In this document: piece by piece, positions 1 through 64,000 of the stretch
Layout: every line of letters starts with the position of its first letter
Numbering within the stretch: the stretch's first letter is position 1
Assembly: GCA_944384205.1 (NCBI GenBank)
Contig: CALWSL010000001.1
Location: 186,001-250,000 of the forward strand
Direction: 5' to 3'
Length of the DNA: 64,000 nt
From: an uncultured Acetatifactor sp.
GTDB lineage: Bacteria; Bacillota; Clostridia; Lachnospirales; Lachnospiraceae
The notes under the pieces: model-generated
Seen by the model: only the letters and a program-made list of their open reading frames with translations
Databases searched by the model: none
What the model was told of the DNA's origin: nothing
Made by a program: the position numbers and the translations under genes

Positions 1-107
1 AAGGAAAAACTACCATATCTATGAAAAAGCTATGGGAATAACGGATGTCTTTAACGGGAAAATAGTTGATGAAGAAGGAACAAACAAAGGCGAGAGCAAC
101 AAAGCTG

Positions 108-149
108 CCGCTATTCATCGGTACCGTTATGGATATCGACGAATAGCGG
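108..149. other. Inverted repeat at left edge, orphan intergenic segment
   Basis: Thirteen-base arms (108-120 and 137-149) pair with one mismatch around a 16-base loop. A run of seven T lies about 18 bases further on at 168-174, too far for a classical intrinsic terminator. Bases 1-156 hold no convincing gene. One plus-strand frame stays open from the window edge to 244, but it runs into the opposite strand of the DegV gene and I recognise no family in it. It could be the tail of a gene lying left of the window or non-coding sequence. Confidence 0.35.
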
Positions 150-156
150 AATATAA

Positions 157-1026
157 TCATACATTGATTTTTTTACAGCATGCAAATGCCAGCGACCCCG
201 GTCCGATATGGCAGGCAACACTTAACGAAAGCGGGTCTATATGAATGTCAAATCCCGGGAATAATGCTGCTATCTCTTCCTGATAAGCAAGAGCGGCATC
301 TCTGTTATAGGTGTATGCAATCTGCAGCCAGATATGCTTGTCCTCAGTGATTCCGCCAAAACGGGTCTCAATATCGTTCTTGATGGCATTAATCATAATG
401 CTTTTTCCCTGCGCGGTGGTTCTCGCCTTTGCAAAGGCATCCAGCTTTTCGCCCTGAATCGTAAGCACCGGCTTTAATTTCAGCATGGTTCCGATTGCTG
501 CCGCTGCAGGGGTAATTCTGCCGCCCTTTTTCAGATAATACAGGGTATCCAGCATGATGTAAATACTGCTGTTAAATTTATCCGCCTCCAGAAAATCCTT
601 GATTTCTGCGGCGTTCATCCCCTTTTCAACAAGGAGCTTTGCATCCAGCACGGACTGGCGCTGGGTAACAGAGATACGCTGATTGTTGACAACCTGTACC
701 TTTCCGTCATATTCCTCTGCAAGCATCATTGCACTTTGGCAGGAACCGGATAATCCGCTGCTCATGGGGATATGGACAATTTCATCATAGCTTTTCAGCA
801 GGTCGTCCCACAGCTTCATAACGCTCTCGGGAGAGGGCTGACTGGTAGAAATGGCTGCTCCGTCCTTTAACAAATCATAAAACTGTTCCTGGGTCAGATT
901 GATATCCTCGAAGTAGGTTGTATCATTAATCATAAACGGCATGGGAAGAACATGGATGCCCATTTCTTTTGCCTGTGCCTGTGTAATTCCGCTGTTACTG
1001 TCTGTTACAATTGCAATGTTTGACAT
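157..1026 (-). CDS. DegV family protein, fatty-acid-binding subunit (FakB-like)
   Basis: This 289-residue protein is full length for DegV. It presents a fatty acid to the kinase FakA, which makes acyl-phosphate for phospholipid synthesis. The N-terminal TDSNSGIT stretch (about 8-15), TSQPSP (61-66) and SSGLSGS (89-95) are family motifs lining the fatty-acid pocket. The ATG follows an AAAGGGA ribosome site. The probable partner fakA is about 2.3 kb upstream in the same orientation with recG between them, which supports a FakB role. DegV proteins are numerous in clostridia and their lipid preferences differ, so the exact ligand is unknown. Confidence 0.85.
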   Translation of the reverse strand: MSNIAIVTDSNSGITQAQAKEMGIHVLPMPFMINDTTYFEDINLTQEQFYDLLKDGAAISTSQPSPESVMKLWDDLLKSYDEIVHIPMSSGLSGSCQSAMMLAEEYDGKVQVVNNQRISVTQRQSVLDAKLLVEKGMNAAEIKDFLEADKFNSSIYIMLDTLYYLKKGGRITPAAAAIGTMLKLKPVLTIQGEKLDAFAKARTTAQGKSIMINAIKNDIETRFGGITEDKHIWLQIAYTYNRDAALAYQEEIAALFPGFDIHIDPLSLSVACHIGPGSLAFACCKKINV

Positions 1027-1086
1027 GATTTTTTATCCCTTTCATTTTTTCGATAATGATTGGCTCTAAACAGTTCCATTGTACTG

Positions 1087-3144
1087 TCAAATAGAACGAA
1101 AGTCAACACTGTTACCTGAGACACTCAAAATATGTTGTTTCAGTCTGACATTTTCAGGTTTTTCAAGTGATTCATCCCGGTTCAGCAGACATTCTACCGC
1201 CTCGTCCGCCTGTTTCAAAATCCCCGCATCCGCATAAATGTCTGCGTTGCGGAAGGAAAATTCACCGCTTTGCCGCACGCCGAATAATTCGCCGGGACCG
1301 CGCAGCTTCAAATCCTCCGATGCAATATGGAATCCGTCGTTGGAATGATTTAATATCTCCAGTCGTTCCATGGTTTCCTTCTTCTCATTGGCACTTACAA
1401 AAATACAATAACTCTGGTATGCGCCCCGCCCCACGCGTCCGCGTAGCTGATGTAATGTTGCAAGCCCGAATCTCTCTGCATTTTCCACCATCATAACCGT
1501 GGCGTTCGGAACGTTAATGCCCACCTCAATTACTGTCGTGGAAACCAATACATCTATATTATGTGCCGCAAACTCCTCCATAATCCTGTTTTTATCGGCA
1601 GGACGCATTTTTCCGTGTAAGTATGAGACTTGAATGTGGTCGGGAAGCGCCGCTTTTAACCTGACAGTGTAATCCACGACATTTTTCACATCCTCCAACT
1701 CGCCCTCGCACACCTGGGGACAAATTACATACGCCTGTCTGCCCTGTGCCACCTCTCCGGCAATAAATTCATAGGCTTTTGGGCGGTAAGAAGTATTTAC
1801 CACACAGTTTTTTATTGGTAGCCGGTCTGCGGGAAGCTCATCAATAACCGAAATATTTAAGTCGCCATAGAGGATAATCGCAAGCGTTCTGGGAATGGGA
1901 GTTGCACTCATAACAAGAACATGGGGATTTTTGCCTTTTGCCGCCAGATGCTCACGCTGTCTCACGCCGAAACGGTGCTGCTCGTCCGTCACGACTAACG
2001 CAAGGGAATGATATTCTACCTTGTCCTGAATCAAAGCATGTGTGCCGATAATCAGGTTTGCTTCACCGGAGGCAATCTTCTCATAAGCCGCCCGTTTCTC
2101 CTTTGCGGTCATGGAACCCACCAAAAGCACCGGTTTGAAAATCAGGTGATAGTCCTGTATATATGTTTGAATATTCTCAAAGTGCTGAACCGCAAGAACC
2201 TCAGTAGGCGCCATCAGGGCACCCTGATAGCCGTTGGCTGCACACATCAGAAGGGCAAGCACCGCGACAATGGTTTTGCCGGAACCCACATCTCCCTGAA
2301 TCAGACGATTCATGCAGTTGGGACTGCCCATATCCTCCCGGAGTTCCTGCCATACTTTTTTCTGGGCTTTCGTTAAAGAAAAAGGGATCTGCTCCAAAAA
2401 GCGTACGGTATCCGCTGTCTCAAACATGGGATATTCATTGGCAAGCTTTGCGCTGTACTCCTTATTTTTCCGCAGCAGAAACAGGAAAGAAAAAAATTCA
2501 TCAAAGACTACTCTTTTCCTCGCTTTTGTCAGAGTATCTCCATCATTCGGAAAATGTATGGAGCATATTGCTTCCTTGGGCGAAACCAGTTGATAGCGTT
2601 TTACGATTTCGTCAGGGTAATATTCTGCTTCAAATTCGTAAAAAGTAAGCGTCTGTTTTATCGCTTTCTGTACCGCATGGTTGGTCAAACCCTTTGTCAG
2701 GCTGTAACGGGGCTGTAATGTCCCCATTTGCCTGCGGTAATCCTCCTTGGAATATAGTTGGGGCTGTTCCATAACCTTTGCGGCGCCCCTGCTTTGTACC
2801 AGTCCTCTGAAAATATAGCATCCGCCGGGTTTCAGTACATTTTTGAGAAATGGCATATTAAAGAAGGTTAACTGCATCGCTCCGGATGAATCCTTTACCG
2901 TAACATTCAAAATTGTCAGATTTCTGATTTTCTTTTGATTGGGAAAACCAACGACCAGAACATTTACGGCGCAGATTTCACCCAAAGCAGCTTCCGCTAT
3001 GGGGACAGGCTCCTGAAAGCTCTCATAATCCCTTGGATAATGAACAAGAAGCTCGCCTGCCGTGCGAATATCAATTTTCTCAAACAGCTTTCCTGTTTTT
3101 TCCCCAACACCCTTTAATTCTGTTATGGGAGTATTACAATTCAT
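1087..3144 (-). CDS. recG: ATP-dependent DNA helicase RecG
   Basis: RecG remodels stalled replication forks and branch-migrates Holliday junctions. The 685-residue length matches the family. The N-terminal wedge/OB region occupies about residues 1-200. The helicase core shows Walker A GDVGSGKT (284-291), the RecG-type motif II DEQHRFG (387-393) and motif III SATPIPRT (413-420). A C-terminal helicase lobe follows, with a QLRGRVGRG motif VI. The ATG follows a GGAG-like site. recG sits immediately downstream of fakA and its terminator, the usual Firmicutes order rpmB/asp23/fakA/recG. Confidence 0.97.
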   Translation of the reverse strand: MNCNTPITELKGVGEKTGKLFEKIDIRTAGELLVHYPRDYESFQEPVPIAEAALGEICAVNVLVVGFPNQKKIRNLTILNVTVKDSSGAMQLTFFNMPFLKNVLKPGGCYIFRGLVQSRGAAKVMEQPQLYSKEDYRRQMGTLQPRYSLTKGLTNHAVQKAIKQTLTFYEFEAEYYPDEIVKRYQLVSPKEAICSIHFPNDGDTLTKARKRVVFDEFFSFLFLLRKNKEYSAKLANEYPMFETADTVRFLEQIPFSLTKAQKKVWQELREDMGSPNCMNRLIQGDVGSGKTIVAVLALLMCAANGYQGALMAPTEVLAVQHFENIQTYIQDYHLIFKPVLLVGSMTAKEKRAAYEKIASGEANLIIGTHALIQDKVEYHSLALVVTDEQHRFGVRQREHLAAKGKNPHVLVMSATPIPRTLAIILYGDLNISVIDELPADRLPIKNCVVNTSYRPKAYEFIAGEVAQGRQAYVICPQVCEGELEDVKNVVDYTVRLKAALPDHIQVSYLHGKMRPADKNRIMEEFAAHNIDVLVSTTVIEVGINVPNATVMMVENAERFGLATLHQLRGRVGRGAYQSYCIFVSANEKKETMERLEILNHSNDGFHIASEDLKLRGPGELFGVRQSGEFSFRNADIYADAGILKQADEAVECLLNRDESLEKPENVRLKQHILSVSGNSVDFRSI

Positions 3145-3211
3145 GGTATTCTCCTTTGACCTGTCAGAAAACGCATCCGACAGTACACGCTATGCACTGT
3201 CTTATTGGACT

Positions 3212-3238
3212 AAAAGAGGAGACAAAGTCTGTCTCCTC
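3212..3238 (-). terminator. Terminator after fakA
   Basis: A perfect 8-bp stem (3216-3223 with 3231-3238) and a 7-base loop are followed on the minus strand by TTTT. It lies between the fakA stop and recG, so recG may depend on readthrough or its own promoter. A second, weaker hairpin with 9-base arms and one wobble lies at about 3179-3201. Confidence 0.7.
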
Positions 3239-3271
3239 CATAATAGGTTCCTAATAGATTCTTGTAAAAAA

Positions 3272-4957
3272 TTACTCCACAGAAATCACATAATAATAAA
3301 TAGGCTGACCACCGTACTGTAATTCAACATCACAGGAGGGATATGTCTTTTCGATTTCCGCACGGAGCGCTTCCGCATCAGCCTCTTCCACGTCCCCGCC
3401 GTAATAAATGCTGATCAATTCGGAGGAATCATCAACCATTTCCGCAATCATTTCCATGGTAACGTTTTTCATGGAGCCGCCTGCCGCCAGAATACCCTGA
3501 TCCCCAATGCCCATAAAGTCATCCTTTTTGATTTCTTTATCATCAATCACAGTATCACGGACTGCGTAAGTCACCTGTCCGGTTTTAACATTGGTGATTT
3601 CACGTATCATGTTTTCTTCGTTTTCATCAATGGATACCTCGGGCAAATAGTTAATCACCGCTGTAATTCCCTGAGGAATCGTCTTGGTAGGAACGACTAA
3701 AAGGTTCTTATCGGTTATCAGTTCTGCCGCCTGATTTGCAGCCAGAATAATATTCTTATTGTTCGGAAGAATAAAGATATTCTTCGCAGACACCTTTTCA
3801 ACAGCATCTAAAATATCTGCCGTACTGGGGTTCATTGTCTGTCCGCCCTCGATAATGTAATCCACACCCAGACTTTTAAAAATTTCATTGACACCGTCAC
3901 CTGCGGATACAGAAATAAAACCAACCTCCTTGAGCGGTTCCTCCGCATTCTGTGCTTCCGCCCCTGCGGCAGCCTCCTTTTCAGACATCTTAAAGAGCTT
4001 CTCCTGATGCTCAAGTCTCATATTGTCAATCTTCATATTGGATAAAGCACCGTACTTCAACGCCTTCTGAATTGCCAGTCCCGGGTCGTTGGTATGTACG
4101 TGTACCTTAACCACATCATCGTCCGCAACACATACAATAGAGTCGCCGATAGATTCCAAATACGCCTTGAAATCCATCTCCTGCTTAATATTGAAGGTTT
4201 TGTTCAGCATAATAATAAACTCTGTACAATAACCGAATTTGATATCTGCCTGCGCCTGTGCCTCTATAGATGCACTCATACTCCTGCCGGCAGGAGAAAC
4301 CGTTTTTGCAGGCTCGACGGTAAGGTCGATTTCCTTGCCCAGATAGGCGTCAAAGGCACCGCTCAAAACCTCTACAAGACCCTGTCCGCCGGAGTCTACA
4401 ACGCCTGCCTGTTTCAAAACGGGAAGCATCTCAGGCGTCTGACTGAGAACATAATTGGCGTGTTCAATCACCACGCGAAGAAACTCCTCCATATCCTGCA
4501 TACCGTCGTCAGACAGCTCCCTCGCCTTTTCGGCAGCGCCCTTTGCGACGGTAAGAATGGTTCCTTCCTTCGGCTTCATGACAGCCTTGTATGCGGTTTC
4601 GACAGCTTTCTCATAGGCTTCTGCGAGAATGGGAATCGTCACAAGCGTTTCGTTTTTAATTCTCTTAGTAAATCCACGGAACAACTGGGAAAGGATAACA
4701 CCGGAGTTACCCCTTGCCCCTCTTAAGGAACCGCTGGAAATTGCTTTGCATATCGCTTCCATATCTGCGTTTTCTCCAAGAGAAGAAACCTCCCTTGCAG
4801 CAGACATAATCGTCATTGTCATATTGGTACCGGTATCACCGTCGGGAACCGGAAAAACATTCAGTTCATTAATCCATTCTTTCTTATTCTCCAGATTCTT
4901 TGCGCCGGCTAAGAACATTTTAGAAAGCATCTTAGCATCAATTTGTTGTAATGCCAC
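3272..4957 (-). CDS. fakA: Fatty acid kinase FakA (DhaL/YloV family)
   Basis: FakA phosphorylates a fatty acid held by a FakB/DegV protein, feeding exogenous fatty acids to PlsX/PlsY. The 561-residue protein has an N-terminal DhaL (DAK2) ATP-binding domain with the metal-binding PDGDTGTN motif (38-45). A middle domain and a C-terminal DegV-like region (about 345-561) follow. The start is GTG, chosen because it lies directly after AAGGAGGATTTACC. asp23 lies 12 bases upstream in the same operon, an arrangement conserved across Firmicutes. The older name for the family is dihydroxyacetone kinase-like YloV. Confidence 0.93.
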   Translation of the reverse strand: MALQQIDAKMLSKMFLAGAKNLENKKEWINELNVFPVPDGDTGTNMTMTIMSAAREVSSLGENADMEAICKAISSGSLRGARGNSGVILSQLFRGFTKRIKNETLVTIPILAEAYEKAVETAYKAVMKPKEGTILTVAKGAAEKARELSDDGMQDMEEFLRVVIEHANYVLSQTPEMLPVLKQAGVVDSGGQGLVEVLSGAFDAYLGKEIDLTVEPAKTVSPAGRSMSASIEAQAQADIKFGYCTEFIIMLNKTFNIKQEMDFKAYLESIGDSIVCVADDDVVKVHVHTNDPGLAIQKALKYGALSNMKIDNMRLEHQEKLFKMSEKEAAAGAEAQNAEEPLKEVGFISVSAGDGVNEIFKSLGVDYIIEGGQTMNPSTADILDAVEKVSAKNIFILPNNKNIILAANQAAELITDKNLLVVPTKTIPQGITAVINYLPEVSIDENEENMIREITNVKTGQVTYAVRDTVIDDKEIKKDDFMGIGDQGILAAGGSMKNVTMEMIAEMVDDSSELISIYYGGDVEEADAEALRAEIEKTYPSCDVELQYGGQPIYYYVISVE

Positions 4958-4969
4958 GGTAAATCCTCC

Positions 4970-5332
4970 TTAATCTATCACTCTTACACCTTCGACAAAG
5001 ATGTTGATTTTCTCGATTTCAATTCCGGTAAACTCTTCCACTTTATATTTCACATTGCTGATAAGATTATCGGACACGGCAATAATGCTGACCCCGTAAG
5101 CCACAATTACATGGAAGTCCAGAATCAGTTTATTATTATTGAGAGACACACTGATACCTCTTGTAATACTGTCCATTTTCAGTAAACGTACCAATCCGTC
5201 TTTCACATTGACGCCAGCCATACCGACAATTCCAAAACATTCTACGGCAACGCTGCCTGCGTACTGGGCGATCACCTCATTATCGATGACAATGTTTCCC
5301 ATATGGGTATTCATTGAAGAACCTTTCATCAT
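4970..5332 (-). CDS. Asp23/Gls24 family envelope-associated protein (YloU-like)
   Basis: This is a small cytoplasmic protein of the alkaline-shock/Gls24 family, which associates with the membrane and envelope-stress response in Gram-positives. The conserved core AGSVAVECFGIVGM and a predicted alpha/beta fold fill the chain. It is cotranscribed with fakA, the typical YloU-YloV pair. The start is uncertain. ATG pairs at 5332 and 5329 follow AGAAAGG by 11-14 bases, and ATG 5314 follows AAAGG by 7. The open frame continues further upstream, but without family similarity. Confidence 0.85.
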   Translation of the reverse strand: MMKGSSMNTHMGNIVIDNEVIAQYAGSVAVECFGIVGMAGVNVKDGLVRLLKMDSITRGISVSLNNNKLILDFHVIVAYGVSIIAVSDNLISNVKYKVEEFTGIEIEKINIFVEGVRVID

Positions 5333-5446
5333 ATAACACCATACCTTTCTATTCTGCAAACAGACATATATAGATGTATTTTAACAGCTTTCTTGAAAAA
5401 AAGAAACCACTAAAATTAAAAAAATGAAAAAAACAAATATTTATGC

Positions 5447-5475
5447 TTGCTTTTATTTACTTTTTCTGTTAATAT
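5447..5475 (+). promoter_or_regulatory. Promoter of rpmB
   Basis: -35 TTGCTT (5447-5452), a 17-base spacer and -10 TAATAT (5470-5475) fit the vegetative sigma-A consensus. The leader to the rpmB start is about 75 bases and contains a small TGAGT/ACTCA hairpin. Confidence 0.7.
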
Positions 5476-5556
5476 AACAATGTTGTGAGTAAAACTCATT
5501 TGTAATTTAGTGAAATAAATTAAGCGTAGACGCGCAGATGTTGAGGAGGTGTCAAG

Positions 5557-5742
5557 ATGGCTAAATGTGATATTTGTGGTAAAGGCGTTCATTTCGGTAA
5601 TAACGTAAGCCATTCTAATAGAAAAACAAACGCAATTTGGAATGCCAATGTAAAGAGCGTTAAATGCAAAGTGAACGGCGGCGCAAAAAGAATGCATGTT
5701 TGCACCAGCTGCTTAAAATCCGGTAAAGTTGAACGTGCTTAA
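5557..5742 (+). CDS. rpmB: 50S ribosomal protein L28
   Basis: This 61-residue protein is full length for L28 of the large ribosomal subunit. Two CxxC pairs (CDIC near residue 4 and CTSC near 49) mark it as a zinc-binding, C+ type L28. The start follows GAGGAGGT by a standard distance. It is a single-gene unit with its own promoter and terminator, divergent from asp23-fakA, as in many Firmicutes. Confidence 0.98.
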   Translation: MAKCDICGKGVHFGNNVSHSNRKTNAIWNANVKSVKCKVNGGAKRMHVCTSCLKSGKVERA

Positions 5743-5758
5743 TTTTTTTCTTTTTTAT

Positions 5759-5793
5759 GGGTAGGAAAGAATAAATATCTTCCTACCCGTTTT
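5759..5793 (+). terminator. Terminator after rpmB
   Basis: The stem pairs GGGTAGGAA (5759-5767) with TTCCTACCC (5780-5788), followed by a GTTTTTATTTT tract. The orientation suits rpmB. The minus-strand gene ending at 5806 may share the hairpin, but it lacks a U tract in that direction. Confidence 0.8.
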
Positions 5794-5805
5794 TATTTTC
5801 GCAAA

Positions 5806-6330
5806 TCACATTTCGTCTCTCTTTCTCATAAATTCTCTGTTGATTGTCTGCATCAATTCCGCATCTCCAGCCAGATTATCCGGATGGAAAATTTTTACCA
5901 GATCACGATATCGCTTCCGGAGTGTCAGCGGATTATTTGCATTGCGGAAAAGCGCTGTGACCGCACTCTCATCAAGGGCAGAATACCCCCTCGCCTGGCT
6001 TGTCCGTTTCTCTTCTGCCAGATAGCGTTTTTCTCGCTCCAAAAGTTTGCGATCCTCTTCCAGTTTTCGGAAACCATCCTTCAGAATTTCCATCTTCTTG
6101 TCAAAGAAAAGATTTTCCTCCTTCAATCGTTTACGTTCCTGCGCAATCCGATGATTGAGCTCGTCCAACTCGTTGCGAAGCATTATCCTGTCCTTCAAAA
6201 ATTTATCTTTGGAAGCGGCAAGCTCCTTCTGCTCATTCTGAAGACGCATATTCTCGCGAAAAAGCCAAAGCTTTGCCGCCTTTAGTTCTTCTACACTTTC
6301 TGCCTTGATAATTTCTTCCCAATCAATCAT
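5806..6330 (-). CDS. Coiled-coil protein with C-terminal J-domain-like segment
   Basis: The 174-residue protein has a long charged coiled coil (about 25-115). A short C-terminal segment resembles helices II-III of a DnaJ J-domain, with HPD at 149-151. Helix I is weak or absent, so this is not a classical DnaJ. If the HPD is functional it would recruit and stimulate DnaK. It is the last gene of the operon containing ytfJ/gerW, starting 12 bases after the 50-residue membrane protein and preceded by AGAGGT. Its client and role are unknown. Confidence 0.75.
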   Translation of the reverse strand: MIDWEEIIKAESVEELKAAKLWLFRENMRLQNEQKELAASKDKFLKDRIMLRNELDELNHRIAQERKRLKEENLFFDKKMEILKDGFRKLEEDRKLLEREKRYLAEEKRTSQARGYSALDESAVTALFRNANNPLTLRKRYRDLVKIFHPDNLAGDAELMQTINREFMRKRDEM

Positions 6331-6341
6331 AAACGTACCTC

Positions 6342-6494
6342 TTAATCACCGCAGAAGCAATTATACCCCACAAACAATAACAGAGCGATGATAATAAGTC
6401 CGACCAACCGGTTGTGCGTGATAAGCATCAGAAGCATACCGATTGCAATAAAAAAGGCGATAAGTCCTATAATTTTTCTTATATTTCTGTTCAT
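6342..6494 (-). CDS. Small membrane protein, 50 residues
   Basis: I read this gene directly from the sequence. ATG at 6494 opens a 50-codon frame ending TAA at 6342. After a basic N-terminus there are two hydrophobic stretches (about residues 8-25 and 31-46) separated by THNR, giving a predicted two-helix hairpin membrane protein. The C-terminus carries two cysteines (CFC). The ribosome site is weak. Its place between ytfJ and the J-domain-like gene, with a 12-base spacing to the latter, is the main argument that it is real. No function is recognised. Confidence 0.6.
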   Translation of the reverse strand: MNRNIRKIIGLIAFFIAIGMLLMLITHNRLVGLIIIALLLFVGYNCFCGD

Positions 6495-6552
6495 TTTTTA
6501 TATTTTGTTATTCCATCTCACTCTATTATATGCAGTTTGCGCAATATCATGC

Positions 6553-6966
6553 TTATCCTTTTGGGTCTTCCTGCTCAGGGAAAGCAATATCCACTACCTC
6601 CGCATCCGACATTCCCTCTTCTTTGGGTTTGGAAAATTTATCAATAATATCGGGAATCATATCGAGAATTTTGGTAACAGTATCCTGATTCTTGATGTTT
6701 ACAAGCTTGGTAGATCCGTTTTTAATGACAAGCACGGCACTGGGTGTCATTTTGCCGCCAAGACCGCCTGCGCCTGATGCAGAGCTCTTCTGTGAATTGT
6801 TTCCGGCGCCGGCGCCCACACCGAAGGTTACATCCACAAGAGGAAGAATAATCGTATCTCCTATCTGAGTAGCTTCTCCCACAACAGTTTTCGTGGAAAG
6901 TACGGTATCCATACCGCGAAGAAGAGATTCTACAACGCCTTGAAACTGATTTTCTTTATCTGCCAT
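6553..6966 (-). CDS. ytfJ: Sporulation protein YtfJ/GerW
   Basis: This 137-residue protein is recognised as GerW/YtfJ, a spore protein needed for normal germination in Bacillus. Family features are the N-terminal helix, the KTVVGEA segment, the PLVDVTFGVGAG strand, a glycine/serine-rich loop (GAGGLGGK) and the APSAVLVIK-like strand, here TPSAVLVIK. The start follows ATGGAGTAAAC. It lies directly downstream of a DUF2953 gene, matching the ytfI-ytfJ pair of Bacillus. The acidic C-terminal tail is variable in the family. Confidence 0.9.
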   Translation of the reverse strand: MADKENQFQGVVESLLRGMDTVLSTKTVVGEATQIGDTIILPLVDVTFGVGAGAGNNSQKSSASGAGGLGGKMTPSAVLVIKNGSTKLVNIKNQDTVTKILDMIPDIIDKFSKPKEEGMSDAEVVDIAFPEQEDPKG

Positions 6967-7020
6967 GTTTACTCCATTTCCATGCCGCTCTCTTATTCAG
7001 AGACGCATCTATTAAAATAA

Positions 7021-7899
7021 TTAATTTGTTACTGTCTTACTGCCTGTAACAGACTTAAATTTTCGGATAAAAAGCCGCAGCCGCCTGTCCAAAAGCACTG
7101 CCAACAGATTTATCAGCAGTGTAAACACTGTGATATGCCCTGCCGCACACAGTTTCCCTTCTAAAATTGCCTGTGTAAAATCAGGTGTGACAAAGACTCC
7201 CTCCCCCAGATGCGGCGAAAGCATTCCGTAAACGGCATACGCATATCCTGTCGTATCGGGCGAGCCTGTGCCGAACGTCAAATCCGCTTTGATCCGCCTT
7301 GGACGAATATGACGCAAAATCTTTCCCAGCCGCCTGCAGATATGGGAAAATAACAGCTTGCTTTCTTCATCCGTAAGTAACTCTGACACATGCTTTATTT
7401 TATCATAAATATTTATTATTGTGTACTTTATCTTTTCATATTTTGCAAAAAGCTTTGCCAGACAGTCCTTTGCGGGAATTTCTTCTTTTGGAGAATCATT
7501 TTTTTCCTGAGCGTCGGTAGTGTCAGTATTTTGAAGAGCGGACTTTTGGATGTCATTGTCCTGCGCTTCCGGTTTCTGTTCTGCCGCAGCTTTTGTCTCC
7601 GCGCCCCCGGAAATCTTCTCCTCTTCTGCTTCAGCCTTTTTTTCCGAATCAAAGACCGTGAACCACAGAAGCTTTACTGTCATTCTTCCCGGATCCGGAT
7701 AGGAATATCCTGCCCGCAGCAGACCAAACAGCCAGCGAAGCTTAAAATCCACACGGATATTTCCGGTGTCCTTCTCGGCATCCAGCCGGTAAACAACGGG
7801 CATAAACAATATAATCAGCAAAACCGCTGCCAATATGCACAGCAATACCAGCAGGACAATTCCCAATATGCTTATTGTCTTCATGATAAGGGCTGACAT
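7021..7899 (-). CDS. DUF2953 membrane protein (YtfI-like)
   Basis: The 292-residue protein has one strong N-terminal transmembrane helix (about 5-30). An acidic, low-complexity alanine/glutamate/lysine linker follows (about 85-150). The C-terminal part resembles DUF2953, ending in a basic hydrophobic segment. The start at 7899 follows GAAGGAG by 8 bases and overlaps the upstream gene by 19 bases; the frame is open further upstream without support. It is next to ytfJ, as ytfI is in Bacillus. The function is unknown; a sporulation role is inferred from context. Confidence 0.75.
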   Translation of the reverse strand: MSALIMKTISILGIVLLVLLCILAAVLLIILFMPVVYRLDAEKDTGNIRVDFKLRWLFGLLRAGYSYPDPGRMTVKLLWFTVFDSEKKAEAEEEKISGGAETKAAAEQKPEAQDNDIQKSALQNTDTTDAQEKNDSPKEEIPAKDCLAKLFAKYEKIKYTIINIYDKIKHVSELLTDEESKLLFSHICRRLGKILRHIRPRRIKADLTFGTGSPDTTGYAYAVYGMLSPHLGEGVFVTPDFTQAILEGKLCAAGHITVFTLLINLLAVLLDRRLRLFIRKFKSVTGSKTVTN

Positions 7900-8216
7900 A
7901 ATAAATACTCCTTCAGCGCACAGTCTCCTCTGGCTTTCAGGCATTCCTGTACTATTTTTTCTATCATTTCAACCGCCTCCTCATAATCGGAAGCAATACC
8001 GATTACATAAACGGGATATTTATTATAGTAGTTCTGTACTAACTGTTTTGCGGAAAAAATCTCCAGTTGATCACTTGCATTGCGGGAAATGACAATCAAA
8101 AAAACATTGCTGCGAAGGGGGTGCTTTTCCAGCGTTTTTTTTATTTTATCCAGTTTTGATTCTAAAATGCCTGTTCCCAGATATAATCTGCGGTGATACT
8201 TAAGTTTTCCGCCCAT
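7881..8216 (-). CDS. Uncharacterised 111-residue protein, first gene of the ytfJ operon
   Basis: I do not recognise a named family. The start at 8216 is preceded by AGAAAGGA. The chain is a compact alpha/beta protein with a KYHRRLYLG N-terminus, a central strand (NVFLIVIS), an AKQLVQNYYNK helix and a C-terminal ECLKARGDCALKEYLL helix with two cysteines. There is no signal peptide or membrane segment. A good sigma-A promoter lies about 50 bases upstream, so this is probably the promoter-proximal gene of the DUF2953-ytfJ operon. Confidence 0.75.
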   Translation of the reverse strand: MGGKLKYHRRLYLGTGILESKLDKIKKTLEKHPLRSNVFLIVISRNASDQLEIFSAKQLVQNYYNKYPVYVIGIASDYEEAVEMIEKIVQECLKARGDCALKEYLLCQPLS

Positions 8217-8264
8217 TCCCGATTCCTTTCTGCGTTTTTGAATGAACTCATTGCTTATATGAAC

Positions 8265-8293
8265 AGTATACCAAAAAAACAAATTGGGGACAA
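8265..8293 (-). promoter_or_regulatory. Promoter of the ytfJ operon
   Basis: On the minus strand, -35 TTGTCC (8288-8293), a 17-base spacer and -10 TATACT (8265-8270). It points toward the 111-residue gene starting at 8216 and is divergent from the HD-GYP promoter, with only about 15 bases between the two -35 boxes. It resembles a vegetative rather than a forespore promoter. Confidence 0.6.
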
Positions 8294-8307
8294 GGCAGAG
8301 TTTGGGA

Positions 8308-8335
8308 TTGACATTTTACGATATTATTTTATACT
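8308..8335 (+). promoter_or_regulatory. Promoter of the HD-GYP gene
   Basis: A perfect -35 TTGACA (8308-8313), a 16-base spacer and -10 TATACT (8330-8335), ending about 30 bases before the inferred TTG start. Confidence 0.75.
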
Positions 8336-8367
8336 TTAATTAGGTGAAGAAATGGAGGAATACGGCT

Positions 8368-9423
8368 TTGAAAGATATTACAAAAATGGAATTACAACCG
8401 GGCATGATTTTGGGCAAGGATATTATAAATCAGGGAAATGTGGTCTATCCTGCCAATACCAAGGTCGACGCCATACTCATAGAGAAATTGAACAGATATC
8501 CATCTATAATCTGTGTAACAATCAAAGAGGATATAGACCTTGCAACAACTCATTTTGAAAAGATACGCTTCAACGAGAACTTCAAAGCCTTTGAAAAGGC
8601 TCATGCTGCCGCTCTTATAAAATATAAGGAAGCGATGTATGGTTTCTTAAGCAGCGGCAATAAAATTCCTGATGATTTCTTTTTTGATTTATTTCATGAG
8701 CTGGATTCTCTGATTCCCAACGGAACGATTTTATTGGACTATTTATACAATCTGATTCCCAATGAAGACGAGCTGACTTTTACCCAGTCTTTGAACTCTG
8801 CACTTTTGGCGGGAACCATTGCTGATTGGATTGACATGAATGCCGAAGCAAAAAAGACCATGCTTCTCTGTGCTTTTTACTATGATATCGGGAAATTAAG
8901 ACTTCCTTATGATCTGTTATGGAAGCCGGGGCGTCTCACCGAAGAAGAATATTCCATGATTAAGCAGCATCCCGTAATCGGATATGAAATACTTCAGTCC
9001 GTAAATTTAAGCAGGCATGTAAAAAATGCTGTTTTAATGCACCATGAGCGAATGGACGGAAGCGGATATCCCTATCAGTTCAGCGGTACTGATATTGATG
9101 TTTACGCAAGATATATGGCAATTATCGATTCCTATACCGCAATGGCGTCACCAAGGTCCTACCGCAGTGCCTTTACGCCACTGCAGATTTTGGGCATTTT
9201 GGAGCAAAGTATGGAAAAATTTGATGTTGAATTATTGCTGCCGCTGATGTCCCGCATTGCCGATGCACAGATTGGAACAAAAATAATGCTGAATGATGAT
9301 ACGCAATGGGAGGTTTTGGTAATTCATCCCAACAAACTCTCCCGTCCTATTCTGCGGAATGACAAAAATGAAGTTCTGGATTTAATGCAGCATCCCAAGT
9401 TGGAAATTATCAAAATGGTGTAA
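8368..9423 (+). CDS. HD-GYP domain protein with altered metal ligands
   Basis: The family normally hydrolyses cyclic di-GMP. I chose the TTG start at 8368 because it lies 9 bases after GGAGG (8354-8358) and gives the usual N-terminus MKDITKMELQPGM; the open frame begins slightly earlier with GTG. The protein is 351 residues. The GYP signature is intact (HHERMDGSGYP from about 225). However, the HD dyad reads YD (172-173, YYDIGK), and the upstream conserved His is Gln (about 140, FTQSLN). Two metal ligands therefore appear lost, which suggests a c-di-GMP binding or scaffold role rather than catalysis. It is monocistronic. Confidence 0.85.
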   Translation: MKDITKMELQPGMILGKDIINQGNVVYPANTKVDAILIEKLNRYPSIICVTIKEDIDLATTHFEKIRFNENFKAFEKAHAAALIKYKEAMYGFLSSGNKIPDDFFFDLFHELDSLIPNGTILLDYLYNLIPNEDELTFTQSLNSALLAGTIADWIDMNAEAKKTMLLCAFYYDIGKLRLPYDLLWKPGRLTEEEYSMIKQHPVIGYEILQSVNLSRHVKNAVLMHHERMDGSGYPYQFSGTDIDVYARYMAIIDSYTAMASPRSYRSAFTPLQILGILEQSMEKFDVELLLPLMSRIADAQIGTKIMLNDDTQWEVLVIHPNKLSRPILRNDKNEVLDLMQHPKLEIIKMV

Positions 9424-9496
9424 CAGTGCATTCCGCCAACTGATGAATGGCATGGCTGAACTGTTACAAAATGGTTTAAAAAACCTGAAAACGCAA

Positions 9497-9538
9497 GACG
9501 GACTGTATCTGCACGATACAGTCCGTCAAAAAATTTTT
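9497..9538 (+). terminator. Terminator after the HD-GYP gene
   Basis: A perfect 13-bp stem (9497-9509 with 9515-9527) with a 5-base loop, followed by six A and then TTTTT. The stop codon of the convergent Nudix gene lies inside the hairpin, so the structure serves the junction of two convergent genes. Confidence 0.75.
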
Positions 9539-9978
9539 CGTCCACCCCATAAATTATTTTTCTTTAGTTCAAGATATACATTGTACGCCCTTTCTAATAT
9601 CTGCTTTTCATTGGAAAATTTCAACAAATGATAAGCCTCATGATATTTGTAAAATCCTGAATCTACAAAAAATTCTTCTTTTTGTGGTTTGCTGTAATAA
9701 CTGTCAGCCATCATAAGGTACCAATGTACTTCTTTTTCAACGGTATCCTCCGGAACCGTGAAGGAATACTCGCTTTTACCAATGTACTTTATGATAGTTG
9801 CTTTCGCTCCCGATTCCTCCATAACCTCCCGCAAAGCAGTATCCTTATACGCTTCTCCCTGCTCTACTGTACCTTTTGGCAGAACCCAGCCTTCATATTT
9901 ATTCTTGTAATTTTTGTACAAGAGTAAAATTTTTCCACGAAAAATTACCACACCACCACAGCTTGTTGCTTCTATCAT
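9526..9978 (-). CDS. Nudix hydrolase
   Basis: This 150-residue pyrophosphohydrolase has a complete Nudix box: GTVEQGE (36-42) followed by REVMEESG (50-57), the metal- and pyrophosphate-binding loop. The start at 9978 follows CAGGAGGAATTGCA; an upstream ATG in the same frame lacks a ribosome site. The substrate cannot be told from sequence. Members of this kind act on diadenosine polyphosphates, nucleotide sugars or damaged nucleotides. No neighbouring gene gives a hint. Confidence 0.9.
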   Translation of the reverse strand: MIEATSCGGVVIFRGKILLLYKNYKNKYEGWVLPKGTVEQGEAYKDTALREVMEESGAKATIIKYIGKSEYSFTVPEDTVEKEVHWYLMMADSYYSKPQKEEFFVDSGFYKYHEAYHLLKFSNEKQILERAYNVYLELKKNNLWGGRKIF

Positions 9979-10103
9979 TGCAATTCCTCCTGATTGGTGT
10001 GTCAAATTGACTTAAAAACAGTATAGTCTAATTTTAAAAGGAGCGCAACTTTTATTTTCTTCCCGCAAGACTGTTGATTTGCATCCGAAACCCCGGCGGT
10101 AAA

Positions 10104-11609
10104 TCAGCCATCCGTTTCGGCAAAATAAGCGTCAAATAACCTTCGGGCAATAGGGACGGCATAATCGCCGCCGCTTCCGGCGCCTTCCACAATAATTGTA
10201 ACGCATACCTCCGGATCCTCCGCGGGTGCAAATCCCGTAAACCAGGCATGACTGTCTCCTTTTACATTATTATACTCCGCTGAGCCGGTTTTACCCGCTG
10301 CTGTGTAATTTAATCCTTTTAGCTTTGAGGCTGTCCCGTTTTCTACCACGGACGTCATAAGCTGAGTGAGAATTGCCGCTTCCTCCTCGCTCATCAGATT
10401 TCCATAGCTGTCTGACTTAAAGGATTTCACAACATCGCCTTCTTCATTTTCAACCCGGTCAATGACATACGGCTTCATCAGCGTTCCGCCGTTTGCAATG
10501 GCACAGGTAATCATATTTAAATGTATCGGAGTAATCTGGGTTTTTCCCTGACCGATGGATGTCTGCATCATTTCATCCGTCGACATATTCTCTTCCACAT
10601 GAACCGAGCTTTTGACATAGTTTAATGTCAATGGAAGCTCTTCTCCAAACAACAAATCTTCCAGTGTTTCCGCAAAAGTATTTCTGTCAAGTCCCATGCC
10701 GATATTGGCAAAGGAAGCGTTGCAGGATTTGGCAAAAGAAAGTTCAAAGTCTACCAGTCCATGCTTGGAACCATGGTAGCAGTTAATCCTGCTGTCGCCT
10801 TCCGCGTAATAACCGTTACACTGGAAACTGTAGTTTAGATAAGTGTCCGCATTTTCGCGAATATATTCCAGCGCCGTCACAATCTTAAAAGTGGAACCGG
10901 GCGGATAAAGTCCCTGGGTTGCACGATTGACAAGAACGGAGCTGGAATCATTTTCTACCAAATCATCCCAGATTTCCTCTATTTCATTGGGGTCGAAATC
11001 GGGATGGGACACCATCGCCAGAATCTTTCCCGTCTTAACCTCTGTCACCACAATAGCGCCGCGGTAAATATCCAGCTGTTCGTCTGCAAGCTGCTGAATC
11101 TGTACGTCAAGGGTGGTATACACATTATCGCCGGGATTCTTCACCCCTGCCATATCGTTGGCAGCCTTATTGGAAATGGAAGTATTGCTGTTAATCAGAT
11201 AATAATTTGCCAGAGCTTCCACGCCCATTCTGCCCTGTGTGGAATATCCCACAATATGAGCAAACAGATTTTCAAAAGGGTATTCCCTTTTCTCATTCTG
11301 ATTTTCGTCCAGAACGGTTTGCGCCAGTATCTCTCCGTCTCTGGAGAGAATACTGCCGCGGTAATTGCGTGACAGCAGAATCTGTTGTCTGGAATTATAA
11401 CTGTTATTAATCATGTCCTGCTCACTGGTAGCGACAAAATATACAAGATAACCTGTCATTCCGATAAATACAGCAACAAAAAAACACAAGGTAATCATGA
11501 TTTCTCTCTTGTTTCCAAGACGTTTTTTCTTTCCTCTGACGGTAGTACCCGCAGCCTGCACATTATTCTTCGGTGTTTCGACTGAATCTGTTGTTATTTT
11601 TTCGGACAA
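10104..11609 (-). CDS. Class B penicillin-binding protein (PbpA/FtsI type transpeptidase)
   Basis: This peptidoglycan D,D-transpeptidase has 501 residues. One transmembrane helix (36-58) anchors it, a short dimerisation/pedestal region follows, and the transpeptidase domain carries STFK (239-242, catalytic Ser), SCN (295-297) and KTGS (440-443). The start is TTG with GGAAGGGG upstream; no other suitable start precedes the membrane helix. It overlaps the upstream FtsW/RodA gene by 47 bases. A paired SEDS polymerase and class B PBP form one septal, elongation or sporulation synthase. The short pedestal argues against a typical FtsI/SpoVD with PASTA domains. Confidence 0.92.
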   Translation of the reverse strand: MSEKITTDSVETPKNNVQAAGTTVRGKKKRLGNKREIMITLCFFVAVFIGMTGYLVYFVATSEQDMINNSYNSRQQILLSRNYRGSILSRDGEILAQTVLDENQNEKREYPFENLFAHIVGYSTQGRMGVEALANYYLINSNTSISNKAANDMAGVKNPGDNVYTTLDVQIQQLADEQLDIYRGAIVVTEVKTGKILAMVSHPDFDPNEIEEIWDDLVENDSSSVLVNRATQGLYPPGSTFKIVTALEYIRENADTYLNYSFQCNGYYAEGDSRINCYHGSKHGLVDFELSFAKSCNASFANIGMGLDRNTFAETLEDLLFGEELPLTLNYVKSSVHVEENMSTDEMMQTSIGQGKTQITPIHLNMITCAIANGGTLMKPYVIDRVENEEGDVVKSFKSDSYGNLMSEEEAAILTQLMTSVVENGTASKLKGLNYTAAGKTGSAEYNNVKGDSHAWFTGFAPAEDPEVCVTIIVEGAGSGGDYAVPIARRLFDAYFAETDG

Positions 11610-12921
11610 CTCTTTTTTCCCCTTCCTGCTGTAATCTGATATAAATACCCTGTATGATAAAAAACATAATCATGCTTGTCATAACGGAGCTTCCGCCATA
11701 ACTGATAAAAGGAAGTGTTACTCCCGTAAGCGGAATAAATTTAATGCCGCCTCCTATCGTAAGAAAAATCTGGAAAATATACATAATTCCGATTCCATAT
11801 ACAATTAACTGATAAAATCTGTCGTGGATTTTTAACGCGATATCCATTATTACCACAAAACAACTGATACAGACTAAAATCAGGCAGATTCCAAAAATCA
11901 CACCAAATTCCTCGCAGATAGCGGAAAAAATAAAGTCTGCGTCCACATAGGGAATCGCCTTGGGGTTTCCTTTTAACAGTCCCATACCGAACCAGCTTCC
12001 GCTTCCGACGGCAAACAGGGACTGTGTAATCTGATATCCCTGATCGTCAATATAACTCCAAGGGTCCTGCCATGCAAGCACCCGGATGCGCACATGGTCA
12101 AAAAGAAAATAGGCGACGCAAGCCGCCGCGCTTCCTAAAACCGCGCCGATAAGCAGATACAGATACCTGCCGGACGCCACAAACACAACAAAAACAAAGC
12201 CGATAAAGAAAATCAGCGCACTTCCCAAGTCCTTTGAGATAACCAGTACAATTACATACAGACCTGCCAAAATTGCCGTTACCAGAACACGTTTTAAGGA
12301 AACATCCTCCCACAAGGCTGCGGCAAGGAAAAACAGAAACAGTATCTTAACAAATTCCGAGGGTTGGAAGGTTACTCCGCCCAACGTAAAAGAGATTTTG
12401 GAACCGTGTGTCACCTCTCCGAGAATCAACACGGCGCTGAGCATCAGAATCCCTACCGCAGCATACACCCAGGTCAGCTTCTTCCAGAAACGAATTTTGG
12501 AAAGCAGAAACGGAACCAGCAGGGAGACGGTCAGGGACAATATCACAATCACGTACTGCCTGATGGCTTTATTCAGTGACAGACGGGAAATCATACATAA
12601 CCCGATACTCAACAGCATACACATATTGTTCAGCAATAAGCGGTTACATGTTTCGTAAATCATCGTCACCATCATAATTGCAGCAAACAGAAAAATCTGT
12701 ATAAACGCATAGAGAAAAACATATTGAATATCCCTGCTTGCAATGTACAAATCAAGAAAACTCACCGCCTGCAGAAAAAACATAATAATATTCTGCGCGA
12801 TATATATCCCCTTACGCTCCTCTTCCTTGCGGTATCTGAAAGCGTAAAAGCAGGCAAAGGCATAAAGCGCCATACCTATGGTAATAAAATATTTTGACAA
12901 TTCAACAATATATTCCTGCAT
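11563..12921 (-). CDS. SEDS family peptidoglycan polymerase (FtsW/RodA/SpoVE)
   Basis: This polytopic membrane glycosyltransferase has 452 residues and about ten or more hydrophobic helices. It contains SEDS motifs such as FQPSEFVKI, the DLGSALIFF segment (catalytic-type Asp), and the C-terminal GVTLPFISYGGSS signature. The longer than usual N-terminus, with extra membrane helices, is typical of the clostridial members paired with PbpA. The start follows AAAGGAAAGATAAACT. Its gene overlaps the PBP gene, implying coupled expression. Which process it serves (division, elongation, sporulation) is not decided by sequence. Confidence 0.92.
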   Translation of the reverse strand: MQEYIVELSKYFITIGMALYAFACFYAFRYRKEEERKGIYIAQNIIMFFLQAVSFLDLYIASRDIQYVFLYAFIQIFLFAAIMMVTMIYETCNRLLLNNMCMLLSIGLCMISRLSLNKAIRQYVIVILSLTVSLLVPFLLSKIRFWKKLTWVYAAVGILMLSAVLILGEVTHGSKISFTLGGVTFQPSEFVKILFLFFLAAALWEDVSLKRVLVTAILAGLYVIVLVISKDLGSALIFFIGFVFVVFVASGRYLYLLIGAVLGSAAACVAYFLFDHVRIRVLAWQDPWSYIDDQGYQITQSLFAVGSGSWFGMGLLKGNPKAIPYVDADFIFSAICEEFGVIFGICLILVCISCFVVIMDIALKIHDRFYQLIVYGIGIMYIFQIFLTIGGGIKFIPLTGVTLPFISYGGSSVMTSMIMFFIIQGIYIRLQQEGEKRVVRKNNNRFSRNTEE

Positions 12922-12956
12922 AGTTTATCTTTCCTTTATATCTTGCTTCCCATACT

Positions 12957-15224
12957 CTATTCCACACCGCGCTTTTCATGTCCGGTTGTGTAGTCCTGAT
13001 AGGGAGGCTTTACAGCAGTCTGATAATCCGATTTCTGCAGTTGCAGAAAATATTCCAAAACAGCTTTCGCCTCCTGTTTTGTCTCCACGCTAAATTCCAG
13101 ACGGAAATCTGCTGATTGCTTCCATTTTGCCAGCTCGCCGTGCAGCGAAAGCGGAACACTGTTGTAGATGATATTCATACAATGTATGCAATTCAGCTCC
13201 ACAGGAAACTTCTTTCGATAACGGTCTGTGAGCGTTACCGCTCTTTCGCCCGTACCCTTCAGACAGCCGACAGTGCTGTTTGCCACACAGTTGGCAGTAA
13301 TCATCATCGGAATCCGTCCATAGACAATTTTTTCACAGGGAATTTCCTCTGTCAAAAGCGTTTTTTGTTCCCCGCTCTTTAACTCCAGAGGCATACAGAA
13401 GCCTGTTATGCTGTCCTTCCATACCTGTAAGGTTTTGCGGTTCCAAATATAAAAACCGGCATCCGTATAAATTTTCCCCCGATACCCTTTAGCTTTTAAT
13501 ATGCCCATTCCTTCCATGGAACGCACCAGCGCGCCCGCAAACACAGGACGTTCTTTTAATTCCAGCAGCGGAAACAGCTTATTTTCCAACAGGGAATTAT
13601 CCTTTCCGCGGATAATATAGGGGAGCGCAATTACCAGTTCACAGCAATTTGCCAGCTTTTCGCACTGCGCAAGCACCTTATCCCTATCCCCCCCATCTTC
13701 CAGAAACAAATCACCGTCCAGATAAATCCTCGCAATCTCAGAAGGACTGATTTCCATAACCGCTTCCATCTGTTCCTTTGTGTGAACGGATACAAAAAGC
13801 CTGCCTCCTTCCGGCATTTTTACAGACGTCTTTACGGCGCAATCATCTGTATCCGGCAAAATTGCATCTGTACGGCAAACTGCAAAACCGTTCCTTGTAA
13901 TCAACATATTTTCCAAATTTGCAACGGCTTCTCTTCTAAGCTCATTGATTTCCTTAAGGGAATAAAAGGCGTCGTCGCTGACGGAAATTTCCATTGTATC
14001 TGCCTCAAAAATACTATCCCCCAGCTTACCAAGCTGTTTGGCAATATTTTTCCTGCTGATGGGCTGCCTGGAAGCGGTCTGTACTACATCGCCCACAACG
14101 GTAACAATGATATCTTCCATATCCTCCAGAATATAAGTAACAGAAGCCAGACTGCCGGTTATAAATTTCGCGTGTACAGAAACAGGATGTTTTGGCTTCT
14201 CCCCCAGATATTTCCTGCGAATCTGAGCCAACAGTTCCTCGTCGCTGCCGCTGTAGGCAGGACTGGTAAGCGTTACCATATCTCTGCCATTATGCTTGTA
14301 ATAATAGCCGTCCTGTCGTTCACTTCTGATATACAGGCAGGACAATGCCTTTAAATCAGCGCCATCTATCTTCCATTTTGCTATTTCTCTATGTGCGGAC
14401 TGCTTTTTTACATGCTCCGTCTCCTCATAGTATTTGTCAATATATTTGCGGTAAATCGCAGTCACGCCTGCGGTATATTCCGGCTTTTTCATACGTCCCT
14501 CAATCTTGAAGGAATCGATTCCCGCCCGAATCAGTTCGGGGATATGCTCTATGGTACACATATCCTTTAAGCTTAAGGGGTAGCACTCCCCCGATGCAGT
14601 CTTGGAAGTATTCACCACATAGGGAAGCCGGCAAGGCTGGGCACATCTGCCCCGATTGCCGCTTCTTCCGCCCAAAATACTGCTAAACAGGCATTGTCCT
14701 GAATAACAGTAACACATGGCTCCATGAATAAAGGTTTCGATAGAAAGCCCGGTCTGTTCCTTCATATGCGTAATTTCCTTTAAGCTAAGCTCCCTCGCAG
14801 GCACAATCCGGCAGGCTCCCATATCCCGAAGCATAGCTGCTCCATATTCCCCGGTTAATGTCATCTGTGTGCTCACATGAAGCTCCATAGCGGGAAAATG
14901 CTCTCTGATAAAGGAAAACACACCGATATCCTGCACAATCACGCCGTCCAGTCCGGCTTCATAATAAGGCAGCAGATAGTTATAGAGTTCCCCAAATTCG
15001 GCTTCCTTCACCAGTGTATTGACAGTCAGGTAAACCTTCCGCCCCCAAAAATGGGCATACCGGATACAGCTTATCAATTCTTCCGTTGTAAAATTGTCCG
15101 CATACGATCTGGCGCCAAAACGGCTTCCACCCAGATAAACGGCATCTGCGCCTGCATGGATGGCACCGTAAAAGCCCTCCCTGTTTCCTGCCGGCGCCAA
15201 AAGCTCTACCCGATGATTCCGCAT
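12957..15224 (-). CDS. U32 family peptidase, long form
   Basis: The 755-residue protein has a U32 domain in its first 300 residues. It shows the LLAPAGN start and the signature ETFIHGAMCYCYSGQC followed by GNRGRCAQPCR, whose cysteines probably hold an iron-sulfur cluster. Related proteins TrhP and RlhA hydroxylate tRNA or 23S rRNA with prephenate-derived cofactors, so an RNA-modification role is more likely than proteolysis. The long C-terminal part resembles the collagenase-like extension seen in clostridia and has more cysteines near residues 640-700. The start follows GAGGAATTGGG. It stands between zapA and the SEDS-PBP pair. Confidence 0.88.
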   Translation of the reverse strand: MRNHRVELLAPAGNREGFYGAIHAGADAVYLGGSRFGARSYADNFTTEELISCIRYAHFWGRKVYLTVNTLVKEAEFGELYNYLLPYYEAGLDGVIVQDIGVFSFIREHFPAMELHVSTQMTLTGEYGAAMLRDMGACRIVPARELSLKEITHMKEQTGLSIETFIHGAMCYCYSGQCLFSSILGGRSGNRGRCAQPCRLPYVVNTSKTASGECYPLSLKDMCTIEHIPELIRAGIDSFKIEGRMKKPEYTAGVTAIYRKYIDKYYEETEHVKKQSAHREIAKWKIDGADLKALSCLYIRSERQDGYYYKHNGRDMVTLTSPAYSGSDEELLAQIRRKYLGEKPKHPVSVHAKFITGSLASVTYILEDMEDIIVTVVGDVVQTASRQPISRKNIAKQLGKLGDSIFEADTMEISVSDDAFYSLKEINELRREAVANLENMLITRNGFAVCRTDAILPDTDDCAVKTSVKMPEGGRLFVSVHTKEQMEAVMEISPSEIARIYLDGDLFLEDGGDRDKVLAQCEKLANCCELVIALPYIIRGKDNSLLENKLFPLLELKERPVFAGALVRSMEGMGILKAKGYRGKIYTDAGFYIWNRKTLQVWKDSITGFCMPLELKSGEQKTLLTEEIPCEKIVYGRIPMMITANCVANSTVGCLKGTGERAVTLTDRYRKKFPVELNCIHCMNIIYNSVPLSLHGELAKWKQSADFRLEFSVETKQEAKAVLEYFLQLQKSDYQTAVKPPYQDYTTGHEKRGVE

Positions 15225-15279
15225 CCCAATTCCTCAATTTCATTCCTATTCTCAAAACCAATTCACAATACACTGAACA

Positions 15280-15313
15280 TAAAACAAAGAAAAGCTGCCC
15301 GGAAACGGACAGC
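15280..15313 (-). terminator. Terminator after zapA
   Basis: The stem pairs 15306-15313 with 15294-15301 (8 bp, one wobble) around a GAAA-type loop and is followed on the minus strand by TTTTCTTTGTTTT. It separates zapA from the U32 gene. Confidence 0.75.
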
Positions 15314-15318
15314 CTCTG

Positions 15319-15720
15319 TTATTTATCTTTTAATTCCGTCTCTAAACGAACTATCTTTTTTGCATTTTCATTCAGTTCCCTCTGTAGTTCCTTAGATTGT
15401 TTCTCGGAGTTTTCGAGCTTAATTTGTGCAGATATCAGCTCGTGCTTCAAATCATATAATTCCTTTTCTTTTGCCTGCAATTCCTCTTCCAATACAGATA
15501 TCTGCTTCTTTGCCTTGAAATAATCGTCGGCAATATTAAGCTCCAACAACACACTCTGGGTATCCAACGGCTGTCTGCGGAAGCTTTCCAGCTTGCTATA
15601 TTCATTTACTTTATTATTGATGTAGGAAGCTACCTTCTGTAAGTACTCTTCACTTTCGTACCCGCTTAATGTAAAGACCTTGCCGCCAATAATCACTTCA
15701 GTATCTGTTTTGGAAGACAT
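15319..15720 (-). CDS. zapA: Cell division protein ZapA
   Basis: The 133-residue protein has the ZapA N-terminal fold (EVIIGGKVFTLSGYESEEYLQKVASYIN) and a C-terminal coiled coil (about 75-133). ZapA bundles FtsZ filaments at the division site. It starts within the promoter region downstream of the ruvAB block and has its own terminator. Neighbouring SEDS, PBP and U32 genes make a division and envelope neighbourhood. Confidence 0.92.
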   Translation of the reverse strand: MSSKTDTEVIIGGKVFTLSGYESEEYLQKVASYINNKVNEYSKLESFRRQPLDTQSVLLELNIADDYFKAKKQISVLEEELQAKEKELYDLKHELISAQIKLENSEKQSKELQRELNENAKKIVRLETELKDK

Positions 15721-15831
15721 AACCGCACCTCATATATGCTGCTTTCAGATTGTATGATACAAAATTTATTATATATCAGAATGCACATAGTGGCAAGTGT
15801 TTTTATGCTGTTTTGGCAATCGTCTGTAACG

Positions 15832-16830
15832 TTACAACAGTTTTTCCAAGCCAAGATGTCTGTATGCCAGCTCTGTCACAATCCTGCCCCGGGGAGTACG
15901 ATTAAGAAATCCGTTTTTAATCAGATATGGCTCATAGACATCTTCTATGGTGCCGGAATCCTCACCGATGGCGGCTGCCAGAGTATCCAGTCCCACGGGT
16001 CCCCCGTCAAACTTATGAATCATGGTAAGAAGCATATTGCGGTCAATGTGATCCAGTCCCAGCTTGTCCACATCCATAAGGTCAAGGGCTGTCCTCGCCA
16101 CTTCTTCCGTAATAATGCCATCGTATTTTACCTGTGCAAAGTCCCGCACCCGCTTTAAAATACGGTTGGCAAGGCGCGGCGTCCCGCGGCTGCGCTTTGC
16201 CATCTCCAGCGCGCCGCCGGGTTCGATTTCCACATTCAGTACACGGGCGGAATGAATGACAATCTGCTGCAGCTCCTCCACCGTATAAAATTCCAGATGA
16301 TGAATCATACCGAAACGGTCACGCAAGGGCGCCGTCAGAAGTCCCGCTCTTGTAGTGGCTCCCACCAGCGTAAATTTCGGCAGATCCAGACGTACGGAAC
16401 GGGCTGAGGATCCCTTCCCAATCATAATATCAATACAATAATCCTCCATAGCGGGATACAGAACCTCTTCCACCTGTCTGTTCAGTCGGTGAATCTCATC
16501 TACGAAAAGCAAATCGCCCTCTTCCAGATTATTCAGAATCGCCGCAATCTCTCCCGGCTTCTCGATTGCCGGACCGCTGGTCACTTTTAAATGCACTCCC
16601 ATCTCGTTTGCGATGATACCTGCCAGCGTGGTCTTTCCCAGTCCGGGCGGGCCATAAAACAAAACATGATCCAGCGCATCTCCGCGCTGTTTCGCCGCTT
16701 CAATATAAATCTTTAAATTTTCCTTTATCTTCGATTGACCAATGTAGTCATTTAAGGTCTGGGGACGCAGGGAGCCTTCTATTTTTACGTCCTCTTCCGT
16801 AATATTGGTCTCTATCACTCTTCTGGGCAT
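15832..16830 (-). CDS. ruvB: Holliday junction branch migration helicase RuvB
   Basis: RuvB is the hexameric AAA+ motor that drives branch migration with RuvA. The 332-residue protein shows Walker [10 protein letters not shown] (about 60-68), Walker B VDEIHRLN, sensor GATTRAG, the LRDRFG arginine-finger region and the C-terminal winged helix ([10 protein letters not shown], then RTPRGR). ATG 16830 is preferred over an in-frame GTG two codons earlier because AAAGGAAAG lies at the right distance. It follows ruvA by 27 bases. Confidence 0.97.
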
Positions 16831-16857
16831 TGTCACTTTCCTTTTGCTCTCAAATTG

Positions 16858-17466
16858 TTAAAACATTTTTTTCAAAGCAGCCTTTAACAGCGTGCCGGCA
16901 TCCATATTTTCTGCGCCCTCCACGGCATTTACTGCTTTCAGGCTCTCCGTCTGTCCATATCCGAGAGAAACCAGAGCCTCCACTGCTTCTTTCATCTGAG
17001 GGTTTGATGCCCCCAGATTTCCCTGCGCCGTCATTGCAATCTCACGGTTTATCATGGCATCATCAATCGTTACCTTATCCTTGAGATCGAGTATCAAGCG
17101 TTCCGCCGTCCTGGCGCCGATGCCCGGCGCTCTGGAAATCGCCTTGGTATCCCCGGAAAGAATTGCATAACGCAGAGAGTCCGCATCCATCACTGACAGA
17201 ATTGCCAAAGCGCCTTTCGGTCCGATACCGTTTACCGTAATACATTTCTTAAAGATATCAAGGTCATTCCTGCCAAGAAAGCCGTAGAGCAAGAACGCAT
17301 CCTCTCTCACACAGGTATAGGTGTAAAGCTTAACCCTTTCTCCGATTCCCGGAAGCCTGGAGGCTGTATCGGCGGATATCTTTACGTTATATCCCAAGCC
17401 GCCCACATCCACTACCACATTGTCCTCCGAAATATCCTCTATTATCCCGTTTACATATGCTATCAT
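16858..17466 (-). CDS. ruvA: Holliday junction DNA-binding protein RuvA
   Basis: RuvA is the junction-specific tetramer that loads RuvB. The 202-residue chain has the N-terminal OB fold (MIAYVNGII...VVDVGGLGYNV), the tandem helix-hairpin-helix segments (NGIGPKGALAILS and APGIGARTAERLI) and the C-terminal RuvB-binding helical domain (SLGYGQTESLKAV). The start at 17466 is the conserved MIAYV; the frame is open for six more codons. It begins 14 bases after the MATE gene stop. Confidence 0.97.
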   Translation of the reverse strand: MIAYVNGIIEDISEDNVVVDVGGLGYNVKISADTASRLPGIGERVKLYTYTCVREDAFLLYGFLGRNDLDIFKKCITVNGIGPKGALAILSVMDADSLRYAILSGDTKAISRAPGIGARTAERLILDLKDKVTIDDAMINREIAMTAQGNLGASNPQMKEAVEALVSLGYGQTESLKAVNAVEGAENMDAGTLLKAALKKMF

Positions 17467-17480
17467 ATCCTGTCTCCGTT

Positions 17481-18845
17481 TCAACCGTTATTACGTTTTA
17501 ATATTTTCCGGTACACCACAATAAAGCACAGCAAATGCACCAGAAAGGTTAACGCCCAGCTGATGGGATAGGACCAGTACAGGCATTCCAGCGTGTGATA
17601 TTGCCTGAATATGGTATAAATCCACAGAATCCTGAACAGACAGGCTCCCGTCAGGGAGACAATCATGGGCATAACGGAATATCCCATTCCGCGAAGAGCT
17701 CCTACCATAACATCCATCATACCGCACAGACAATAAGTGGTGCAGATAATGCCAAGCCGCAGCACACCATACCGAATAACGTCTGCGTCCGTGGAATACA
17801 GCTTTAACAACGTTCCCGAAAACAGATATGCCGCATTTCCCATTACAACGCCAACCGCAATAACCAACGCCTGACAAATCAGCAGAATTTTACCGATGCG
17901 CTTATATTTGCTTGCACCGTAATTTTGTCCCGTAAAGCTGATTGCGGTCTGGGACAGGGAATTCATCGAGGTATAAACAAACCCCTCAATATTGGAAGCA
18001 GCCGTATTGCCAGCCATGGCGACGGAGCCAAAGGAATTTACGGAGGACTGAATCAGCACATTGGAAATGGAAAACAGGGCTCCCTGTAAGCCGGCAGGAA
18101 GACCAATCTGCATCATTTTAAAAAGCTTGTCGGGAACAATTTTCATCTCCCTTAGATTCAGTCTGTAATCAGCATCAGACCGCATGAGGCAGCGAAGCAC
18201 CAATACTGCGGAAACTGTCTGTGAAATTACCGTCGCAACGGCAACGCCGGCAACTCCCATGGAAAATACAATCACGAAAAACAGATTCAGTATTACATTG
18301 ATAATGCCTGCCGCTAATAAATAATATAGCGGTCGTTTCGTGTCTCCTACCGCCCTGAGTATGGCGCTGCCGAAGTTATATGCCATCATGGCAGGCATAC
18401 CGACAAAATAAATTCTCATATAAAGAATCGCCTGTCCGATACAGTTCTCCGGCGTATCCATAAGCCTGAGAGCGGGACCCGACAAAAATAATCCTACAAA
18501 GATAAGAATAACACCGCTTACGATGGAAGTCATAATAGCAGTGTGTACCATTGCCGAAAGCTCTTTTTTCTGTCCGGCGCCATAGAAACGTGCCACGAGT
18601 ACGTTGGCTCCCACCGACAAACCGATAAAGGCATTTACCAGCAAATTGATAAGCGAGCTGGTGGAACCCACTGCAGCCAATGCTTCACTTCCCGTAAAAC
18701 GCCCCACCACAACAATATCCGCCGCATTAAATAATAACTGTAAAATTCCCGACAGCATTAAGGGAATCGTAAACTTCAGAATTTTCCCAAGCAACGGACC
18801 GTTGCACATATCTATTTCATAATTTTTCTTAAGCTTCTCATTCAT
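17481..18845 (-). CDS. MATE family efflux transporter
   Basis: The 454-residue protein has twelve predicted membrane helices in two homologous halves. It shows MATE features near the N-terminus (FTIPLMLSGILQLLFNAADIVVVGRF) and the repeated SISNVLIQSSVNSFG region at the start of half two. MATE proteins export cationic drugs or metabolites using Na+ or H+ gradients; the substrate is unknown. The start follows AAAGGTTAACGAAA. It lies between leuD and ruvA on the same strand, probably cotranscribed with ruvAB. Confidence 0.93.
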   Translation of the reverse strand: MNEKLKKNYEIDMCNGPLLGKILKFTIPLMLSGILQLLFNAADIVVVGRFTGSEALAAVGSTSSLINLLVNAFIGLSVGANVLVARFYGAGQKKELSAMVHTAIMTSIVSGVILIFVGLFLSGPALRLMDTPENCIGQAILYMRIYFVGMPAMMAYNFGSAILRAVGDTKRPLYYLLAAGIINVILNLFFVIVFSMGVAGVAVATVISQTVSAVLVLRCLMRSDADYRLNLREMKIVPDKLFKMMQIGLPAGLQGALFSISNVLIQSSVNSFGSVAMAGNTAASNIEGFVYTSMNSLSQTAISFTGQNYGASKYKRIGKILLICQALVIAVGVVMGNAAYLFSGTLLKLYSTDADVIRYGVLRLGIICTTYCLCGMMDVMVGALRGMGYSVMPMIVSLTGACLFRILWIYTIFRQYHTLECLYWSYPISWALTFLVHLLCFIVVYRKILKRNNG

Positions 18846-18911
18846 TTTCGTTAACCTTTTTATTTAAAAATTCAAAGGACCACAGTTTCCTGCAGCCCTT
18901 CCTTTTTATTC

Positions 18912-19400
18912 TTACCGGTTGCTGTTAATGTAATTAACCAGTCCCTCGGCAGCAATAATTTTCTGCATAAATTCAGGGAATGCCTGACCCTGAAAGGAGG
19001 TTCCCTTCGTAATATTTTTAATGATGCCGGAATCAAAATCAACCTCAACCTCATCTCCCGCCTCAATCCCTTTTGCTGCCTCAGGGCACTCGATAATCGG
19101 AAGTCCGATATTGATAGCGTTGCGATAGAAAATCCGTGCAAAGGTTTCTGCAATCACGCAGCTTACGCCAGCCGCCTTGATTGCGATAGGCGCATGCTCT
19201 CTGGAAGAACCGCATCCAAAGTTCTTATTCGCAACGATAATGTCGCCTTTTTTCACCTTTTTTATGAAATCCGCATCAATATCCTCCATACAGTGAGTTG
19301 CAAGCTCAGCGGGGTCGGAAGAATTCAGATATCTTGCGGGAATAATAACGTCTGTATCTACATTGTCTCCAAATTTAAAAACGGTTCCTTTTGCATTCAT
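18912..19400 (-). CDS. leuD: 3-isopropylmalate dehydratase small subunit
   Basis: LeuD is the swivel-domain subunit of isopropylmalate isomerase, which converts 2- to 3-isopropylmalate in leucine synthesis. At 162 residues it is the short type paired with the 420-residue LeuC of clostridia and archaea. Motifs include [14 protein letters not shown] near residue 15 and [17 protein letters not shown] around 65-80. It starts 21 bases after leuC with AGAGGTATAG upstream. Confidence 0.96.
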
Positions 19401-19421
19401 GATCTATACCTCTCATTCTAC

Positions 19422-20693
19422 TTAATTCAGTTCATAAGGACTGGAAATTTTACCGGTAACTGCACTTGCCGCCGCAACGGCAGGGCTTGCGAGGTAAATT
19501 TCAGACTTCACATGTCCCATACGTCCTACAAAGTTACGGTTGGTAGTAGATACACATCTCTCGCCTTCCGCAAGGATTCCCATGTAACCGCCAAGGCAGG
19601 GTCCGCAGGTAGGGGTGCTTACAACAGCGCCGGCCTCAATGAAGGTTTTTAACAGTCCCTCTTCCATTGCCTGCATATATATTGCCTGAGTAGCGGGGAT
19701 TACGATACAGCGCATCCCTTTTTTAATATGTCTGCCGCTAAGAACCTTAGCTGCAATGCGGAGGTCATCCAGTCTTCCGTTGGTACAGGAACCGATGACA
19801 ACCTGATCAATCGTAATTTCATCCATTTTCTGAATCTCATCAATGGTATGTGTATTTTCCGGAAGATGGGGAAATGCAACAGTGGGACGAAGGGTACTTA
19901 AATCAACGGTATACTCCTCATCATAAACAGCATCCGCATCTGCTTCATATATCTTGTAAGCGCGGGTGGAATGCTCCTTCATATACTCCTCTGTCAAAGC
20001 GTCCACAGGGAAAATACCGTTCTTTGCGCCTGCTTCGATTGCCATGTTTGCAATCGTGAATCGGTCATCCATGGAAAGATTCGCGATACCGTCCCCTGCA
20101 AACTCCAGTGATTTATAAAGCGCGCCATCTACACCAATCATGCCGATAATGTGCAGAATAACGTCTTTGCCGCTCACCCAATGTCCGGGCTTTCCGACGA
20201 TATTGAAACGGATTGCGGAAGGAACCTTAAACCATGCCTTTCCCGTAGCCATGCCGGCAGCCATATCCGTACTTCCCACACCGGTGGAGAACGCGCCCAG
20301 CGCACCGTATGTACAGGTATGGGAATCTGCGCCGATGATAACATCACCTGCAACCGTCAGTCCTTTCTCCGGTAAAAGCGCATGTTCAATACCCATTTCG
20401 CCGACCTCAAAATAATTGGTAATGTCATTGCGTTTTGCAAATTCTCTTACACATTTGCAGTGTTCAGCAGACTTAATATCCTTGTTTGGAACAAAGTGAT
20501 CGGGCACCAATGCAATCTTGTCCTTGTCGAATACGCCCTCTACCTTCATTTTGTCCATTTCTTTAATTGCAACGGGGCTTGTGATATCATTTCCAAGCAC
20601 CAAATCAAGATTCGCCTCGATGAGCTGTCCCGCTTCCACCTTTTCCAGTCCTGCGGCAGCAGCCAGAATCTTCTGCGTCATTGTCATTCCCAT
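19422..20693 (-). CDS. leuC: 3-isopropylmalate dehydratase large subunit
   Basis: LeuC is the aconitase-like subunit carrying a [4Fe-4S] cluster. The 423-residue chain has the cluster cysteines in VIGSCTNGR and PTCGPCLGG, the [11 protein letters not shown] motif, and the [15 protein letters not shown]-terminus. The length fits the HACN/short LeuC class, which pairs with a small LeuD. ATG 20693 follows AAAGGCAGG. A promoter with an overlapping palindrome lies just upstream, so leuCD is probably transcribed apart from the two-component genes that precede it. Confidence 0.96.
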
Positions 20694-20732
20694 ATCTTAA
20701 ACCTGCCTTTCACAAAAAATATATCTTTTGGT

Positions 20733-20760
20733 ATCATACCATAGAAAAGGCGATTTTGAA
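20733..20760 (-). promoter_or_regulatory. leuCD promoter with palindromic -10 region
   Basis: On the minus strand, -35 TTCAAA (20755-20760), a 16-base spacer and an extended -10 TGG-TATGAT (core 20733-20738). The -10 lies inside a 13-base palindrome, TGGTATCATACCA on the plus strand (20729-20741), which could be a repressor site. metH and argH here also have TGG before the -10 but not the full palindrome. Confidence 0.45.
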
Positions 20761-20788
20761 ATAGTTATTTTTTAATCTGCAAAATGAC

Positions 20789-23083
20789 TTATTTTAATTT
20801 CCACACCGTTATGACCTTGAACAAATCCCCGTCTACCTGTATTGATAACTGTCCGTTTTGTAATTCCGTAAAGCTTTTGGCGATAGCCAGTCCCAGTCCG
20901 CTCCCTTCTGTATTTCGGGAAGCATCTCCTCTCACAAAACGCTCCGTCAAATCCTCCGCGTTTACGGAAATTTCCTCCGCAGTAATATTTTTAAGGGTGA
21001 TTTCAATCGTATCCTCATGGAGAACGGCGTCCACATATACTCTGGTTCCGGGCAGGGCATATTTCGCAACATTTCCAAACAGATTTTCATAAATACGGTA
21101 GGTTTTCTGACTGTCCAGAGACAAAACGATCTTCTGCTCCGGAAGATTCATCCGCACGTCAAGCCGGGAATCCGCCATTTTGTCGGACATTTCAAAGGAA
21201 ACCTGTTTAATCAGATTGATAATATCCACATCCATCAGATTCAGGGGCATATTCTGGGAATTCGCCTTACTGACTTCAAACAAATCCTCAATCAGTCCCT
21301 TAAGGCGCAGGGATTTGCGGGATAAAATATCCAGATACTCCTTTCGCTGCTCTTCGGTAAGATTTTCTTCCTTTAACAGATTCACATAGGTTATGATGGC
21401 GGTCAGAGGCGTTTTTAAGTCATGGGACACGTTGGTAATCAGCTCCGACTTCATTTTCTGACTTTTTACCTCTTCCTCCACTGCCTTCTGAAAACCTCTC
21501 TGAATCCGGATCACATTTGGCTTGAAGGGTTCAAACACGCCCAAATCCTCTGTGATAGCCACATTCAAATCCCCCTCGGCGATTTTATTCAATGCGCCTA
21601 ATAATACACTGTAATTCTTTTGCAGGTCACTGATATATTTTCTAAGTATCAGATAAAGGATAATGGAGTACACCACTGCAACGGCAAAACCGCCCACCCA
21701 CAGACTGCTGATAATAAAGACGACAACGGCATTTACCAACACAACCTTAAGAATCAGCTTATTGGCTTTTTTCGTCACGTCAAAATGGGATACCGCGTCA
21801 TATAATGCCTTTGTTTTGCCCTTTACATAAGGAAAAATGCGGTAAAAAATCCATCTTTGCCTGATATATTCCCCAAAGCCTGTTTCCCGTATTTCCCGCA
21901 GACATATGCCCGCAAACCATGCACAGAAAAAATATGCCGCAACAATCAGAAGATTGATAAGGTAAACCAGGATGCCTGCCGCTTTATAAAAAATCATAAC
22001 TCTGAGTTCTTCGATAAAATTGCCATAACTGACTCTATATGCCAGCTCCGTTATCGGATCCGCCGCAGCAATCAGCACAATACTTCCTGTTACCACTAAT
22101 TCCAGGGGCATCTGTAATAATTTATGCCGCTTTCGTTCCTCCGCCTGTATCGTACCGGGAAGGAAGATCGCAATTACTGCCGTAACACACAGAAGCAGAA
22201 ACAGCAGATCTTCTATGCCGGAATATTGAAATGTCTGCCATTCTGAATAGTTATAAAGATAAAAATCGTTATTATTCTGATAATTAATATAATAGATACC
22301 CTGTCTCTGCATCTCCTCCCAGGAGGTTTTGCTGATACAAAATGTAACCTGGCAGTTTGAAGGCATCTGCACGTTATAATACTTTTTTTGGTCATCTGTT
22401 ATTTCGGTATTTTGAAACATCTCATAGAGAGAATAATTTCTTGCCGCAGCCGTTGCATTCTTCCTGATTGCAACGGTATTATCACCCTGAATGTCACTGC
22501 CGACTGTAACATTACCATTCTCATCAAACACAAACTGAAGATAAAAATACTGCACTTCTGTTTCTAACGTATTGTCAGGGAGATTGGAGATATATGCCCC
22601 GGATTCCAAATCCTCAATAATATAATCATAATTTGCATTCAGATAAGAAAACTCTTCCTCCAGTTCAAAAAAATATTGGTCTACCCATTCTTCATATTCC
22701 AGAAGGGCATTCACTTCATCATATTCCAGGGAGTCATAAACGTCATCGCTTTCTGCACTTTCATAATCATCGGAGACAATATTATTTTTCAAAGAAGTAT
22801 CCCATATCCACTCCGCCCCTTCTACAGGAGGAAGATACAGCTCTTTAAAGCTTACATCCTCATGATTCACTTTATTATATAAATCGCGGTAAAGCAGATA
22901 GCAATTCTGGTAAAGCCAGCTGATATTGCTCTCTTCTTCTATCGGACTTACCTGTTCGTTTTTCGCCTTATCCCGGAAAAAATCATAGGTGAGTGTAAAA
23001 AGCGCCGAACAAATCAGGGAGATACCGATTCCCCGGATAATCCATTTAGGCAGCCTCCTCTTTTTTATCGTCTTCATTTCCAT
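20789..23083 (-). CDS. Membrane sensor histidine kinase, large extracytoplasmic domain
   Basis: The protein has 764 residues. After an N-terminal membrane helix (about 14-32) comes an unusually acidic, tyrosine-rich extracytoplasmic domain (about 33-290). Several membrane helices follow (about 290-480), then a HAMP-like stretch, the HisKA helix with phospho-acceptor His554 (NVSHDLKTP), and an HATPase domain with an N-box (YENLFGNVAKYA) and GSGLGLAIAK. The start follows TGGAGACAAAAAT. The response regulator gene ends 20 bases upstream. The signal is unknown; the paired DedA and glycosyltransferase genes suggest envelope or lipid stress. Confidence 0.92.
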   Translation of the reverse strand: MEMKTIKKRRLPKWIIRGIGISLICSALFTLTYDFFRDKAKNEQVSPIEEESNISWLYQNCYLLYRDLYNKVNHEDVSFKELYLPPVEGAEWIWDTSLKNNIVSDDYESAESDDVYDSLEYDEVNALLEYEEWVDQYFFELEEEFSYLNANYDYIIEDLESGAYISNLPDNTLETEVQYFYLQFVFDENGNVTVGSDIQGDNTVAIRKNATAAARNYSLYEMFQNTEITDDQKKYYNVQMPSNCQVTFCISKTSWEEMQRQGIYYINYQNNNDFYLYNYSEWQTFQYSGIEDLLFLLLCVTAVIAIFLPGTIQAEERKRHKLLQMPLELVVTGSIVLIAAADPITELAYRVSYGNFIEELRVMIFYKAAGILVYLINLLIVAAYFFCAWFAGICLREIRETGFGEYIRQRWIFYRIFPYVKGKTKALYDAVSHFDVTKKANKLILKVVLVNAVVVFIISSLWVGGFAVAVVYSIILYLILRKYISDLQKNYSVLLGALNKIAEGDLNVAITEDLGVFEPFKPNVIRIQRGFQKAVEEEVKSQKMKSELITNVSHDLKTPLTAIITYVNLLKEENLTEEQRKEYLDILSRKSLRLKGLIEDLFEVSKANSQNMPLNLMDVDIINLIKQVSFEMSDKMADSRLDVRMNLPEQKIVLSLDSQKTYRIYENLFGNVAKYALPGTRVYVDAVLHEDTIEITLKNITAEEISVNAEDLTERFVRGDASRNTEGSGLGLAIAKSFTELQNGQLSIQVDGDLFKVITVWKLK

Positions 23084-23103
23084 ATTTTTGTCTCCATAGC
23101 GTT

Positions 23104-23826
23104 CTACTGCTTCTCAATTTTATATCCCACACCCCATACCACCTTTAGATACTTGGGATTCTTAGGATCTAGTTCAATCTTTTCTCTGATATTTCTGACA
23201 TGTACCATAATGGTGTCTGTATTGACAGCCCGTTCATTCCAGATTCGCTCATAAATCTCATCTGCGGAGAATACCCTGCCGGGATTCTTGATTAAAAGCT
23301 GTACAATTTTAAATTCCATGGGCGTCAGCTTCACCAGTTCTCCGTCAACAAATACTTCTATGGTATCCTCGTTCAGCTCCAGACCGCCCACACTATAAAT
23401 ATGTTCCCCGTCTGAGTCCGCATTGACTGCGGAAAGATACTTGGAATATCTTCTCAATTGGGAATTGACTCTCGCCAGCAACTCCAGCGGCGTAAAAGGT
23501 TTCGTTACATAGTCATCCGCCCCCATGTTCAGTCCCATGATTTTATCGACCTCCTCGGACTTGGCAGACAGCATAATTACCGGAAACTCATAATTCATCA
23601 TCCGAAGCTTCATCAGCATGGTAACGCCGTCCATCACCGGCATCATAATATCCACAATTGCCAGATGAACCTCCTCCTGCTCAATGATTTCAAGTCCCTG
23701 CTTTCCATTTGCCGCCTGAAACACTTCATAGCCCTGATTTCGCAGATAAATCTCTACCCCTTCACGGATTTCCTTATCATCCTCAACCACCAGAATATGA
23801 TATTTTCCCTCTACCTTTCCATTCAC
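23104..23826 (-). CDS. OmpR/PhoB family response regulator
   Basis: The 240-residue regulator has a receiver domain with the acidic pair EDD near residue 15, phospho-acceptor Asp59 (VDIMMPVMDG) and the conserved Lys in MLSAKSEE. The C-terminal winged-helix domain (about 140-238) contains the PMEFKIVQLL and AVNTDTIMVHVRNIREKIE recognition region. The start is GTG, preceded by GAGGAG at 11 bases. It is cotranscribed with the kinase downstream and follows the GT4 gene by 25 bases. Confidence 0.95.
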   Translation of the reverse strand: MNGKVEGKYHILVVEDDKEIREGVEIYLRNQGYEVFQAANGKQGLEIIEQEEVHLAIVDIMMPVMDGVTMLMKLRMMNYEFPVIMLSAKSEEVDKIMGLNMGADDYVTKPFTPLELLARVNSQLRRYSKYLSAVNADSDGEHIYSVGGLELNEDTIEVFVDGELVKLTPMEFKIVQLLIKNPGRVFSADEIYERIWNERAVNTDTIMVHVRNIREKIELDPKNPKYLKVVWGVGYKIEKQ

Positions 23827-23851
23827 TTTAAATAGTTCTCCTCATCCGTCT

Positions 23852-25096
23852 TTATTTTGCGAATAATACACACTCCGCATATTCTCTCGCAATAATCTTA
23901 TTATAGATTTGAACCGCCTTTACTGCAACTGCTTCTTCCTGAAATTCCAACGCGGTGTTCAGCGCATTTTCAGAAAGTTTCTTCCTGTCAACGTTTCCAC
24001 TTAAGAAATCCAGAATCCTGTCTGAGTAGATATCTTTATTTTCAGGCGAAAGAAAACCGTTTTCTCCATCCCTTACAATATCGGATACCCCTGTGGCATC
24101 CAGCGCATAAACCGGCGTTTGACCTGCCAGCGCCTCCAAAATCACAATTCCCTGAGTCTCCGTTTTGGAGGCAAAAAGAAAAGCATCCGCCGCCGTAAAA
24201 TAAGGAGCAATTTCGGCATTGGGAATCGTTCCGGTAAAAATTACCTCCTGTTCGATATGAAGTTCCCTGCACTTTCGTTCATAATCCTTCTTATCCGGAC
24301 CATCTCCTATCATCAATACCTTAAAGGGCTTCTGACAGCGTTCCCTTACCCTCTGTATGCTTTCCAGAAGGAAATTTATATTTTTCTCATGGGACATCCT
24401 GGACACCGATAAGAACAGCGGAATTTCCTCTGCGCCATACTGTCTTCGCACGGCAGCCTTTTCTTCTTCCGTCACTTTGAAATGACGGGCTTCAATTCCC
24501 GTTGGCAGGATATCAATTTTTTCATAAGGCAGCCTGCAAACCCGTTCCAGATAATCCTGCATTCCTTTTGTGGGTGCAAATACAAAATCACAGTGTTTTA
24601 AAAACGTATGTAAATAGGCAGGGACGAGTTTTTCCTGAATCAAACAGAGCAGTCTTTTTTGTTCTCTCCAAAAAGGACTGTCTTCCCTGGCTGCATTTTC
24701 TTCCAACATACGGATTCCTTTCACATAAGATAAATACTGTTCATATCTTGTATGATATGTGAAAACCAGAGGAATCCGGTATTTCTTTGCTAAATACACC
24801 GCTGTCCTTCCAATCAGCATGGGATGATGCACATGAATGATATCATAAGATTTTCTTTGAAATTCCTGTTCAATTCTCCTGTCAAACGGATTTGGCAGCA
24901 CAATTCCGCCAATAAAATGCTTCATACAGGTGGCATAGCGGAACACATTCTCCTCTTCTGCCTGCTCCTCATAGGTAGGTGCAAACACTGTCACCTGATG
25001 TCCCAGCGCCTCCAAACCTCCCGCCAGCCGCTCTATGGAAATTGGTACCCCGCCGAGAAACGGCTTATAATTGTTTGTCATTAGTGCAATTCTCAT
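23852..25096 (-). CDS. Glycosyltransferase family 4, probable lipid glucosyltransferase
   Basis: The 414-residue GT-B enzyme resembles 1,2-diacylglycerol glucosyltransferases. The N-terminal Rossmann domain shows GGVPISIERLAGGL (about 14-27), the middle HVHHPMLIG, and the C-terminal nucleotide-sugar domain has SRMSHEKN, GDGPDKKDYE and the ASKTETQGIVILEALA EX7E-type motif. The start at 25096 follows GAAAGGAAA. A long open frame continues upstream across the DedA gene, but it is a shadow. It sits between DedA and a two-component system. Confidence 0.9.
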   Translation of the reverse strand: MRIALMTNNYKPFLGGVPISIERLAGGLEALGHQVTVFAPTYEEQAEEENVFRYATCMKHFIGGIVLPNPFDRRIEQEFQRKSYDIIHVHHPMLIGRTAVYLAKKYRIPLVFTYHTRYEQYLSYVKGIRMLEENAAREDSPFWREQKRLLCLIQEKLVPAYLHTFLKHCDFVFAPTKGMQDYLERVCRLPYEKIDILPTGIEARHFKVTEEEKAAVRRQYGAEEIPLFLSVSRMSHEKNINFLLESIQRVRERCQKPFKVLMIGDGPDKKDYERKCRELHIEQEVIFTGTIPNAEIAPYFTAADAFLFASKTETQGIVILEALAGQTPVYALDATGVSDIVRDGENGFLSPENKDIYSDRILDFLSGNVDRKKLSENALNTALEFQEEAVAVKAVQIYNKIIAREYAECVLFAK

Positions 25097-25128
25097 AATT
25101 GTTTCCTTTCTGCATATGAAATTGTTTC

Positions 25129-25641
25129 CTAAATACCCAATACAGAAAATACCTGATCGCCCAAAAGATATCCCGCGCCTACAAACACCAGATTCCAGAC
25201 AAAGATTCCCAAGGTCGAACTGATAATATATTTTGCCGGATTCATTTGGATTACCCCCGCCGGAATCGAAACAATGGTGCGAATCATCGGTATCAGCTTT
25301 GCAACAAACACACCTACGCATCCCTTCTGACGAATCCATTCCAGATTCTTTTCCAGCGTTTCCTTCTGTTTTGGAAACCGTTTCGTATATGCCTTTAGAA
25401 AGGAAGCGCCGCCAAGCCGCCCCAGCAGATAAAGAAGAATGCTTCCCGTCAGCCCGGCAGCCACCGTAATCACCATAACCCATAGGAAATTGATATTTCC
25501 TCTTGCCGCCATGACGCCCGAAAGGGGCATAATCACGCCTGCCGGAAATCCGGGGAGATTTAGATACTCTAAAAATACGATGACAAATATAGCTATCGCT
25601 CCATACTGCGTAAAATACATGGTAATTGTTGATACATCCAT
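25129..25641 (-). CDS. DedA family membrane protein
   Basis: The 170-residue polytopic protein is of the DedA/VTT superfamily, whose members flip undecaprenyl phosphate or phosphatidylethanolamine-type lipids. Family features are the N-terminal ...FLEYLNLPGFPAGVIMPLSG segment, a glycine-rich G-x-LLYLLGRLGG stretch, and the conserved IPMIRTIVSIPAGVIQM motif with its Arg. The start follows AGGAAGAAAACAAT. It is the first gene of the DedA-GT4-response regulator-kinase run, so lipid transport and lipid glycosylation may be regulated together. Confidence 0.93.
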   Translation of the reverse strand: MDVSTITMYFTQYGAIAIFVIVFLEYLNLPGFPAGVIMPLSGVMAARGNINFLWVMVITVAAGLTGSILLYLLGRLGGASFLKAYTKRFPKQKETLEKNLEWIRQKGCVGVFVAKLIPMIRTIVSIPAGVIQMNPAKYIISSTLGIFVWNLVFVGAGYLLGDQVFSVLGI

Positions 25642-25770
25642 ATTGTTTTCTTCCTTTCCTGCGCATCTTAAATGTTACGTTTAGTATAGATAGGAAAACT
25701 AAATTCTAATTGACGGAAAATCAAAAGAAATTCTAAAGAAAGCTTTGAGAAATTCAGAACATCCAATCAA

Positions 25771-25818
25771 AAAGTCCCAAATGCGATTCCGCTTGGGAAA
25801 ATACACATTTGGGACTTT
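25771..25818 (-). terminator. Terminator after ilvC
   Basis: Perfect 13-base arms (25771-25783 and 25806-25818) enclose a 22-base loop and are followed on the minus strand by TT and an AT-rich stretch. It closes the metH-ilv block and separates it from dedA. Confidence 0.7.
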
Positions 25819-25847
25819 ACATAAAAATTAAAAATACAAAACCAAAA

Positions 25848-26891
<1,044 letters not shown>

Positions 26892-26930
26892 TTATAACTG
26901 ATAGGTTTCCCTAGAGCTAACAAAATAAAA

Positions 26931-27440
26931 TCAATCTTCTATGTAGACAACGTTTTCAATACCGCGTCCCAAGCCTGCAATTCCTGTTCTGGCAAGCTCC
27001 AGAATCTCATAGCCTTCCAGCATCGTAATAAAGGCATCAATTTTACTCTGATTACCTGTAAGCTCAATAATAAGGCTTTCCGGCGCCACGTCAATAATTT
27101 TTGCACGGAACACATCCACCAGTGAAATCACGTTCTGGCGTTTGTCTGCCGCAGCCTTTACCTTAATCAGAACAAGTTCTCTGTACACGCTCTCTCCGGG
27201 CTTTAACTCTCTGATATCACGTACATCCACAAGCTTTCCGACCTGTTTTTCAATCTGTTCTAAAATTTCGTCATCCCCGGAAGCAACAATTGTAATACGT
27301 GAAATTTTGGGGTCAGCCGTCACACCTACGGTAATACTTTCTATATTATATCCGCGTCTTGAAAAAATACCGGATATCCTGCTCAGTACACCCGCGGTAT
27401 TATCTACCAATAACTGAAATACTTTTTTCTGCATAATCAC
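26931..27440 (-). CDS. ilvN: Acetolactate synthase small (regulatory) subunit, copy 2
   Basis: The 169-residue protein carries an N-terminal ACT domain (KVFQLLVDNTAGVLSRISGIFSRRGYNI), the feedback valine-binding module, and the ALS small-subunit C-terminal domain. It resembles the canonical IlvN/IlvH more closely than the preceding copy. It precedes ilvC by about 60 bases. Two small subunits beside one large subunit suggest either a heteromeric regulatory complex or pairing of one copy with the second large subunit at 58254. Confidence 0.93.
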   Translation of the reverse strand: MIMQKKVFQLLVDNTAGVLSRISGIFSRRGYNIESITVGVTADPKISRITIVASGDDEILEQIEKQVGKLVDVRDIRELKPGESVYRELVLIKVKAAADKRQNVISLVDVFRAKIIDVAPESLIIELTGNQSKIDAFITMLEGYEILELARTGIAGLGRGIENVVYIED

Positions 27441-27518
27441 ATAATACCTTTCAAATTGTTAAACCATTACATTAAAATATAGCAAGTTCACTTAAGAATG
27501 TCAATAATAAACACCTTA

Positions 27519-28010
27519 TTAATCATCATTCTCCATACACTTTGACAATGCCAGTGTTCCCGTCCTTGCCACCTCCATTATACTGACGGATTGAAGCAGG
27601 TTCATTAAAAGCTTAATCCTATCCGGTGTATCGCAAATCTGCAGCATCATATAATGCTTTGACATATCCACAATCTCAGCCCCCAGAATCTCGCAGATTT
27701 CCATAATCTCTTTTCGATTGCTTTTATTATATTTCACCTTAATCAGCATCAGCTCTCTGGTAATGCACTGCTGTTCCTCGAAGGTCTTTACCTTGATGAC
27801 ATCCAGCTTCTTGTTAAGCTGCTTTTCAATCTGTTCAATAGTACGCTCATCCCCGCTGCTGACGATGGTCATGCAGGATATGTGGGAATCGTCGGTTTCA
27901 CCCACTGCAAGACTGTCAATGTTGAAGCATCTTCTTGAGAACAGACCCGCAACCTTGCAAAGTACACCGGAACGGTTCTCTACCAATACGGAATAGATTC
28001 TTTTTTTCAT
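27519..28010 (-). CDS. Acetolactate synthase small subunit, copy 1
   Basis: This 163-residue ACT-domain protein (RIYSVLVENRSGVLCKVAGLF) starts 13 bases after the large subunit ilvB1, the position of a true ilvN. The start at 28010 follows GGAGGTGCCGGT; the frame is open 12 codons further without a ribosome site. The C-terminal half is more divergent than in copy 2 and carries a basic stretch around KYNKSNRKE. Feedback properties may differ between the copies. Confidence 0.92.
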   Translation of the reverse strand: MKKRIYSVLVENRSGVLCKVAGLFSRRCFNIDSLAVGETDDSHISCMTIVSSGDERTIEQIEKQLNKKLDVIKVKTFEEQQCITRELMLIKVKYNKSNRKEIMEICEILGAEIVDMSKHYMMLQICDTPDRIKLLMNLLQSVSIMEVARTGTLALSKCMENDD

Positions 28011-28023
28011 ACCGGCACCTCCA

Positions 28024-29637
28024 TTAAACCAAATCCATAGGATCAATCAGACACTCTAAAATCATGGATTCATCCTCCTTTAAGAATGCGTCAATCACCT
28101 CGTCGCATTTGTCCATATTTTCCAGACGGAGGAACTTTATTCCGTAAGCTGCGGAAAGCTTCTCCAAATCGGGACTGCCGGACAAATCCACCACGGAATA
28201 ATTATCCTGATACGTAAAATGCTGATACTGACGAACCATACCCAGATAATTGTTTTTTAATACAATGATTTTCACGGGTATGTCATGCTGTTGCATGGTT
28301 GCCAGCTCCATCATGGACATCTGGAAGGAACCGTCGCCGCAAACGGCAATTACCTGCCTGTCCGGCGCAGCCACCTTTGCTCCCATCGCCGCAGGAATGG
28401 AATACCCCATGGTTCCCATACCCCCGGAGGTCAGAAATTTACCCGATTTTACGATATGATAACCGCAGGACCAAATCTGATTCTGTCCCACGTCGGCAAC
28501 ATAAATACCGTCCTCCGCCATCTTTTCGGAAAGTCCGGTGATAAAAGCCGCCGGGTCCACATACGCAGGATTCGGGGTCCGTTCCTTCTTCATGGTCTGG
28601 CGATAACCGTTTAAGGTATCCAGCCATTCCGCCGAATCACAGGAAAATTCTTCCTTCATCAAATCAAGAAAAATATTGTCCGCATCACCCACCAGGGGAA
28701 TCGTTGGACCCGCATTTTTACCGATTTCCGCAGGGTCAACATCAATATGTACCAGAATCTTGCCTTTCGTTATCAAATCGGGCTGGTTTACCGCACGGTC
28801 CGCCACGCGGGCGCCTACCATAATCAGCAGGTCGGATTCATTCATGGCACGATTGGCGTATGCTTTTCCATTATTGCCTACCATACCGAAATATAAGGGA
28901 TGTCTGGTAGGCATGGCACCGATACCCATCATGGTAGAAACCACGGGAATCCGGTATTTCTCCGCAAATAGCTTCAGTTCATCCTCCGCCTCGCTTAGAA
29001 TTACACCGCCGCCTGCACAGATAATGGGTCTCTTTGCCTTCTCCAGCTCGCGGGCAACTTTCTTGATCTGAACCGCATTTCCCTTTACGGTAGGTTTATA
29101 GGTACGCATACTGATTTCTTCGGGATATTTGAATTTATTTATCGTTGCATTCTGCACATCAATAGGCACATCAATCAAAACAGGACCTTTTCTTCCGGTG
29201 TTGGCGATATAAAAAGCTTCCTTGAAAATCCGCGGAATATCGTTCACATCCCTCACGAGATAACTGTATTTAACAAAAGATTCCACCGCACCGGTAATAT
29301 CCGCCTCCTGAAAAACGTCGCTGCCAAGGAGCGCACTGTTGACCTGTCCGGTAATGCAGATTAACGGAATACTGTCTGCAAAAGCAGTGGCAATTCCCGT
29401 AATCACATTGGTTGCACCGGGACCTGAAGTTACCGCACAGACACCGGGCTTTCCGGTAATCCGTGCCATACCGCTTGCCGCATGTGCAGCATTCTGCTCT
29501 GTGCGAATGAGAATGGTACGGATATCAGAATCTAATATGCTATTATAAAAAGGACAGATTGCAACGCCGGGATAACCGAACACTGTTTCCACGCCTTCAG
29601 CCTCCAGGCATTTTATGATAGCATCTGCTCCAATCAT
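28024..29637 (-). CDS. ilvB: Acetolactate synthase large (catalytic) subunit, copy 1
   Basis: This TPP- and FAD-dependent carboligase condenses pyruvate to acetolactate. The 537-residue chain has the catalytic Glu in IRTEQNAAHAASG, the FAD/middle domain, and the TPP motif GDGSFQMSMMEL...NNYLGMVRQYQ. The start at 29637 follows AAAGGAGG; 14 extra in-frame codons lie upstream. It is the shorter and more divergent of two large subunits in this window and heads the ilvB-ilvN-ilvN-ilvC run. Confidence 0.95.
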   Translation of the reverse strand: MIGADAIIKCLEAEGVETVFGYPGVAICPFYNSILDSDIRTILIRTEQNAAHAASGMARITGKPGVCAVTSGPGATNVITGIATAFADSIPLICITGQVNSALLGSDVFQEADITGAVESFVKYSYLVRDVNDIPRIFKEAFYIANTGRKGPVLIDVPIDVQNATINKFKYPEEISMRTYKPTVKGNAVQIKKVARELEKAKRPIICAGGGVILSEAEDELKLFAEKYRIPVVSTMMGIGAMPTRHPLYFGMVGNNGKAYANRAMNESDLLIMVGARVADRAVNQPDLITKGKILVHIDVDPAEIGKNAGPTIPLVGDADNIFLDLMKEEFSCDSAEWLDTLNGYRQTMKKERTPNPAYVDPAAFITGLSEKMAEDGIYVADVGQNQIWSCGYHIVKSGKFLTSGGMGTMGYSIPAAMGAKVAAPDRQVIAVCGDGSFQMSMMELATMQQHDIPVKIIVLKNNYLGMVRQYQHFTYQDNYSVVDLSGSPDLEKLSAAYGIKFLRLENMDKCDEVIDAFLKEDESMILECLIDPMDLV

Positions 29638-29665
29638 AGAAAAACCTCCTTTTGTAAACCAAAAC

Positions 29666-29717
29666 TTGAATTGATTCAATATCGCTCATTGTAACACAAA
29701 GGCTATAATGAATTCAA
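29666..29717 (-). promoter_or_regulatory. Possible ilvBNNC promoter and inverted repeat
   Basis: On the minus strand, TTGAAT (29712-29717), an 18-base spacer and TACAAT (29688-29693) form a plausible promoter reaching into the end of metH. An inverted repeat TTGAAT-N2-ATTCAA (29666-29679) lies at about +2 to +15, a possible repressor site. There is no room for a T-box leader. Confidence 0.35.
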
Positions 29718-32243
29718 CCTTTTTGCCAATTTTACCGCCTCAGCTGCATCCTTTGAATAGCCGTCGGCACCGATTTCGTCCGCATATTCCTGGGTAATCA
29801 CGGCTCCGCCAATCATAACCCTGGCATCAACGCCTTCTTCCTTTGCATAGCTGATTACCTCCCGCATTCTCTGCATCGTAGTTGTCATTAACGCCGATAA
29901 TGCAATAATCTGGGCGTTATGCTCCTTTGCGGCTTCAATGATTTTTTCCTTCGGCACATCCTTGCCGAGATCAATCACCTGAAAGCCGTAATTCTTGAGC
30001 ATCAGCGCCACCAGATTCTTTCCGATATCATGAATATCCCCCTCCACAGTGGCAATAATTACCACCGGCATATTCTCACTGTCCGACTGTTTTAACAGAA
30101 GGGGTTCCAATACCTCAATGGCGTTTTTCATTGCCTCTGCACTGGCGATAAGCTGGGGCAGGAAATATTTTCCTTTATCAAAGTATTCTCCCACGGTGTT
30201 AATGGCGGGCAGCAGCACTTCATTTAACAAAACGGAAGGGTCTTCCCCGTTTGCCAATGCTTCCTGCGTCAGCTTGACGATTCCGTTTCGATTCCCCTTC
30301 AGAACCGCAGTCCTCAGATTTTCTTGAAACGGATTCGCTGCGATGTCACTGTCATTTTTCGGGACAGATCCGCCCTTTGCCGTCTGACCGTCTGCAGGAA
30401 AACCCGCTCCGGCTTTTCCTGCAGGTGTCTGGGATTGTACGCCTGCGTTTGCTTTGAGCTGCTCTTCCTTCGCCTCTCTGTTCTCTTTTACCTGATTGGC
30501 ATATTCGATATAGCGGATATCAGATTCCTCCTTTGCCAGAAGCAAATCCGTGGCAAAGGCACAGCTTACCAGCAACTCCTGGGAAGGATTTGCGATTGCC
30601 ATCGTGAGTCCCTCTTTGATAGCCAGCGTTAAAAACGCCGTATTTACAAAACCGCGCTCCGGCATGCCGAAGGAGATATTAGATAAGCCGCAGATGGTTG
30701 CAAAACCGTTTTCCTTACAGTAACGTATGGTTTCCAACGTTTCGATACCGGCTTTTTTGTTGGCGCCAATCGTGGTTACCAGTCCGTCAACAACGATATC
30801 TTCTTTCCTCATCCCAAGCGAAACGGCTCTGTCATAGATTTTTTGAATAATCTGTTTTTTCTCCTCAATGTCCTTCGGAAGTCCTGCATCGGACAAAGGA
30901 AGCAGAATAAACATGGCGCCGTATTTTGCGGCGACAGGCAGCAATTTTTCAAATTTTTCCGTCTCCAGGGAGATAGAGTTAATCAAAGCTCTGCCGGGAT
31001 AATGGCGAAGCGCCGCTTCCAGCACCTCCACATAACTGGAATCCAGAGACAGCGGCAGATTGCTTACGCCGCTTACTTCCTCGATGGCGCGGAGCATCAT
31101 TTCTTTTTCGTCGATGCCGCTCATTCCCATATTGATATCAAGAATCTGTGCGCCGCCCTGTTCCTGCTCCTCAGCAAACTGTAATACCTTTTCCATATTG
31201 CCTTCCTGAAGCTGCGCCTGCAAAAGCTTTTTGCCGGTGGGATTGATTCGCTCACCTACAATCATAAAATTCCCTTCCAGACCAAAGGAAACCGTCATGC
31301 GCTCGGAAGAGAGGAAACGGACTCCGTCAGGTTTTCTGCACACATTAACGCTTATTTCTTCCCCGAAGGTATCATGAAGCTTCTGTATATATTCCGGCGA
31401 GGTTCCGCAGCAGCCGCCTAAAACGGTAGCCCCAGCCTCCACTAATATTTTCATCTCTTCCGCAAATTCATCCGCCTGCATGTCATAACAGGTTTTTCCC
31501 TCTTCGTCCAGAGCAGGCAGTCCTGCGTTGGGCTTTGCAATAATCGGAATATCGGTCACAGAAGCCATGTCACGGATAATGCTCTGCATATGCGCCGGAC
31601 CTGTGGAACAGTTTGCTCCGATTGCACATGCTCCGAGGCTTTCCAGTACAACAGCCGCCGTCTTTGCATCCGTACCAAAAAGAGTCCGTCCGTCCGCTTC
31701 AAAGGTCATTGTCACCATCACAGGAAGCCGGCAGACCTCCTTTGCTGCAATCAGCGCGGCTCTTGCTTCCGCAAGGCTCATCATGGTTTCCACCACAAGC
31801 AAATCCACACCTGCTTTTTCCAACGCAACTATCTGCTCCTTGTAGATGTCAATCAGCTCTTCCAGCTCCATTTTGCCTACAGGTTTCAGCTGCTCTCCCG
31901 TCATGGTCAAATCGCCCGCAACATAAACCTTCTGATCTGTGCTGCTCGCTGCTGCTTCTTTTGAAATTGCCACCAGCTCTTTTATCATGGCGTCCATGTT
32001 ATCTTCTAAATGATATTCTTTTAACTTAATTCTGTTTGCCGTAAAAGTAGGGGAATACAAAATATGAGTTCCCGCTTTCACATACTCCTTCTGTAAGGCA
32101 AGCATCACATCGGAATGCTCTAATATCCACTTCTCCGGGCAAACACCGGAGGGCATTCCTGCTTTTACCAGATTGGAGCCGGTTGCTCCATCCAGATATA
32201 TTATGTGATTTTTTGTAAAGTCTTTAAATTCCTTTTTTGTCAT
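29703..32243 (-). CDS. metH: Cobalamin-dependent methionine synthase lacking the activation domain
   Basis: MetH transfers the methyl group of methyltetrahydrofolate to homocysteine through methylcobalamin. The 846-residue chain has a homocysteine domain with zinc ligands Cys212, Cys278 and Cys279 (GGCCGT). Next come a pterin-binding domain (about 310-570), a linker rich in Ala, Gly and Gln (about 600-650), and a cobalamin cap and domain with DIHDIG (His738 ligand). The S-adenosylmethionine reactivation domain of about 330 residues is absent. A separate activation protein is needed, as known in other clostridia. The start at 32243 follows AAGGAGC. It is upstream of ilvB with a gap of 65 bases. 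Confidence 0.95.
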   Translation of the reverse strand: MTKKEFKDFTKNHIIYLDGATGSNLVKAGMPSGVCPEKWILEHSDVMLALQKEYVKAGTHILYSPTFTANRIKLKEYHLEDNMDAMIKELVAISKEAAASSTDQKVYVAGDLTMTGEQLKPVGKMELEELIDIYKEQIVALEKAGVDLLVVETMMSLAEARAALIAAKEVCRLPVMVTMTFEADGRTLFGTDAKTAAVVLESLGACAIGANCSTGPAHMQSIIRDMASVTDIPIIAKPNAGLPALDEEGKTCYDMQADEFAEEMKILVEAGATVLGGCCGTSPEYIQKLHDTFGEEISVNVCRKPDGVRFLSSERMTVSFGLEGNFMIVGERINPTGKKLLQAQLQEGNMEKVLQFAEEQEQGGAQILDINMGMSGIDEKEMMLRAIEEVSGVSNLPLSLDSSYVEVLEAALRHYPGRALINSISLETEKFEKLLPVAAKYGAMFILLPLSDAGLPKDIEEKKQIIQKIYDRAVSLGMRKEDIVVDGLVTTIGANKKAGIETLETIRYCKENGFATICGLSNISFGMPERGFVNTAFLTLAIKEGLTMAIANPSQELLVSCAFATDLLLAKEESDIRYIEYANQVKENREAKEEQLKANAGVQSQTPAGKAGAGFPADGQTAKGGSVPKNDSDIAANPFQENLRTAVLKGNRNGIVKLTQEALANGEDPSVLLNEVLLPAINTVGEYFDKGKYFLPQLIASAEAMKNAIEVLEPLLLKQSDSENMPVVIIATVEGDIHDIGKNLVALMLKNYGFQVIDLGKDVPKEKIIEAAKEHNAQIIALSALMTTTMQRMREVISYAKEEGVDARVMIGGAVITQEYADEIGADGYSKDAAEAVKLAKRLNSL

Positions 32244-32273
32244 TCCATACCGCTCCTTAACATCGTTCTTTTT

Positions 32274-32302
32274 ATCATACCACATGTCCTTTTCAATCGT
32301 AA
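32274..32302 (-). promoter_or_regulatory. Probable metH promoter
   Basis: On the minus strand, -35 TTACGA (32297-32302), a 17-base spacer and an extended -10 TGG-TATGAT (core 32274-32279). There is no space for an S-box or cobalamin riboswitch between this promoter and the start. Confidence 0.45.
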
Positions 32303-32321
32303 AGGTCGAAATAAGAAACAG

Positions 32322-32350
32322 TTGCTAAAAGCGACAATATATGTTAAATT
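32322..32350 (+). promoter_or_regulatory. Promoter of the 156-residue lipoprotein gene
   Basis: -35 TTGCTA (32322-32327), a 17-base spacer and -10 TAAATT (32345-32350). It is divergent from the metH promoter in an intergenic region of about 140 bases. Confidence 0.45.
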
Positions 32351-32385
32351 TTTTAATAAATGAATACGATTTGGAGGGTTTATCA

Positions 32386-32856
32386 TTGAAGAAACACTTA
32401 ACTCTGCTGACGGCGGGAATTCTTTCAGCGACACTCTTTGCCGGCTGCGGACAGGATCCTGCACTTACCAGATTCAGGAGTGAAATCGAAGCTTTTTGTA
32501 CCGACATTTCCGAGATTGATACCTTGATTAACAATATTGATGCGCAGACAGACGGTGCCTCCGCACAGCTGCTGGGCTATCTCGATGATCTGGATGAAGA
32601 ATTTCAGGAATTTGCCGAAATAGATTTTCCGGAAGAATTTTATTATCTGGAAAGCCTTGCCGATGAAGCCGGCACCTATATGACCGAAGCTGTAGAAAAT
32701 TATCATAAGGTTTACAGCGGAAACTACGATACCGCTACCGCAGAGTATGCAAGAGAAAATTATTCCAGAGCGTACAAACGGATTCAGATTATTATTACCT
32801 TTCTCCACGGAGAAGAACCTGAGAACGTGGACCTTTCAACAGATTCCGAAAAATGA
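32386..32856 (+). CDS. Uncharacterised lipoprotein
   Basis: The start is TTG at 32386, 8 bases after GGAGG, giving MKKHLTLLTAGILSA and a lipobox LFAGC near residue 22. The mature chain of about 135 residues is acidic and largely helical with no cysteines. It contains an FRSEIEAFCTDISEID segment, and the C-terminus ends in a charged tail. I do not recognise a named family; it may be a membrane-anchored scaffold or stress lipoprotein. It is a single-gene unit with its own promoter and terminator. Confidence 0.8.
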   Translation: MKKHLTLLTAGILSATLFAGCGQDPALTRFRSEIEAFCTDISEIDTLINNIDAQTDGASAQLLGYLDDLDEEFQEFAEIDFPEEFYYLESLADEAGTYMTEAVENYHKVYSGNYDTATAEYARENYSRAYKRIQIIITFLHGEEPENVDLSTDSEK

Positions 32857-32875
32857 TGATATCCGTAAGGAAAGG

Positions 32876-32922
32876 AAAAACGATGTACACCTGAATGTGA
32901 ATTTCAGGTACATCGTTTTTTC
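32876..32922 (+). terminator. Bidirectional terminator
   Basis: A long hairpin (arms of about 14-16 bases with a two-base bulge) has A-run flanks on one side and TTTTTT on the other. It serves the plus-strand lipoprotein and the minus-strand DUF4870 gene ending at 32938. Confidence 0.8.
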
Positions 32923-32937
32923 TTGCCTGATTCTGAA

Positions 32938-33240
32938 TTATTTCAAAATCTTAATCTGCCCAATCAGCGGAACTTCTTTTTCCTCGCCATTGCATGCCGA
33001 AATCAAACCGAGAATCAAACATACAAACAGGAATACACCGATAACGGCAGAAAGAATCCATCCAATAAAAGGTATCTGTCCGATAATAATATTAATAATA
33101 TAGCACAGCCAGATTACCAGCGCCTGATTAATATGGAATTTAGCGCCCTCCTTGTCTCCTGCAAAAAAAGCAACGAGCAAACCAATCCATGTAATATAAG
33201 CTACAATACCTGTAGTTTTTTTATCCATTTTTTTATCCAT
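32938..33240 (-). CDS. DUF4870 domain membrane protein
   Basis: The 100-residue protein has three predicted membrane helices. DUF4870 features are TTGIVAYITWIGLLVAFF, the amphipathic KFHINQALVIWL and the C-terminal PLIGWIL-like loop, here IPFIGWILSAVIG. The start follows AAAAGGAG. Its function is unknown. It is the last of four small membrane protein genes in a row. Confidence 0.85.
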   Translation of the reverse strand: MDKKMDKKTTGIVAYITWIGLLVAFFAGDKEGAKFHINQALVIWLCYIINIIIGQIPFIGWILSAVIGVFLFVCLILGLISACNGEEKEVPLIGQIKILK

Positions 33241-33304
33241 TTTTTCTCCTTTTCCGCACTCATTCGTGCATCCGTTCTAATCTGAAGCTTTCTGCTTCGT
33301 GCAG

Positions 33305-33721
33305 TCACAGCGTAATATGAAAGCAAATCAACAGAATATTTTTTATAATCCAGTTACCGATTACAATGATAAGAGCACCGTACATATGCCAGTTATGAAA
33401 CTTCCATCCTTTTACAGGCAAGACGGGAATCCTTTCCATGGTGTTCGTCAACATAAAGCCTCCGTATATTACAATCACATACAAAACCAACGGATGATAC
33501 CACAGCGACATTAGAAGCTGTCCGTGAAGCAATGCTTCCAATGCCCTTGTTCCACCGCATCCCGGACAATAAAGTCCTAATGTGGTTAATAACAAACACG
33601 GCTTTATCTCAGGCATAAGTACTTTAAAATATATTACTATCGAAATGATTCCGGATATCAGAAAGACCAGCCCCAGCAGATAAAGCTGTTCTTCCAGCGT
33701 TTTTTCTTTTTGCCGCATCAT
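33305..33721 (-). CDS. DUF2752 domain membrane protein
   Basis: The 138-residue protein has three membrane helices. The DUF2752 signature CPGCGGTRA lies near residues 52-60, preceded by LLLTTLGLY and followed by ALLHGQLLMSLWYHPL. The paired cysteines are conserved in the family but their role is unknown. Its ATG ATG pair begins 3 bases after the DUF4190 stop, indicating coupled translation. Confidence 0.88.
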   Translation of the reverse strand: MMRQKEKTLEEQLYLLGLVFLISGIISIVIYFKVLMPEIKPCLLLTTLGLYCPGCGGTRALEALLHGQLLMSLWYHPLVLYVIVIYGGFMLTNTMERIPVLPVKGWKFHNWHMYGALIIVIGNWIIKNILLICFHITL

Positions 33722-33724
33722 TCA

Positions 33725-34090
33725 TTAATAAAGTGAATTATAGTCTATACCTGCTTCGTTAAGAATTGCAAGCCCTGCAAAAGCAAGAATAATCAGAACA
33801 ACTGCGAGCACAATAGCTATGATAGAGCAAACCAGACCTGCGGTTGCCATAGCGGATTTGCCACTGTTCTTTTTGGACATAACTGCACATACAATACCTA
33901 CAATACCGAGAACAATACCTACGTAAGTAACGCAGCATGCCATAACGATAGCAAGGATACCGGCTACTAAGCTGACAATGGCAAGTGCATCCGTCTTATT
34001 GGTATTGTCTGCTACAGGAGTATTCGGCATAACATTTGTGTTATCCTGATAATTATTTTTGTCCTGATTTTCAAAATTCTGTCCGTCCAT
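33725..34090 (-). CDS. DUF4190-like membrane protein
   Basis: The 121-residue protein has a polar Asn/Asp-rich N-terminus (about 1-30) and two hydrophobic hairpins typical of DUF4190 (ALAIVSLVAGILAIV, then GKSAMATAGLVCSIIAIVLAVV). The start at 34090 follows GAGAGG; the frame is open six codons further. The function is unknown. It is translationally close to its neighbours on both sides. Confidence 0.82.
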   Translation of the reverse strand: MDGQNFENQDKNNYQDNTNVMPNTPVADNTNKTDALAIVSLVAGILAIVMACCVTYVGIVLGIVGIVCAVMSKKNSGKSAMATAGLVCSIIAIVLAVVLIILAFAGLAILNEAGIDYNSLY

Positions 34091-34118
34091 TTTTCCAACC
34101 TCTCTCATAAAATATTTT

Positions 34119-34553
34119 TTAATCTTTTAAGGGAATTCCGTTTGCATCCTTGTCAATCTTTCCGGTTAAAATCATAACGCCTTCTACAATGCCCCAGATT
34201 TGTATACCGAATACCAGAAATACGCCTACTACTATACAGCTCAGAACAAAACCGACAATGGTAAGTACCAGCTGTGTAACAGCTTTTGACGTGTATCCCA
34301 GATAGAAATTATGTATACCGAAAGCACCTAAAAAGATTGCCAGAAGACCGGCTGCAATTTTAGATTTTGCATCGGCAGGTACTGCCTGTGATGTGGCAAC
34401 ACCGCAGCTTAAGCATACGCTTGCCTGAGGAGCTACTGGCTTTCCGCAATTATGACAATAATTGCTTCCCTGTCCCTTTGCAACACCACATTTTACACAC
34501 ATAACAGCTTCGTCCGTCATGTATGGCTCACCGCAGTTTTTACAATAATACAT
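34119..34553 (-). CDS. Zinc-ribbon and TM2 domain protein
   Basis: The 144-residue protein has two N-terminal zinc ribbons (CKNCGEP/CVKCGVA at 4-24 and CHNCGKP/CLSCGVA at about 33-52). A TM2 domain follows, with the AIFLGAFGIHNFYLGY motif and a second helix VLSCIVVGVFLVFGIQIWGIVEG. TM2 proteins are small two-helix membrane proteins of unknown role. It is the promoter-proximal gene of the four-gene membrane operon. Confidence 0.88.
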   Translation of the reverse strand: MYYCKNCGEPYMTDEAVMCVKCGVAKGQGSNYCHNCGKPVAPQASVCLSCGVATSQAVPADAKSKIAAGLLAIFLGAFGIHNFYLGYTSKAVTQLVLTIVGFVLSCIVVGVFLVFGIQIWGIVEGVMILTGKIDKDANGIPLKD

Positions 34554-34610
34554 ATCTTTACCTCCCTCCTAAAGTTTATGCTGAATTTTTTATAAAATTC
34601 ATCAAGCAAT

Positions 34611-34639
34611 ATTATACAGGACATTCCGTATTTTTTCCA
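34611..34639 (-). promoter_or_regulatory. Promoter of the TM2-DUF4190-DUF2752-DUF4870 operon
   Basis: On the minus strand, -35 TGGAAA (34634-34639), a 17-base spacer and a perfect -10 TATAAT (34611-34616). Confidence 0.65.
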
Positions 34640-34686
34640 GTATAAAACACAAAAAAATATAAATTTTATAAAAAATTTCTTAATTT

Positions 34687-35334
34687 TTACTTATTTCGCA
34701 GCGCATCAATCCGCTCACGGATTGCGTCTGCATTGGAATAACCGCGTACAATCGCTTGCTCCAGATATTCGTCCGCTTTTTCAAAATCACCGATTAACGC
34801 ATATGCCAGAGCGCCGTTGCCGTAAGCCACTGCCAGACCGGGATCCTGCTCAATTGCTTTATTAAAATATATAACAGCCTGTTCCGGATTATTCTCTAAT
34901 ATGTAAAGTGAACCGAGACTGGAATTTAATTCCGCATAATCAGGATTAATCTCCAATGCCTGTATATACAGATCCATTGCCCTCTCATTGTCGCCTGACC
35001 GACGATACGCTATCGCCAGATTCACAATGTACTCTACTTTATCCGAATCCTGGTCCAATGCCATCTGGTAATATGTTATCGCATTCCCGTACATATTCAT
35101 TTCCGAATAGCAATGTCCGAGGTAAGTATACAAATCGCCGATTTTGTATCGTTTTAATCCTTCCGTCTCCGCATTCGTCATTTTCTCAATCGCGGAAGCA
35201 TATTCCTGATTATTGTAGTCTTCCACGCCATTTAAAAACAATAAATCACCTTTATCCGACGAAGAACAGCCGCCAAGGATAAACATGACACATGCTATCG
35301 CCCATATCAAAATATATTTTTTCAATTTCATCAT
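34687..35334 (-). CDS. TPR-repeat lipoprotein
   Basis: The 215-residue protein has a lipoprotein signal (MMKLKKYILIWAIACVMFILGGC, lipobox LGGC near 20-23). About four to five tetratricopeptide repeats follow between residues 30 and 200, with alternating A, G, Y and P at canonical positions (for example GNAITYYQMALDQDSD and PEQAVIYFNKAIEQDP). TPRs bind peptides or assemble complexes, here on the outer face of the membrane. The start follows GGGAGGGGAATGA. The partner is unknown. Confidence 0.88.
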   Translation of the reverse strand: MMKLKKYILIWAIACVMFILGGCSSSDKGDLLFLNGVEDYNNQEYASAIEKMTNAETEGLKRYKIGDLYTYLGHCYSEMNMYGNAITYYQMALDQDSDKVEYIVNLAIAYRRSGDNERAMDLYIQALEINPDYAELNSSLGSLYILENNPEQAVIYFNKAIEQDPGLAVAYGNGALAYALIGDFEKADEYLEQAIVRGYSNADAIRERIDALRNK

Positions 35335-35366
35335 TCATTCCCCTCCCTACTTTTTTTAATTTGAAG

Positions 35367-35396
35367 AAAGCCGCAACCTTTTAAGATTACGGCTTT
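35367..35396 (-). terminator. Terminator after the GGGtGRT gene
   Basis: A 12-bp stem (35385-35396 with 35367-35378, two wobble pairs) sits downstream of the stop at 35435. The U tract is short and interrupted (CTTCAAATT), so efficiency is uncertain. Confidence 0.5.
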
Positions 35397-35434
35397 TAAT
35401 AAGATTCTTATTTTTATGTCAGGAAATTCCCGTT

Positions 35435-36445
35435 TTAGAACTTGCCTTCCTTAGCAGCTTCCTCAATCGAAACAGCAACCGCAACAGTCATACCAACCAT
35501 AGGGTTGTTGCCTGCGCCGATAAGTCCCATCATCTCTACATGAGCAGGAACGGAAGAAGAACCTGCAAACTGTGCATCGGAGTGCATACGTCCCATGGTA
35601 TCGGTCATACCGTAGGAAGCAGGACCTGCTGCCATGTTGTCAGGATGAAGGGTACGACCTGTACCGCCGCCGGAAGCAACGGAGAAATATTTCTTACCCT
35701 GCTCAAGACATTCTTTCTTGTAAGTACCTGCAACAGGATGCTGGAATCTGGTAGGGTTGGTGGAGTTACCGGTAATGGAAACGTCTACACCTTCCTTGTG
35801 CATGATTGCAACACCTTCGCAAACATCGTTGGCACCGTAGCAGTTAACCTTTGCGCGAAGACCGTCGGAATAGGATTTGCGGAATACTTCCTTAACAGTG
35901 TTGGTGTAAGGATCATACTCGGTTTCAACAAAGGTAAATCCGTTAATACGGGAGATAATCTGAGCTGCGTCTTTTCCAAGACCGTTCAGAATAACACGTA
36001 AGGGTTTCTTACGAACCTTGTTCGCTTTCTCGGCAATACCGATAGCGCCCTCAGCAGCTGCAAATGACTCATGTCCTGCCAGAAAGCAGAAGCACTCGGT
36101 CTCCTCCTCCAGAAGCATTTTTCCAAGGTTTCCATGTCCGAGACCTACCTTACGGGTATCGGCAACAGAACCGGGAATACAGAAAGCCTGAAGACCTTCA
36201 CCGATTGCTGCAGCTGCGTCTGCTGCTCTTCTGCACTCCTTCTTGATTGCGATAGCTGCACCTACAATATACGCCCAGCACGCATTCTCAAAGCAGATAG
36301 GCTGGATGCCTTTAATCTGGTTGTATACATCAAGTCCGGCGTCCTTGGTAATTTTCTCAGCTTCCTCGATAGAAGCAATACCATAGCTGTTTAATACGGA
36401 ATTGATTTTGTCAATTCGTCTTTCATATGATTCAAATAATGCCAT
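35435..36445 (-). CDS. GGGtGRT family protein
   Basis: The 336-residue protein is recognised by its name motif GGGTGRT (259-265) and the flanking SVASGGG and LHPDNMAAGPASYGMTDTMGRMHSD. This family is conserved in clostridia and has no established function. Cysteines lie at 51, 56, 71, 89, 118, 120, 202, 209 and 246. GLGHGNLGKML and FLAGHESFAAAEGAIGIAEK suggest nucleotide or substrate loops. It follows the NifU-like gene by 18 bases, as is usual for the family. That pairing suggests a metal or iron-sulfur-linked enzyme reaction, which is inference only. Confidence 0.9.
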   Translation of the reverse strand: MALFESYERRIDKINSVLNSYGIASIEEAEKITKDAGLDVYNQIKGIQPICFENACWAYIVGAAIAIKKECRRAADAAAAIGEGLQAFCIPGSVADTRKVGLGHGNLGKMLLEEETECFCFLAGHESFAAAEGAIGIAEKANKVRKKPLRVILNGLGKDAAQIISRINGFTFVETEYDPYTNTVKEVFRKSYSDGLRAKVNCYGANDVCEGVAIMHKEGVDVSITGNSTNPTRFQHPVAGTYKKECLEQGKKYFSVASGGGTGRTLHPDNMAAGPASYGMTDTMGRMHSDAQFAGSSSVPAHVEMMGLIGAGNNPMVGMTVAVAVSIEEAAKEGKF

Positions 36446-36463
36446 CTTTACTGTCCTCCTATC

Positions 36464-37156
36464 TTATTCCTGTCTGGGGTCGATAATCTTAACTGCGTCA
36501 GCTACACGGCCATACTGCCCCTTAGCCTTCTCCCATGCGGTGTTCGGATCATCACCCTTTTTGATAAAGTCTGTCATCTTGCCGAGACTTACGAACTGAT
36601 AACCGATAATCTGGTCTTCTGCATCCAATGCAATACCGGTTACATAGCCTTCTGCCATCTCAAGGTAACGGGGACCCTTCTTTAAGGTGCCGTACATAGT
36701 ACCAACCTGACTTCTCAGACCCTTTCCAAGATCCTCCAGACCTGCGCCTACAGGAAGTCCGTCCTCAGAAAATGCACTCTGGGAACGACCGTAAACAATC
36801 TGCAGGAACAATTCTCTCATTGCAGTATTAATCGCATCACATACAAGGTCAGTATTTAATGCCTCCATAACGGTTCTGCCGGGTAAAATCTCAGCAGCCA
36901 TAGCCGCAGAATGGGTCATGCCGGAACAGCCGATGGTTTCCACCAAAGCTTCCTGAATGATACCTTCTTTCACATTAAGCGTCAGCTTACATGCACCCTG
37001 CTGAGGAGCACACCAGCCCACACCGTGGGTTAAACCGGAAATATCTTTAACTTCTTTTGCTTTTACCCATTTTGCTTCTTCTGGGATAGGAGCACAACCG
37101 TGATTCACACCCTGTGCTACTGGACACATTTCTTCAACTTCCTTTGAATAAATCAT
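36464..37156 (-). CDS. NifU/IscU-like iron-sulfur scaffold protein
   Basis: The 230-residue protein has a NifU N-terminal/IscU-like core. The canonical scaffold cysteines appear in IGCSGM (C77) and the LVCDAINTAMRELFLQ helix (C106). Extra cysteines C11, C21, C49 and C56 in the N-terminal part may hold additional metal. A distinct C-terminal part (about 125-230) is not found in IscU. The start follows AAAGGAGATTTCAC. It is the first gene of a two-gene operon with GGGtGRT and lies behind a promoter with a perfect dyad. No IscS cysteine desulfurase gene lies in the window, so the sulfur source is not apparent. Confidence 0.85.
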   Translation of the reverse strand: MIYSKEVEEMCPVAQGVNHGCAPIPEEAKWVKAKEVKDISGLTHGVGWCAPQQGACKLTLNVKEGIIQEALVETIGCSGMTHSAAMAAEILPGRTVMEALNTDLVCDAINTAMRELFLQIVYGRSQSAFSEDGLPVGAGLEDLGKGLRSQVGTMYGTLKKGPRYLEMAEGYVTGIALDAEDQIIGYQFVSLGKMTDFIKKGDDPNTAWEKAKGQYGRVADAVKIIDPRQE

Positions 37157-37180
37157 GTGAAATCTCCTTTCAAATCTATA

Positions 37181-37209
37181 CTTATAACACTATTAAGAAA
37201 TAGTGTCAT
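37181..37209 (-). promoter_or_regulatory. Promoter and operator of the NifU-like/GGGtGRT operon
   Basis: On the minus strand, -35 ATGACA (37204-37209), a 17-base spacer and -10 TATAAG (37181-37186), each 5 of 6 to consensus. A perfect inverted repeat ACACTATT-AAGA-AATAGTGT fills the spacer and overlaps the edge of the -35 (37187-37206), exactly where a repressor would block RNA polymerase. Confidence 0.7.
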
Positions 37210-37270
37210 AATCATCGTGTACATTCTCTCATATTTGACATAAAAAATCCAGTGGTTTTTGACTTTTTTT

Positions 37271-37393
37271 GTCTATGCCAATATCATCCGGTCATAAACG
37301 ACCGGGGTTCACTGTTTTCATCCTATGCAAGTATCATCCGGTCATAAACGACCGGGGTTCACTGTTTTCATCCTATGCAAGTATCATCCGGTC
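37271..37393. repeat. Tandem 50-bp direct repeats duplicating the ABC ATPase gene end
   Basis: Two 50-base units lie head to tail (37271-37320 and 37321-37370) and differ only in their first eleven bases. A third, partial copy (37371-37393, 23 identical bases) is the stop codon and last seven or so codons of the ABC ATPase gene. Each full unit holds an 18-base hairpin sequence, CCGGTC-N6-GACCGG. The repeats therefore arose by tandem duplication of the gene end and lie between the ABC operon and the NifU-like promoter. They may act as terminator-like or transcript-end structures. Confidence 0.85.
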
Positions 37394-38176
37394 GTTGGCA
37401 AATTCAGAACCGCTCACTTCTTCAAATTTCGACAGCAAATCCTTTACCTGAAGCTTCTGCTTCTCCTCACCGGATACATCATAAATAACACGTCCCTCGT
37501 GCATCATAATCAGTCTGTTGCCATGTGCGATGGCATCGCGCATATTATGTGTAACCATCATTGCAGTCAAATGATTTTCCTGAATAATCTTATCGCTGAT
37601 TTCCAGCACCTTCGCCGCCGTTTTCGGGTCCAACGCCGCAGTATGTTCATCCAGCAGCAAAAGCTTCGGCTGCTTTAAGGATGCCATCAGCAAGGTGATT
37701 GCCTGCCGCTGACCGCCGGAAAGCAGTCCCACCTTACTGGTCATGCGGTCTTCCAGACCCAAGCCCAGTGTTTTTAATTTTTCGCGGAATTCTTCCCGCT
37801 CCGCTTTGGAGATACCCCAACGCAGGGTTCTGTGTTCCCCTCTTCTGTAGGCAAGCGCCATATTTTCTTCAATATCCATTGTTGCCGCCGTACCGGTCAT
37901 CGGATCCTGAAACACACGTCCAAGATATGCCGCTCTCTTGTGCTCCGACAATCCTGTAATGTCATTTCCGTCAATAATGATTTTGCCCGCATCAATGGGC
38001 CATACTCCTGCGATTGCATTTAAGGTAGTGGATTTTCCAGCTCCGTTTCCGCCGATAATCGTCACGAAATCGCCGGGATTCAAATTGAGATTCACACCGT
38101 TTAATGCAACCTTTTCATTGATGGTTCCGCGATTAAACACTTTATGAACATCTATAATTTCCAATGCGTATGCCAT
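37373..38176 (-). CDS. ABC transporter ATP-binding protein
   Basis: The 267-residue ATPase has Walker A GGNGAGKST (about 42-50), the Q-loop around VFQDP, signature LSGGQRQA (about 152-159), Walker B LLLLDEHTAALD and a switch His in MVTHNM. It starts at the permease stop with TAATG overlap. It energises the importer formed with the permease and the binding lipoprotein. Its 3' end is duplicated just beyond the stop. The ligand of this family (ABC_sub_bind with branched-chain-permease-like subunits) is usually an aromatic amino acid or unknown. Confidence 0.94.
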   Translation of the reverse strand: MAYALEIIDVHKVFNRGTINEKVALNGVNLNLNPGDFVTIIGGNGAGKSTTLNAIAGVWPIDAGKIIIDGNDITGLSEHKRAAYLGRVFQDPMTGTAATMDIEENMALAYRRGEHRTLRWGISKAEREEFREKLKTLGLGLEDRMTSKVGLLSGGQRQAITLLMASLKQPKLLLLDEHTAALDPKTAAKVLEISDKIIQENHLTAMMVTHNMRDAIAHGNRLIMMHEGRVIYDVSGEEKQKLQVKDLLSKFEEVSGSEFANDRMILA

Positions 38177-39120
38177 TACTTAGCCACCCCCTTCTTTAAT
38201 CTTCTCTTCTCCTTCAGATACGGGATTGCCAAAAAGATTGCCACTACAATGGCGGAGAATAATTTCATATCCTCGGAAGGCATCTTAAGCCATAATACAA
38301 ACTGATATACCATATAATAAATAACCGCGCCTAAAATTACGGAAATCAGGGTAAAGCCAAATGCAAACTTTCTTTTGCTTGCAAACTTACCAAACAATAC
38401 TTCTCCGATAATCACCGCAGCCAGACCGATTACGATAGCGCCGCGTCCCATATTTACGTCGGCGGCACCCTGAAACTGGGCATACATCCCACCGCATAAG
38501 CCTACCAGACCGTTGGAAAGCATCAGCGCAAGCACCTTGATAAAATTCGTATTGATGCCCTGGGCTCTCGCCATATTACCGTTGCAGCCGGTTGCACGGA
38601 TAGCATGTCCCTGCTCGGTTCCGAAATACCAATATAAAACAGCTACCAGAACTAACAGGAAAATTATCATACCTGCGAAAAATACAATTCTGCTTATTGC
38701 ATTATCCGTTACATATCTGAGCGAAACAACCAAAGGATAGTTGTCAACGCTGACAGGCTGATTGGATTTGCCCATAATATTCAGGTTAATCGAATACAGC
38801 GATATCTGCGTCAGTATACTTGCCAAAATACCGGGAATACCAAGCAATGTATTCAAAAGTCCTGTAATCAGTCCTGCAAGCATACCTGCCAGGAAAGCAA
38901 CAGGGAGGGAAACGACAGGCGATACGCCTGCGCGAATCAGCATAACACTCACCGCAGCGCCGGTTGCGATAGATCCGTCAACCGTCAAATCGGCAAAATC
39001 AAGCAGCCGGAAAGTTATGTACACTCCTAATGCCATAATCCCCCAAATCATACCCTGTGCAATGGACCCCGGCAGTGCGCGAAACAGAGAAACAGGGTTC
39101 AAAGACATAAAATACTCCAT
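38176..39120 (-). CDS. ABC transporter permease
   Basis: The 314-residue membrane protein has about eight to nine helices and the fold of branched-chain amino-acid or sugar permeases. The GIMALGVYITFRLLDFADLTVDGS segment (about 28-51) is typical of permeases paired with ABC_sub_bind proteins such as TrpXYZ. The C-terminal EKRRLKKGVAK tail is basic. The start follows GAGGAGGAAAGAAA, and the last base overlaps the ATPase start, so the genes are translationally coupled. Confidence 0.93.
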   Translation of the reverse strand: MEYFMSLNPVSLFRALPGSIAQGMIWGIMALGVYITFRLLDFADLTVDGSIATGAAVSVMLIRAGVSPVVSLPVAFLAGMLAGLITGLLNTLLGIPGILASILTQISLYSINLNIMGKSNQPVSVDNYPLVVSLRYVTDNAISRIVFFAGMIIFLLVLVAVLYWYFGTEQGHAIRATGCNGNMARAQGINTNFIKVLALMLSNGLVGLCGGMYAQFQGAADVNMGRGAIVIGLAAVIIGEVLFGKFASKRKFAFGFTLISVILGAVIYYMVYQFVLWLKMPSEDMKLFSAIVVAIFLAIPYLKEKRRLKKGVAK

Positions 39121-39229
39121 TTTCTTTCCTCCTCAAAATATTCATAAAACATCAGATAGGGATACCGTAAAGTTACGCCATCCCTATCAATATTTTCATA
39201 TATAAAACATATGAAATTGTATCAACGCT

Positions 39230-40195
39230 TTACTCTTCCGTTGCGATTGCTTCGTAACCATCAGGAACCGTAATTCCCAATTCTTCACAAATCTTTGCAT
39301 TATACTTTTTGGTAACATTCGGTGCATAACGGACATCCATGGTAGAAACATCCTTGCCCTCTGCCAGAATCTCGTAAGCCATTTCTCCGGTTGTATAACC
39401 AAGGTCATAATAGCTGATGGATAAGGTTGCAACGCCGCAAACGCTGCAGATACCTTCTTCTCCTGCAATAACGGGAACCTTGGCAGGACCTACTACATTG
39501 TAAATTGTTTCCGTAACGGAAGCCAATGTATTGTCCGTCGGAATATAAAGTACATCGCAGTCTGCGATTGCCGCAGTAACAACTGACTGTACTTCATTGG
39601 TGTCTGCAACTGCATATTCTTTGTATGCAATACCGTCTGCTTGAAGAGCAGCTGCAAACAACTGAATCTGGTATAAGGAATTGGGTTCTGCGGAACAATA
39701 TAAAAGTCCTACCTGTTTTGCATCAGGAAACAATTCCACAAGCATATCTTCCTGTTCCTCAATCGGCGCCAAATCGGAAGTACCGGATATATTTCTGCCG
39801 GTAGAGCCGGACCAGTCAGCAATTTCCAGAGCGGTTGCATAATCTGTTACAGAAGTGCCCAAAATGGGAATTGATGTGGTAGCAGCTGCCGCACTCTGCA
39901 AAGGAGAGGTTGCATTTGCCAGAATCAAATCAACGCCATCCGAAACAAATCCATTACAGATTGTTGCGCACGCAGTCTGCTCATTCTGCGCATTCTGCTC
40001 GTAAAAAGTAACTTTGTCACCCAGCTTATCCGTCAATGCGTCCTTGAATCCCTGAGTAGCAGCATCCAATGCAGGATGTTCCACCAACTGACAGATACCA
40101 ATCTCATAGCCTTCTTCAGCGCTGTCGCCGCAGCCGGTCAGCATGGACACTGCCATTGCCGCAACAAGCAAAACAGAAAATAATTTCTTTCTCAT
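39230..40195 (-). CDS. ABC transporter substrate-binding lipoprotein (ABC_sub_bind family)
   Basis: The 321-residue lipoprotein has an N-terminal signal and lipobox (MLTGC near residue 22). Two Rossmann-like lobes follow, with EIGICQLVEHPALDAATQGFKDAL, PLQSAAAATTSIPILGTSVTDY and the later EQEDMLVELFPDAKQVGLLY. This is the binding protein of the importer. Homologues bind aromatic amino acids in some Firmicutes, but the specificity here is unknown. No T-box leader is present. The start follows GGGAGGAAATTAGA. Confidence 0.93.
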   Translation of the reverse strand: MRKKLFSVLLVAAMAVSMLTGCGDSAEEGYEIGICQLVEHPALDAATQGFKDALTDKLGDKVTFYEQNAQNEQTACATICNGFVSDGVDLILANATSPLQSAAAATTSIPILGTSVTDYATALEIADWSGSTGRNISGTSDLAPIEEQEDMLVELFPDAKQVGLLYCSAEPNSLYQIQLFAAALQADGIAYKEYAVADTNEVQSVVTAAIADCDVLYIPTDNTLASVTETIYNVVGPAKVPVIAGEEGICSVCGVATLSISYYDLGYTTGEMAYEILAEGKDVSTMDVRYAPNVTKKYNAKICEELGITVPDGYEAIATEE

Positions 40196-40260
40196 TCTAA
40201 TTTCCTCCCTTGGCTGTATTTTATAGCTTTACCCTTTTAAAGCGATACACCATATGGACT

Positions 40261-40289
40261 AATATAACGCATTTCGTTTCTTAAGTCAA
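40261..40289 (-). promoter_or_regulatory. Promoter of the ABC importer operon
   Basis: On the minus strand, -35 TTGACT (40284-40289), a 17-base spacer and -10 TATATT (40261-40266), about 65 bases before the binding-protein start. Confidence 0.72.
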
Positions 40290-40309
40290 TATTTTGCAGA
40301 CTCATGGCA

Positions 40310-40984
40310 TTATAAACTTTTTGCTTTTGGTACAATATTCTGACCGTCTTTGTATATATGTCCGGAAGGAACAACCCCTCTCACACAAGAGGTAGGATAC
40401 ACATTGGAATTTCTTCCGATAATCGTTCCGGGATTCAGTACGCTGTTGCAGCCAACCTCCACACAATCCCCCAGCATGGCGCCCATTTTTTTCAATCCCG
40501 TCTCAAACAGGATTTCCTTATCTTTTACAACCACCGGCGTCTTGTCGCTCTTTACATTGGAGGTAATGGAGCCAGCTCCCATATGGGATTTATAACCAAG
40601 CACACTGTCGCCCACATAATTGTAATGAGGCACCTGCACCTTGTTAAACAAAATGACATTTTTCAGTTCTGTAGAATTTCCGACTACAGCGCCTTTTCCG
40701 ACGATGGCATTCCCGCGCACAAACGCACAATGACGGATTTGGGCCTCCTCATCCACAATCAGAGGACCGTTTAAGCAGGCAGTGGGAGCCACCGTTGCAC
40801 TTTTTGCCACCCAGATATCCTCACCGCGTTTCTCATAAATATCCTCCGGCAAGGACTTCCCCAGCTCCAGAATAAAGTCGTGAATCTTCGGAAGCACCTC
40901 CCAGGGATAAGTTACCTTCTCAAAAATGTCTGCCGCAATGGTCTCCTCTAAATTGTATAATGCCTGAATTGTGATATCGGTCAT
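40310..40984 (-). CDS. Left-handed beta-helix protein resembling the GlmU C-terminal domain
   Basis: The 224-residue chain has an N-terminal helical segment (about 1-60). Hexapeptide repeats of the left-handed beta-helix follow (about 65-205). Typical turns are VAPTACLNGPLIVDEEAQIRHCAFVRGNAIVG and NSVLNPGTIIGRNSNVYPTS. Acetyl- or acyl-transferases and sugar-nucleotide enzymes share this fold. There is no nucleotidyltransferase domain, so it is not full GlmU; acetyltransferase activity is possible but unproven. It starts 21 bases after topB. Confidence 0.8.
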   Translation of the reverse strand: MTDITIQALYNLEETIAADIFEKVTYPWEVLPKIHDFILELGKSLPEDIYEKRGEDIWVAKSATVAPTACLNGPLIVDEEAQIRHCAFVRGNAIVGKGAVVGNSTELKNVILFNKVQVPHYNYVGDSVLGYKSHMGAGSITSNVKSDKTPVVVKDKEILFETGLKKMGAMLGDCVEVGCNSVLNPGTIIGRNSNVYPTSCVRGVVPSGHIYKDGQNIVPKAKSL

Positions 40985-41005
40985 ATTGGTTTTCCTTCCT
41001 TAAAA

Positions 41006-43036
41006 TTACTTTTTATAATTGCTCTCCGCATCGCGAAACATCGTATACAGATTTCTCTGGTTATTTAACTGCTTCACAATATTAGTTCTTCTTGAAACAA
41101 AATCGTCCAGCTTCTGCATATACTCTTCGGAGGAAATATCTCCCGCCGCTACCATGGTAAGTCCTTTTTCCCAGCTTGCGGTCAGCGCCGGGTCAAGCAG
41201 GGGTCTGATAGAATTATTTACCACATCGTAAATCATTTCTCCCATCAGTGTAGGCGTTAAAACCTGTGTCTTTTTGTTCAGGGCAAGGTATTCAATATTT
41301 ACCAGCTTTTTTAAAATTTCAGCTCTGGTAGCGCTGGTCCCGATACCGCTGCTCTTAATCTGTGCGCGCAGCTCTTCATCCTCGATAAACTGCCCCGCAT
41401 TCTCCATGGTCAGGATAATGCTTCCCGAAGTATAACGCTTCGGCGGCGAAGTCTCTCCTTCCTTTATTTCATAGGAATCCACGCCGATTTGCGTGCCCTT
41501 CTTTAGTCCTAGCAGCAGCTTCATAAATTCCGCATCGCATTTTTCGTCCGCTTCCTCTGCTTCCTTTTCCGGAGCTTCCTTCTCCTGTTCATCCTTCTTT
41601 GCCGTAGTATCTTTCTTGAAGGAAAAGGCAGTCACCTTCAGATACCCTTCCTCCGCCAGCACCTTGAAATTGGCAAAAAATTTCTCACCGCCCACACGGA
41701 CACAGAGAGAAAATTTCTGATACACCGCAGGGGGATAAAAGATGCTTAAAAATCTTCTGACAATAATTTCATATACCTTTGCGGAGGCAGGCGGCAGCGC
41801 CGCAAGATTATTTAAGCCCTGACCGGTAGGAATAATCGCATAGTGGTCGGTTATCTGTTTGTCATTGACATATCTGGTTTTTGCAATATTTCTGTAGGTT
41901 CCCTTTTCCAGCACCTCCGCCGCAAAAGCGCCTGCAAGATTGTAGCTCCGCAGTCCGCCGATATTCTTGTGAATCTCCTTTGCCACTGCAGTGGACAATA
42001 CCCTTGCATCGGTACGGGGATAGGTCACCATCTTTTTTTCATACAGTTCCTGCGTGATACGAAGTGTCTCGTCAGGACTGATTTTAAAAATTTTGGAACA
42101 ATCATTCTGTAATTCCGCCAGATTGTATAACAGCGGCGGATTCTTGTTTTCTTTCCTGTGTTCAATACTCTCCACCAGCACTTCGCTCCAGGGAATCTGA
42201 TTCAGCTCTGCAATTAACTGTGCGGCATCCTTCTCCTCTTTAAAACCGTTCTCCTTATACAAAAGAGGGGAAGCAAAATACTTAGAGCCCTCCACCGCTT
42301 TCCATTCACCGGTAAATGCTTTTTCCTGCAATTTAAAATTACCCTGTACGCGATAAAACGGTGTCTTTACAAAGGAGCGGATTTCCCGCTCCCTGTTTAC
42401 AATCATGCCAAGCACACAGGTCATTACCCGTCCAACCGAAATAACCGCCTTGTCCCGCTTTAAAAAATCTTTTACGCTTCTACCGTATTTCAACGTAAGA
42501 ACTCTGGAAAAATTAATCCCCATCAGGTAATCTTCCTTAGCGCGCAGATAAGCGGCGTCACTGAGATTATCATATTCCGATAAATCCTTCGCCTCTCTGA
42601 TTCCTCTTAAAATTTCTTCCTCCGTCTGGGAGTCAATCCACACACGCTTACGCTGCTTGCCCTTCACGCCTGACATCTGTTCTACGAGCCGGTAGATATA
42701 TTCTCCTTCCCGCCCGGAGTCGGTGCACACATAAATAGTGGAAACATCTTCCCTGTTCAGCAGAGCGCTGACAATTTTGTACTGCTTCTTCGCGCTTTCT
42801 ATCACCTCATACTTAAATTCTCTCGGAATAAAGGGAATCGTATCAAAACTCCACCGTCTCAGTCTCTCGTCATAAGCCTCAGGATAACTCATGGTCACAA
42901 GGTGTCCCACGCACCATGTCACAATGGCTTCGTCGGATTCCAGAAATCCGTCCCCTGATTTCATATGATATTTCAGTGCATTTGCAAACTCCCGTGCAAC
43001 ACTGGGTTTTTCTGCTATATATAAATCTTTGCCCAC
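41006..43036 (-). CDS. topB: DNA topoisomerase III (type IA)
   Basis: The 676-residue type IA topoisomerase has an N-terminal TOPRIM domain (KDLYIAEKPSVAREFANAL, then CTDSGREGEYIYRLV) and the active-site region with catalytic Tyr in KKMVTYPRTDARVLS. The later domains follow (GIGTSATRAEILKKL). A charged Lys/Glu insert lies near residues 470-500 (KKDEQEKEAPEKEAEEADEK). The start is GTG with AAGGATG upstream. It decatenates replication intermediates. Plasmid- or ICE-borne homologues are common, but nothing here suggests a mobile context. Confidence 0.95.
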   Translation of the reverse strand: MGKDLYIAEKPSVAREFANALKYHMKSGDGFLESDEAIVTWCVGHLVTMSYPEAYDERLRRWSFDTIPFIPREFKYEVIESAKKQYKIVSALLNREDVSTIYVCTDSGREGEYIYRLVEQMSGVKGKQRKRVWIDSQTEEEILRGIREAKDLSEYDNLSDAAYLRAKEDYLMGINFSRVLTLKYGRSVKDFLKRDKAVISVGRVMTCVLGMIVNREREIRSFVKTPFYRVQGNFKLQEKAFTGEWKAVEGSKYFASPLLYKENGFKEEKDAAQLIAELNQIPWSEVLVESIEHRKENKNPPLLYNLAELQNDCSKIFKISPDETLRITQELYEKKMVTYPRTDARVLSTAVAKEIHKNIGGLRSYNLAGAFAAEVLEKGTYRNIAKTRYVNDKQITDHYAIIPTGQGLNNLAALPPASAKVYEIIVRRFLSIFYPPAVYQKFSLCVRVGGEKFFANFKVLAEEGYLKVTAFSFKKDTTAKKDEQEKEAPEKEAEEADEKCDAEFMKLLLGLKKGTQIGVDSYEIKEGETSPPKRYTSGSIILTMENAGQFIEDEELRAQIKSSGIGTSATRAEILKKLVNIEYLALNKKTQVLTPTLMGEMIYDVVNNSIRPLLDPALTASWEKGLTMVAAGDISSEEYMQKLDDFVSRRTNIVKQLNNQRNLYTMFRDAESNYKK

Positions 43037-43054
43037 AAATTTTCATCCTTATTC

Positions 43055-44776
43055 TTACAGCATATTCTGTAGTAATTTATCTATCTGTTCCGAAGACTGC
43101 GGTCTGCCCAGAAGATAACCCTGTATGGTGTCACAGCCGATGGCATGCAGATAACGGTACTGCTGTTCCTCCTCCACTCCCTCTGCAATGGACTCGAAGC
43201 CTAATGATTTTACCATATTGATAATGGATTCCGTGATAATTCTTGTCGTGGAATCCGACAGTACAGTATCTATAAAGGATTTGTCTATCTTAAGCGTATC
43301 AATAGGCAGCTTTTTCAAATAGGACAGAGACGAAAATCCGGTTCCGAAATCGTCCAGCGAAATTTTGATGCCGTAGTCCTTTAAGATGCGCAATTTTTCA
43401 GACACTGTATTAAAATCATCAATCAGAATGCTTTCCGTAATTTCCAGTTCAACCAAGGAAGGGTCTACCTGATATTTATTCAAAATTTTTATCAATTCAT
43501 CCACAAAATCATCCTTGCGGTACTGCATGGCGGAAATATTAATTGAAATCACAAAATCCACGCCGTACTGTTCACGCCATTTAGCATACTGCCGGATGCT
43601 CTCTTCCACAACCCAGCTTCCGATTGGTATAATCGTGCCGTTTTTCTCTGCAAGCGGAATAAATACCGCCGGACTGATAAAATGTCCCGGCTTATCCTGC
43701 CAGCGGATTAATGCTTCAACGCCGCGCAGCTTACGGTTTCCGGCATAGAACTGAGGCTGAAAATTCAACTCAAAAGATTTGTTGAACGTTGCCTCCTTCA
43801 GCTTTGTCTCTATCTCCACCGACTGTAAAAAGTCCTCCAGAATAGGGGTGTTAAAATACTGAATCCTGTTTTTACCCAGAGCCTTGCCCTTGAACATAAC
43901 AATTTCTGCACAATTAATCAGTTCCAGCGCATTTTGCGCCGCCTCCGGATATTCTGCCACTCCCACGCTGACCGTAATTTTTAATTCCTGTCCGCCGCTT
44001 AAGCGGAAAGCATCCTTCGTGCGCTGCTGAATCTTTTTATGTATATGCTCTACGCTGCGGTTCCCCACAGGATTGTAGATTGCCATACAATACACATCGC
44101 TGTTCATATGGCAGACAATAATATTTTCCTCACTGAATTCCTTTAAAAATGAACCGAACAGTTGAACCAGTTCGTCTCCTACAACAATACCCAGACCGTC
44201 GTTTACCTTGCGGAAATCATCTATATCGATAATGAGCAGACTGACAATATTATCTTCCTCCTCTGCCCTGCGTAAAAATTCTCCCAAGAGGCGTACAAAA
44301 TAGTTCCTGTTATACAGACCAGTCAAACCATCATAGTATGCCATATACATTAATTCTTCGTTTTGCGCTTTATATTTTGTAATATTATCAATGCTTACAA
44401 TCTTATCTGTAGGTCTGCCGTTTTCATTATAGATAATCTGAATTGAAAAATGCAGCCATATACGGGAATCCTTCAGTCTGCAGTCTGACATTGCAGAATC
44501 CCGGCTCTTTTTTTCAGGGAAAAAAGCTTCTCTCAGAGGCAGAACATACTCTTCCTCCACAGCGTCAAATATTTTTGTGATATCTCTGGCTTCCCTGATT
44601 TCAAAATCAAAAAACTCATGCCATTTTCCCAATGTGGTAGCCTCGTTTTTATCAAACGAATAATATAAAAATGCACCGGAAACCGTATCGCATATGATAT
44701 GGTACATTCTTTCTTTTGTAGAAAGCTTCTGATTCATCGCCTTCAATAAATCTAATTGATAGCGCAATTCTTTCAT
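43055..44776 (-). CDS. EAL domain phosphodiesterase with degenerate GGDEF
   Basis: The 573-residue protein probably degrades cyclic di-GMP. An N-terminal PAS-like region (about 1-130) precedes a GGDEF domain whose signature is replaced by MNSDV, so it cannot make c-di-GMP and may bind GTP or nothing. The EAL domain (about 320-570) is intact: VEALIRW, NISAMQ, ELEITES, DDFGTGFSS, KIDKSFI, EGVEE and QGYLLGRP. ATG 44776 follows TTAGGTGACATTT; the open frame extends three codons further from a GTG. It is first in a run with topB and the beta-helix protein. Confidence 0.92.
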   Translation of the reverse strand: MKELRYQLDLLKAMNQKLSTKERMYHIICDTVSGAFLYYSFDKNEATTLGKWHEFFDFEIREARDITKIFDAVEEEYVLPLREAFFPEKKSRDSAMSDCRLKDSRIWLHFSIQIIYNENGRPTDKIVSIDNITKYKAQNEELMYMAYYDGLTGLYNRNYFVRLLGEFLRRAEEEDNIVSLLIIDIDDFRKVNDGLGIVVGDELVQLFGSFLKEFSEENIIVCHMNSDVYCMAIYNPVGNRSVEHIHKKIQQRTKDAFRLSGGQELKITVSVGVAEYPEAAQNALELINCAEIVMFKGKALGKNRIQYFNTPILEDFLQSVEIETKLKEATFNKSFELNFQPQFYAGNRKLRGVEALIRWQDKPGHFISPAVFIPLAEKNGTIIPIGSWVVEESIRQYAKWREQYGVDFVISINISAMQYRKDDFVDELIKILNKYQVDPSLVELEITESILIDDFNTVSEKLRILKDYGIKISLDDFGTGFSSLSYLKKLPIDTLKIDKSFIDTVLSDSTTRIITESIINMVKSLGFESIAEGVEEEQQYRYLHAIGCDTIQGYLLGRPQSSEQIDKLLQNML

Positions 44777-44810
44777 AAATGTCACCTAAATTCTTCCAGA
44801 CATAAATCAC

Positions 44811-44841
44811 AGAGAGAAAGAATCATGGACTCTTTCTCTCT
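44811..44841 (-). terminator. Probable terminator after asd
   Basis: A perfect 11-bp stem (44811-44821 with 44831-44841) and a 9-base loop stand between asd and the EAL gene. The U tract is missing (GTGATTTATG follows), so it may be a weak or transcript-end-stabilising hairpin. Confidence 0.45.
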
Positions 44842-44857
44842 TATATCAATTTCCGGT

Positions 44858-45943
44858 CTATTTCTTTGTAATATACCCCTGTGCCTTTAACAGCTCCGCG
44901 CAAAGAATAGCGCCGCCGGCAGCGCCGCGCACCGTATTGTGAGACAAACCGATAAATTTAAAATCATAAACGGAATCTTCGCGAATACGTCCGACACTGA
45001 TACCCATACCATTCTCATAGTCAACATCAAGAGTTACCTGAGGACGGTTATCTTCTTCAAGATATTGGATAAACTGCTTCGGAGCGCTGGGAAGACCAAG
45101 TCTCTGAGGCTCGCCGCTGAAATTTTTAAGCTTCTCAATCAACTGTTCCTTCGTCGGTTTTTTGTTGAATTTTACAAATACAGCTGCGGTGTGTCCGTTC
45201 AAAACAGGTACGCGGATACACTGGCAGGTAATAACAGGACTTGTAGCGGGAACAATCACGCCGTCCTCAATTTTACCCCAGATACGAAGAGGTTCTTTTT
45301 CGCTCTTTTCTTCTTCACCGCCGATATAGGGAATAATATTTTCAACCATTTCAGGCCAATCCTTAAAGGTTTTGCCTGCGCCGGAAATCGCCTGATAAGT
45401 AGTAGCCACGACTTCTACCGGCTCAAATTCCTTCCATGCAGTCAGAACAGGCGCATAGCTCTGAATCGAACAGTTCGGCTTTACGGCAACAAAGCCTCTG
45501 GTGGTTCCGAGACGCTTCTTCTGAAAGTCAATGACCTTCATATGTTCGGGATTAATCTCAGGCACTACCATCGGAACATCAGGCGTCCATCTGTGCGCAC
45601 TGTTATTCGATACAACCGGAGTCTCTGTCTTAGCGTAATCTTCCTCAATCTTCTTGATTTCTTCTTTGGTCATATCGACAGCGCTGAAAACAAAATCAAC
45701 CTCTGCCGCAACCTTTTCCACTTCATTTACATTCATAACAACGATTTTTTTCACGGCTTCCGGCATGGGAGTCGTCATTTTCCATCTGTCGCCTACAGCC
45801 TCTTCATAGGTCTTTCCTGCGGAACGGGGGCTTGCTGCAATTGTAGTCACCTCAAACCAGGGATGATTCTCCAGCAGGGAGATAAATCTCTGTCCCACCA
45901 TTCCGGTTCCTCCTAAAATACCGACTTTTAATTTTTCACTCAT
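44858..45943 (-). CDS. asd: Aspartate-semialdehyde dehydrogenase
   Basis: Asd reduces aspartyl phosphate to the semialdehyde, at the branch to lysine, threonine and methionine. The 361-residue enzyme is of the fungal/archaeal-like type, with LGGTGMVGQRFISLL (about 9-23), the catalytic Cys in VAVKPNCSIQSY and the conserved QAISGAGKTFKDW segment. A C-terminal His appears in LSHNTVRGAAGGA. The start follows GAGGAGGAAAAT. Its promoter lies inside the end of argH. Confidence 0.95.
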   Translation of the reverse strand: MSEKLKVGILGGTGMVGQRFISLLENHPWFEVTTIAASPRSAGKTYEEAVGDRWKMTTPMPEAVKKIVVMNVNEVEKVAAEVDFVFSAVDMTKEEIKKIEEDYAKTETPVVSNNSAHRWTPDVPMVVPEINPEHMKVIDFQKKRLGTTRGFVAVKPNCSIQSYAPVLTAWKEFEPVEVVATTYQAISGAGKTFKDWPEMVENIIPYIGGEEEKSEKEPLRIWGKIEDGVIVPATSPVITCQCIRVPVLNGHTAAVFVKFNKKPTKEQLIEKLKNFSGEPQRLGLPSAPKQFIQYLEEDNRPQVTLDVDYENGMGISVGRIREDSVYDFKFIGLSHNTVRGAAGGAILCAELLKAQGYITKK

Positions 45944-45957
45944 ATTTTCCTCCTCGT

Positions 45958-45980
45958 GGCAGTATTATCTGCCTTTTTTT
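45958..45980 (+). other. Hairpin with T7 tract in the asd leader, opposite strand
   Basis: GGCAG-TATTAT-CTGCC (45958-45973) is followed by seven T on the plus strand, the shape of a short terminator. No plus-strand gene lies behind it. On the asd strand it is an AU-looped hairpin directly before the ribosome site and may influence asd translation or stop antisense transcription. Confidence 0.4.
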
Positions 45981-46029
45981 ATTCCAACGAAGTATTTGTT
46001 ACTCCGAAAAAGATATTCTGTCCGCTATC

Positions 46030-46059
46030 ATTATACTATGAAATACTCTCCTGTGCCAA
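46030..46059 (-). promoter_or_regulatory. asd promoter inside the 3' end of argH
   Basis: On the minus strand, -35 TTGGCA (46054-46059), an 18-base spacer and a perfect -10 TATAAT (46030-46035). The -35 and spacer overlap the last codons and stop of argH. Confidence 0.65.
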
Positions 46060-47424
46060 ATATTCTTTCTCAATTTCAATAACTTTCTTCATGGCATCGG
46101 AACCGGGCGCTCCAATCGTCAGACGTTTCTCCACACAGGTCTTTAAGGATACCGCATCATAGATATCGGCGTCAAATTTATCGCTGACTGCCTGCAGTTC
46201 TTCCAGACTGAGCGCATCGATAGACGTATTTTTTTCAATACAATATAATACAAGTTTTCCGATAATGCCGTGTGCATCTCGAAACGGCACTCCCTTGTTT
46301 ACCAGATAATCCGCTGCGTCCGTAGCATTGGTGAATCCGTTCATCGCGCTTTCCGCCATACGCTGCCTGCGGAATTTCATGGTGCGAAGCATACCTGTAA
46401 ATAAATCAAGGCAGTCCTTCACGGTATCCATGGCGTCAAAAGCCACTTCCTTATCCTCCTGCATATCCTTGTTGTACGCAAGAGGAATCCCCTTCATTGT
46501 GGTAAGCAGGGATACCAGCGCTCCATAGACGCGTCCCGTCTTACCTCTCACCAGCTCGGCAATGTCGGGGTTCTTCTTTTGGGGCATAATGCTGCTTCCG
46601 GTGGAATAAGCATCATCTATTTCCACAAACTGATACTCGTTGGAATTCCATATAATAATTTCCTCGCTGAAGCGGCTTAAGTGCATCATGATTGTTGATA
46701 ACGCGGAAAGAAATTCAATCAGATAATCCCTGTCCGCCACAGAATCCATACTGTTTAAGGTGGGTCCCTCAAATCCCATCAGAGAAGCCGTGTAATTGCG
46801 GTCAAGAGGATAAGTCGTTCCCGCAAGCGCGCCTGCCCCCAGAGGACAATAATTCATACGGTAGAAAATATCCTTCAAACGCAGTCTGTCCCGCTTGAAC
46901 ATTTCAAAATATGCGCCGTAATGATGTGCCAGCGTGATAGGCTGTGCCTTCTGCAAATGGGTAAAGCCCGGCATATAAGTCTCAAGATTTTCTTCCATGG
47001 TGGTAAGAATCACCGTAAGAAGCTCCTTTAACAGCCTGTCCGTCTCCTGCACCTGCAATCTTGTATAAAGTCTCATGTCCAAAGCGACCTGATCGTTTCT
47101 GCTTCGTCCGGTATGCAGCTTCTTTCCCGCATCTCCGATTCTGTCAATCAGATTCGCCTCCACAAAGCTGTGAATATCCTCATACTCGTCCGTAATTTCA
47201 AGCCTGCCGTTCTCCACATCCTCACGGATTCCGGTCAGTCCTTTAATAATGGAATCTCTCTCCTCTCCTGTCAGAATGCCCTGCTTAGCCAGCATAATTA
47301 CATGTGCAATACTTCCTTCAATATCCTGTGAAAACAATTTTTTATCAAAACGAATGGACGCATTAAACGCATAAACCTTCTGTTCGGTTTCTTTTGTAAA
47401 ACGTCCTCCCCACAACTGTGCCAT
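46036..47424 (-). CDS. argH: Argininosuccinate lyase
   Basis: ArgH cleaves argininosuccinate to arginine and fumarate, the last step of arginine synthesis. The 462-residue chain has the N-terminal MAQLWGGRF, the HTGRSRNDQVALDMRLY motif (about 110-126), the GSSIMPQKKNPD signature with the mobile catalytic loop (about 280), and the C-terminal VSLKTCVEKRLTIGAPG. The start at 47424 is the conserved MAQLWGGRF with GGAG upstream; the frame is open five codons further. No other arg gene is in the window. Confidence 0.97.
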   Translation of the reverse strand: MAQLWGGRFTKETEQKVYAFNASIRFDKKLFSQDIEGSIAHVIMLAKQGILTGEERDSIIKGLTGIREDVENGRLEITDEYEDIHSFVEANLIDRIGDAGKKLHTGRSRNDQVALDMRLYTRLQVQETDRLLKELLTVILTTMEENLETYMPGFTHLQKAQPITLAHHYGAYFEMFKRDRLRLKDIFYRMNYCPLGAGALAGTTYPLDRNYTASLMGFEGPTLNSMDSVADRDYLIEFLSALSTIMMHLSRFSEEIIIWNSNEYQFVEIDDAYSTGSSIMPQKKNPDIAELVRGKTGRVYGALVSLLTTMKGIPLAYNKDMQEDKEVAFDAMDTVKDCLDLFTGMLRTMKFRRQRMAESAMNGFTNATDAADYLVNKGVPFRDAHGIIGKLVLYCIEKNTSIDALSLEELQAVSDKFDADIYDAVSLKTCVEKRLTIGAPGSDAMKKVIEIEKEYLAQESIS

Positions 47425-47463
47425 AATCCATTTCTCCAATCCGATTCGCTAAACTTAAGATTG

Positions 47464-47492
47464 ATAATACCATAATTTTTTTTTGAATGCAA
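47464..47492 (-). promoter_or_regulatory. argH promoter
   Basis: On the minus strand, -35 TTGCAT (47487-47492), a 17-base spacer and an extended -10 TGG-TATTAT (core 47464-47469). Confidence 0.5.
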
Positions 47493-47581
47493 TATGTTGC
47501 AGGTCTTGAGAACACCTTTTTGTTTCCCGCTTCATATGATATTTTAACTACACTTAAAACGCGAAGAAAGGTCCTGTATCT

Positions 47582-48361
47582 ATGACGGAAAAGGTGCAAA
47601 ATATTATTGAACTGAATAACATCGGCTATTCTTATCATAGTCTGCATGGAGAGACAACCGCATTGAAAAATATATCCTTCGGTGTAAAGACAGGAGAATT
47701 CCTTGCCATCGTGGGTCCAAGCGGGTGCGGTAAATCAACGCTCCTTTCCATTATTGCCGGACTGCTCCAGCCGGAGACAGGTACAATCGTGGTGAACAAT
47801 CCCGACGGCTCCCTGCATTACCCTCGCATTGGATATATGCTGCAGCACGACCATCTTTTTGAGTGGAGAACCATTTATCAGAATGCGATTCTGGGATTGG
47901 AAATCAATCATATGCTTACCAAAGACCGTCTGGAACATGTGAACCGGCTGTTTCATGATTACGATCTGGATAAATTCAAAGATAAACGTCCCAGCGAGCT
48001 TTCAGGCGGCATGAAGCAGCGCGCTGCACTCATCCGCACTCTGGCAATGGATCCGCAGCTTCTACTGATGGATGAACCCTTTAGCGCACTGGATTATCAG
48101 ACGAGACTTATGGTATCCGCTGATATCTGTAAATTGATTCGTGCAGCTGGAAAAACCATGATCATTATTACCCATGATTTATCCGAAGCCATCAGCCTCG
48201 CGGACCGCGTTCTTATTTTGTCAGGCAGACCGGCCACTGTAAAAAAGGAGCTTTCCATTCATCTTTCGCTCCCCGATGATTCTCCGCTTGCCGCCCGGAA
48301 TGCACCTGAATTTCCCAACTATTTTAGTCAGCTATGGGAGGAATTAATCAGTGAAAACTAA
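47582..48361 (+). CDS. ABC transporter ATP-binding protein (SsuB/ThiZ type)
   Basis: The 259-residue ATPase is of the nitrate/sulfonate/taurine/thiamin-precursor class. It has Walker A GPSGCGKST, Q-loop GYMLQHD, signature LSGGMKQRAAL, Walker B LLMDEPFSALD and switch IITHDLSE. The start follows AAAGG. The permease overlaps its last bases. No substrate-binding protein is adjacent on either side, so the transporter must pair with one encoded elsewhere. Specificity cannot be assigned. Confidence 0.92.
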   Translation: MTEKVQNIIELNNIGYSYHSLHGETTALKNISFGVKTGEFLAIVGPSGCGKSTLLSIIAGLLQPETGTIVVNNPDGSLHYPRIGYMLQHDHLFEWRTIYQNAILGLEINHMLTKDRLEHVNRLFHDYDLDKFKDKRPSELSGGMKQRAALIRTLAMDPQLLLMDEPFSALDYQTRLMVSADICKLIRAAGKTMIIITHDLSEAISLADRVLILSGRPATVKKELSIHLSLPDDSPLAARNAPEFPNYFSQLWEELISEN

Positions 48362-49163
48362 AAATCAGGAATTAACCGCTCAGGAAAAATTTGTAAGAAG
48401 GCACAAAAGACACCGCAAGCAGATTACCTCCTGTCGTTTTCTTTTGCTGGTATTTTTTCTCGTTTTTTGGGAAATCAGCGCGGATACAGGCTTAATAGAC
48501 AGCTTTTTCTTTTCCAGTCCAAGCCGGGTCGTTATGCTTTTTATGGAAATGTGCATGGATTACACTATCTTTTTCCATATTGGCATCACACTTTGGGAAA
48601 CCGTTATAAGCTTTCTTTTAGTATTCCTGATAAGCCTTCTGACAGCAACCCTGCTTTGGTATTCGTCAAGACTTTCGGAGGTATTGGAACCTTATCTGGT
48701 TATTTTAAACAGCCTGCCCAAATCTGCATTGGCGCCCCTTTTTATCGTATGGCTTGGCACCGGCACCACTACGATTATTGTGGCTGGTATTTCCGTGGCT
48801 CTTTTTGGCTCTATTATCAGCTTTTACAGCGGCTTCAAACAATGCGACAGGGAAAAAATTACGCTAATCTACACTCTGGGCGGCAACAACCGGGATGCTT
48901 TTCACAAAGTCGTCCTGCCAAGCTCCATTCCGGTGCTCTTAAGTACCACCAAGGTAAATATCGGACTTTCGCTGGTAGGCGTTATCATCGGAGAATTTCT
49001 TGCCGCAAGACGGGGATTGGGCTATCTCATTATTTACGGCTCTCAGGTGTTCCAGTTAAACCTTGTGATTACCTCTGTGATTCTGTTGTGTATTATCGCT
49101 ATGGGATTATATAAGGGGACGCAGCTGATTGAGCGTAAAATCAAAAAACATATGAATCTGTAA
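48351..49163 (+). CDS. ABC transporter permease (SsuC/ThiX type)
   Basis: The 270-residue permease has about six helices. Its EAA-like loop reads EKITLIYTLGGNNRDAFHKVVLPSSIP in the C-terminal half, the site of contact with the ATPase. The start is GTG 48351 with GGGAGGAATTAATCA upstream, overlapping the ATPase gene by 11 bases. The two form an importer of the nitrate/sulfonate/thiamin-precursor class, but the missing binding protein leaves the ligand open. Confidence 0.92.
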   Translation: MKTKNQELTAQEKFVRRHKRHRKQITSCRFLLLVFFLVFWEISADTGLIDSFFFSSPSRVVMLFMEMCMDYTIFFHIGITLWETVISFLLVFLISLLTATLLWYSSRLSEVLEPYLVILNSLPKSALAPLFIVWLGTGTTTIIVAGISVALFGSIISFYSGFKQCDREKITLIYTLGGNNRDAFHKVVLPSSIPVLLSTTKVNIGLSLVGVIIGEFLAARRGLGYLIIYGSQVFQLNLVITSVILLCIIAMGLYKGTQLIERKIKKHMNL

Positions 49164-49177
49164 GGATTAAGAATCAG

Positions 49178-49211
49178 GAAACCTTCCGGTTTCAGGAGCT
49201 GTAAAGCTCCT
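49178..49211 (+). terminator. Paired hairpins after the ABC permease
   Basis: GAAACC-TTCC-GGTTTC (49178-49193) is followed at once by AGGAGCT-GTAA-AGCTCCT (49194-49211), a 7-bp stem with a GNRA-type loop. No T run follows, so termination is uncertain. Confidence 0.4.
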
Positions 49212-49215
49212 ACAT

Positions 49216-49239
49216 AAAAAGCACTGCCATAAGCGATGC
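49216..49239 (-). terminator. Terminator of tRNA-Thr
   Basis: On the minus strand, GCATCGC/GCAGTGC arms pair with one mismatch around TTATG and are followed by TTTTTATG, just after the tRNA 3' end. Confidence 0.5.
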
Positions 49240-49246
49240 CACTCAA

Positions 49247-49319
49247 AGCTGAAAATGGGACTCGAACCCACGACCCCTTCATTACGAGTGAAGTGCTCTA
49301 CCAACTGAGCTATTTCAGC
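49247..49319 (-). tRNA. tRNA-Thr (anticodon CGU)
   Basis: Read on the minus strand, a complete cloverleaf has acceptor stem GCTGAAA/TTTCAGC, D-arm with AGCTCAGTTGGTAGAGC, and anticodon arm CTTCA-CTCGTAA-TGAAG, so the anticodon CGU decodes ACG threonine. The T-arm has GGGTTCGAGTCCC, and the discriminator is U. CCA is not encoded. There is no variable-arm extension. It is a single tRNA gene with its own promoter upstream. Confidence 0.95.
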
Positions 49320-49322
49320 ATA

Positions 49323-49352
49323 GTGTGAATATCATATTCATGACATTCACAC
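49323..49352 (-). other. Inverted repeat in the tRNA-Thr leader
   Basis: GTGTGAAT and ATTCACAC (8-base perfect arms, 14-base spacer) occupy the first bases of the precursor before the mature tRNA. The hairpin could be an operator at the promoter or a precursor structure processed by RNase P. Confidence 0.5.
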
Positions 49353-49362
49353 GACAAAAAAT

Positions 49363-49391
49363 ATTATATCGTCTCTTGCTTCATTTTGCAA
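49363..49391 (-). promoter_or_regulatory. tRNA-Thr promoter
   Basis: On the minus strand, -35 TTGCAA (49386-49391), a 17-base spacer and a perfect -10 TATAAT (49363-49368), directly after the mscS stop. Confidence 0.7.
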
Positions 49392-49400
49392 CCATAAATT

Positions 49401-50276
49401 TTAAATTTTGTCATTTCGCTCTTTCATATGCACATCCATCTGAGGAAACGGTATCTCAATGCCCGCCTTATCCAAGGCATATTTGCACTCCTCTGTGAGC
49501 CGCCATTTTCCCGCCCAGAAATCTTCGTTCAAAAACCAGCAGCGCACCAGAAGCTTAATGCAGGAATCCGCCAATTCATCCACCACCACCAGCATATCCT
49601 TATCCCGCATTACCTTTGGGTCGTTTTCAAGCACCTGCTCCAATGCCTCTTTTGCACGCTTAATATCCGAATTATAGGCGATTCCCACCGAAATATCAAG
49701 CCTTCTGCAATGAGCGGCGGTTACATTTGTCAGACTGTTGTTTGCCAGGGTACCGTTTGGCAGCATAATTTCCTGATTGTCACCCGTTACCAGTTTGGTA
49801 TAAAATATCTGAATTTCGGACACTTGACCTTCCTTGTTGGTAGCGCTCTCAATAATATAATCGCCCACTTTAAAGGGTTTCAAAATCAAAATCAGCACGC
49901 CGCCCGCCAGATTGGACAAGCTTCCCTGAACCGCAAGACCGATTGCAACGCCGGCGGACCCCAGCAGTGCAACAATACTTGCGGCATCCACGCCAAATTG
50001 GGAAGCCAGCAGGAATACAAGCACTATATAGAGCGCCGCTTTCACAAAAGAGTCAACAAACTGAACGGCTCCCACCTCTGCATTGGCGCGTTTCATGGAT
50101 TTCACAATTACCTTGCGTATCAGCTTAATCAACTGTACGCCGATAAAGAAAAATACAATAGCCAGAAGAATGCGGATTCCCAGATGTAAAGCTTTTTCAG
50201 GCAATGTATCCCAAAAATCCCTTATTGCTTCCGGCATTGCCCATTGTCCCGAAGAAGCCGCTACATAATAAACCAT
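49401..50276 (-). CDS. Small-conductance mechanosensitive channel (MscS family)
   Basis: The 291-residue channel releases solutes on hypo-osmotic shock. Three membrane helices occupy the N-terminal half, the third being the pore helix (SIVALLGSAGVAIGLAVQGSLSNLAGGVLILILKPFKVGD, about 97-137). The cytoplasmic beta domain shows IMLPNG (about 170) and the C-terminal IEIPFPQ motif. The start follows AAAAAGGAGAAATAACGA. It begins just after the glgB stop, suggesting cotranscription, although a role link to glycogen is not obvious. Confidence 0.95.
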   Translation of the reverse strand: MVYYVAASSGQWAMPEAIRDFWDTLPEKALHLGIRILLAIVFFFIGVQLIKLIRKVIVKSMKRANAEVGAVQFVDSFVKAALYIVLVFLLASQFGVDAASIVALLGSAGVAIGLAVQGSLSNLAGGVLILILKPFKVGDYIIESATNKEGQVSEIQIFYTKLVTGDNQEIMLPNGTLANNSLTNVTAAHCRRLDISVGIAYNSDIKRAKEALEQVLENDPKVMRDKDMLVVVDELADSCIKLLVRCWFLNEDFWAGKWRLTEECKYALDKAGIEIPFPQMDVHMKERNDKI

Positions 50277-50279
50277 TCG

Positions 50280-52607
50280 TTATTTCTCCTTTTTACCTGC
50301 TGTTTTCTTTGATACGGTTTTCGTTACGGCTTTTTTTACCGTCTTTTTTACCGGCGTGCTCTTGCGGATACGCTCCTCTATCACCTTTTCCAGTTCTTCC
50401 TCCGTATATGGCACAAACTGTAAAATACTCACGGAAAGAGGCGCCATCTTCACTGTAATGGACTGCGGTCTGGTATCCCATTCCGTATCCTGTGCACGCT
50501 TGATACAGGGATTTACAATGCCGCTTCCTCCATATTTTGCATCATCCGTATTCAGAATTTCCTTGTATTTTCCTTCATAGGGCACACCGGTTGTAATGTC
50601 CTGCTCCACTCCGGAAAAATTCGCCACCACTAAAAGAACCTCCTCCGGGTCGGCGCCTTTTCTGAGATAGGTCAGATAGCATTCATTGGCTGAAATATTG
50701 TTAATCCACTCAAAGCCTTCCGGTTTATCGTCCAATTCATACATTGCCTTATTGGTCTGATAAAGATGGTTTAAGTCTTTTACCAGCTTTGCCACCCCTT
50801 CATGCTCCGGTACATTCCGCAGGTTCCACTGTACACGGCGCATTTCGTTCCATTCGTCAAACTCACCGATATCCTGTCCCATAAACAGAAGCTTCTTGCC
50901 CGGATGCGTCATCATATAGGCGTAAGTCAGACGCAAATTAGCGAATTTCTGTTCCCTGTTTCCCGGCATCTTCCCAATCATGGTTGCCTTACCATGTACC
51001 ACCTCATCGTGGGAAAATACCAGTTGGAATTTTTCGCTGTAGGCATAAATCATGCTGAAAGTCAGTTCTCCGTGATGGTGGCTTCTGAAATAGGGATCAT
51101 ATTTAATATATTGCAGATAATCATTCATGAATCCCATATTCCATTTTAAATCAAATCCAAGACCGCCATCTTCAAGAGCACCCGTTATCAGCGGAAACGC
51201 CGTACTCTCCTCTGCAATGGACAGCACGCCGGGATTCCGCTTTTTCATAATGGAATTCAGATGCCTGATTAACTCGATGGCTTCCAGATTTTCCTTGCCG
51301 CCATACATATTGGCAACCCATTCTCCATCATTTTTGCCGTAATCCAGATACAACATACTTGCCACGGCGTCCATACGGATGCCGTCTGCATGGTATTTTT
51401 CCACCCAGAACAACGCGTTCGCTATCAGATAATCAGACACCTCAGGTCTGCCGTAATTATAAATCAGAGTGCCCCAGTGCGCATGAAAGCCCTGTCTCGG
51501 GTCGCGATGCTCATAGAGACAAGTTCCGTCAAAATTAGATAAACCGTAAGTATCCCGCGGAAAATGAGCAGGTACCCAGTCTAAAATAACACCGATGCCC
51601 GCCTTGTGCAGCTCATTTACAAAATACATGAAATCCTCCGGCGTTCCATATCTTGCTGTCGGCGCATAATACCCAATGACCTGATATCCCCAGGAGCCAT
51701 CCAGCGGATGCTCCATAACCGGCATCAGCTCCACATGGGTATACCCCATTTTCTTTACATACTCAATCACCTTCTTTGCAATCACACGGTAATTGGCATA
51801 CTCTTCCCCCTCTTCGGGGTCAACAAAGGAACCGAGATACATCTCATATACGCTGATTGGCGCATTTCCAGTCTGAAATGCTTTTCTGTTTCTGATAAAC
51901 GTCTCGTCCTCCCATTTGAATTTGCTGATATCCGCAACCACCGACGCCGTTTCCGGGCGCATCTGCGCCGCATTTCCGTAAGGATCGGCTTTTAGATAGG
52001 TGGCTCCGCCTTTCAGCTTTAACTCATATTTGTAATTCATTCCAACACCCACGCCGGGAAGAAACAGCTCAAAAATACCGGAATCCCACAGTCTGCGCAT
52101 CTGATGAATTCTTCCGTCCCAACTGTTAAAGTCCCCGACCACGCTGATACGCATCGCATTCGGCGCCCATACTGCAAAATAAGTTCCCTCCACGCCGTCA
52201 ATGATCATGGGATGTGCGCCCAGCTTCTCATAGATAGTATAATGAATCCCGTTTTTGAATTTTTCCGTATCCTGCCGTGTAATCTGCGGCTCAAAGGCAT
52301 AGGGTTCCCCCATGATACGCTCTGTCCCATTCTTATATTTTACTGCATAGTGATATCTTTTTATTTCTTTTCCGGGAACCAACGCAGCAAAATAGCCGTC
52401 TTCATCCGCTATTTCCATTTCTACATCAGCATCCGTTCCCGCGTTCCATCTGATCCGGACCGCTTCTGCATCGGGAAAATAAGCCTGAATCAGCGTCTGG
52501 CTTCCCGCTCTGTGCGGTCCCAGCAGCGCATGGGGATTGTCACATTCAGAATAGATAATCTCTTCAATTTTAGGCCAGTTCATTAGCTTGTACAATTTGT
52601 TTGTCAT
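50280..52607 (-). CDS. glgB: 1,4-alpha-glucan branching enzyme with lysine-rich tail
   Basis: GlgB adds alpha-1,6 branches to glycogen. The 775-residue chain has a CBM48 N-terminal region (HALLGPHRAGSQTLIQAYFP, then VWAPNAMRISVVGDFNSW). A GH13 catalytic domain follows, with HFPRDTYGLSNFDG, nucleophile Asp in GIRMDAV, acid Glu in SIAEEST and HDEVVHGK, then the C-terminal beta domain. An unusual 30-residue tail of Lys, Thr and Val (KKTVKKAVTKTVSKK) is not part of the family. ATG 52607 follows GGGG; another ATG lies 12 bases upstream. No other glycogen gene is in the window. Confidence 0.95.
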   Translation of the reverse strand: MTNKLYKLMNWPKIEEIIYSECDNPHALLGPHRAGSQTLIQAYFPDAEAVRIRWNAGTDADVEMEIADEDGYFAALVPGKEIKRYHYAVKYKNGTERIMGEPYAFEPQITRQDTEKFKNGIHYTIYEKLGAHPMIIDGVEGTYFAVWAPNAMRISVVGDFNSWDGRIHQMRRLWDSGIFELFLPGVGVGMNYKYELKLKGGATYLKADPYGNAAQMRPETASVVADISKFKWEDETFIRNRKAFQTGNAPISVYEMYLGSFVDPEEGEEYANYRVIAKKVIEYVKKMGYTHVELMPVMEHPLDGSWGYQVIGYYAPTARYGTPEDFMYFVNELHKAGIGVILDWVPAHFPRDTYGLSNFDGTCLYEHRDPRQGFHAHWGTLIYNYGRPEVSDYLIANALFWVEKYHADGIRMDAVASMLYLDYGKNDGEWVANMYGGKENLEAIELIRHLNSIMKKRNPGVLSIAEESTAFPLITGALEDGGLGFDLKWNMGFMNDYLQYIKYDPYFRSHHHGELTFSMIYAYSEKFQLVFSHDEVVHGKATMIGKMPGNREQKFANLRLTYAYMMTHPGKKLLFMGQDIGEFDEWNEMRRVQWNLRNVPEHEGVAKLVKDLNHLYQTNKAMYELDDKPEGFEWINNISANECYLTYLRKGADPEEVLLVVANFSGVEQDITTGVPYEGKYKEILNTDDAKYGGSGIVNPCIKRAQDTEWDTRPQSITVKMAPLSVSILQFVPYTEEELEKVIEERIRKSTPVKKTVKKAVTKTVSKKTAGKKEK

Positions 52608-52646
52608 AAGATACCCCATTTCTAAGTCTTTTTATTTTCTACGCCG

Positions 52647-53885
52647 TTACCCTAAATCATGCAAAAACAGACCGCTTCTCAGCTTAGGCTCAAACCATGT
52701 GGATTTGGGAGGCATCAGTCTGCCGGCATCCGCCACTGCAAAAAGCTCCCCGATAGAGGTAGGGTACATGGAAAAAGCCACCTTCATATCCGTATGAACC
52801 CTCCGTTCCAGCTCCTCAAGTCCTCTGATTCCTCCTACGAAATCAATCCGCTTGTCGCTTTTCGGGTCTGTAATTCCAAGAACGGGTGCCAGCAGATTCT
52901 CCTGCAATATGGATACATCCAGTCCCTCTACCGCATCCTGACTTAAAATCTCAGGCTTTGCGGTAAGTCTGTACCATTCCTCATCCAGATACATCCCGAA
53001 GGTTCCCTTTTTTTCGGGATGATAGCTTTGCTTGCCCAACTTCTCCACAGTAAAGCATTCTGCTGTCCTTGCGAGAAATTCTTCTTTGGAAAGTCCGTTC
53101 AAATCCTTAACCACACGGTTGTAGTCCAGAATATGCAGTTCTTCGTCCGGAAACAGCACCGACAGGAAGTAGTTGAATTCCTCTTCGCCTGTATAATCAG
53201 GGAAAGCCTCCCGGCGCTTTAATCCCACCTTTACGGCGGAAGCGCATCTGTGGTGTCCATCCGCAATATAAACTGATGGAAGCAGGGCAAAAGCCTTCTG
53301 AATCCTTAAAATCTGCTCATCCTCATCTATAATCCACACACGATGTCCAATACCGTCATCACTGACAAAATCATAGACCGTTTTTCCTTCCTTTGCCGCC
53401 GCAACAATTTCCCGTAACACATCATTCGCCCGGTACGCAAGAAAAATCGGTCCCGTCTGCATATTGCAGATATCTACATGGTTGATTCTGTCCTGCTCCT
53501 TATCCGCTCTGGTATTCTCATGCTTTTTAATAATATGATTGCAGTAATCATCAATGGAAGCACAGGCAACAATGCCGGTCTGGCTTCTGCCTGCAAAGGT
53601 CTGCTCATATAAATAATAACAGGGCTTTACCTCCTGCACAAAACGTCCCTCCGCAATCTGCTGCCGAAGCATTTGCCGCGCTTTTTCATAAACCTCCGGC
53701 GCATAGGTATCAACTTCCTCCCCAAACTGTGTCTCCGCCCGGTCTATCGCCAGAAAGGAGTCGGGATTCTCCTTTACAACTGCGGCTGCCTCCTGTCGGT
53801 TGTACACATCATAAGGCAGTGCAGCAATTCGTTTCTCCATGCCGATTCGCGGTCTGTATGCCTGAAACGGTCTGATATTAGCCAT
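52647..53885 (-). CDS. DUF1015 family protein
   Basis: The 412-residue protein is recognised as DUF1015 by the N-terminal NIRPFQAYRP...IAALPYDVYN, the central HHRCASAVK (ADGHHRC motif, about 215) and PPKSTWFEPKLRSGLFLHDL at the end. Its reaction is unknown. The family is often found beside serA and serC, as here, which suggests a link to serine or phosphoserine metabolism. The start follows AAAGAGGAAACAAT. It has its own promoter because a small plus-strand gene separates it from serA. Confidence 0.9.
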   Translation of the reverse strand: MANIRPFQAYRPRIGMEKRIAALPYDVYNRQEAAAVVKENPDSFLAIDRAETQFGEEVDTYAPEVYEKARQMLRQQIAEGRFVQEVKPCYYLYEQTFAGRSQTGIVACASIDDYCNHIIKKHENTRADKEQDRINHVDICNMQTGPIFLAYRANDVLREIVAAAKEGKTVYDFVSDDGIGHRVWIIDEDEQILRIQKAFALLPSVYIADGHHRCASAVKVGLKRREAFPDYTGEEEFNYFLSVLFPDEELHILDYNRVVKDLNGLSKEEFLARTAECFTVEKLGKQSYHPEKKGTFGMYLDEEWYRLTAKPEILSQDAVEGLDVSILQENLLAPVLGITDPKSDKRIDFVGGIRGLEELERRVHTDMKVAFSMYPTSIGELFAVADAGRLMPPKSTWFEPKLRSGLFLHDLG

Positions 53886-53932
53886 ATTGTTTCCTCTTTC
53901 TTTTGTTTTTCTTTTCCACCCGGATTATTAAT

Positions 53933-53961
53933 ATTTTATCAAATAAAACTATACATAACAA
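53933..53961 (-). promoter_or_regulatory. DUF1015 promoter
   Basis: On the minus strand, -35 TTGTTA (53956-53961), a 17-base spacer and -10 TAAAAT (53933-53938). Its -35 abuts the -35 of the divergent promoter of the 92-residue gene. Confidence 0.5.
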
Positions 53962-53978
53962 GCATCAGGTGCTAAAAT
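53950..53978 (+). promoter_or_regulatory. Promoter of the 92-residue gene
   Basis: -35 TATACA (53950-53955), a 17-base spacer and -10 TAAAAT (53973-53978). The promoter overlaps the DUF1015 promoter back to back. Confidence 0.5.
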
Positions 53979-54020
53979 ATGATAAGAAATCAGTCGTAAT
54001 AAAAAACGGAGGCTTAAAAA

Positions 54021-54299
54021 ATGACAGACGAGCAAAGAAACATCTTAAATAGAGTCAACAAATACGCGGAAACTGTTTTGGGAGATATTGACCCCCAGAA
54101 GGTTCCCGTATCCATGCAGCTTGACAAATTAAAACCAATTATGAAGGAAATTGCAGATGAAATGAATATCAGTCTTGAGGACTTTTTTATTCTCTATATG
54201 GACCTCCAGAGCGAAGCCTCCTGCTTAACTGAGCAGAAGCTGCGTGATGAACTGCAGGATTTGAATAATGGGGACGGTTCGCCGATGTTGTTCCGTTAG
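54021..54299 (+). CDS. Uncharacterised 92-residue protein
   Basis: The start follows ACGGAGGCTTAAAAA. The acidic, helical protein has no signal, membrane segment or cysteine cluster, only one Cys near 68. A conserved-looking stretch VSMQLDKLKPIMKEIADEMNIS may form a helical bundle, and the family is unrecognised. It sits between serA and DUF1015 on the opposite strand, with its own promoter and terminator, breaking a gene group that is often contiguous in relatives. Transcription regulation or a toxin-like role cannot be inferred. Confidence 0.75.
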   Translation: MTDEQRNILNRVNKYAETVLGDIDPQKVPVSMQLDKLKPIMKEIADEMNISLEDFFILYMDLQSEASCLTEQKLRDELQDLNNGDGSPMLFR

Positions 54300-54303
54300 A
54301 AAC

Positions 54304-54321
54304 GTGCGCCGCAAGGCGCAC
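54304..54321 (+). other. GNRA-loop hairpin
   Basis: GTGCGCC-GCAA-GGCGCAC forms a perfect 7-bp stem with a GCAA tetraloop just before the terminator of the 92-residue gene. It could stabilise the transcript end. Confidence 0.55.
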
Positions 54322-54326
54322 ACGAT

Positions 54327-54358
54327 AAAAGCCACATGATTGAAACCATGTGGCTTTT
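54327..54358. terminator. Bidirectional terminator between serA and the 92-residue gene
   Basis: Perfect 12-base arms (54327-54338 and 54347-54358) with an 8-base loop have A-rich and T-rich flanks on both sides, serving the convergent serA (minus) and the 92-residue gene (plus). Confidence 0.85.
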
Positions 54359-54368
54359 AAAAATTTCC

Positions 54369-55532
54369 TTATTTTACGATTCTTACTTTGAATACGCCTT
54401 CTATCTGCTGCAACGCATCCACGATTTCAGCGTTTGCCGCATCCTCAATATCCAGCAGGGTGTAAGCTACTTCCCCCCGGGATTTGTTGGTCATATCACT
54501 GATATTAATACCCTTCTCACCAAATACAGCGGTAAATTTGGTAATCATATTCGCAATGTTCTTATGGAAAACCGCCACACGACCCGTCTTGGAACAAACG
54601 CCCATATCACATGCAGGATAATTCACGCTGTTCTTGATATTACCGTTCTCAAGATAATCCATCATCTCAGCAACTGCCATCTGGGCACAGTTATCTTCGG
54701 ATTCCTCAGTGCTTGCGCCAAGGTGCGGAATTACGATACAGCCTTTTTGACCTGCCGTGGTGGGATTCGGGAAATCTGACACATAATGAGCCACCTTTCC
54801 GCTCTTCAATGCTTCCAGCACATCCTCCTCGTCAGCCAGCAAATCTCTTGCGAAATTCAATATGGTTACGCCATCCTTCATTTTGCCGATGGATTCTTTA
54901 TTTATCATGCCCTTTGTAGAATCCAGCAGCGGGACATGCACTGTAATATAATCGCACTCTGCATATATATCGTCCAAATTAAATACATGCTTTACGCTGC
55001 GGCTTAAGCTCCATGCCGCATTCACGGACAGATAAGGGTCATAACCATACACTTCCATACCAAGGGAAACCGCTGCGTTGGCAACCTTGACACCGATAGC
55101 GCCAAGACCGATGACGCCCAGCTTTTTGCCAAGAATTTCCGTTCCGGCGAAGTTCTTTTTCTCCTTCTCAGCGTTCTTTGCAATATTTTCGTCCTCTTTG
55201 GAAGCCTTTACCCACTCAATACCGCCGACAACATCGCGGGCAGCTAAAAGCATACCTGCAATCACAAGCTCTTTTACACCGTTTGCATTTGCGCCGGGAG
55301 TATTGAATACCACAATTCCCTTCTCTGCACATTTGTCAAGGGGAATATTGTTGACACCGGCACCTGCCCTTGCTACTGCCAGCAAGCCGTCAGGAAGCTC
55401 CATCTCGTGCATGGAAGCGCTTCTGACTAAAATGCCCTCAGCTTCCTTTACATCCTCTGTCAACTGATAGTCGGCAGTCAGATTATCAAGACCTACTTTG
55501 GAAATGGGATTTAGACAATTAATTTTAAACAT
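54369..55532 (-). CDS. serA: D-3-phosphoglycerate dehydrogenase with ACT domain
   Basis: SerA oxidises 3-phosphoglycerate with NAD, the first step of serine synthesis. The 387-residue chain has the 2-hydroxyacid dehydrogenase core (ARAGAGVNNIPLDKCAEKGIVVFNTPGANA), a Rossmann motif GVIGLGAIGVKVANAA (about 135-150) and a C-terminal ACT-like domain (about 315-387) for serine inhibition. The start shares one base with the serC stop (TGATG), so translation is coupled. Confidence 0.95.
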   Translation of the reverse strand: MFKINCLNPISKVGLDNLTADYQLTEDVKEAEGILVRSASMHEMELPDGLLAVARAGAGVNNIPLDKCAEKGIVVFNTPGANANGVKELVIAGMLLAARDVVGGIEWVKASKEDENIAKNAEKEKKNFAGTEILGKKLGVIGLGAIGVKVANAAVSLGMEVYGYDPYLSVNAAWSLSRSVKHVFNLDDIYAECDYITVHVPLLDSTKGMINKESIGKMKDGVTILNFARDLLADEEDVLEALKSGKVAHYVSDFPNPTTAGQKGCIVIPHLGASTEESEDNCAQMAVAEMMDYLENGNIKNSVNYPACDMGVCSKTGRVAVFHKNIANMITKFTAVFGEKGINISDMTNKSRGEVAYTLLDIEDAANAEIVDALQQIEGVFKVRIVK

Positions 55533-56614
55533 CAGGCATTCTCCTCTTCAAACTTCTTCATAAATTCAACTAATTTCTCAACACCCTCGATAGGCATTGC
55601 ATTATAGATGCTTGCACGCATACCGCCAACGGTTCTGTGTCCCTTTAAGTTCTCGAAGCCTGCTTCTTTTGCCTCCTTGACAAATTTCGCATCAAGCTCC
55701 TCATTGCCGGTTACAAAAGGCACATTCATCAAAGAACGGTCTTCCTTGCGTACAGTACCTTTAAACAGCTTGCTCTCATCAAGGAAATCATAAAGAATCT
55801 TCGCTTTCTTCTCATTATGCTCCTTCATTGCTGTCAGACCGCCCATTTTCTTAATCCACTTAAATACCTTACCGCAGATGTAGATGCCATATGCAGGCGG
55901 CGTATTATACAGGGAATTATTGTCCGCATGAATCTTATAGCGAAGCATGGTAGGAGTTCCGGGAAGAACGTCCTCAGTAATCAAATCCTCTCTGATGATA
56001 ACGATAACCACACCGGCAGGTCCGATGTTCTTCTGTACACCGCCGTAAATCACACCATACTTGGTCACATCAACAGGCTCGGACAGAAAACAGCTCGATA
56101 CATCTGCAACCAGCGTCTTACCCTTTGTGTTGGGAAGGGTTTTGAATTTGGTACCGTAAATGGTATTATTTTCACAAATATAAACATAATCTGCGTCTTC
56201 GCTGATAGGAAGATCGGAACAATCAGGAATATAAGAGAATGTCTTATCCTCAGAGGATGCAATCTTGTTTGCCTTGCCGTACAAGGAAGCCTCCTGATAT
56301 GCTTTCTTTGCCCACTGTCCCGTTACGATGTAATCAGCAACGCCATTCTTCATCAGATTCATGGGAATCATGGCGAACTGCTGGCTTGCGCCGCCCTGCA
56401 AAAACAGCACCTTGTAATTATCAGGGATATTCATAAGCTCTCTTAAGTCAGCTTCAGCTTCCTTGATAATGGTTTCATAAGCCTTTGATCTGTGGCTCAT
56501 CTCCATTACGGACATTCCGGTTCCGCGATAATCAAGCATTTCGTCTGCCGCTTCCTTTAACACTTCTTCCGGCAGGACTGCAGGACCTGCTGAGAAATTG
56601 TAAACTCTTGCCAT
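55532..56614 (-). CDS. serC: Phosphoserine aminotransferase
   Basis: SerC makes phosphoserine from phosphohydroxypyruvate and glutamate. The 360-residue PLP enzyme has the N-terminal ARVYNFSAGPAVLPEEVL, a PLP-binding QGGASQQFAMIPMNL, and the Schiff-base Lys in YGGVQKNIGPAG (about 195). The start at 56614 follows GAGGAGGATTTTAACA; the frame is open six codons upstream. The terminal KFEEENA tail is normal. Its promoter and structured leader lie upstream. Confidence 0.96.
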   Translation of the reverse strand: MARVYNFSAGPAVLPEEVLKEAADEMLDYRGTGMSVMEMSHRSKAYETIIKEAEADLRELMNIPDNYKVLFLQGGASQQFAMIPMNLMKNGVADYIVTGQWAKKAYQEASLYGKANKIASSEDKTFSYIPDCSDLPISEDADYVYICENNTIYGTKFKTLPNTKGKTLVADVSSCFLSEPVDVTKYGVIYGGVQKNIGPAGVVIVIIREDLITEDVLPGTPTMLRYKIHADNNSLYNTPPAYGIYICGKVFKWIKKMGGLTAMKEHNEKKAKILYDFLDESKLFKGTVRKEDRSLMNVPFVTGNEELDAKFVKEAKEAGFENLKGHRTVGGMRASIYNAMPIEGVEKLVEFMKKFEEENA

Positions 56615-56679
56615 TGTTAAAATCCTCCTCAAAATTATTTAAATATAGGCAATTATTATTATGTAGCGCAAAGCGCGGT

Positions 56680-56714
56680 CGCATCTGCGGCATATTATCC
56701 TTTATGCAGATGCG
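56680..56714 (-). promoter_or_regulatory. Structured leader of serCA
   Basis: Nine-base perfect arms (56680-56688 and 56706-56714) flank a 17-base loop between the promoter and the serC ribosome site. A second short hairpin GCGC-AAA-GCGC lies at about 56666-56676. There is no terminator-like T tract, so any control would be translational or by RNA stability. Confidence 0.45.
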
Positions 56715-56740
56715 CATTCTCAAAAAAAGACCATAGGTAT

Positions 56741-56769
56741 AGAATAATCGTTCCGTTTGCTTTAGTCAA
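56741..56769 (-). promoter_or_regulatory. serCA promoter
   Basis: On the minus strand, -35 TTGACT (56764-56769), a 17-base spacer and -10 TATTCT (56741-56746). The leader to the serC start is about 120 bases. Confidence 0.65.
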
Positions 56770-56834
56770 CTGCATTGATAAATTATTTTTATTTTGTGTG
56801 TATGCAACGGACATTTGTCTTTTTCGGGAAGATA

Positions 56835-58223
56835 TTAATAAAACATAACAACAGGCGTACCGATTTCCACCATATCATACAACTCTTCCATCTTTTCTGT
56901 AGGTGTATTGATACAGCCATGGGAACCGTTTGTCTGATAAATCGTTCCGCCGAATTTGCTTCGCCAGCTTGCATCATGAATCCCGATATTGCCCTTGACA
57001 GGCATCCAGAATTTTACAGGCGAGGCATATCCGGGACCTCGGAGCACCCTGTTTTTTTGTTTGTTATAAACGTAATTGACACCTTCCGGCGTCCCCATTT
57101 TCCTGCCCGTATTGCCGGTTACGACCTCCGTCTCCAGCTGCAGTTCGCCGTCCTCATAATAATACATCTTCTGCTCAGTCATATCAATTTCGATATAGGT
57201 ACTGCCAATATCATCCTTGCCGTGAACCACTCCTTCCCTTTTATAAGAGGGAATATGTATCTGTGCGGTATCCGTGTGGAATTCGGCAGAAAGAAGATTT
57301 TCCATCAGATAAGCAACTTCCTCCTCCTGATTGATTTCCGTGCCGTAGGTTCCGCCCTTTACAGTGACAACATCACCTCTGGTACTCTGGAACTTTCTCT
57401 CTTTTCCGTAGGTGTCATAAGCTTGCGCCAGAGAGGACACAAAGTTCCGGATTCCTTCCTCGTCCAGCATCAAACTTCCGTTTTCATCCAGCAGTACTTC
57501 ACCGCGGGCGATCCTGATAAAGTCGGACATGACAACCTCATCCAGCGGAATTTGGGCATCGCCCATATCATACACAAGATTGCACTGCTGAAAAGCATCC
57601 ACCTTCTCCCAAAGCTGCTCTGTGGCAGCCTGTTCCTCCGTCAGCGGAATATCATAGTAGCATCCTGCCTGCATCAAATCCAGCTCATACTCTCCTGCAG
57701 CAATCGCCTGCTTCAATGCAGCAAACGCCTTTTCCACATCCAGTCTGTCCTTCAGTCCGTCATATAAAAAATATCCGTCCTTCCAGTTGCGCACAAGAAA
57801 ATAATCGGTAAGACGCTGCTTCTCATTCCTTACAATGTCCAGCTCCTCAAATGCCGCCTGTAAAAGCTGTTCATCATAAGTAACCACAGGAGCAATTTCA
57901 TGTTTTTGATGAAAGGTAAGATTATCTATCCACAACAGAGCATTTTGTTCTTCCTGATAGCGGTTCAACGACGCAATATAATCTCCTTCAAATCCAAGCT
58001 CCGCCATATCAATGGCATATCGTCCGCCGTTCTTATCTGTAATTATAAGGATGGGAGCCTCCATCTCCGACAGAAGCTCCGCATTGACTTCCTCCACTGT
58101 TTTTCCGGTGCAGTACACGCCGTTAATCCAGGTATTCAGACAAAATCCGTCTTTATAATAATACGCCAAAAGAAAATAAACTGCGAATACCGGAATCAAA
58201 AGCAGAAATAATTTTTTCTTCAT
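56835..58223 (-). CDS. L,D-transpeptidase (YkuD) with peptidoglycan-binding domain
   Basis: The 462-residue protein is extracellular and membrane-anchored, with an N-terminal membrane helix (about 4-22). A long extracytoplasmic region of the peptidoglycan-binding-like fold (about 35-330) follows, then a C-terminal YkuD domain. The latter has GIHDASWRSKFGG and the catalytic SHGCIN with Cys437 (the His lies two residues before it). It makes 3-3 cross-links or anchors proteins to meso-diaminopimelate, reactions insensitive to most beta-lactams. It is downstream of ilvB2 by about 30 bases, an odd neighbour. Confidence 0.92.
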   Translation of the reverse strand: MKKKLFLLLIPVFAVYFLLAYYYKDGFCLNTWINGVYCTGKTVEEVNAELLSEMEAPILIITDKNGGRYAIDMAELGFEGDYIASLNRYQEEQNALLWIDNLTFHQKHEIAPVVTYDEQLLQAAFEELDIVRNEKQRLTDYFLVRNWKDGYFLYDGLKDRLDVEKAFAALKQAIAAGEYELDLMQAGCYYDIPLTEEQAATEQLWEKVDAFQQCNLVYDMGDAQIPLDEVVMSDFIRIARGEVLLDENGSLMLDEEGIRNFVSSLAQAYDTYGKERKFQSTRGDVVTVKGGTYGTEINQEEEVAYLMENLLSAEFHTDTAQIHIPSYKREGVVHGKDDIGSTYIEIDMTEQKMYYYEDGELQLETEVVTGNTGRKMGTPEGVNYVYNKQKNRVLRGPGYASPVKFWMPVKGNIGIHDASWRSKFGGTIYQTNGSHGCINTPTEKMEELYDMVEIGTPVVMFY

Positions 58224-58253
58224 ATGATTATCCTTTAATCATTATGACTGTTT

Positions 58254-59939
58254 TTATGCTTGTTGCTTTTCGCGTAAATCTTCTCCGTCAAATACGTCCG
58301 TAAGCGGCGCGCCTGCAGGAACCATCGGGAATACCTTATCATCCTCCGGAATGATACACTCAATCAACACAGGCGCTTTTAAGGAAATTGCCTTTTTGAT
58401 AGCGGGCGCAACCTCTTCCTTTTTGGTTACTCTGATTGCCGCACAGCCCAGACCCTCTGCCACCTTGCAGAAATCAACCTTGTCATTCAGTACTGTCTGG
58501 GAATAACGTTTTCCGTAGAAAAGGGTCTGCCACTGCCGAACCATACCAAGCACATGGTTGTTGATAACCACCTGAATAATCGGAATATTGTAACGGCTTG
58601 CAGTCGCCAGCTCATTCATATTCATACGGAAACAGCCGTCGCCTGCGATATTGATACAAATCTTATCAGGCTGACCGAGCTGTGCGCCGATGCAGGCTCC
58701 CAGACCATAACCCATGGTACCGAGTCCGCCTGAGGACAGGAACGTGCGGGGCTTTGTATATTGATAATACTGCGCCGCCCACATCTGATGCTGACCGACA
58801 TCCGTGGTAATGATTGCCTCGCCATTCGTAATGCGGTCAATCTCCTCTATTACATAGGGACAGGAAAGCTGTCCGTCATCATATTTTAACGGAAATCTTG
58901 TCTTTAAATCCCAAACAGTCTGCATCCACTCACTGTGCTCCTGCTTGGAAAGCTTACCGTTTAAAGTAGTCAGTACCGTCTTCAAATCGCCTACCAGCGC
59001 AGCGTCCACACGGATGTTTTTGTTGATTTCCGCAGCATCGATATCAATCTGAATTACCTTTGCATTCTCGGCAAACTTCTTTGGATTACCGATAACGCGG
59101 TCAGAAAATCTTGCCCCCAGTGCAATCAGTAAATCACACTGACTTACCCCTAAGTTGGATGCCTTTGTTCCGTGCATGCCAATCATTCCGGTATAACGGG
59201 GACTTTTGCCGTCGAAAGCGCCCTTTGCCATCAGCGTATCGCAGACCGGCGCGTCAATCAGTTCCGCAAGCTCAGCCACTTCTTCGGAAGCGCCGGAGGC
59301 AACCGCACCGCCGCCCAGATAGATAAAAGGCTTCTTAGCCTGACTGATAAAGGTAATCGCCTGTTCCAAATCAGCCTCTGTATATTTTACAGCCGGCTCC
59401 TCAACCTCTGGTTTTTCGGGAGTATACTCACAAACCGCAGCGGTGACATCCTTTGTAATATCTACAAGCACGGGCCCGGGCCGTCCGCTTCTTGCAATAT
59501 GGAAAGCCTTGCGGATGGTATCTGCAAGAATCTCTACGTTCTTTACAATAAATCCATGTTTTGTAATAGGCATGGTTACGCCTGCAATGTCTACCTCCTG
59601 AAAGCTGTCCTTTCCCAGCATGGGCAGCGTTACATTGGCGGTAATTGCAACCATGGGTACGGAATCCATATATGCGGTTGCAATACCCGTTACCAGATTG
59701 GTAGCGCCGGGACCGCTTGTTGCCATACATACGCCGACCTTTCCGGTTGCTCTCGCATAACCGTCCGCCGCATGAGCGGCTCCCTGCTCGTGGGAGGTCA
59801 GCACATGTTTAATCTCATCACTATGTTTATAGAGAGCGTCATATACATTTAAGATGGTTCCGCCGGGATAACCGAAAACAGTGTCTACTCCCTGCTCCTT
59901 TAAACACTCTACTACAATTTCAGAACCTGTTAACTGCAT
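58254..59939 (-). CDS. ilvB: Acetolactate synthase large subunit, copy 2
   Basis: The 561-residue TPP/FAD enzyme has the catalytic Glu in LTSHEQGAAHAADGYAR, the FAD region and the TPP motif GDGCFRMNMNELATASRYN...NNHVLGMVRQ. It resembles the canonical IlvB/IlvI more than copy 1 does. It follows ilvD by 24 bases with CGGAGGATTAGATAA. No small subunit is adjacent, so it may use the ilvN copies at 26931-28010. Confidence 0.95.
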   Translation of the reverse strand: MQLTGSEIVVECLKEQGVDTVFGYPGGTILNVYDALYKHSDEIKHVLTSHEQGAAHAADGYARATGKVGVCMATSGPGATNLVTGIATAYMDSVPMVAITANVTLPMLGKDSFQEVDIAGVTMPITKHGFIVKNVEILADTIRKAFHIARSGRPGPVLVDITKDVTAAVCEYTPEKPEVEEPAVKYTEADLEQAITFISQAKKPFIYLGGGAVASGASEEVAELAELIDAPVCDTLMAKGAFDGKSPRYTGMIGMHGTKASNLGVSQCDLLIALGARFSDRVIGNPKKFAENAKVIQIDIDAAEINKNIRVDAALVGDLKTVLTTLNGKLSKQEHSEWMQTVWDLKTRFPLKYDDGQLSCPYVIEEIDRITNGEAIITTDVGQHQMWAAQYYQYTKPRTFLSSGGLGTMGYGLGACIGAQLGQPDKICINIAGDGCFRMNMNELATASRYNIPIIQVVINNHVLGMVRQWQTLFYGKRYSQTVLNDKVDFCKVAEGLGCAAIRVTKKEEVAPAIKKAISLKAPVLIECIIPEDDKVFPMVPAGAPLTDVFDGEDLREKQQA

Positions 59940-59963
59940 TTATCTAATCCTCCGTTATTCTTC

Positions 59964-61640
59964 TTACTGGTTTTTGGAAGGTACCTCCAATACGGCGCCT
60001 CTGTTGCCGCTGGTAACCAGTTCGCGGTATCTGGAAAGGTATCCTGTTGTAATCTTCGGCTCTCTGGGCTGCCATTTTGCTCTTCTCTCCGCCAGTATTT
60101 CATCGGACACAAGTACATCCAGCTTGTTCTCAGGGATATTAATACGGATGATATCTCCTTCTTCCACCAGCGCAATGGGTCCGCCCACAGCAGCTTCCGG
60201 GGAGACATGACCGATGGATGCGCCTCGGGAGGCACCTGAGAAACGCCCGTCTGTAATCAGCGCCACACTGGAGCCTAATCCCATACCTGCGATTGCAGAG
60301 GTAGGATTTAACATCTCCCTCATGCCGGGACCACCCTTAGGACCTTCATAGCGGATGACTACAACATCGCCCGCCACAATTTTGCCGCCCTTGATTGCGG
60401 CAATCGCATCTTCTTCACAGTCAAAAACTCTTGCCGGACCTTCATGCACCATCATCTCGGGCACAACTGCAGAACGTTTTACAACGCCGCTGTCAGGAGC
60501 AAGATTTCCTCTTAAAATGGCGATACCGCCTGTCTCGGAATAGGGATTTTCAACAGGACGAATTACCTCAGGGTTTTTATTGATACAATTTTTAATGTTT
60601 TCACCGATGGTCGTTCCGTTTACGGTCATACAATCGAGATGCAGCAGATTTTTCTTTGTAAGCTCGTTCATTACGGCATATACGCCGCCCGCCTCGTTTA
60701 AGTCTTCCATATAAGTAGGACCGGCAGGTGCAAGATGGCAAAGGTTAGGCGTCTTTGCAGACAGCTCGTTTGCAATATCAAGGTTCAGATCCACACCAGC
60801 CTCTCTTGCAATGGCAGGAAGATGCAGCATGGAGTTGGTGGAGCAACCCAGTGCCATATCCACGGTCAGCGCATTCATAAACGCCTTTTCCGTCATAATA
60901 TCACGAGGCTTGATATCCTTTTCTACCAGTTCCATAATCTTCATGCCGGCATGCTTTGCCAGACGGATTCTTTCGGAATAAACAGCAGGAATGGTTCCGT
61001 TGCCCTTTAAGCCCATACCAATCGCCTCGGTTAGACAGTTCATGGAGTTCGCGGTATACATACCGGAGCAGGAGCCGCAGGTAGGACAAACCTTCTCCTC
61101 AAACTCGGTCAGTTCTTCCATCGTCATGGTGCCTGCGGCAACGCTGCCTACCGCTTCAAACATGGAAGATAAGCTTCTCTTTTGTCCGTGTACATGACCT
61201 GCAAGCATAGGACCGCCGGATACAAAAATAGTAGGAATATTCACTCTTGCCGCAGCCATCAAAAGCCCCGGCACATTCTTGTCACAGTTCGGAATACATA
61301 CCAGTCCGTCAAAGCCATGTGCCATAGCCATACATTCGGTACTGTCTGCAATCAGATCTCTGGTTACCAGAGAATATTTCATTCCCACATGCCCCATTGC
61401 GATACCGTCGCATACTGCTATCGCCGGAAATACGACAGGGGTACCGCCCGCCATGGCAACACCCATCTTAACTGCCTCCGTAATTTTATCCAGATTCATA
61501 TGACCGGGTACAATCTCATTATAGGAGCTGACAATACCAATCAGAGGGCGTCTGCGCTCCTCCTCTGTATATCCAAGTGCATTAAAAAGACTTCTGTGCG
61601 GCGCCTGTGCGGTACCTGTTTTTACGGAATCACTTCTCAT
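59964..61640 (-). CDS. ilvD: Dihydroxy-acid dehydratase
   Basis: IlvD dehydrates dihydroxyisovalerate and dihydroxymethylvalerate to the keto acids. The 558-residue chain has the [Fe-S] cluster cysteines in [17 protein letters not shown] and the [15 protein letters not shown] segment, plus the C-terminal [20 protein letters not shown]. The start at 61640 follows GAGGATGGGAAA; the frame is open twelve codons upstream. It lies between leuB and ilvB2 in the same operon. Confidence 0.96.
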
Positions 61641-61690
61641 TTTCCCATCCTCTTTCCTTATCATATTTCGTTTCACTGTTTACGATATCG

Positions 61691-62773
61691 TTAAATACGT
61701 TCTGCAAGCAACGTGCCCATTTCGGAACAGCCAACCTTCTTGCAGCCCTCAGACATAATATCAACCGTTCTGTAGCCGTCCTTAAGAACCCCTTTTACGG
61801 CATTCTCAACGGCATCCGCCTCTTTATCAAGGTCAAAGCTGTATCTGAGCATCATGGCGGCGCTGAGAATCGTTGCGATAGGATTTGCAATATCCTGACC
61901 TGCAATATCGGGCGCAGAACCATGACTTGGCTCATAGAGACCGAATTTACTGTCGTTTAAGCTGGCGCTTGCAAGCATTCCGATGGAGCCTGTCACCATA
62001 CTGGCCTCATCCGATAAAATATCACCGAACATATTCTCTGTCAGAATCACATCAAACTGTGCCGGATCCTTTACCAGCTGCATGGCGCAGTTGTCCACCA
62101 GCATATGCTCTAAGGTCACCTCTGGATAATCCTTTGCAACCTCCTCCACAACCTTTCTCCAAAGTCTTGAGGAATCCAACACATTTGCCTTATCCACGCT
62201 GGTCACTTTTTTTCTGCGCTTCATGGCAATATCAAAGCCCTTGATGGCTATCCGGCGGATTTCGTTCTCGTCATAAGTCAGCGTGTCAATCGCTTTCCTT
62301 ACGCCGTTTTCCTCGATTGTCCTGCGCTCGCCAAAATAAAGTCCTCCGGTAAGCTCTCTCATAATCAGCATATCAAATCCTGCCTTGCTGATTTCTTCCT
62401 TCAGCGGACATGCTCCTGCAAGCTCGTCGTATAATACCGCAGGACGTAAATTCGCAAACAGATTCAGTTCCTTACGAATTTTCAGAAGTCCTGCTTCGGG
62501 ACGAAGATTCGGAGGAAGCTGATACCACGGGGAGGTGGTCGTGTTTCCGCCGATGGAGCCCATAAGTACCGCATCCGCAGCCTTTGCAGTTGCAATCGCC
62601 TCATCCGTCAGCGGTACGCCATGTACATCAATGGAAGCGCCGCCCATTAAAATATCCGTATAAATCATTTTGTGACCGTATTTTAAAGCTATTCTGTCCA
62701 AAACCTTCTTTGCTTCCGCGACGATTTCCGGTCCGATTCCGTCGCCGGGAATACAGGTAATATGTAATTCCAT
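61691..62773 (-). CDS. leuB: 3-isopropylmalate dehydrogenase
   Basis: LeuB oxidises and decarboxylates 3-isopropylmalate in leucine synthesis. The 360-residue NAD enzyme shows [15 protein letters not shown] (about 8-22), the [12 protein letters not shown] segment and the metal-binding [15 protein letters not shown] motif. It ends with MGTLLAERI. The start follows ACGGAGGATGTT. It heads leuB-ilvD-ilvB2 and lies about 95 bases after yajC, from which it is separated by a terminator-like hairpin. Confidence 0.96.
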
Positions 62774-62819
62774 AACATCCTCCGTTTAATAAATTCTGAT
62801 TTTTATCTTTAATAGCAAA

Positions 62820-62844
62820 GCAGTGCCATACAAACTGGCACTGC
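62820..62844 (-). terminator. Terminator or attenuator-like hairpin between yajC and leuB
   Basis: Perfect 9-base arms (62820-62828 and 62836-62844) and a 7-base loop are followed on the minus strand by TTTGCTATT, a weak U tract. It may end the tgt-yajC transcript or reduce readthrough into leuB. No leader peptide is evident. Confidence 0.6.
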
Positions 62845-62868
62845 CTCATCTTTCTCAAAAAAATGCGA

Positions 62869-63180
62869 TTAATTCTCGCCTGCTTTCTCTACACGACTGA
62901 TTGCAGATTTCTCCATTGGAATACGGCAGTTCTTATTGTTACCAAACTCTACAATAACAGTGTCATCTGATATATCGATTACGATTCCGTAAAATCCTGA
63001 TGTGGTTAATACACAATCCCCGGCTTCCAGCGATGCCAGCATAGAAGCGACTCTCTTCTGTTCTTTTTTCTGCGGTCTCATAAAGAAAAACCACAAAGCG
63101 CCAAACATAATCACATATACAAGTACAATACTTATGAGGCTCATGCCGCCTGCTGCTGCCTCAGTTAATAAAATTCCCAT
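62869..63180 (-). CDS. yajC: Preprotein translocase subunit YajC
   Basis: The 103-residue protein is the Sec-accessory subunit. One N-terminal membrane helix (about 12-36, with FFFMRPQKKEQK directly after it) precedes a cytoplasmic beta domain (GDCVLTTSGFYGIVIDISDDTVIVEF). The start at 63180 follows TGGAGGAAGA; 19 in-frame upstream codons lack a ribosome site. It follows tgt by 69 bases, the standard tgt-yajC arrangement. Confidence 0.95.
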   Translation of the reverse strand: MGILLTEAAAGGMSLISIVLVYVIMFGALWFFFMRPQKKEQKRVASMLASLEAGDCVLTTSGFYGIVIDISDDTVIVEFGNNKNCRIPMEKSAISRVEKAGEN

Positions 63181-63249
63181 TCTTCCTCCATTCCGGCGCA
63201 GGGCGCCTAAAAAGCTTTTCAAATAGATATCATACACAAAAATAGTTCA

Positions 63250-64000
63250 TTATTCAAGTGGTGTCGCCATATTTTCTAATTTTTGTTTCTTGTACTGTGC
63301 AAATCGTCCCTCATCCAGCGCTTCCCTGATTTCTTCCATCATCGTATTATAAAAATACAGATTGTGTAAAACACATAATCTCATTCCCAGCATTTCCTTC
63401 GCTTTTAAAAGATGACGGATATATGCCCTGGAATATCGTTTGCATGCAGGACAGCCGCAGCCTTCCTCTATGGGTCTGTCATCCAGCTCATATTTGGCAT
63501 TGAAAAGATTAATCTTTCCATGGTTAGTATACAGATGCCCGTGCCTGCCGTTTCTGGTGGGGTATACACAGTCGAAGAAATCCACTCCGCGCTCTACTCC
63601 CTCCAATATATTTGCAGGCGTTCCGACGCCCATCAGGTACGTAGGCTTCTCAAGGGGCAGATACGGCACCACTTCATCAAGAATATGATACATCTCCTCA
63701 TGGGTTTCACCCACGGCAAGTCCGCCCACCGCATATCCGTCCAGATTCATTTCCGAAATTCTTTTGGCGTGTTCGATTCGGATATCCGCATAAACTGCAC
63801 CCTGATTAATGCCGAAAAGCATCTGTTTGGGATTTACGGTATCCTCCAGCGCATTCAGGCGATTCATTTCCGCCCGGCAGCGCTCCAGCCATCTGGTTGT
63901 CCGCTCCACGGAAGCCTGTACATAATTTCTGTCCGCCTTACTGGGAGCGCATTCATCAAACGCCATGGCAATCGTGGAACCCAGATTCGACTGAATCTGC
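63250..64000 (-). CDS. tgt: tRNA-guanine transglycosylase, 3' part
   Basis: The last 250 residues of Tgt are in the window; the start lies beyond 64000. The enzyme exchanges guanine-34 for preQ1 in GUN tRNAs. Visible are SNLGSTIAMAFDEC at the edge, GGLAVGE (about 10 residues before EEMYHILDEV), the nucleophile-region DCVYPTRNGRHG, and the zinc site CGCPACKRYSRAYIRHLLKAKE with a later His. It forms an operon with yajC. Confidence 0.97.
   Translation of the reverse strand, partial: QIQSNLGSTIAMAFDECAPSKADRNYVQASVERTTRWLERCRAEMNRLNALEDTVNPKQMLFGINQGAVYADIRIEHAKRISEMNLDGYAVGGLAVGETHEEMYHILDEVVPYLPLEKPTYLMGVGTPANILEGVERGVDFFDCVYPTRNGRHGHLYTNHGKINLFNAKYELDDRPIEEGCGCPACKRYSRAYIRHLLKAKEMLGMRLCVLHNLYFYNTMMEEIREALDEGRFAQYKKQKLENMATPLE

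Follow-up and report, generated by a model that had tools for sequence, protein, structure and literature searches.

A strictly paired NifU-like and GGGtGRT gene set as a putative iron-dependent alternative enolase of gut and rumen bacteria

Introduction

We propose, with good confidence, that two adjacent bacterial genes encoding a NifU-like protein and a GGGtGRT family protein together specify an iron-dependent alternative enolase, which would convert 2-phosphoglycerate to phosphoenolpyruvate (PEP) and is unrelated in sequence to the classical enzyme. The proposal is made because the phylogenetic profile of the pair, its place in operons, its association with fluoride control and a response to iron opposite to that of classical enolase all fit such an activity, and the evidence points to an alternative enolase rather than to the building of a cofactor as an end in itself. 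The pair was analysed in a window of 64,000 nucleotides from an uncultured Acetatifactor sp. of the Lachnospiraceae (assembly GCA_944384205.1, contig CALWSL010000001.1, positions 186,001 to 250,000), and in related genomes. No earlier suggestion that the pair acts as an enolase was found in the literature covered by our search, which left subscription journals and preprints mostly outside, so that the absence of such a suggestion is unproven.

How some bacteria carry out glycolysis without enolase has been called unclear in publications of 2010, 2012, 2018, 2023 and 2024. Butyrivibrio proteoclasticus B316 was reported to be enolase-less in 2010 (PMC2914790), followed in 2012 by Oscillibacter valericigenes, whose describers put forward an alternative enzyme resembling enolase (PMC3558957). 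The Hungate1000 study of 2018 added about half of Butyrivibrio together with some Prevotella and Lachnospiraceae, and it described enolase as conserved across all domains, with fewer than 0.5% of over 30,000 isolates lacking it; its authors also looked for a compensating gene by setting Butyrivibrio with enolase against Butyrivibrio without it, and reported no substantial insight (PMC6118326). Follow-up studies appeared in 2019 and 2020 (PMC6912079, PMC7523725), and reviews of 2023 and 2024 still describe the gap as unexplained (PMC11026938, PMC11187502).

The Gene Pair and Its Distribution

Both genes lie on the minus strand of the window. The NifU-like gene (36464..37156) is an open reading frame of 230 amino acids, with an IscU-related domain and a family-specific C-terminal part, and it is followed by the GGGtGRT gene (PF14057; 35435..36445), encoding 336 amino acids with no detectable relative of known function. 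An intergenic gap of 18 bases (36446..36463), on the same strand, is consistent with co-translation of the two proteins from one transcript. This is the arrangement given in an earlier sequence-only reading of the same DNA, and it was found as claimed. The pair is present in a single copy in the window's genome, which encodes elsewhere both a canonical clostridial NifU and a classical enolase. The closest named relatives are Lachnospiraceae, among the best 80 of 583 matches of a contig scan in which this family is over-represented, and the window's phylum was accordingly taken as Bacillota.

A perfect hairpin lies 5' of the pair in the window. The presence of a conserved operator or RNA leader before the pair was considered but set aside: footprinting of 117 upstream regions revealed no shared sequence, and RNA folding of 110 yielded a mean z of -0.95, against -0.83 and -0.54 in control stretches.

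The NifU-like and GGGtGRT genes form a strict two-gene unit, with a degree of pairing far beyond chance. A NifU-like gene lies beside the GGGtGRT gene on the same strand in 119 of 125 loci, and the partner is invisible in the remaining six because GGGtGRT starts at most 223 nt from the end of the stretch. Within the window's phylum, GGGtGRT occurs in 19 of 299 genomes, in 20 copies, and a NifU-like profile scores above 410 bits in the identical 19 genomes, again in 20 copies, with the next best score at 34.8. The suggestion of a dedicated and undescribed two-gene system is thereby borne out. Moreover, the pair was read from named plasmid or secondary-replicon records of Parabacteroides, Bacteroides, Phocaeicola, Persicobacter, Collinsella, Subdoligranulum and Vibrio, such that the two families co-occur well beyond close relatives and in several phyla. 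Describing GGGtGRT as a conserved clostridial family is too narrow, given the records from Bacteroidota, Actinomycetota and Pseudomonadota. A third conserved gene, which had been thought worth seeking, was not found: the loci have nothing beyond the pair in common, and of the 88 loci the next two clusters occupy 30 and 29, reflecting almost entirely Lachnospiraceae-type synteny. Two of the pair loci (L089 and L091) derive from Butyrivibrio assemblies, and a rumen metaproteome includes the GGGtGRT protein of Pseudobutyrivibrio ruminis (PMC7035244).

Complementarity with Classical Enolase

For the genome comparisons, good genomes were those at least 90% complete and at most 5% contaminated, and enolase was recognised as PF00113, with counts that include some weak or partial matches (for example G621, E 9e-5). 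Across the 299 genomes of the window's family the pair and enolase were each found in 242. In the 246 good genomes, both occur in 167, the pair alone in 38, enolase alone in 39 and neither in two, where 6.7 would be expected (P 0.019, treating genomes as independent), so that at least one of the two is present in 244. The two exceptions, G364 and G433, are 96% and 91% complete. Thus 38 of the 40 good enolase-less genomes carry the pair, and this rises to 28 of 28 at a completeness of at least 97%. In the latter set of 171 genomes, 118 have both, 28 the pair only, 25 enolase only and none has neither, as against 4.1 expected (P 0.008, ignoring kinship). The same trend is seen without significance at a completeness of at least 99% (neither in none, 1.5 expected, P 0.18), and the deficit is not significant for all 299 genomes, incomplete ones included (neither in eight, 10.9 expected, P 0.35).

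Enolase is absent from 16 of the 299 genomes of the phylum set, namely from 6 of the 19 pair carriers and from 10 of the 280 other genomes (P 1.6e-4, ignoring kinship). Among good genomes it is absent from 4 of 17 carriers and from 5 of 250 non-carriers (P 0.0012, again with kinship ignored), and the pair is found in four of the nine good enolase-less genomes. All three enolase-less genomes that are 100% complete and 0% contaminated carry the pair, and the ten that lack both are 61–97% complete.

Most carriers of the pair also encode an enolase. A pair carried by enolase-positive and enolase-negative groups alike would escape a comparison of the Hungate type; in the window's family, 167 of the 246 good genomes have both.

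Operon Context and Fluoride

The six pair-carrying genomes of another family of the phylum set, f58, all have gpmI directly upstream of the pair (G089, G204, G233, G283, G307 and G331). Two of them, G204 and G307, show the arrangement gapA-pgk-tpi-gpmI-NifU-like-GGGtGRT, and in G233 and G307 pyk lies directly downstream. The place between gpmI and pyk is one that eno commonly occupies. This glycolytic context comes from the one family, and all six genomes have an enolase elsewhere. A classical enolase gene lies next to the pair, in divergent orientation, in Clostridium sp. D43t1.

A second recurrent context concerns fluoride. The genes crcB-crcB-DUF190 lie downstream of the pair in three genomes belonging to three families (G149, G185 and G245), and an Rfam scan of 28 pair loci and the window produced six matches to the fluoride riboswitch, RF01734. 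In four loci (G185, G245, Persicobacter and Vibrio), from two Bacillota families and altogether three phyla, the riboswitch shares the strand of the NifU-like gene and precedes its ATG by 44–112 nt; a simple estimate puts the chance of four of six matches being so placed at about 7e-9. In G149, a fifth locus, the riboswitch is 828 nt before the ATG with one open reading frame between, and the sixth match lies downstream of the pair. Crc/Fluc operons (crcB, DUF190, RF01734) include the pair in three of the phylum's families, and in Persicobacter and Vibrio the pair follows the riboswitch. It differs from a regular member of such operons in that 23 of the 28 scanned loci have no riboswitch before the pair, and none was detected in the window. 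According to a 2024 review, enolase is inhibited by fluoride with a Ki of about 80 uM and often occurs in fluoride-riboswitch operons, and pyrophosphatase is likewise inhibited (PMC11139923).

Response to Iron

Published expression data from two organisms bear directly on the pair. In the proteome of Clostridium pasteurianum, GGGtGRT was reported to be higher with iron, 7.1-fold early and 2.2-fold late, and NifU up to 3.7-fold and 2.9-fold, whereas two enolase spots were higher without iron, by 4.1- and 4.8-fold early and 4.0- and 1.8-fold late (PMC5395762). In Bacteroides thetaiotaomicron, BT0173-74 fell 11–12.8-fold upon iron depletion and BT4570-72, which include eno, rose 2.0–7.7-fold, a range given for the group only and with P 0.144 (PMC10434189). 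The two data sets together indicate that the pair and enolase move in opposite directions in two phyla.

The fluoride link would also be compatible with an iron-dependent enzyme that is not a true enolase but serves elsewhere in lower glycolysis or in tolerance of fluoride. It might, for example, make pyruvate from 2-phosphoglycerate or glycerate, or be a fluoride-resistant version of some other enzyme such as pyrophosphatase, which is itself inhibited by fluoride. A direct route to pyruvate is conceivable because pyruvate kinase is missing from 9 of the 28 pair-carrying, enolase-less family genomes that are at least 97% complete. However, it is kept in the other 19, PEP is needed by cells for other pathways, and the gpmI-pair-pyk arrangement, the complementarity with enolase and the opposite regulation by iron are accommodated more simply by an enolase. 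We therefore regard an enzyme of this kind as unlikely.

Enolase-less bacteria could alternatively bypass the step altogether, leaving the pair unrelated to the gap; this we consider quite unlikely. A methylglyoxal shunt was proposed for Butyrivibrio B316, and Kelly et al. recorded very low enolase activity in its extracts (PMC2914790). This low activity counts against an alternative enolase as well, unless the enzyme was destroyed in the assay, the passage on which makes no mention of anoxic handling. The reviews state, however, that some of the shunt enzymes are not encoded and that cells would lose ATP by using the shunt (PMC11026938, PMC11187502). Moreover, iPGM, which makes 2-phosphoglycerate, is kept in 26 of the same 28 genomes; one of them, G430, lacks both iPGM and pyruvate kinase.

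The NifU-Like Protein

The NifU-like protein offers a candidate catalytic site in a domain of IscU ancestry. Its match to PF01592 (NifU_N; residues 55–113) scores 20.7 bits against a curated cut-off of 22, and the equivalog models TIGR03419, TIGR01999 and TIGR01994 score 25, 21.1 and 19 against cut-offs of 187.9, 192.4 and 92.5, respectively. Profile–profile alignment nevertheless identifies a homologous IscU core at residues 33–102 (hhalign probability 95.6%, E 1.2e-8), with a score of 57.6 compared with at most 20.9 in 40 column shuffles, and a comparison with solved structures yielded IscU-type relatives only. The label NifU/IscU-like is thus justified for this core, but the protein falls below every curated cut-off for a NifU-N scaffold. 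It is also considerably larger, at 230 amino acids as against about 120–140 for IscU, NifU-N and SufU, and the long C-terminal part noted earlier as absent from IscU proved to be a family-specific extension of about 100 residues. An internal repeat gained no support: the best alignment fell at the position expected for one, but its score of 13.3 lay inside the range of 60 column shuffles, which reached 15.3, and below that of a reversed control (14.8).

Three cysteines, C49, C77 and C106, are invariant in all 115 near-full-length NifU-like proteins. As regards the extra N-terminal cysteines pointed out in the sequence-only reading, C49 is among these three, C56 is kept in 111 and C11 in 102 of the 115, but C21 occurs in only 30. 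C77 corresponds in the alignment to the cysteine in the GC motif of IscU. An invariant Gln53 stands where IscU has its first cysteine, and a new invariant cysteine, Cys49, appears four residues earlier. Canonical IscU/NifU-type proteins carry CGD at this position in 31 of 31 cases; the NifU-like proteins have Gln53-Gly54 followed by Ala, Thr, Gly or Cys in 18 of 18, and the aspartate beside the first IscU cysteine is missing from all 18. Loss of that aspartate stabilises clusters on IscU. The HscA-type motif LPP[VI][KR] before the third cysteine is present in none of 120 NifU-like proteins, a comparison in which just 14 of the 31 canonical proteins from clostridia fit the strict pattern themselves. 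From these substitutions we infer that a putative cluster would sit on the NifU-like protein and be held rather than passed on.

This bears on the possibility that the protein is a dedicated scaffold, building an Fe-S cluster and delivering it to GGGtGRT or another client. Homology to IscU and the strict pairing would agree with such a role, but the lost aspartate and HscA-type motif do not, nor does a GGGtGRT protein without an invariant cysteine to receive a cluster. Furthermore, NifU-like proteins are recorded as abundant or highly expressed in gut and rumen proteomes, under names which may include other NifU proteins. A scaffold function appears improbable.

The GGGtGRT Protein

The assignment of the second protein to the GGGtGRT family is secure, with a score of 633.8 bits against PF14057 (cut-off 27) over residues 4–330, and the window protein has the nine cysteines described for it. 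No support was found for these cysteines as a shared cluster site, since none is invariant among 124 sequences, the best conserved being C118, present in 121. The same alignment contains 100 invariant columns, rich in Gly, His, Glu, Asp, Arg and Lys. On this pattern we propose GGGtGRT as the putative substrate-binding or catalytic subunit, which would supply the substrate pocket.

No credible relative emerged from a comparison of GGGtGRT with solved structures. A weak NCBIfam transketolase match (E 2.3e-4) occurs in 1 of 18 members; the corresponding TPP-enzyme fold was rejected as a single-protein match at residues 155–229, away from the suspected motif, and kinship to transketolases (Transketolase_N) was dismissed on an hhalign probability of 0.2% against 25 of these enzymes. 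A PlsX-type fold (hhalign probability 0.2%) and internal repeats (probability at most 2.6%) were likewise discarded.

A role of the pair as a store or buffer of iron or Fe-S clusters under ample iron would agree with its strong induction by iron in two phyla, but such a role is highly improbable, for it leaves the gpmI-pair-pyk order, the fluoride riboswitches and the enolase-less genomes unaccounted for and the 100 invariant GGGtGRT columns resemble an active site.

A Putative Fe-S Enolase

The earlier suggestion of a metal or Fe-S cofactor can be narrowed to iron or an Fe-S cluster, which is probable in view of iron-dependent expression in two phyla, the three invariant cysteines and the IscU-related domain; no sign of selenium, the other candidate named there, was seen. 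With somewhat less confidence than for the reaction itself, we on balance favour a more specific picture in which the pair is a two-subunit, oxygen-labile and fluoride-insensitive Fe-S enolase. Here, an IscU-type scaffold would have been turned into a cluster-bearing catalytic subunit, and the two-gene cassette, having moved between phyla, would be exchanged for the Mg enzyme when iron is low and would answer the problem of the missing enolase in Butyrivibrio, Prevotella, Oscillibacter and other gut and rumen bacteria.

The NifU-like protein would permanently hold the cluster through its three invariant cysteines, and one iron, left open, would bind the carboxylate and the leaving hydroxyl of the substrate, in the manner of dehydratases of the aconitase type or Fe-S serine dehydratases. 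The GGGtGRT protein would bind the phosphate and supply the base. Fe-S hydro-lyases possess a [4Fe-4S] cluster with three cysteine ligands and an open iron and eliminate a beta-hydroxyl. The likeness to aconitase, class I fumarase and Fe-S L-serine dehydratase concerns only how the pair may work, for no sequence similarity to them was detected and the cluster of the pair, unlike theirs, would sit on an IscU-type domain. Such an enzyme would bypass the Mg-phosphate site that is the target of fluoride in classical enolase, and it would suit anaerobes with ample iron, with oxygen in ordinary extracts expected to destroy its activity.

Compared with classical enolase (PF00113), the pair shares the proposed reaction, the operon place between gpmI and pyk and, in a minority of the scanned loci, a fluoride riboswitch in front. 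It differs in that neither protein has a match to that enzyme in a Pfam scan to E 1, and that two subunits with iron-dependent expression stand in place of a single-subunit Mg enzyme that increases in low iron. In the window's genome, given the classical enolase encoded there, the pair would be the iron-replete isoenzyme.

Implications

If the proposal is correct, a core step of glycolysis has a second, unrelated and iron-based version, and the pathway annotation of many gut genomes would change accordingly. Metagenomics would gain a marker for iron-linked, fluoride-tolerant sugar fermentation, and two families without a function, the NifU-like and GGGtGRT proteins, receive a testable role. 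The pair could thereby explain how some gut and rumen bacteria live without the usual enolase.

Genomic context of the pair in the window

Upstream of the NifU-like and GGGtGRT genes, and on the same minus strand of the window, lies a putative ABC transporter (37373-40195) consisting of an ATPase, a permease and a lipoprotein-type binding protein, which by eye resembles transporters of the TrpXYZ or a similar kind. Among the pair loci compared, it falls outside the conserved context of the pair. At the end of its ATPase gene, at about positions 37285-37395, a terminator-like stretch carrying a CCGGTCATAAACGACCGG hairpin is duplicated in tandem.

The leader of the pair carries a perfect hairpin, ACACTATT-TCTT-AATAGTGT, on the minus strand at 37187-37206 in the window, 30 nt upstream of the NifU-like ATG. 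Unrelated hairpins are common at comparable positions among the other pair loci, but the leaders have no sequence in common, and their hairpins do not clearly exceed those of control stretches.

Variation among other pair carriers

In Parabacteroides distasonis (locus L120), a small gene annotated as hypothetical (5800-5991, 63 aa) separates the NifU-like and GGGtGRT genes and a ferredoxin-nitroreductase gene comes next. At locus L196, the DUF190 protein of the fluoride operon (5575-5913) shows a weak P-II match of 24 bits, against a cut-off of 25.

Profile searches of G430, a pair-carrying genome estimated to be 100% complete, detected no enolase, pyruvate kinase or iPGM, and its lower glycolysis, as predicted from gene content, is unusual. 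For the pair-positive genome G329 (loci L100 and L198), a search with the clostridial NifU profile found no canonical U-type scaffold and yielded a single weak match (E 5.5e-6), which is probably the NifU-like protein of the pair itself.

A divergent pair alongside a typical one

Genome G266, which lacks enolase, encodes a typical copy of the pair together with a second, divergent copy (locus L192, 5738-7441) showing about 61% identity to the pair in the window. A neighbouring gene product resembles, by eye, the large subunit of isopropylmalate dehydratase, and the divergent copy is possibly a paralogue acting on another substrate.
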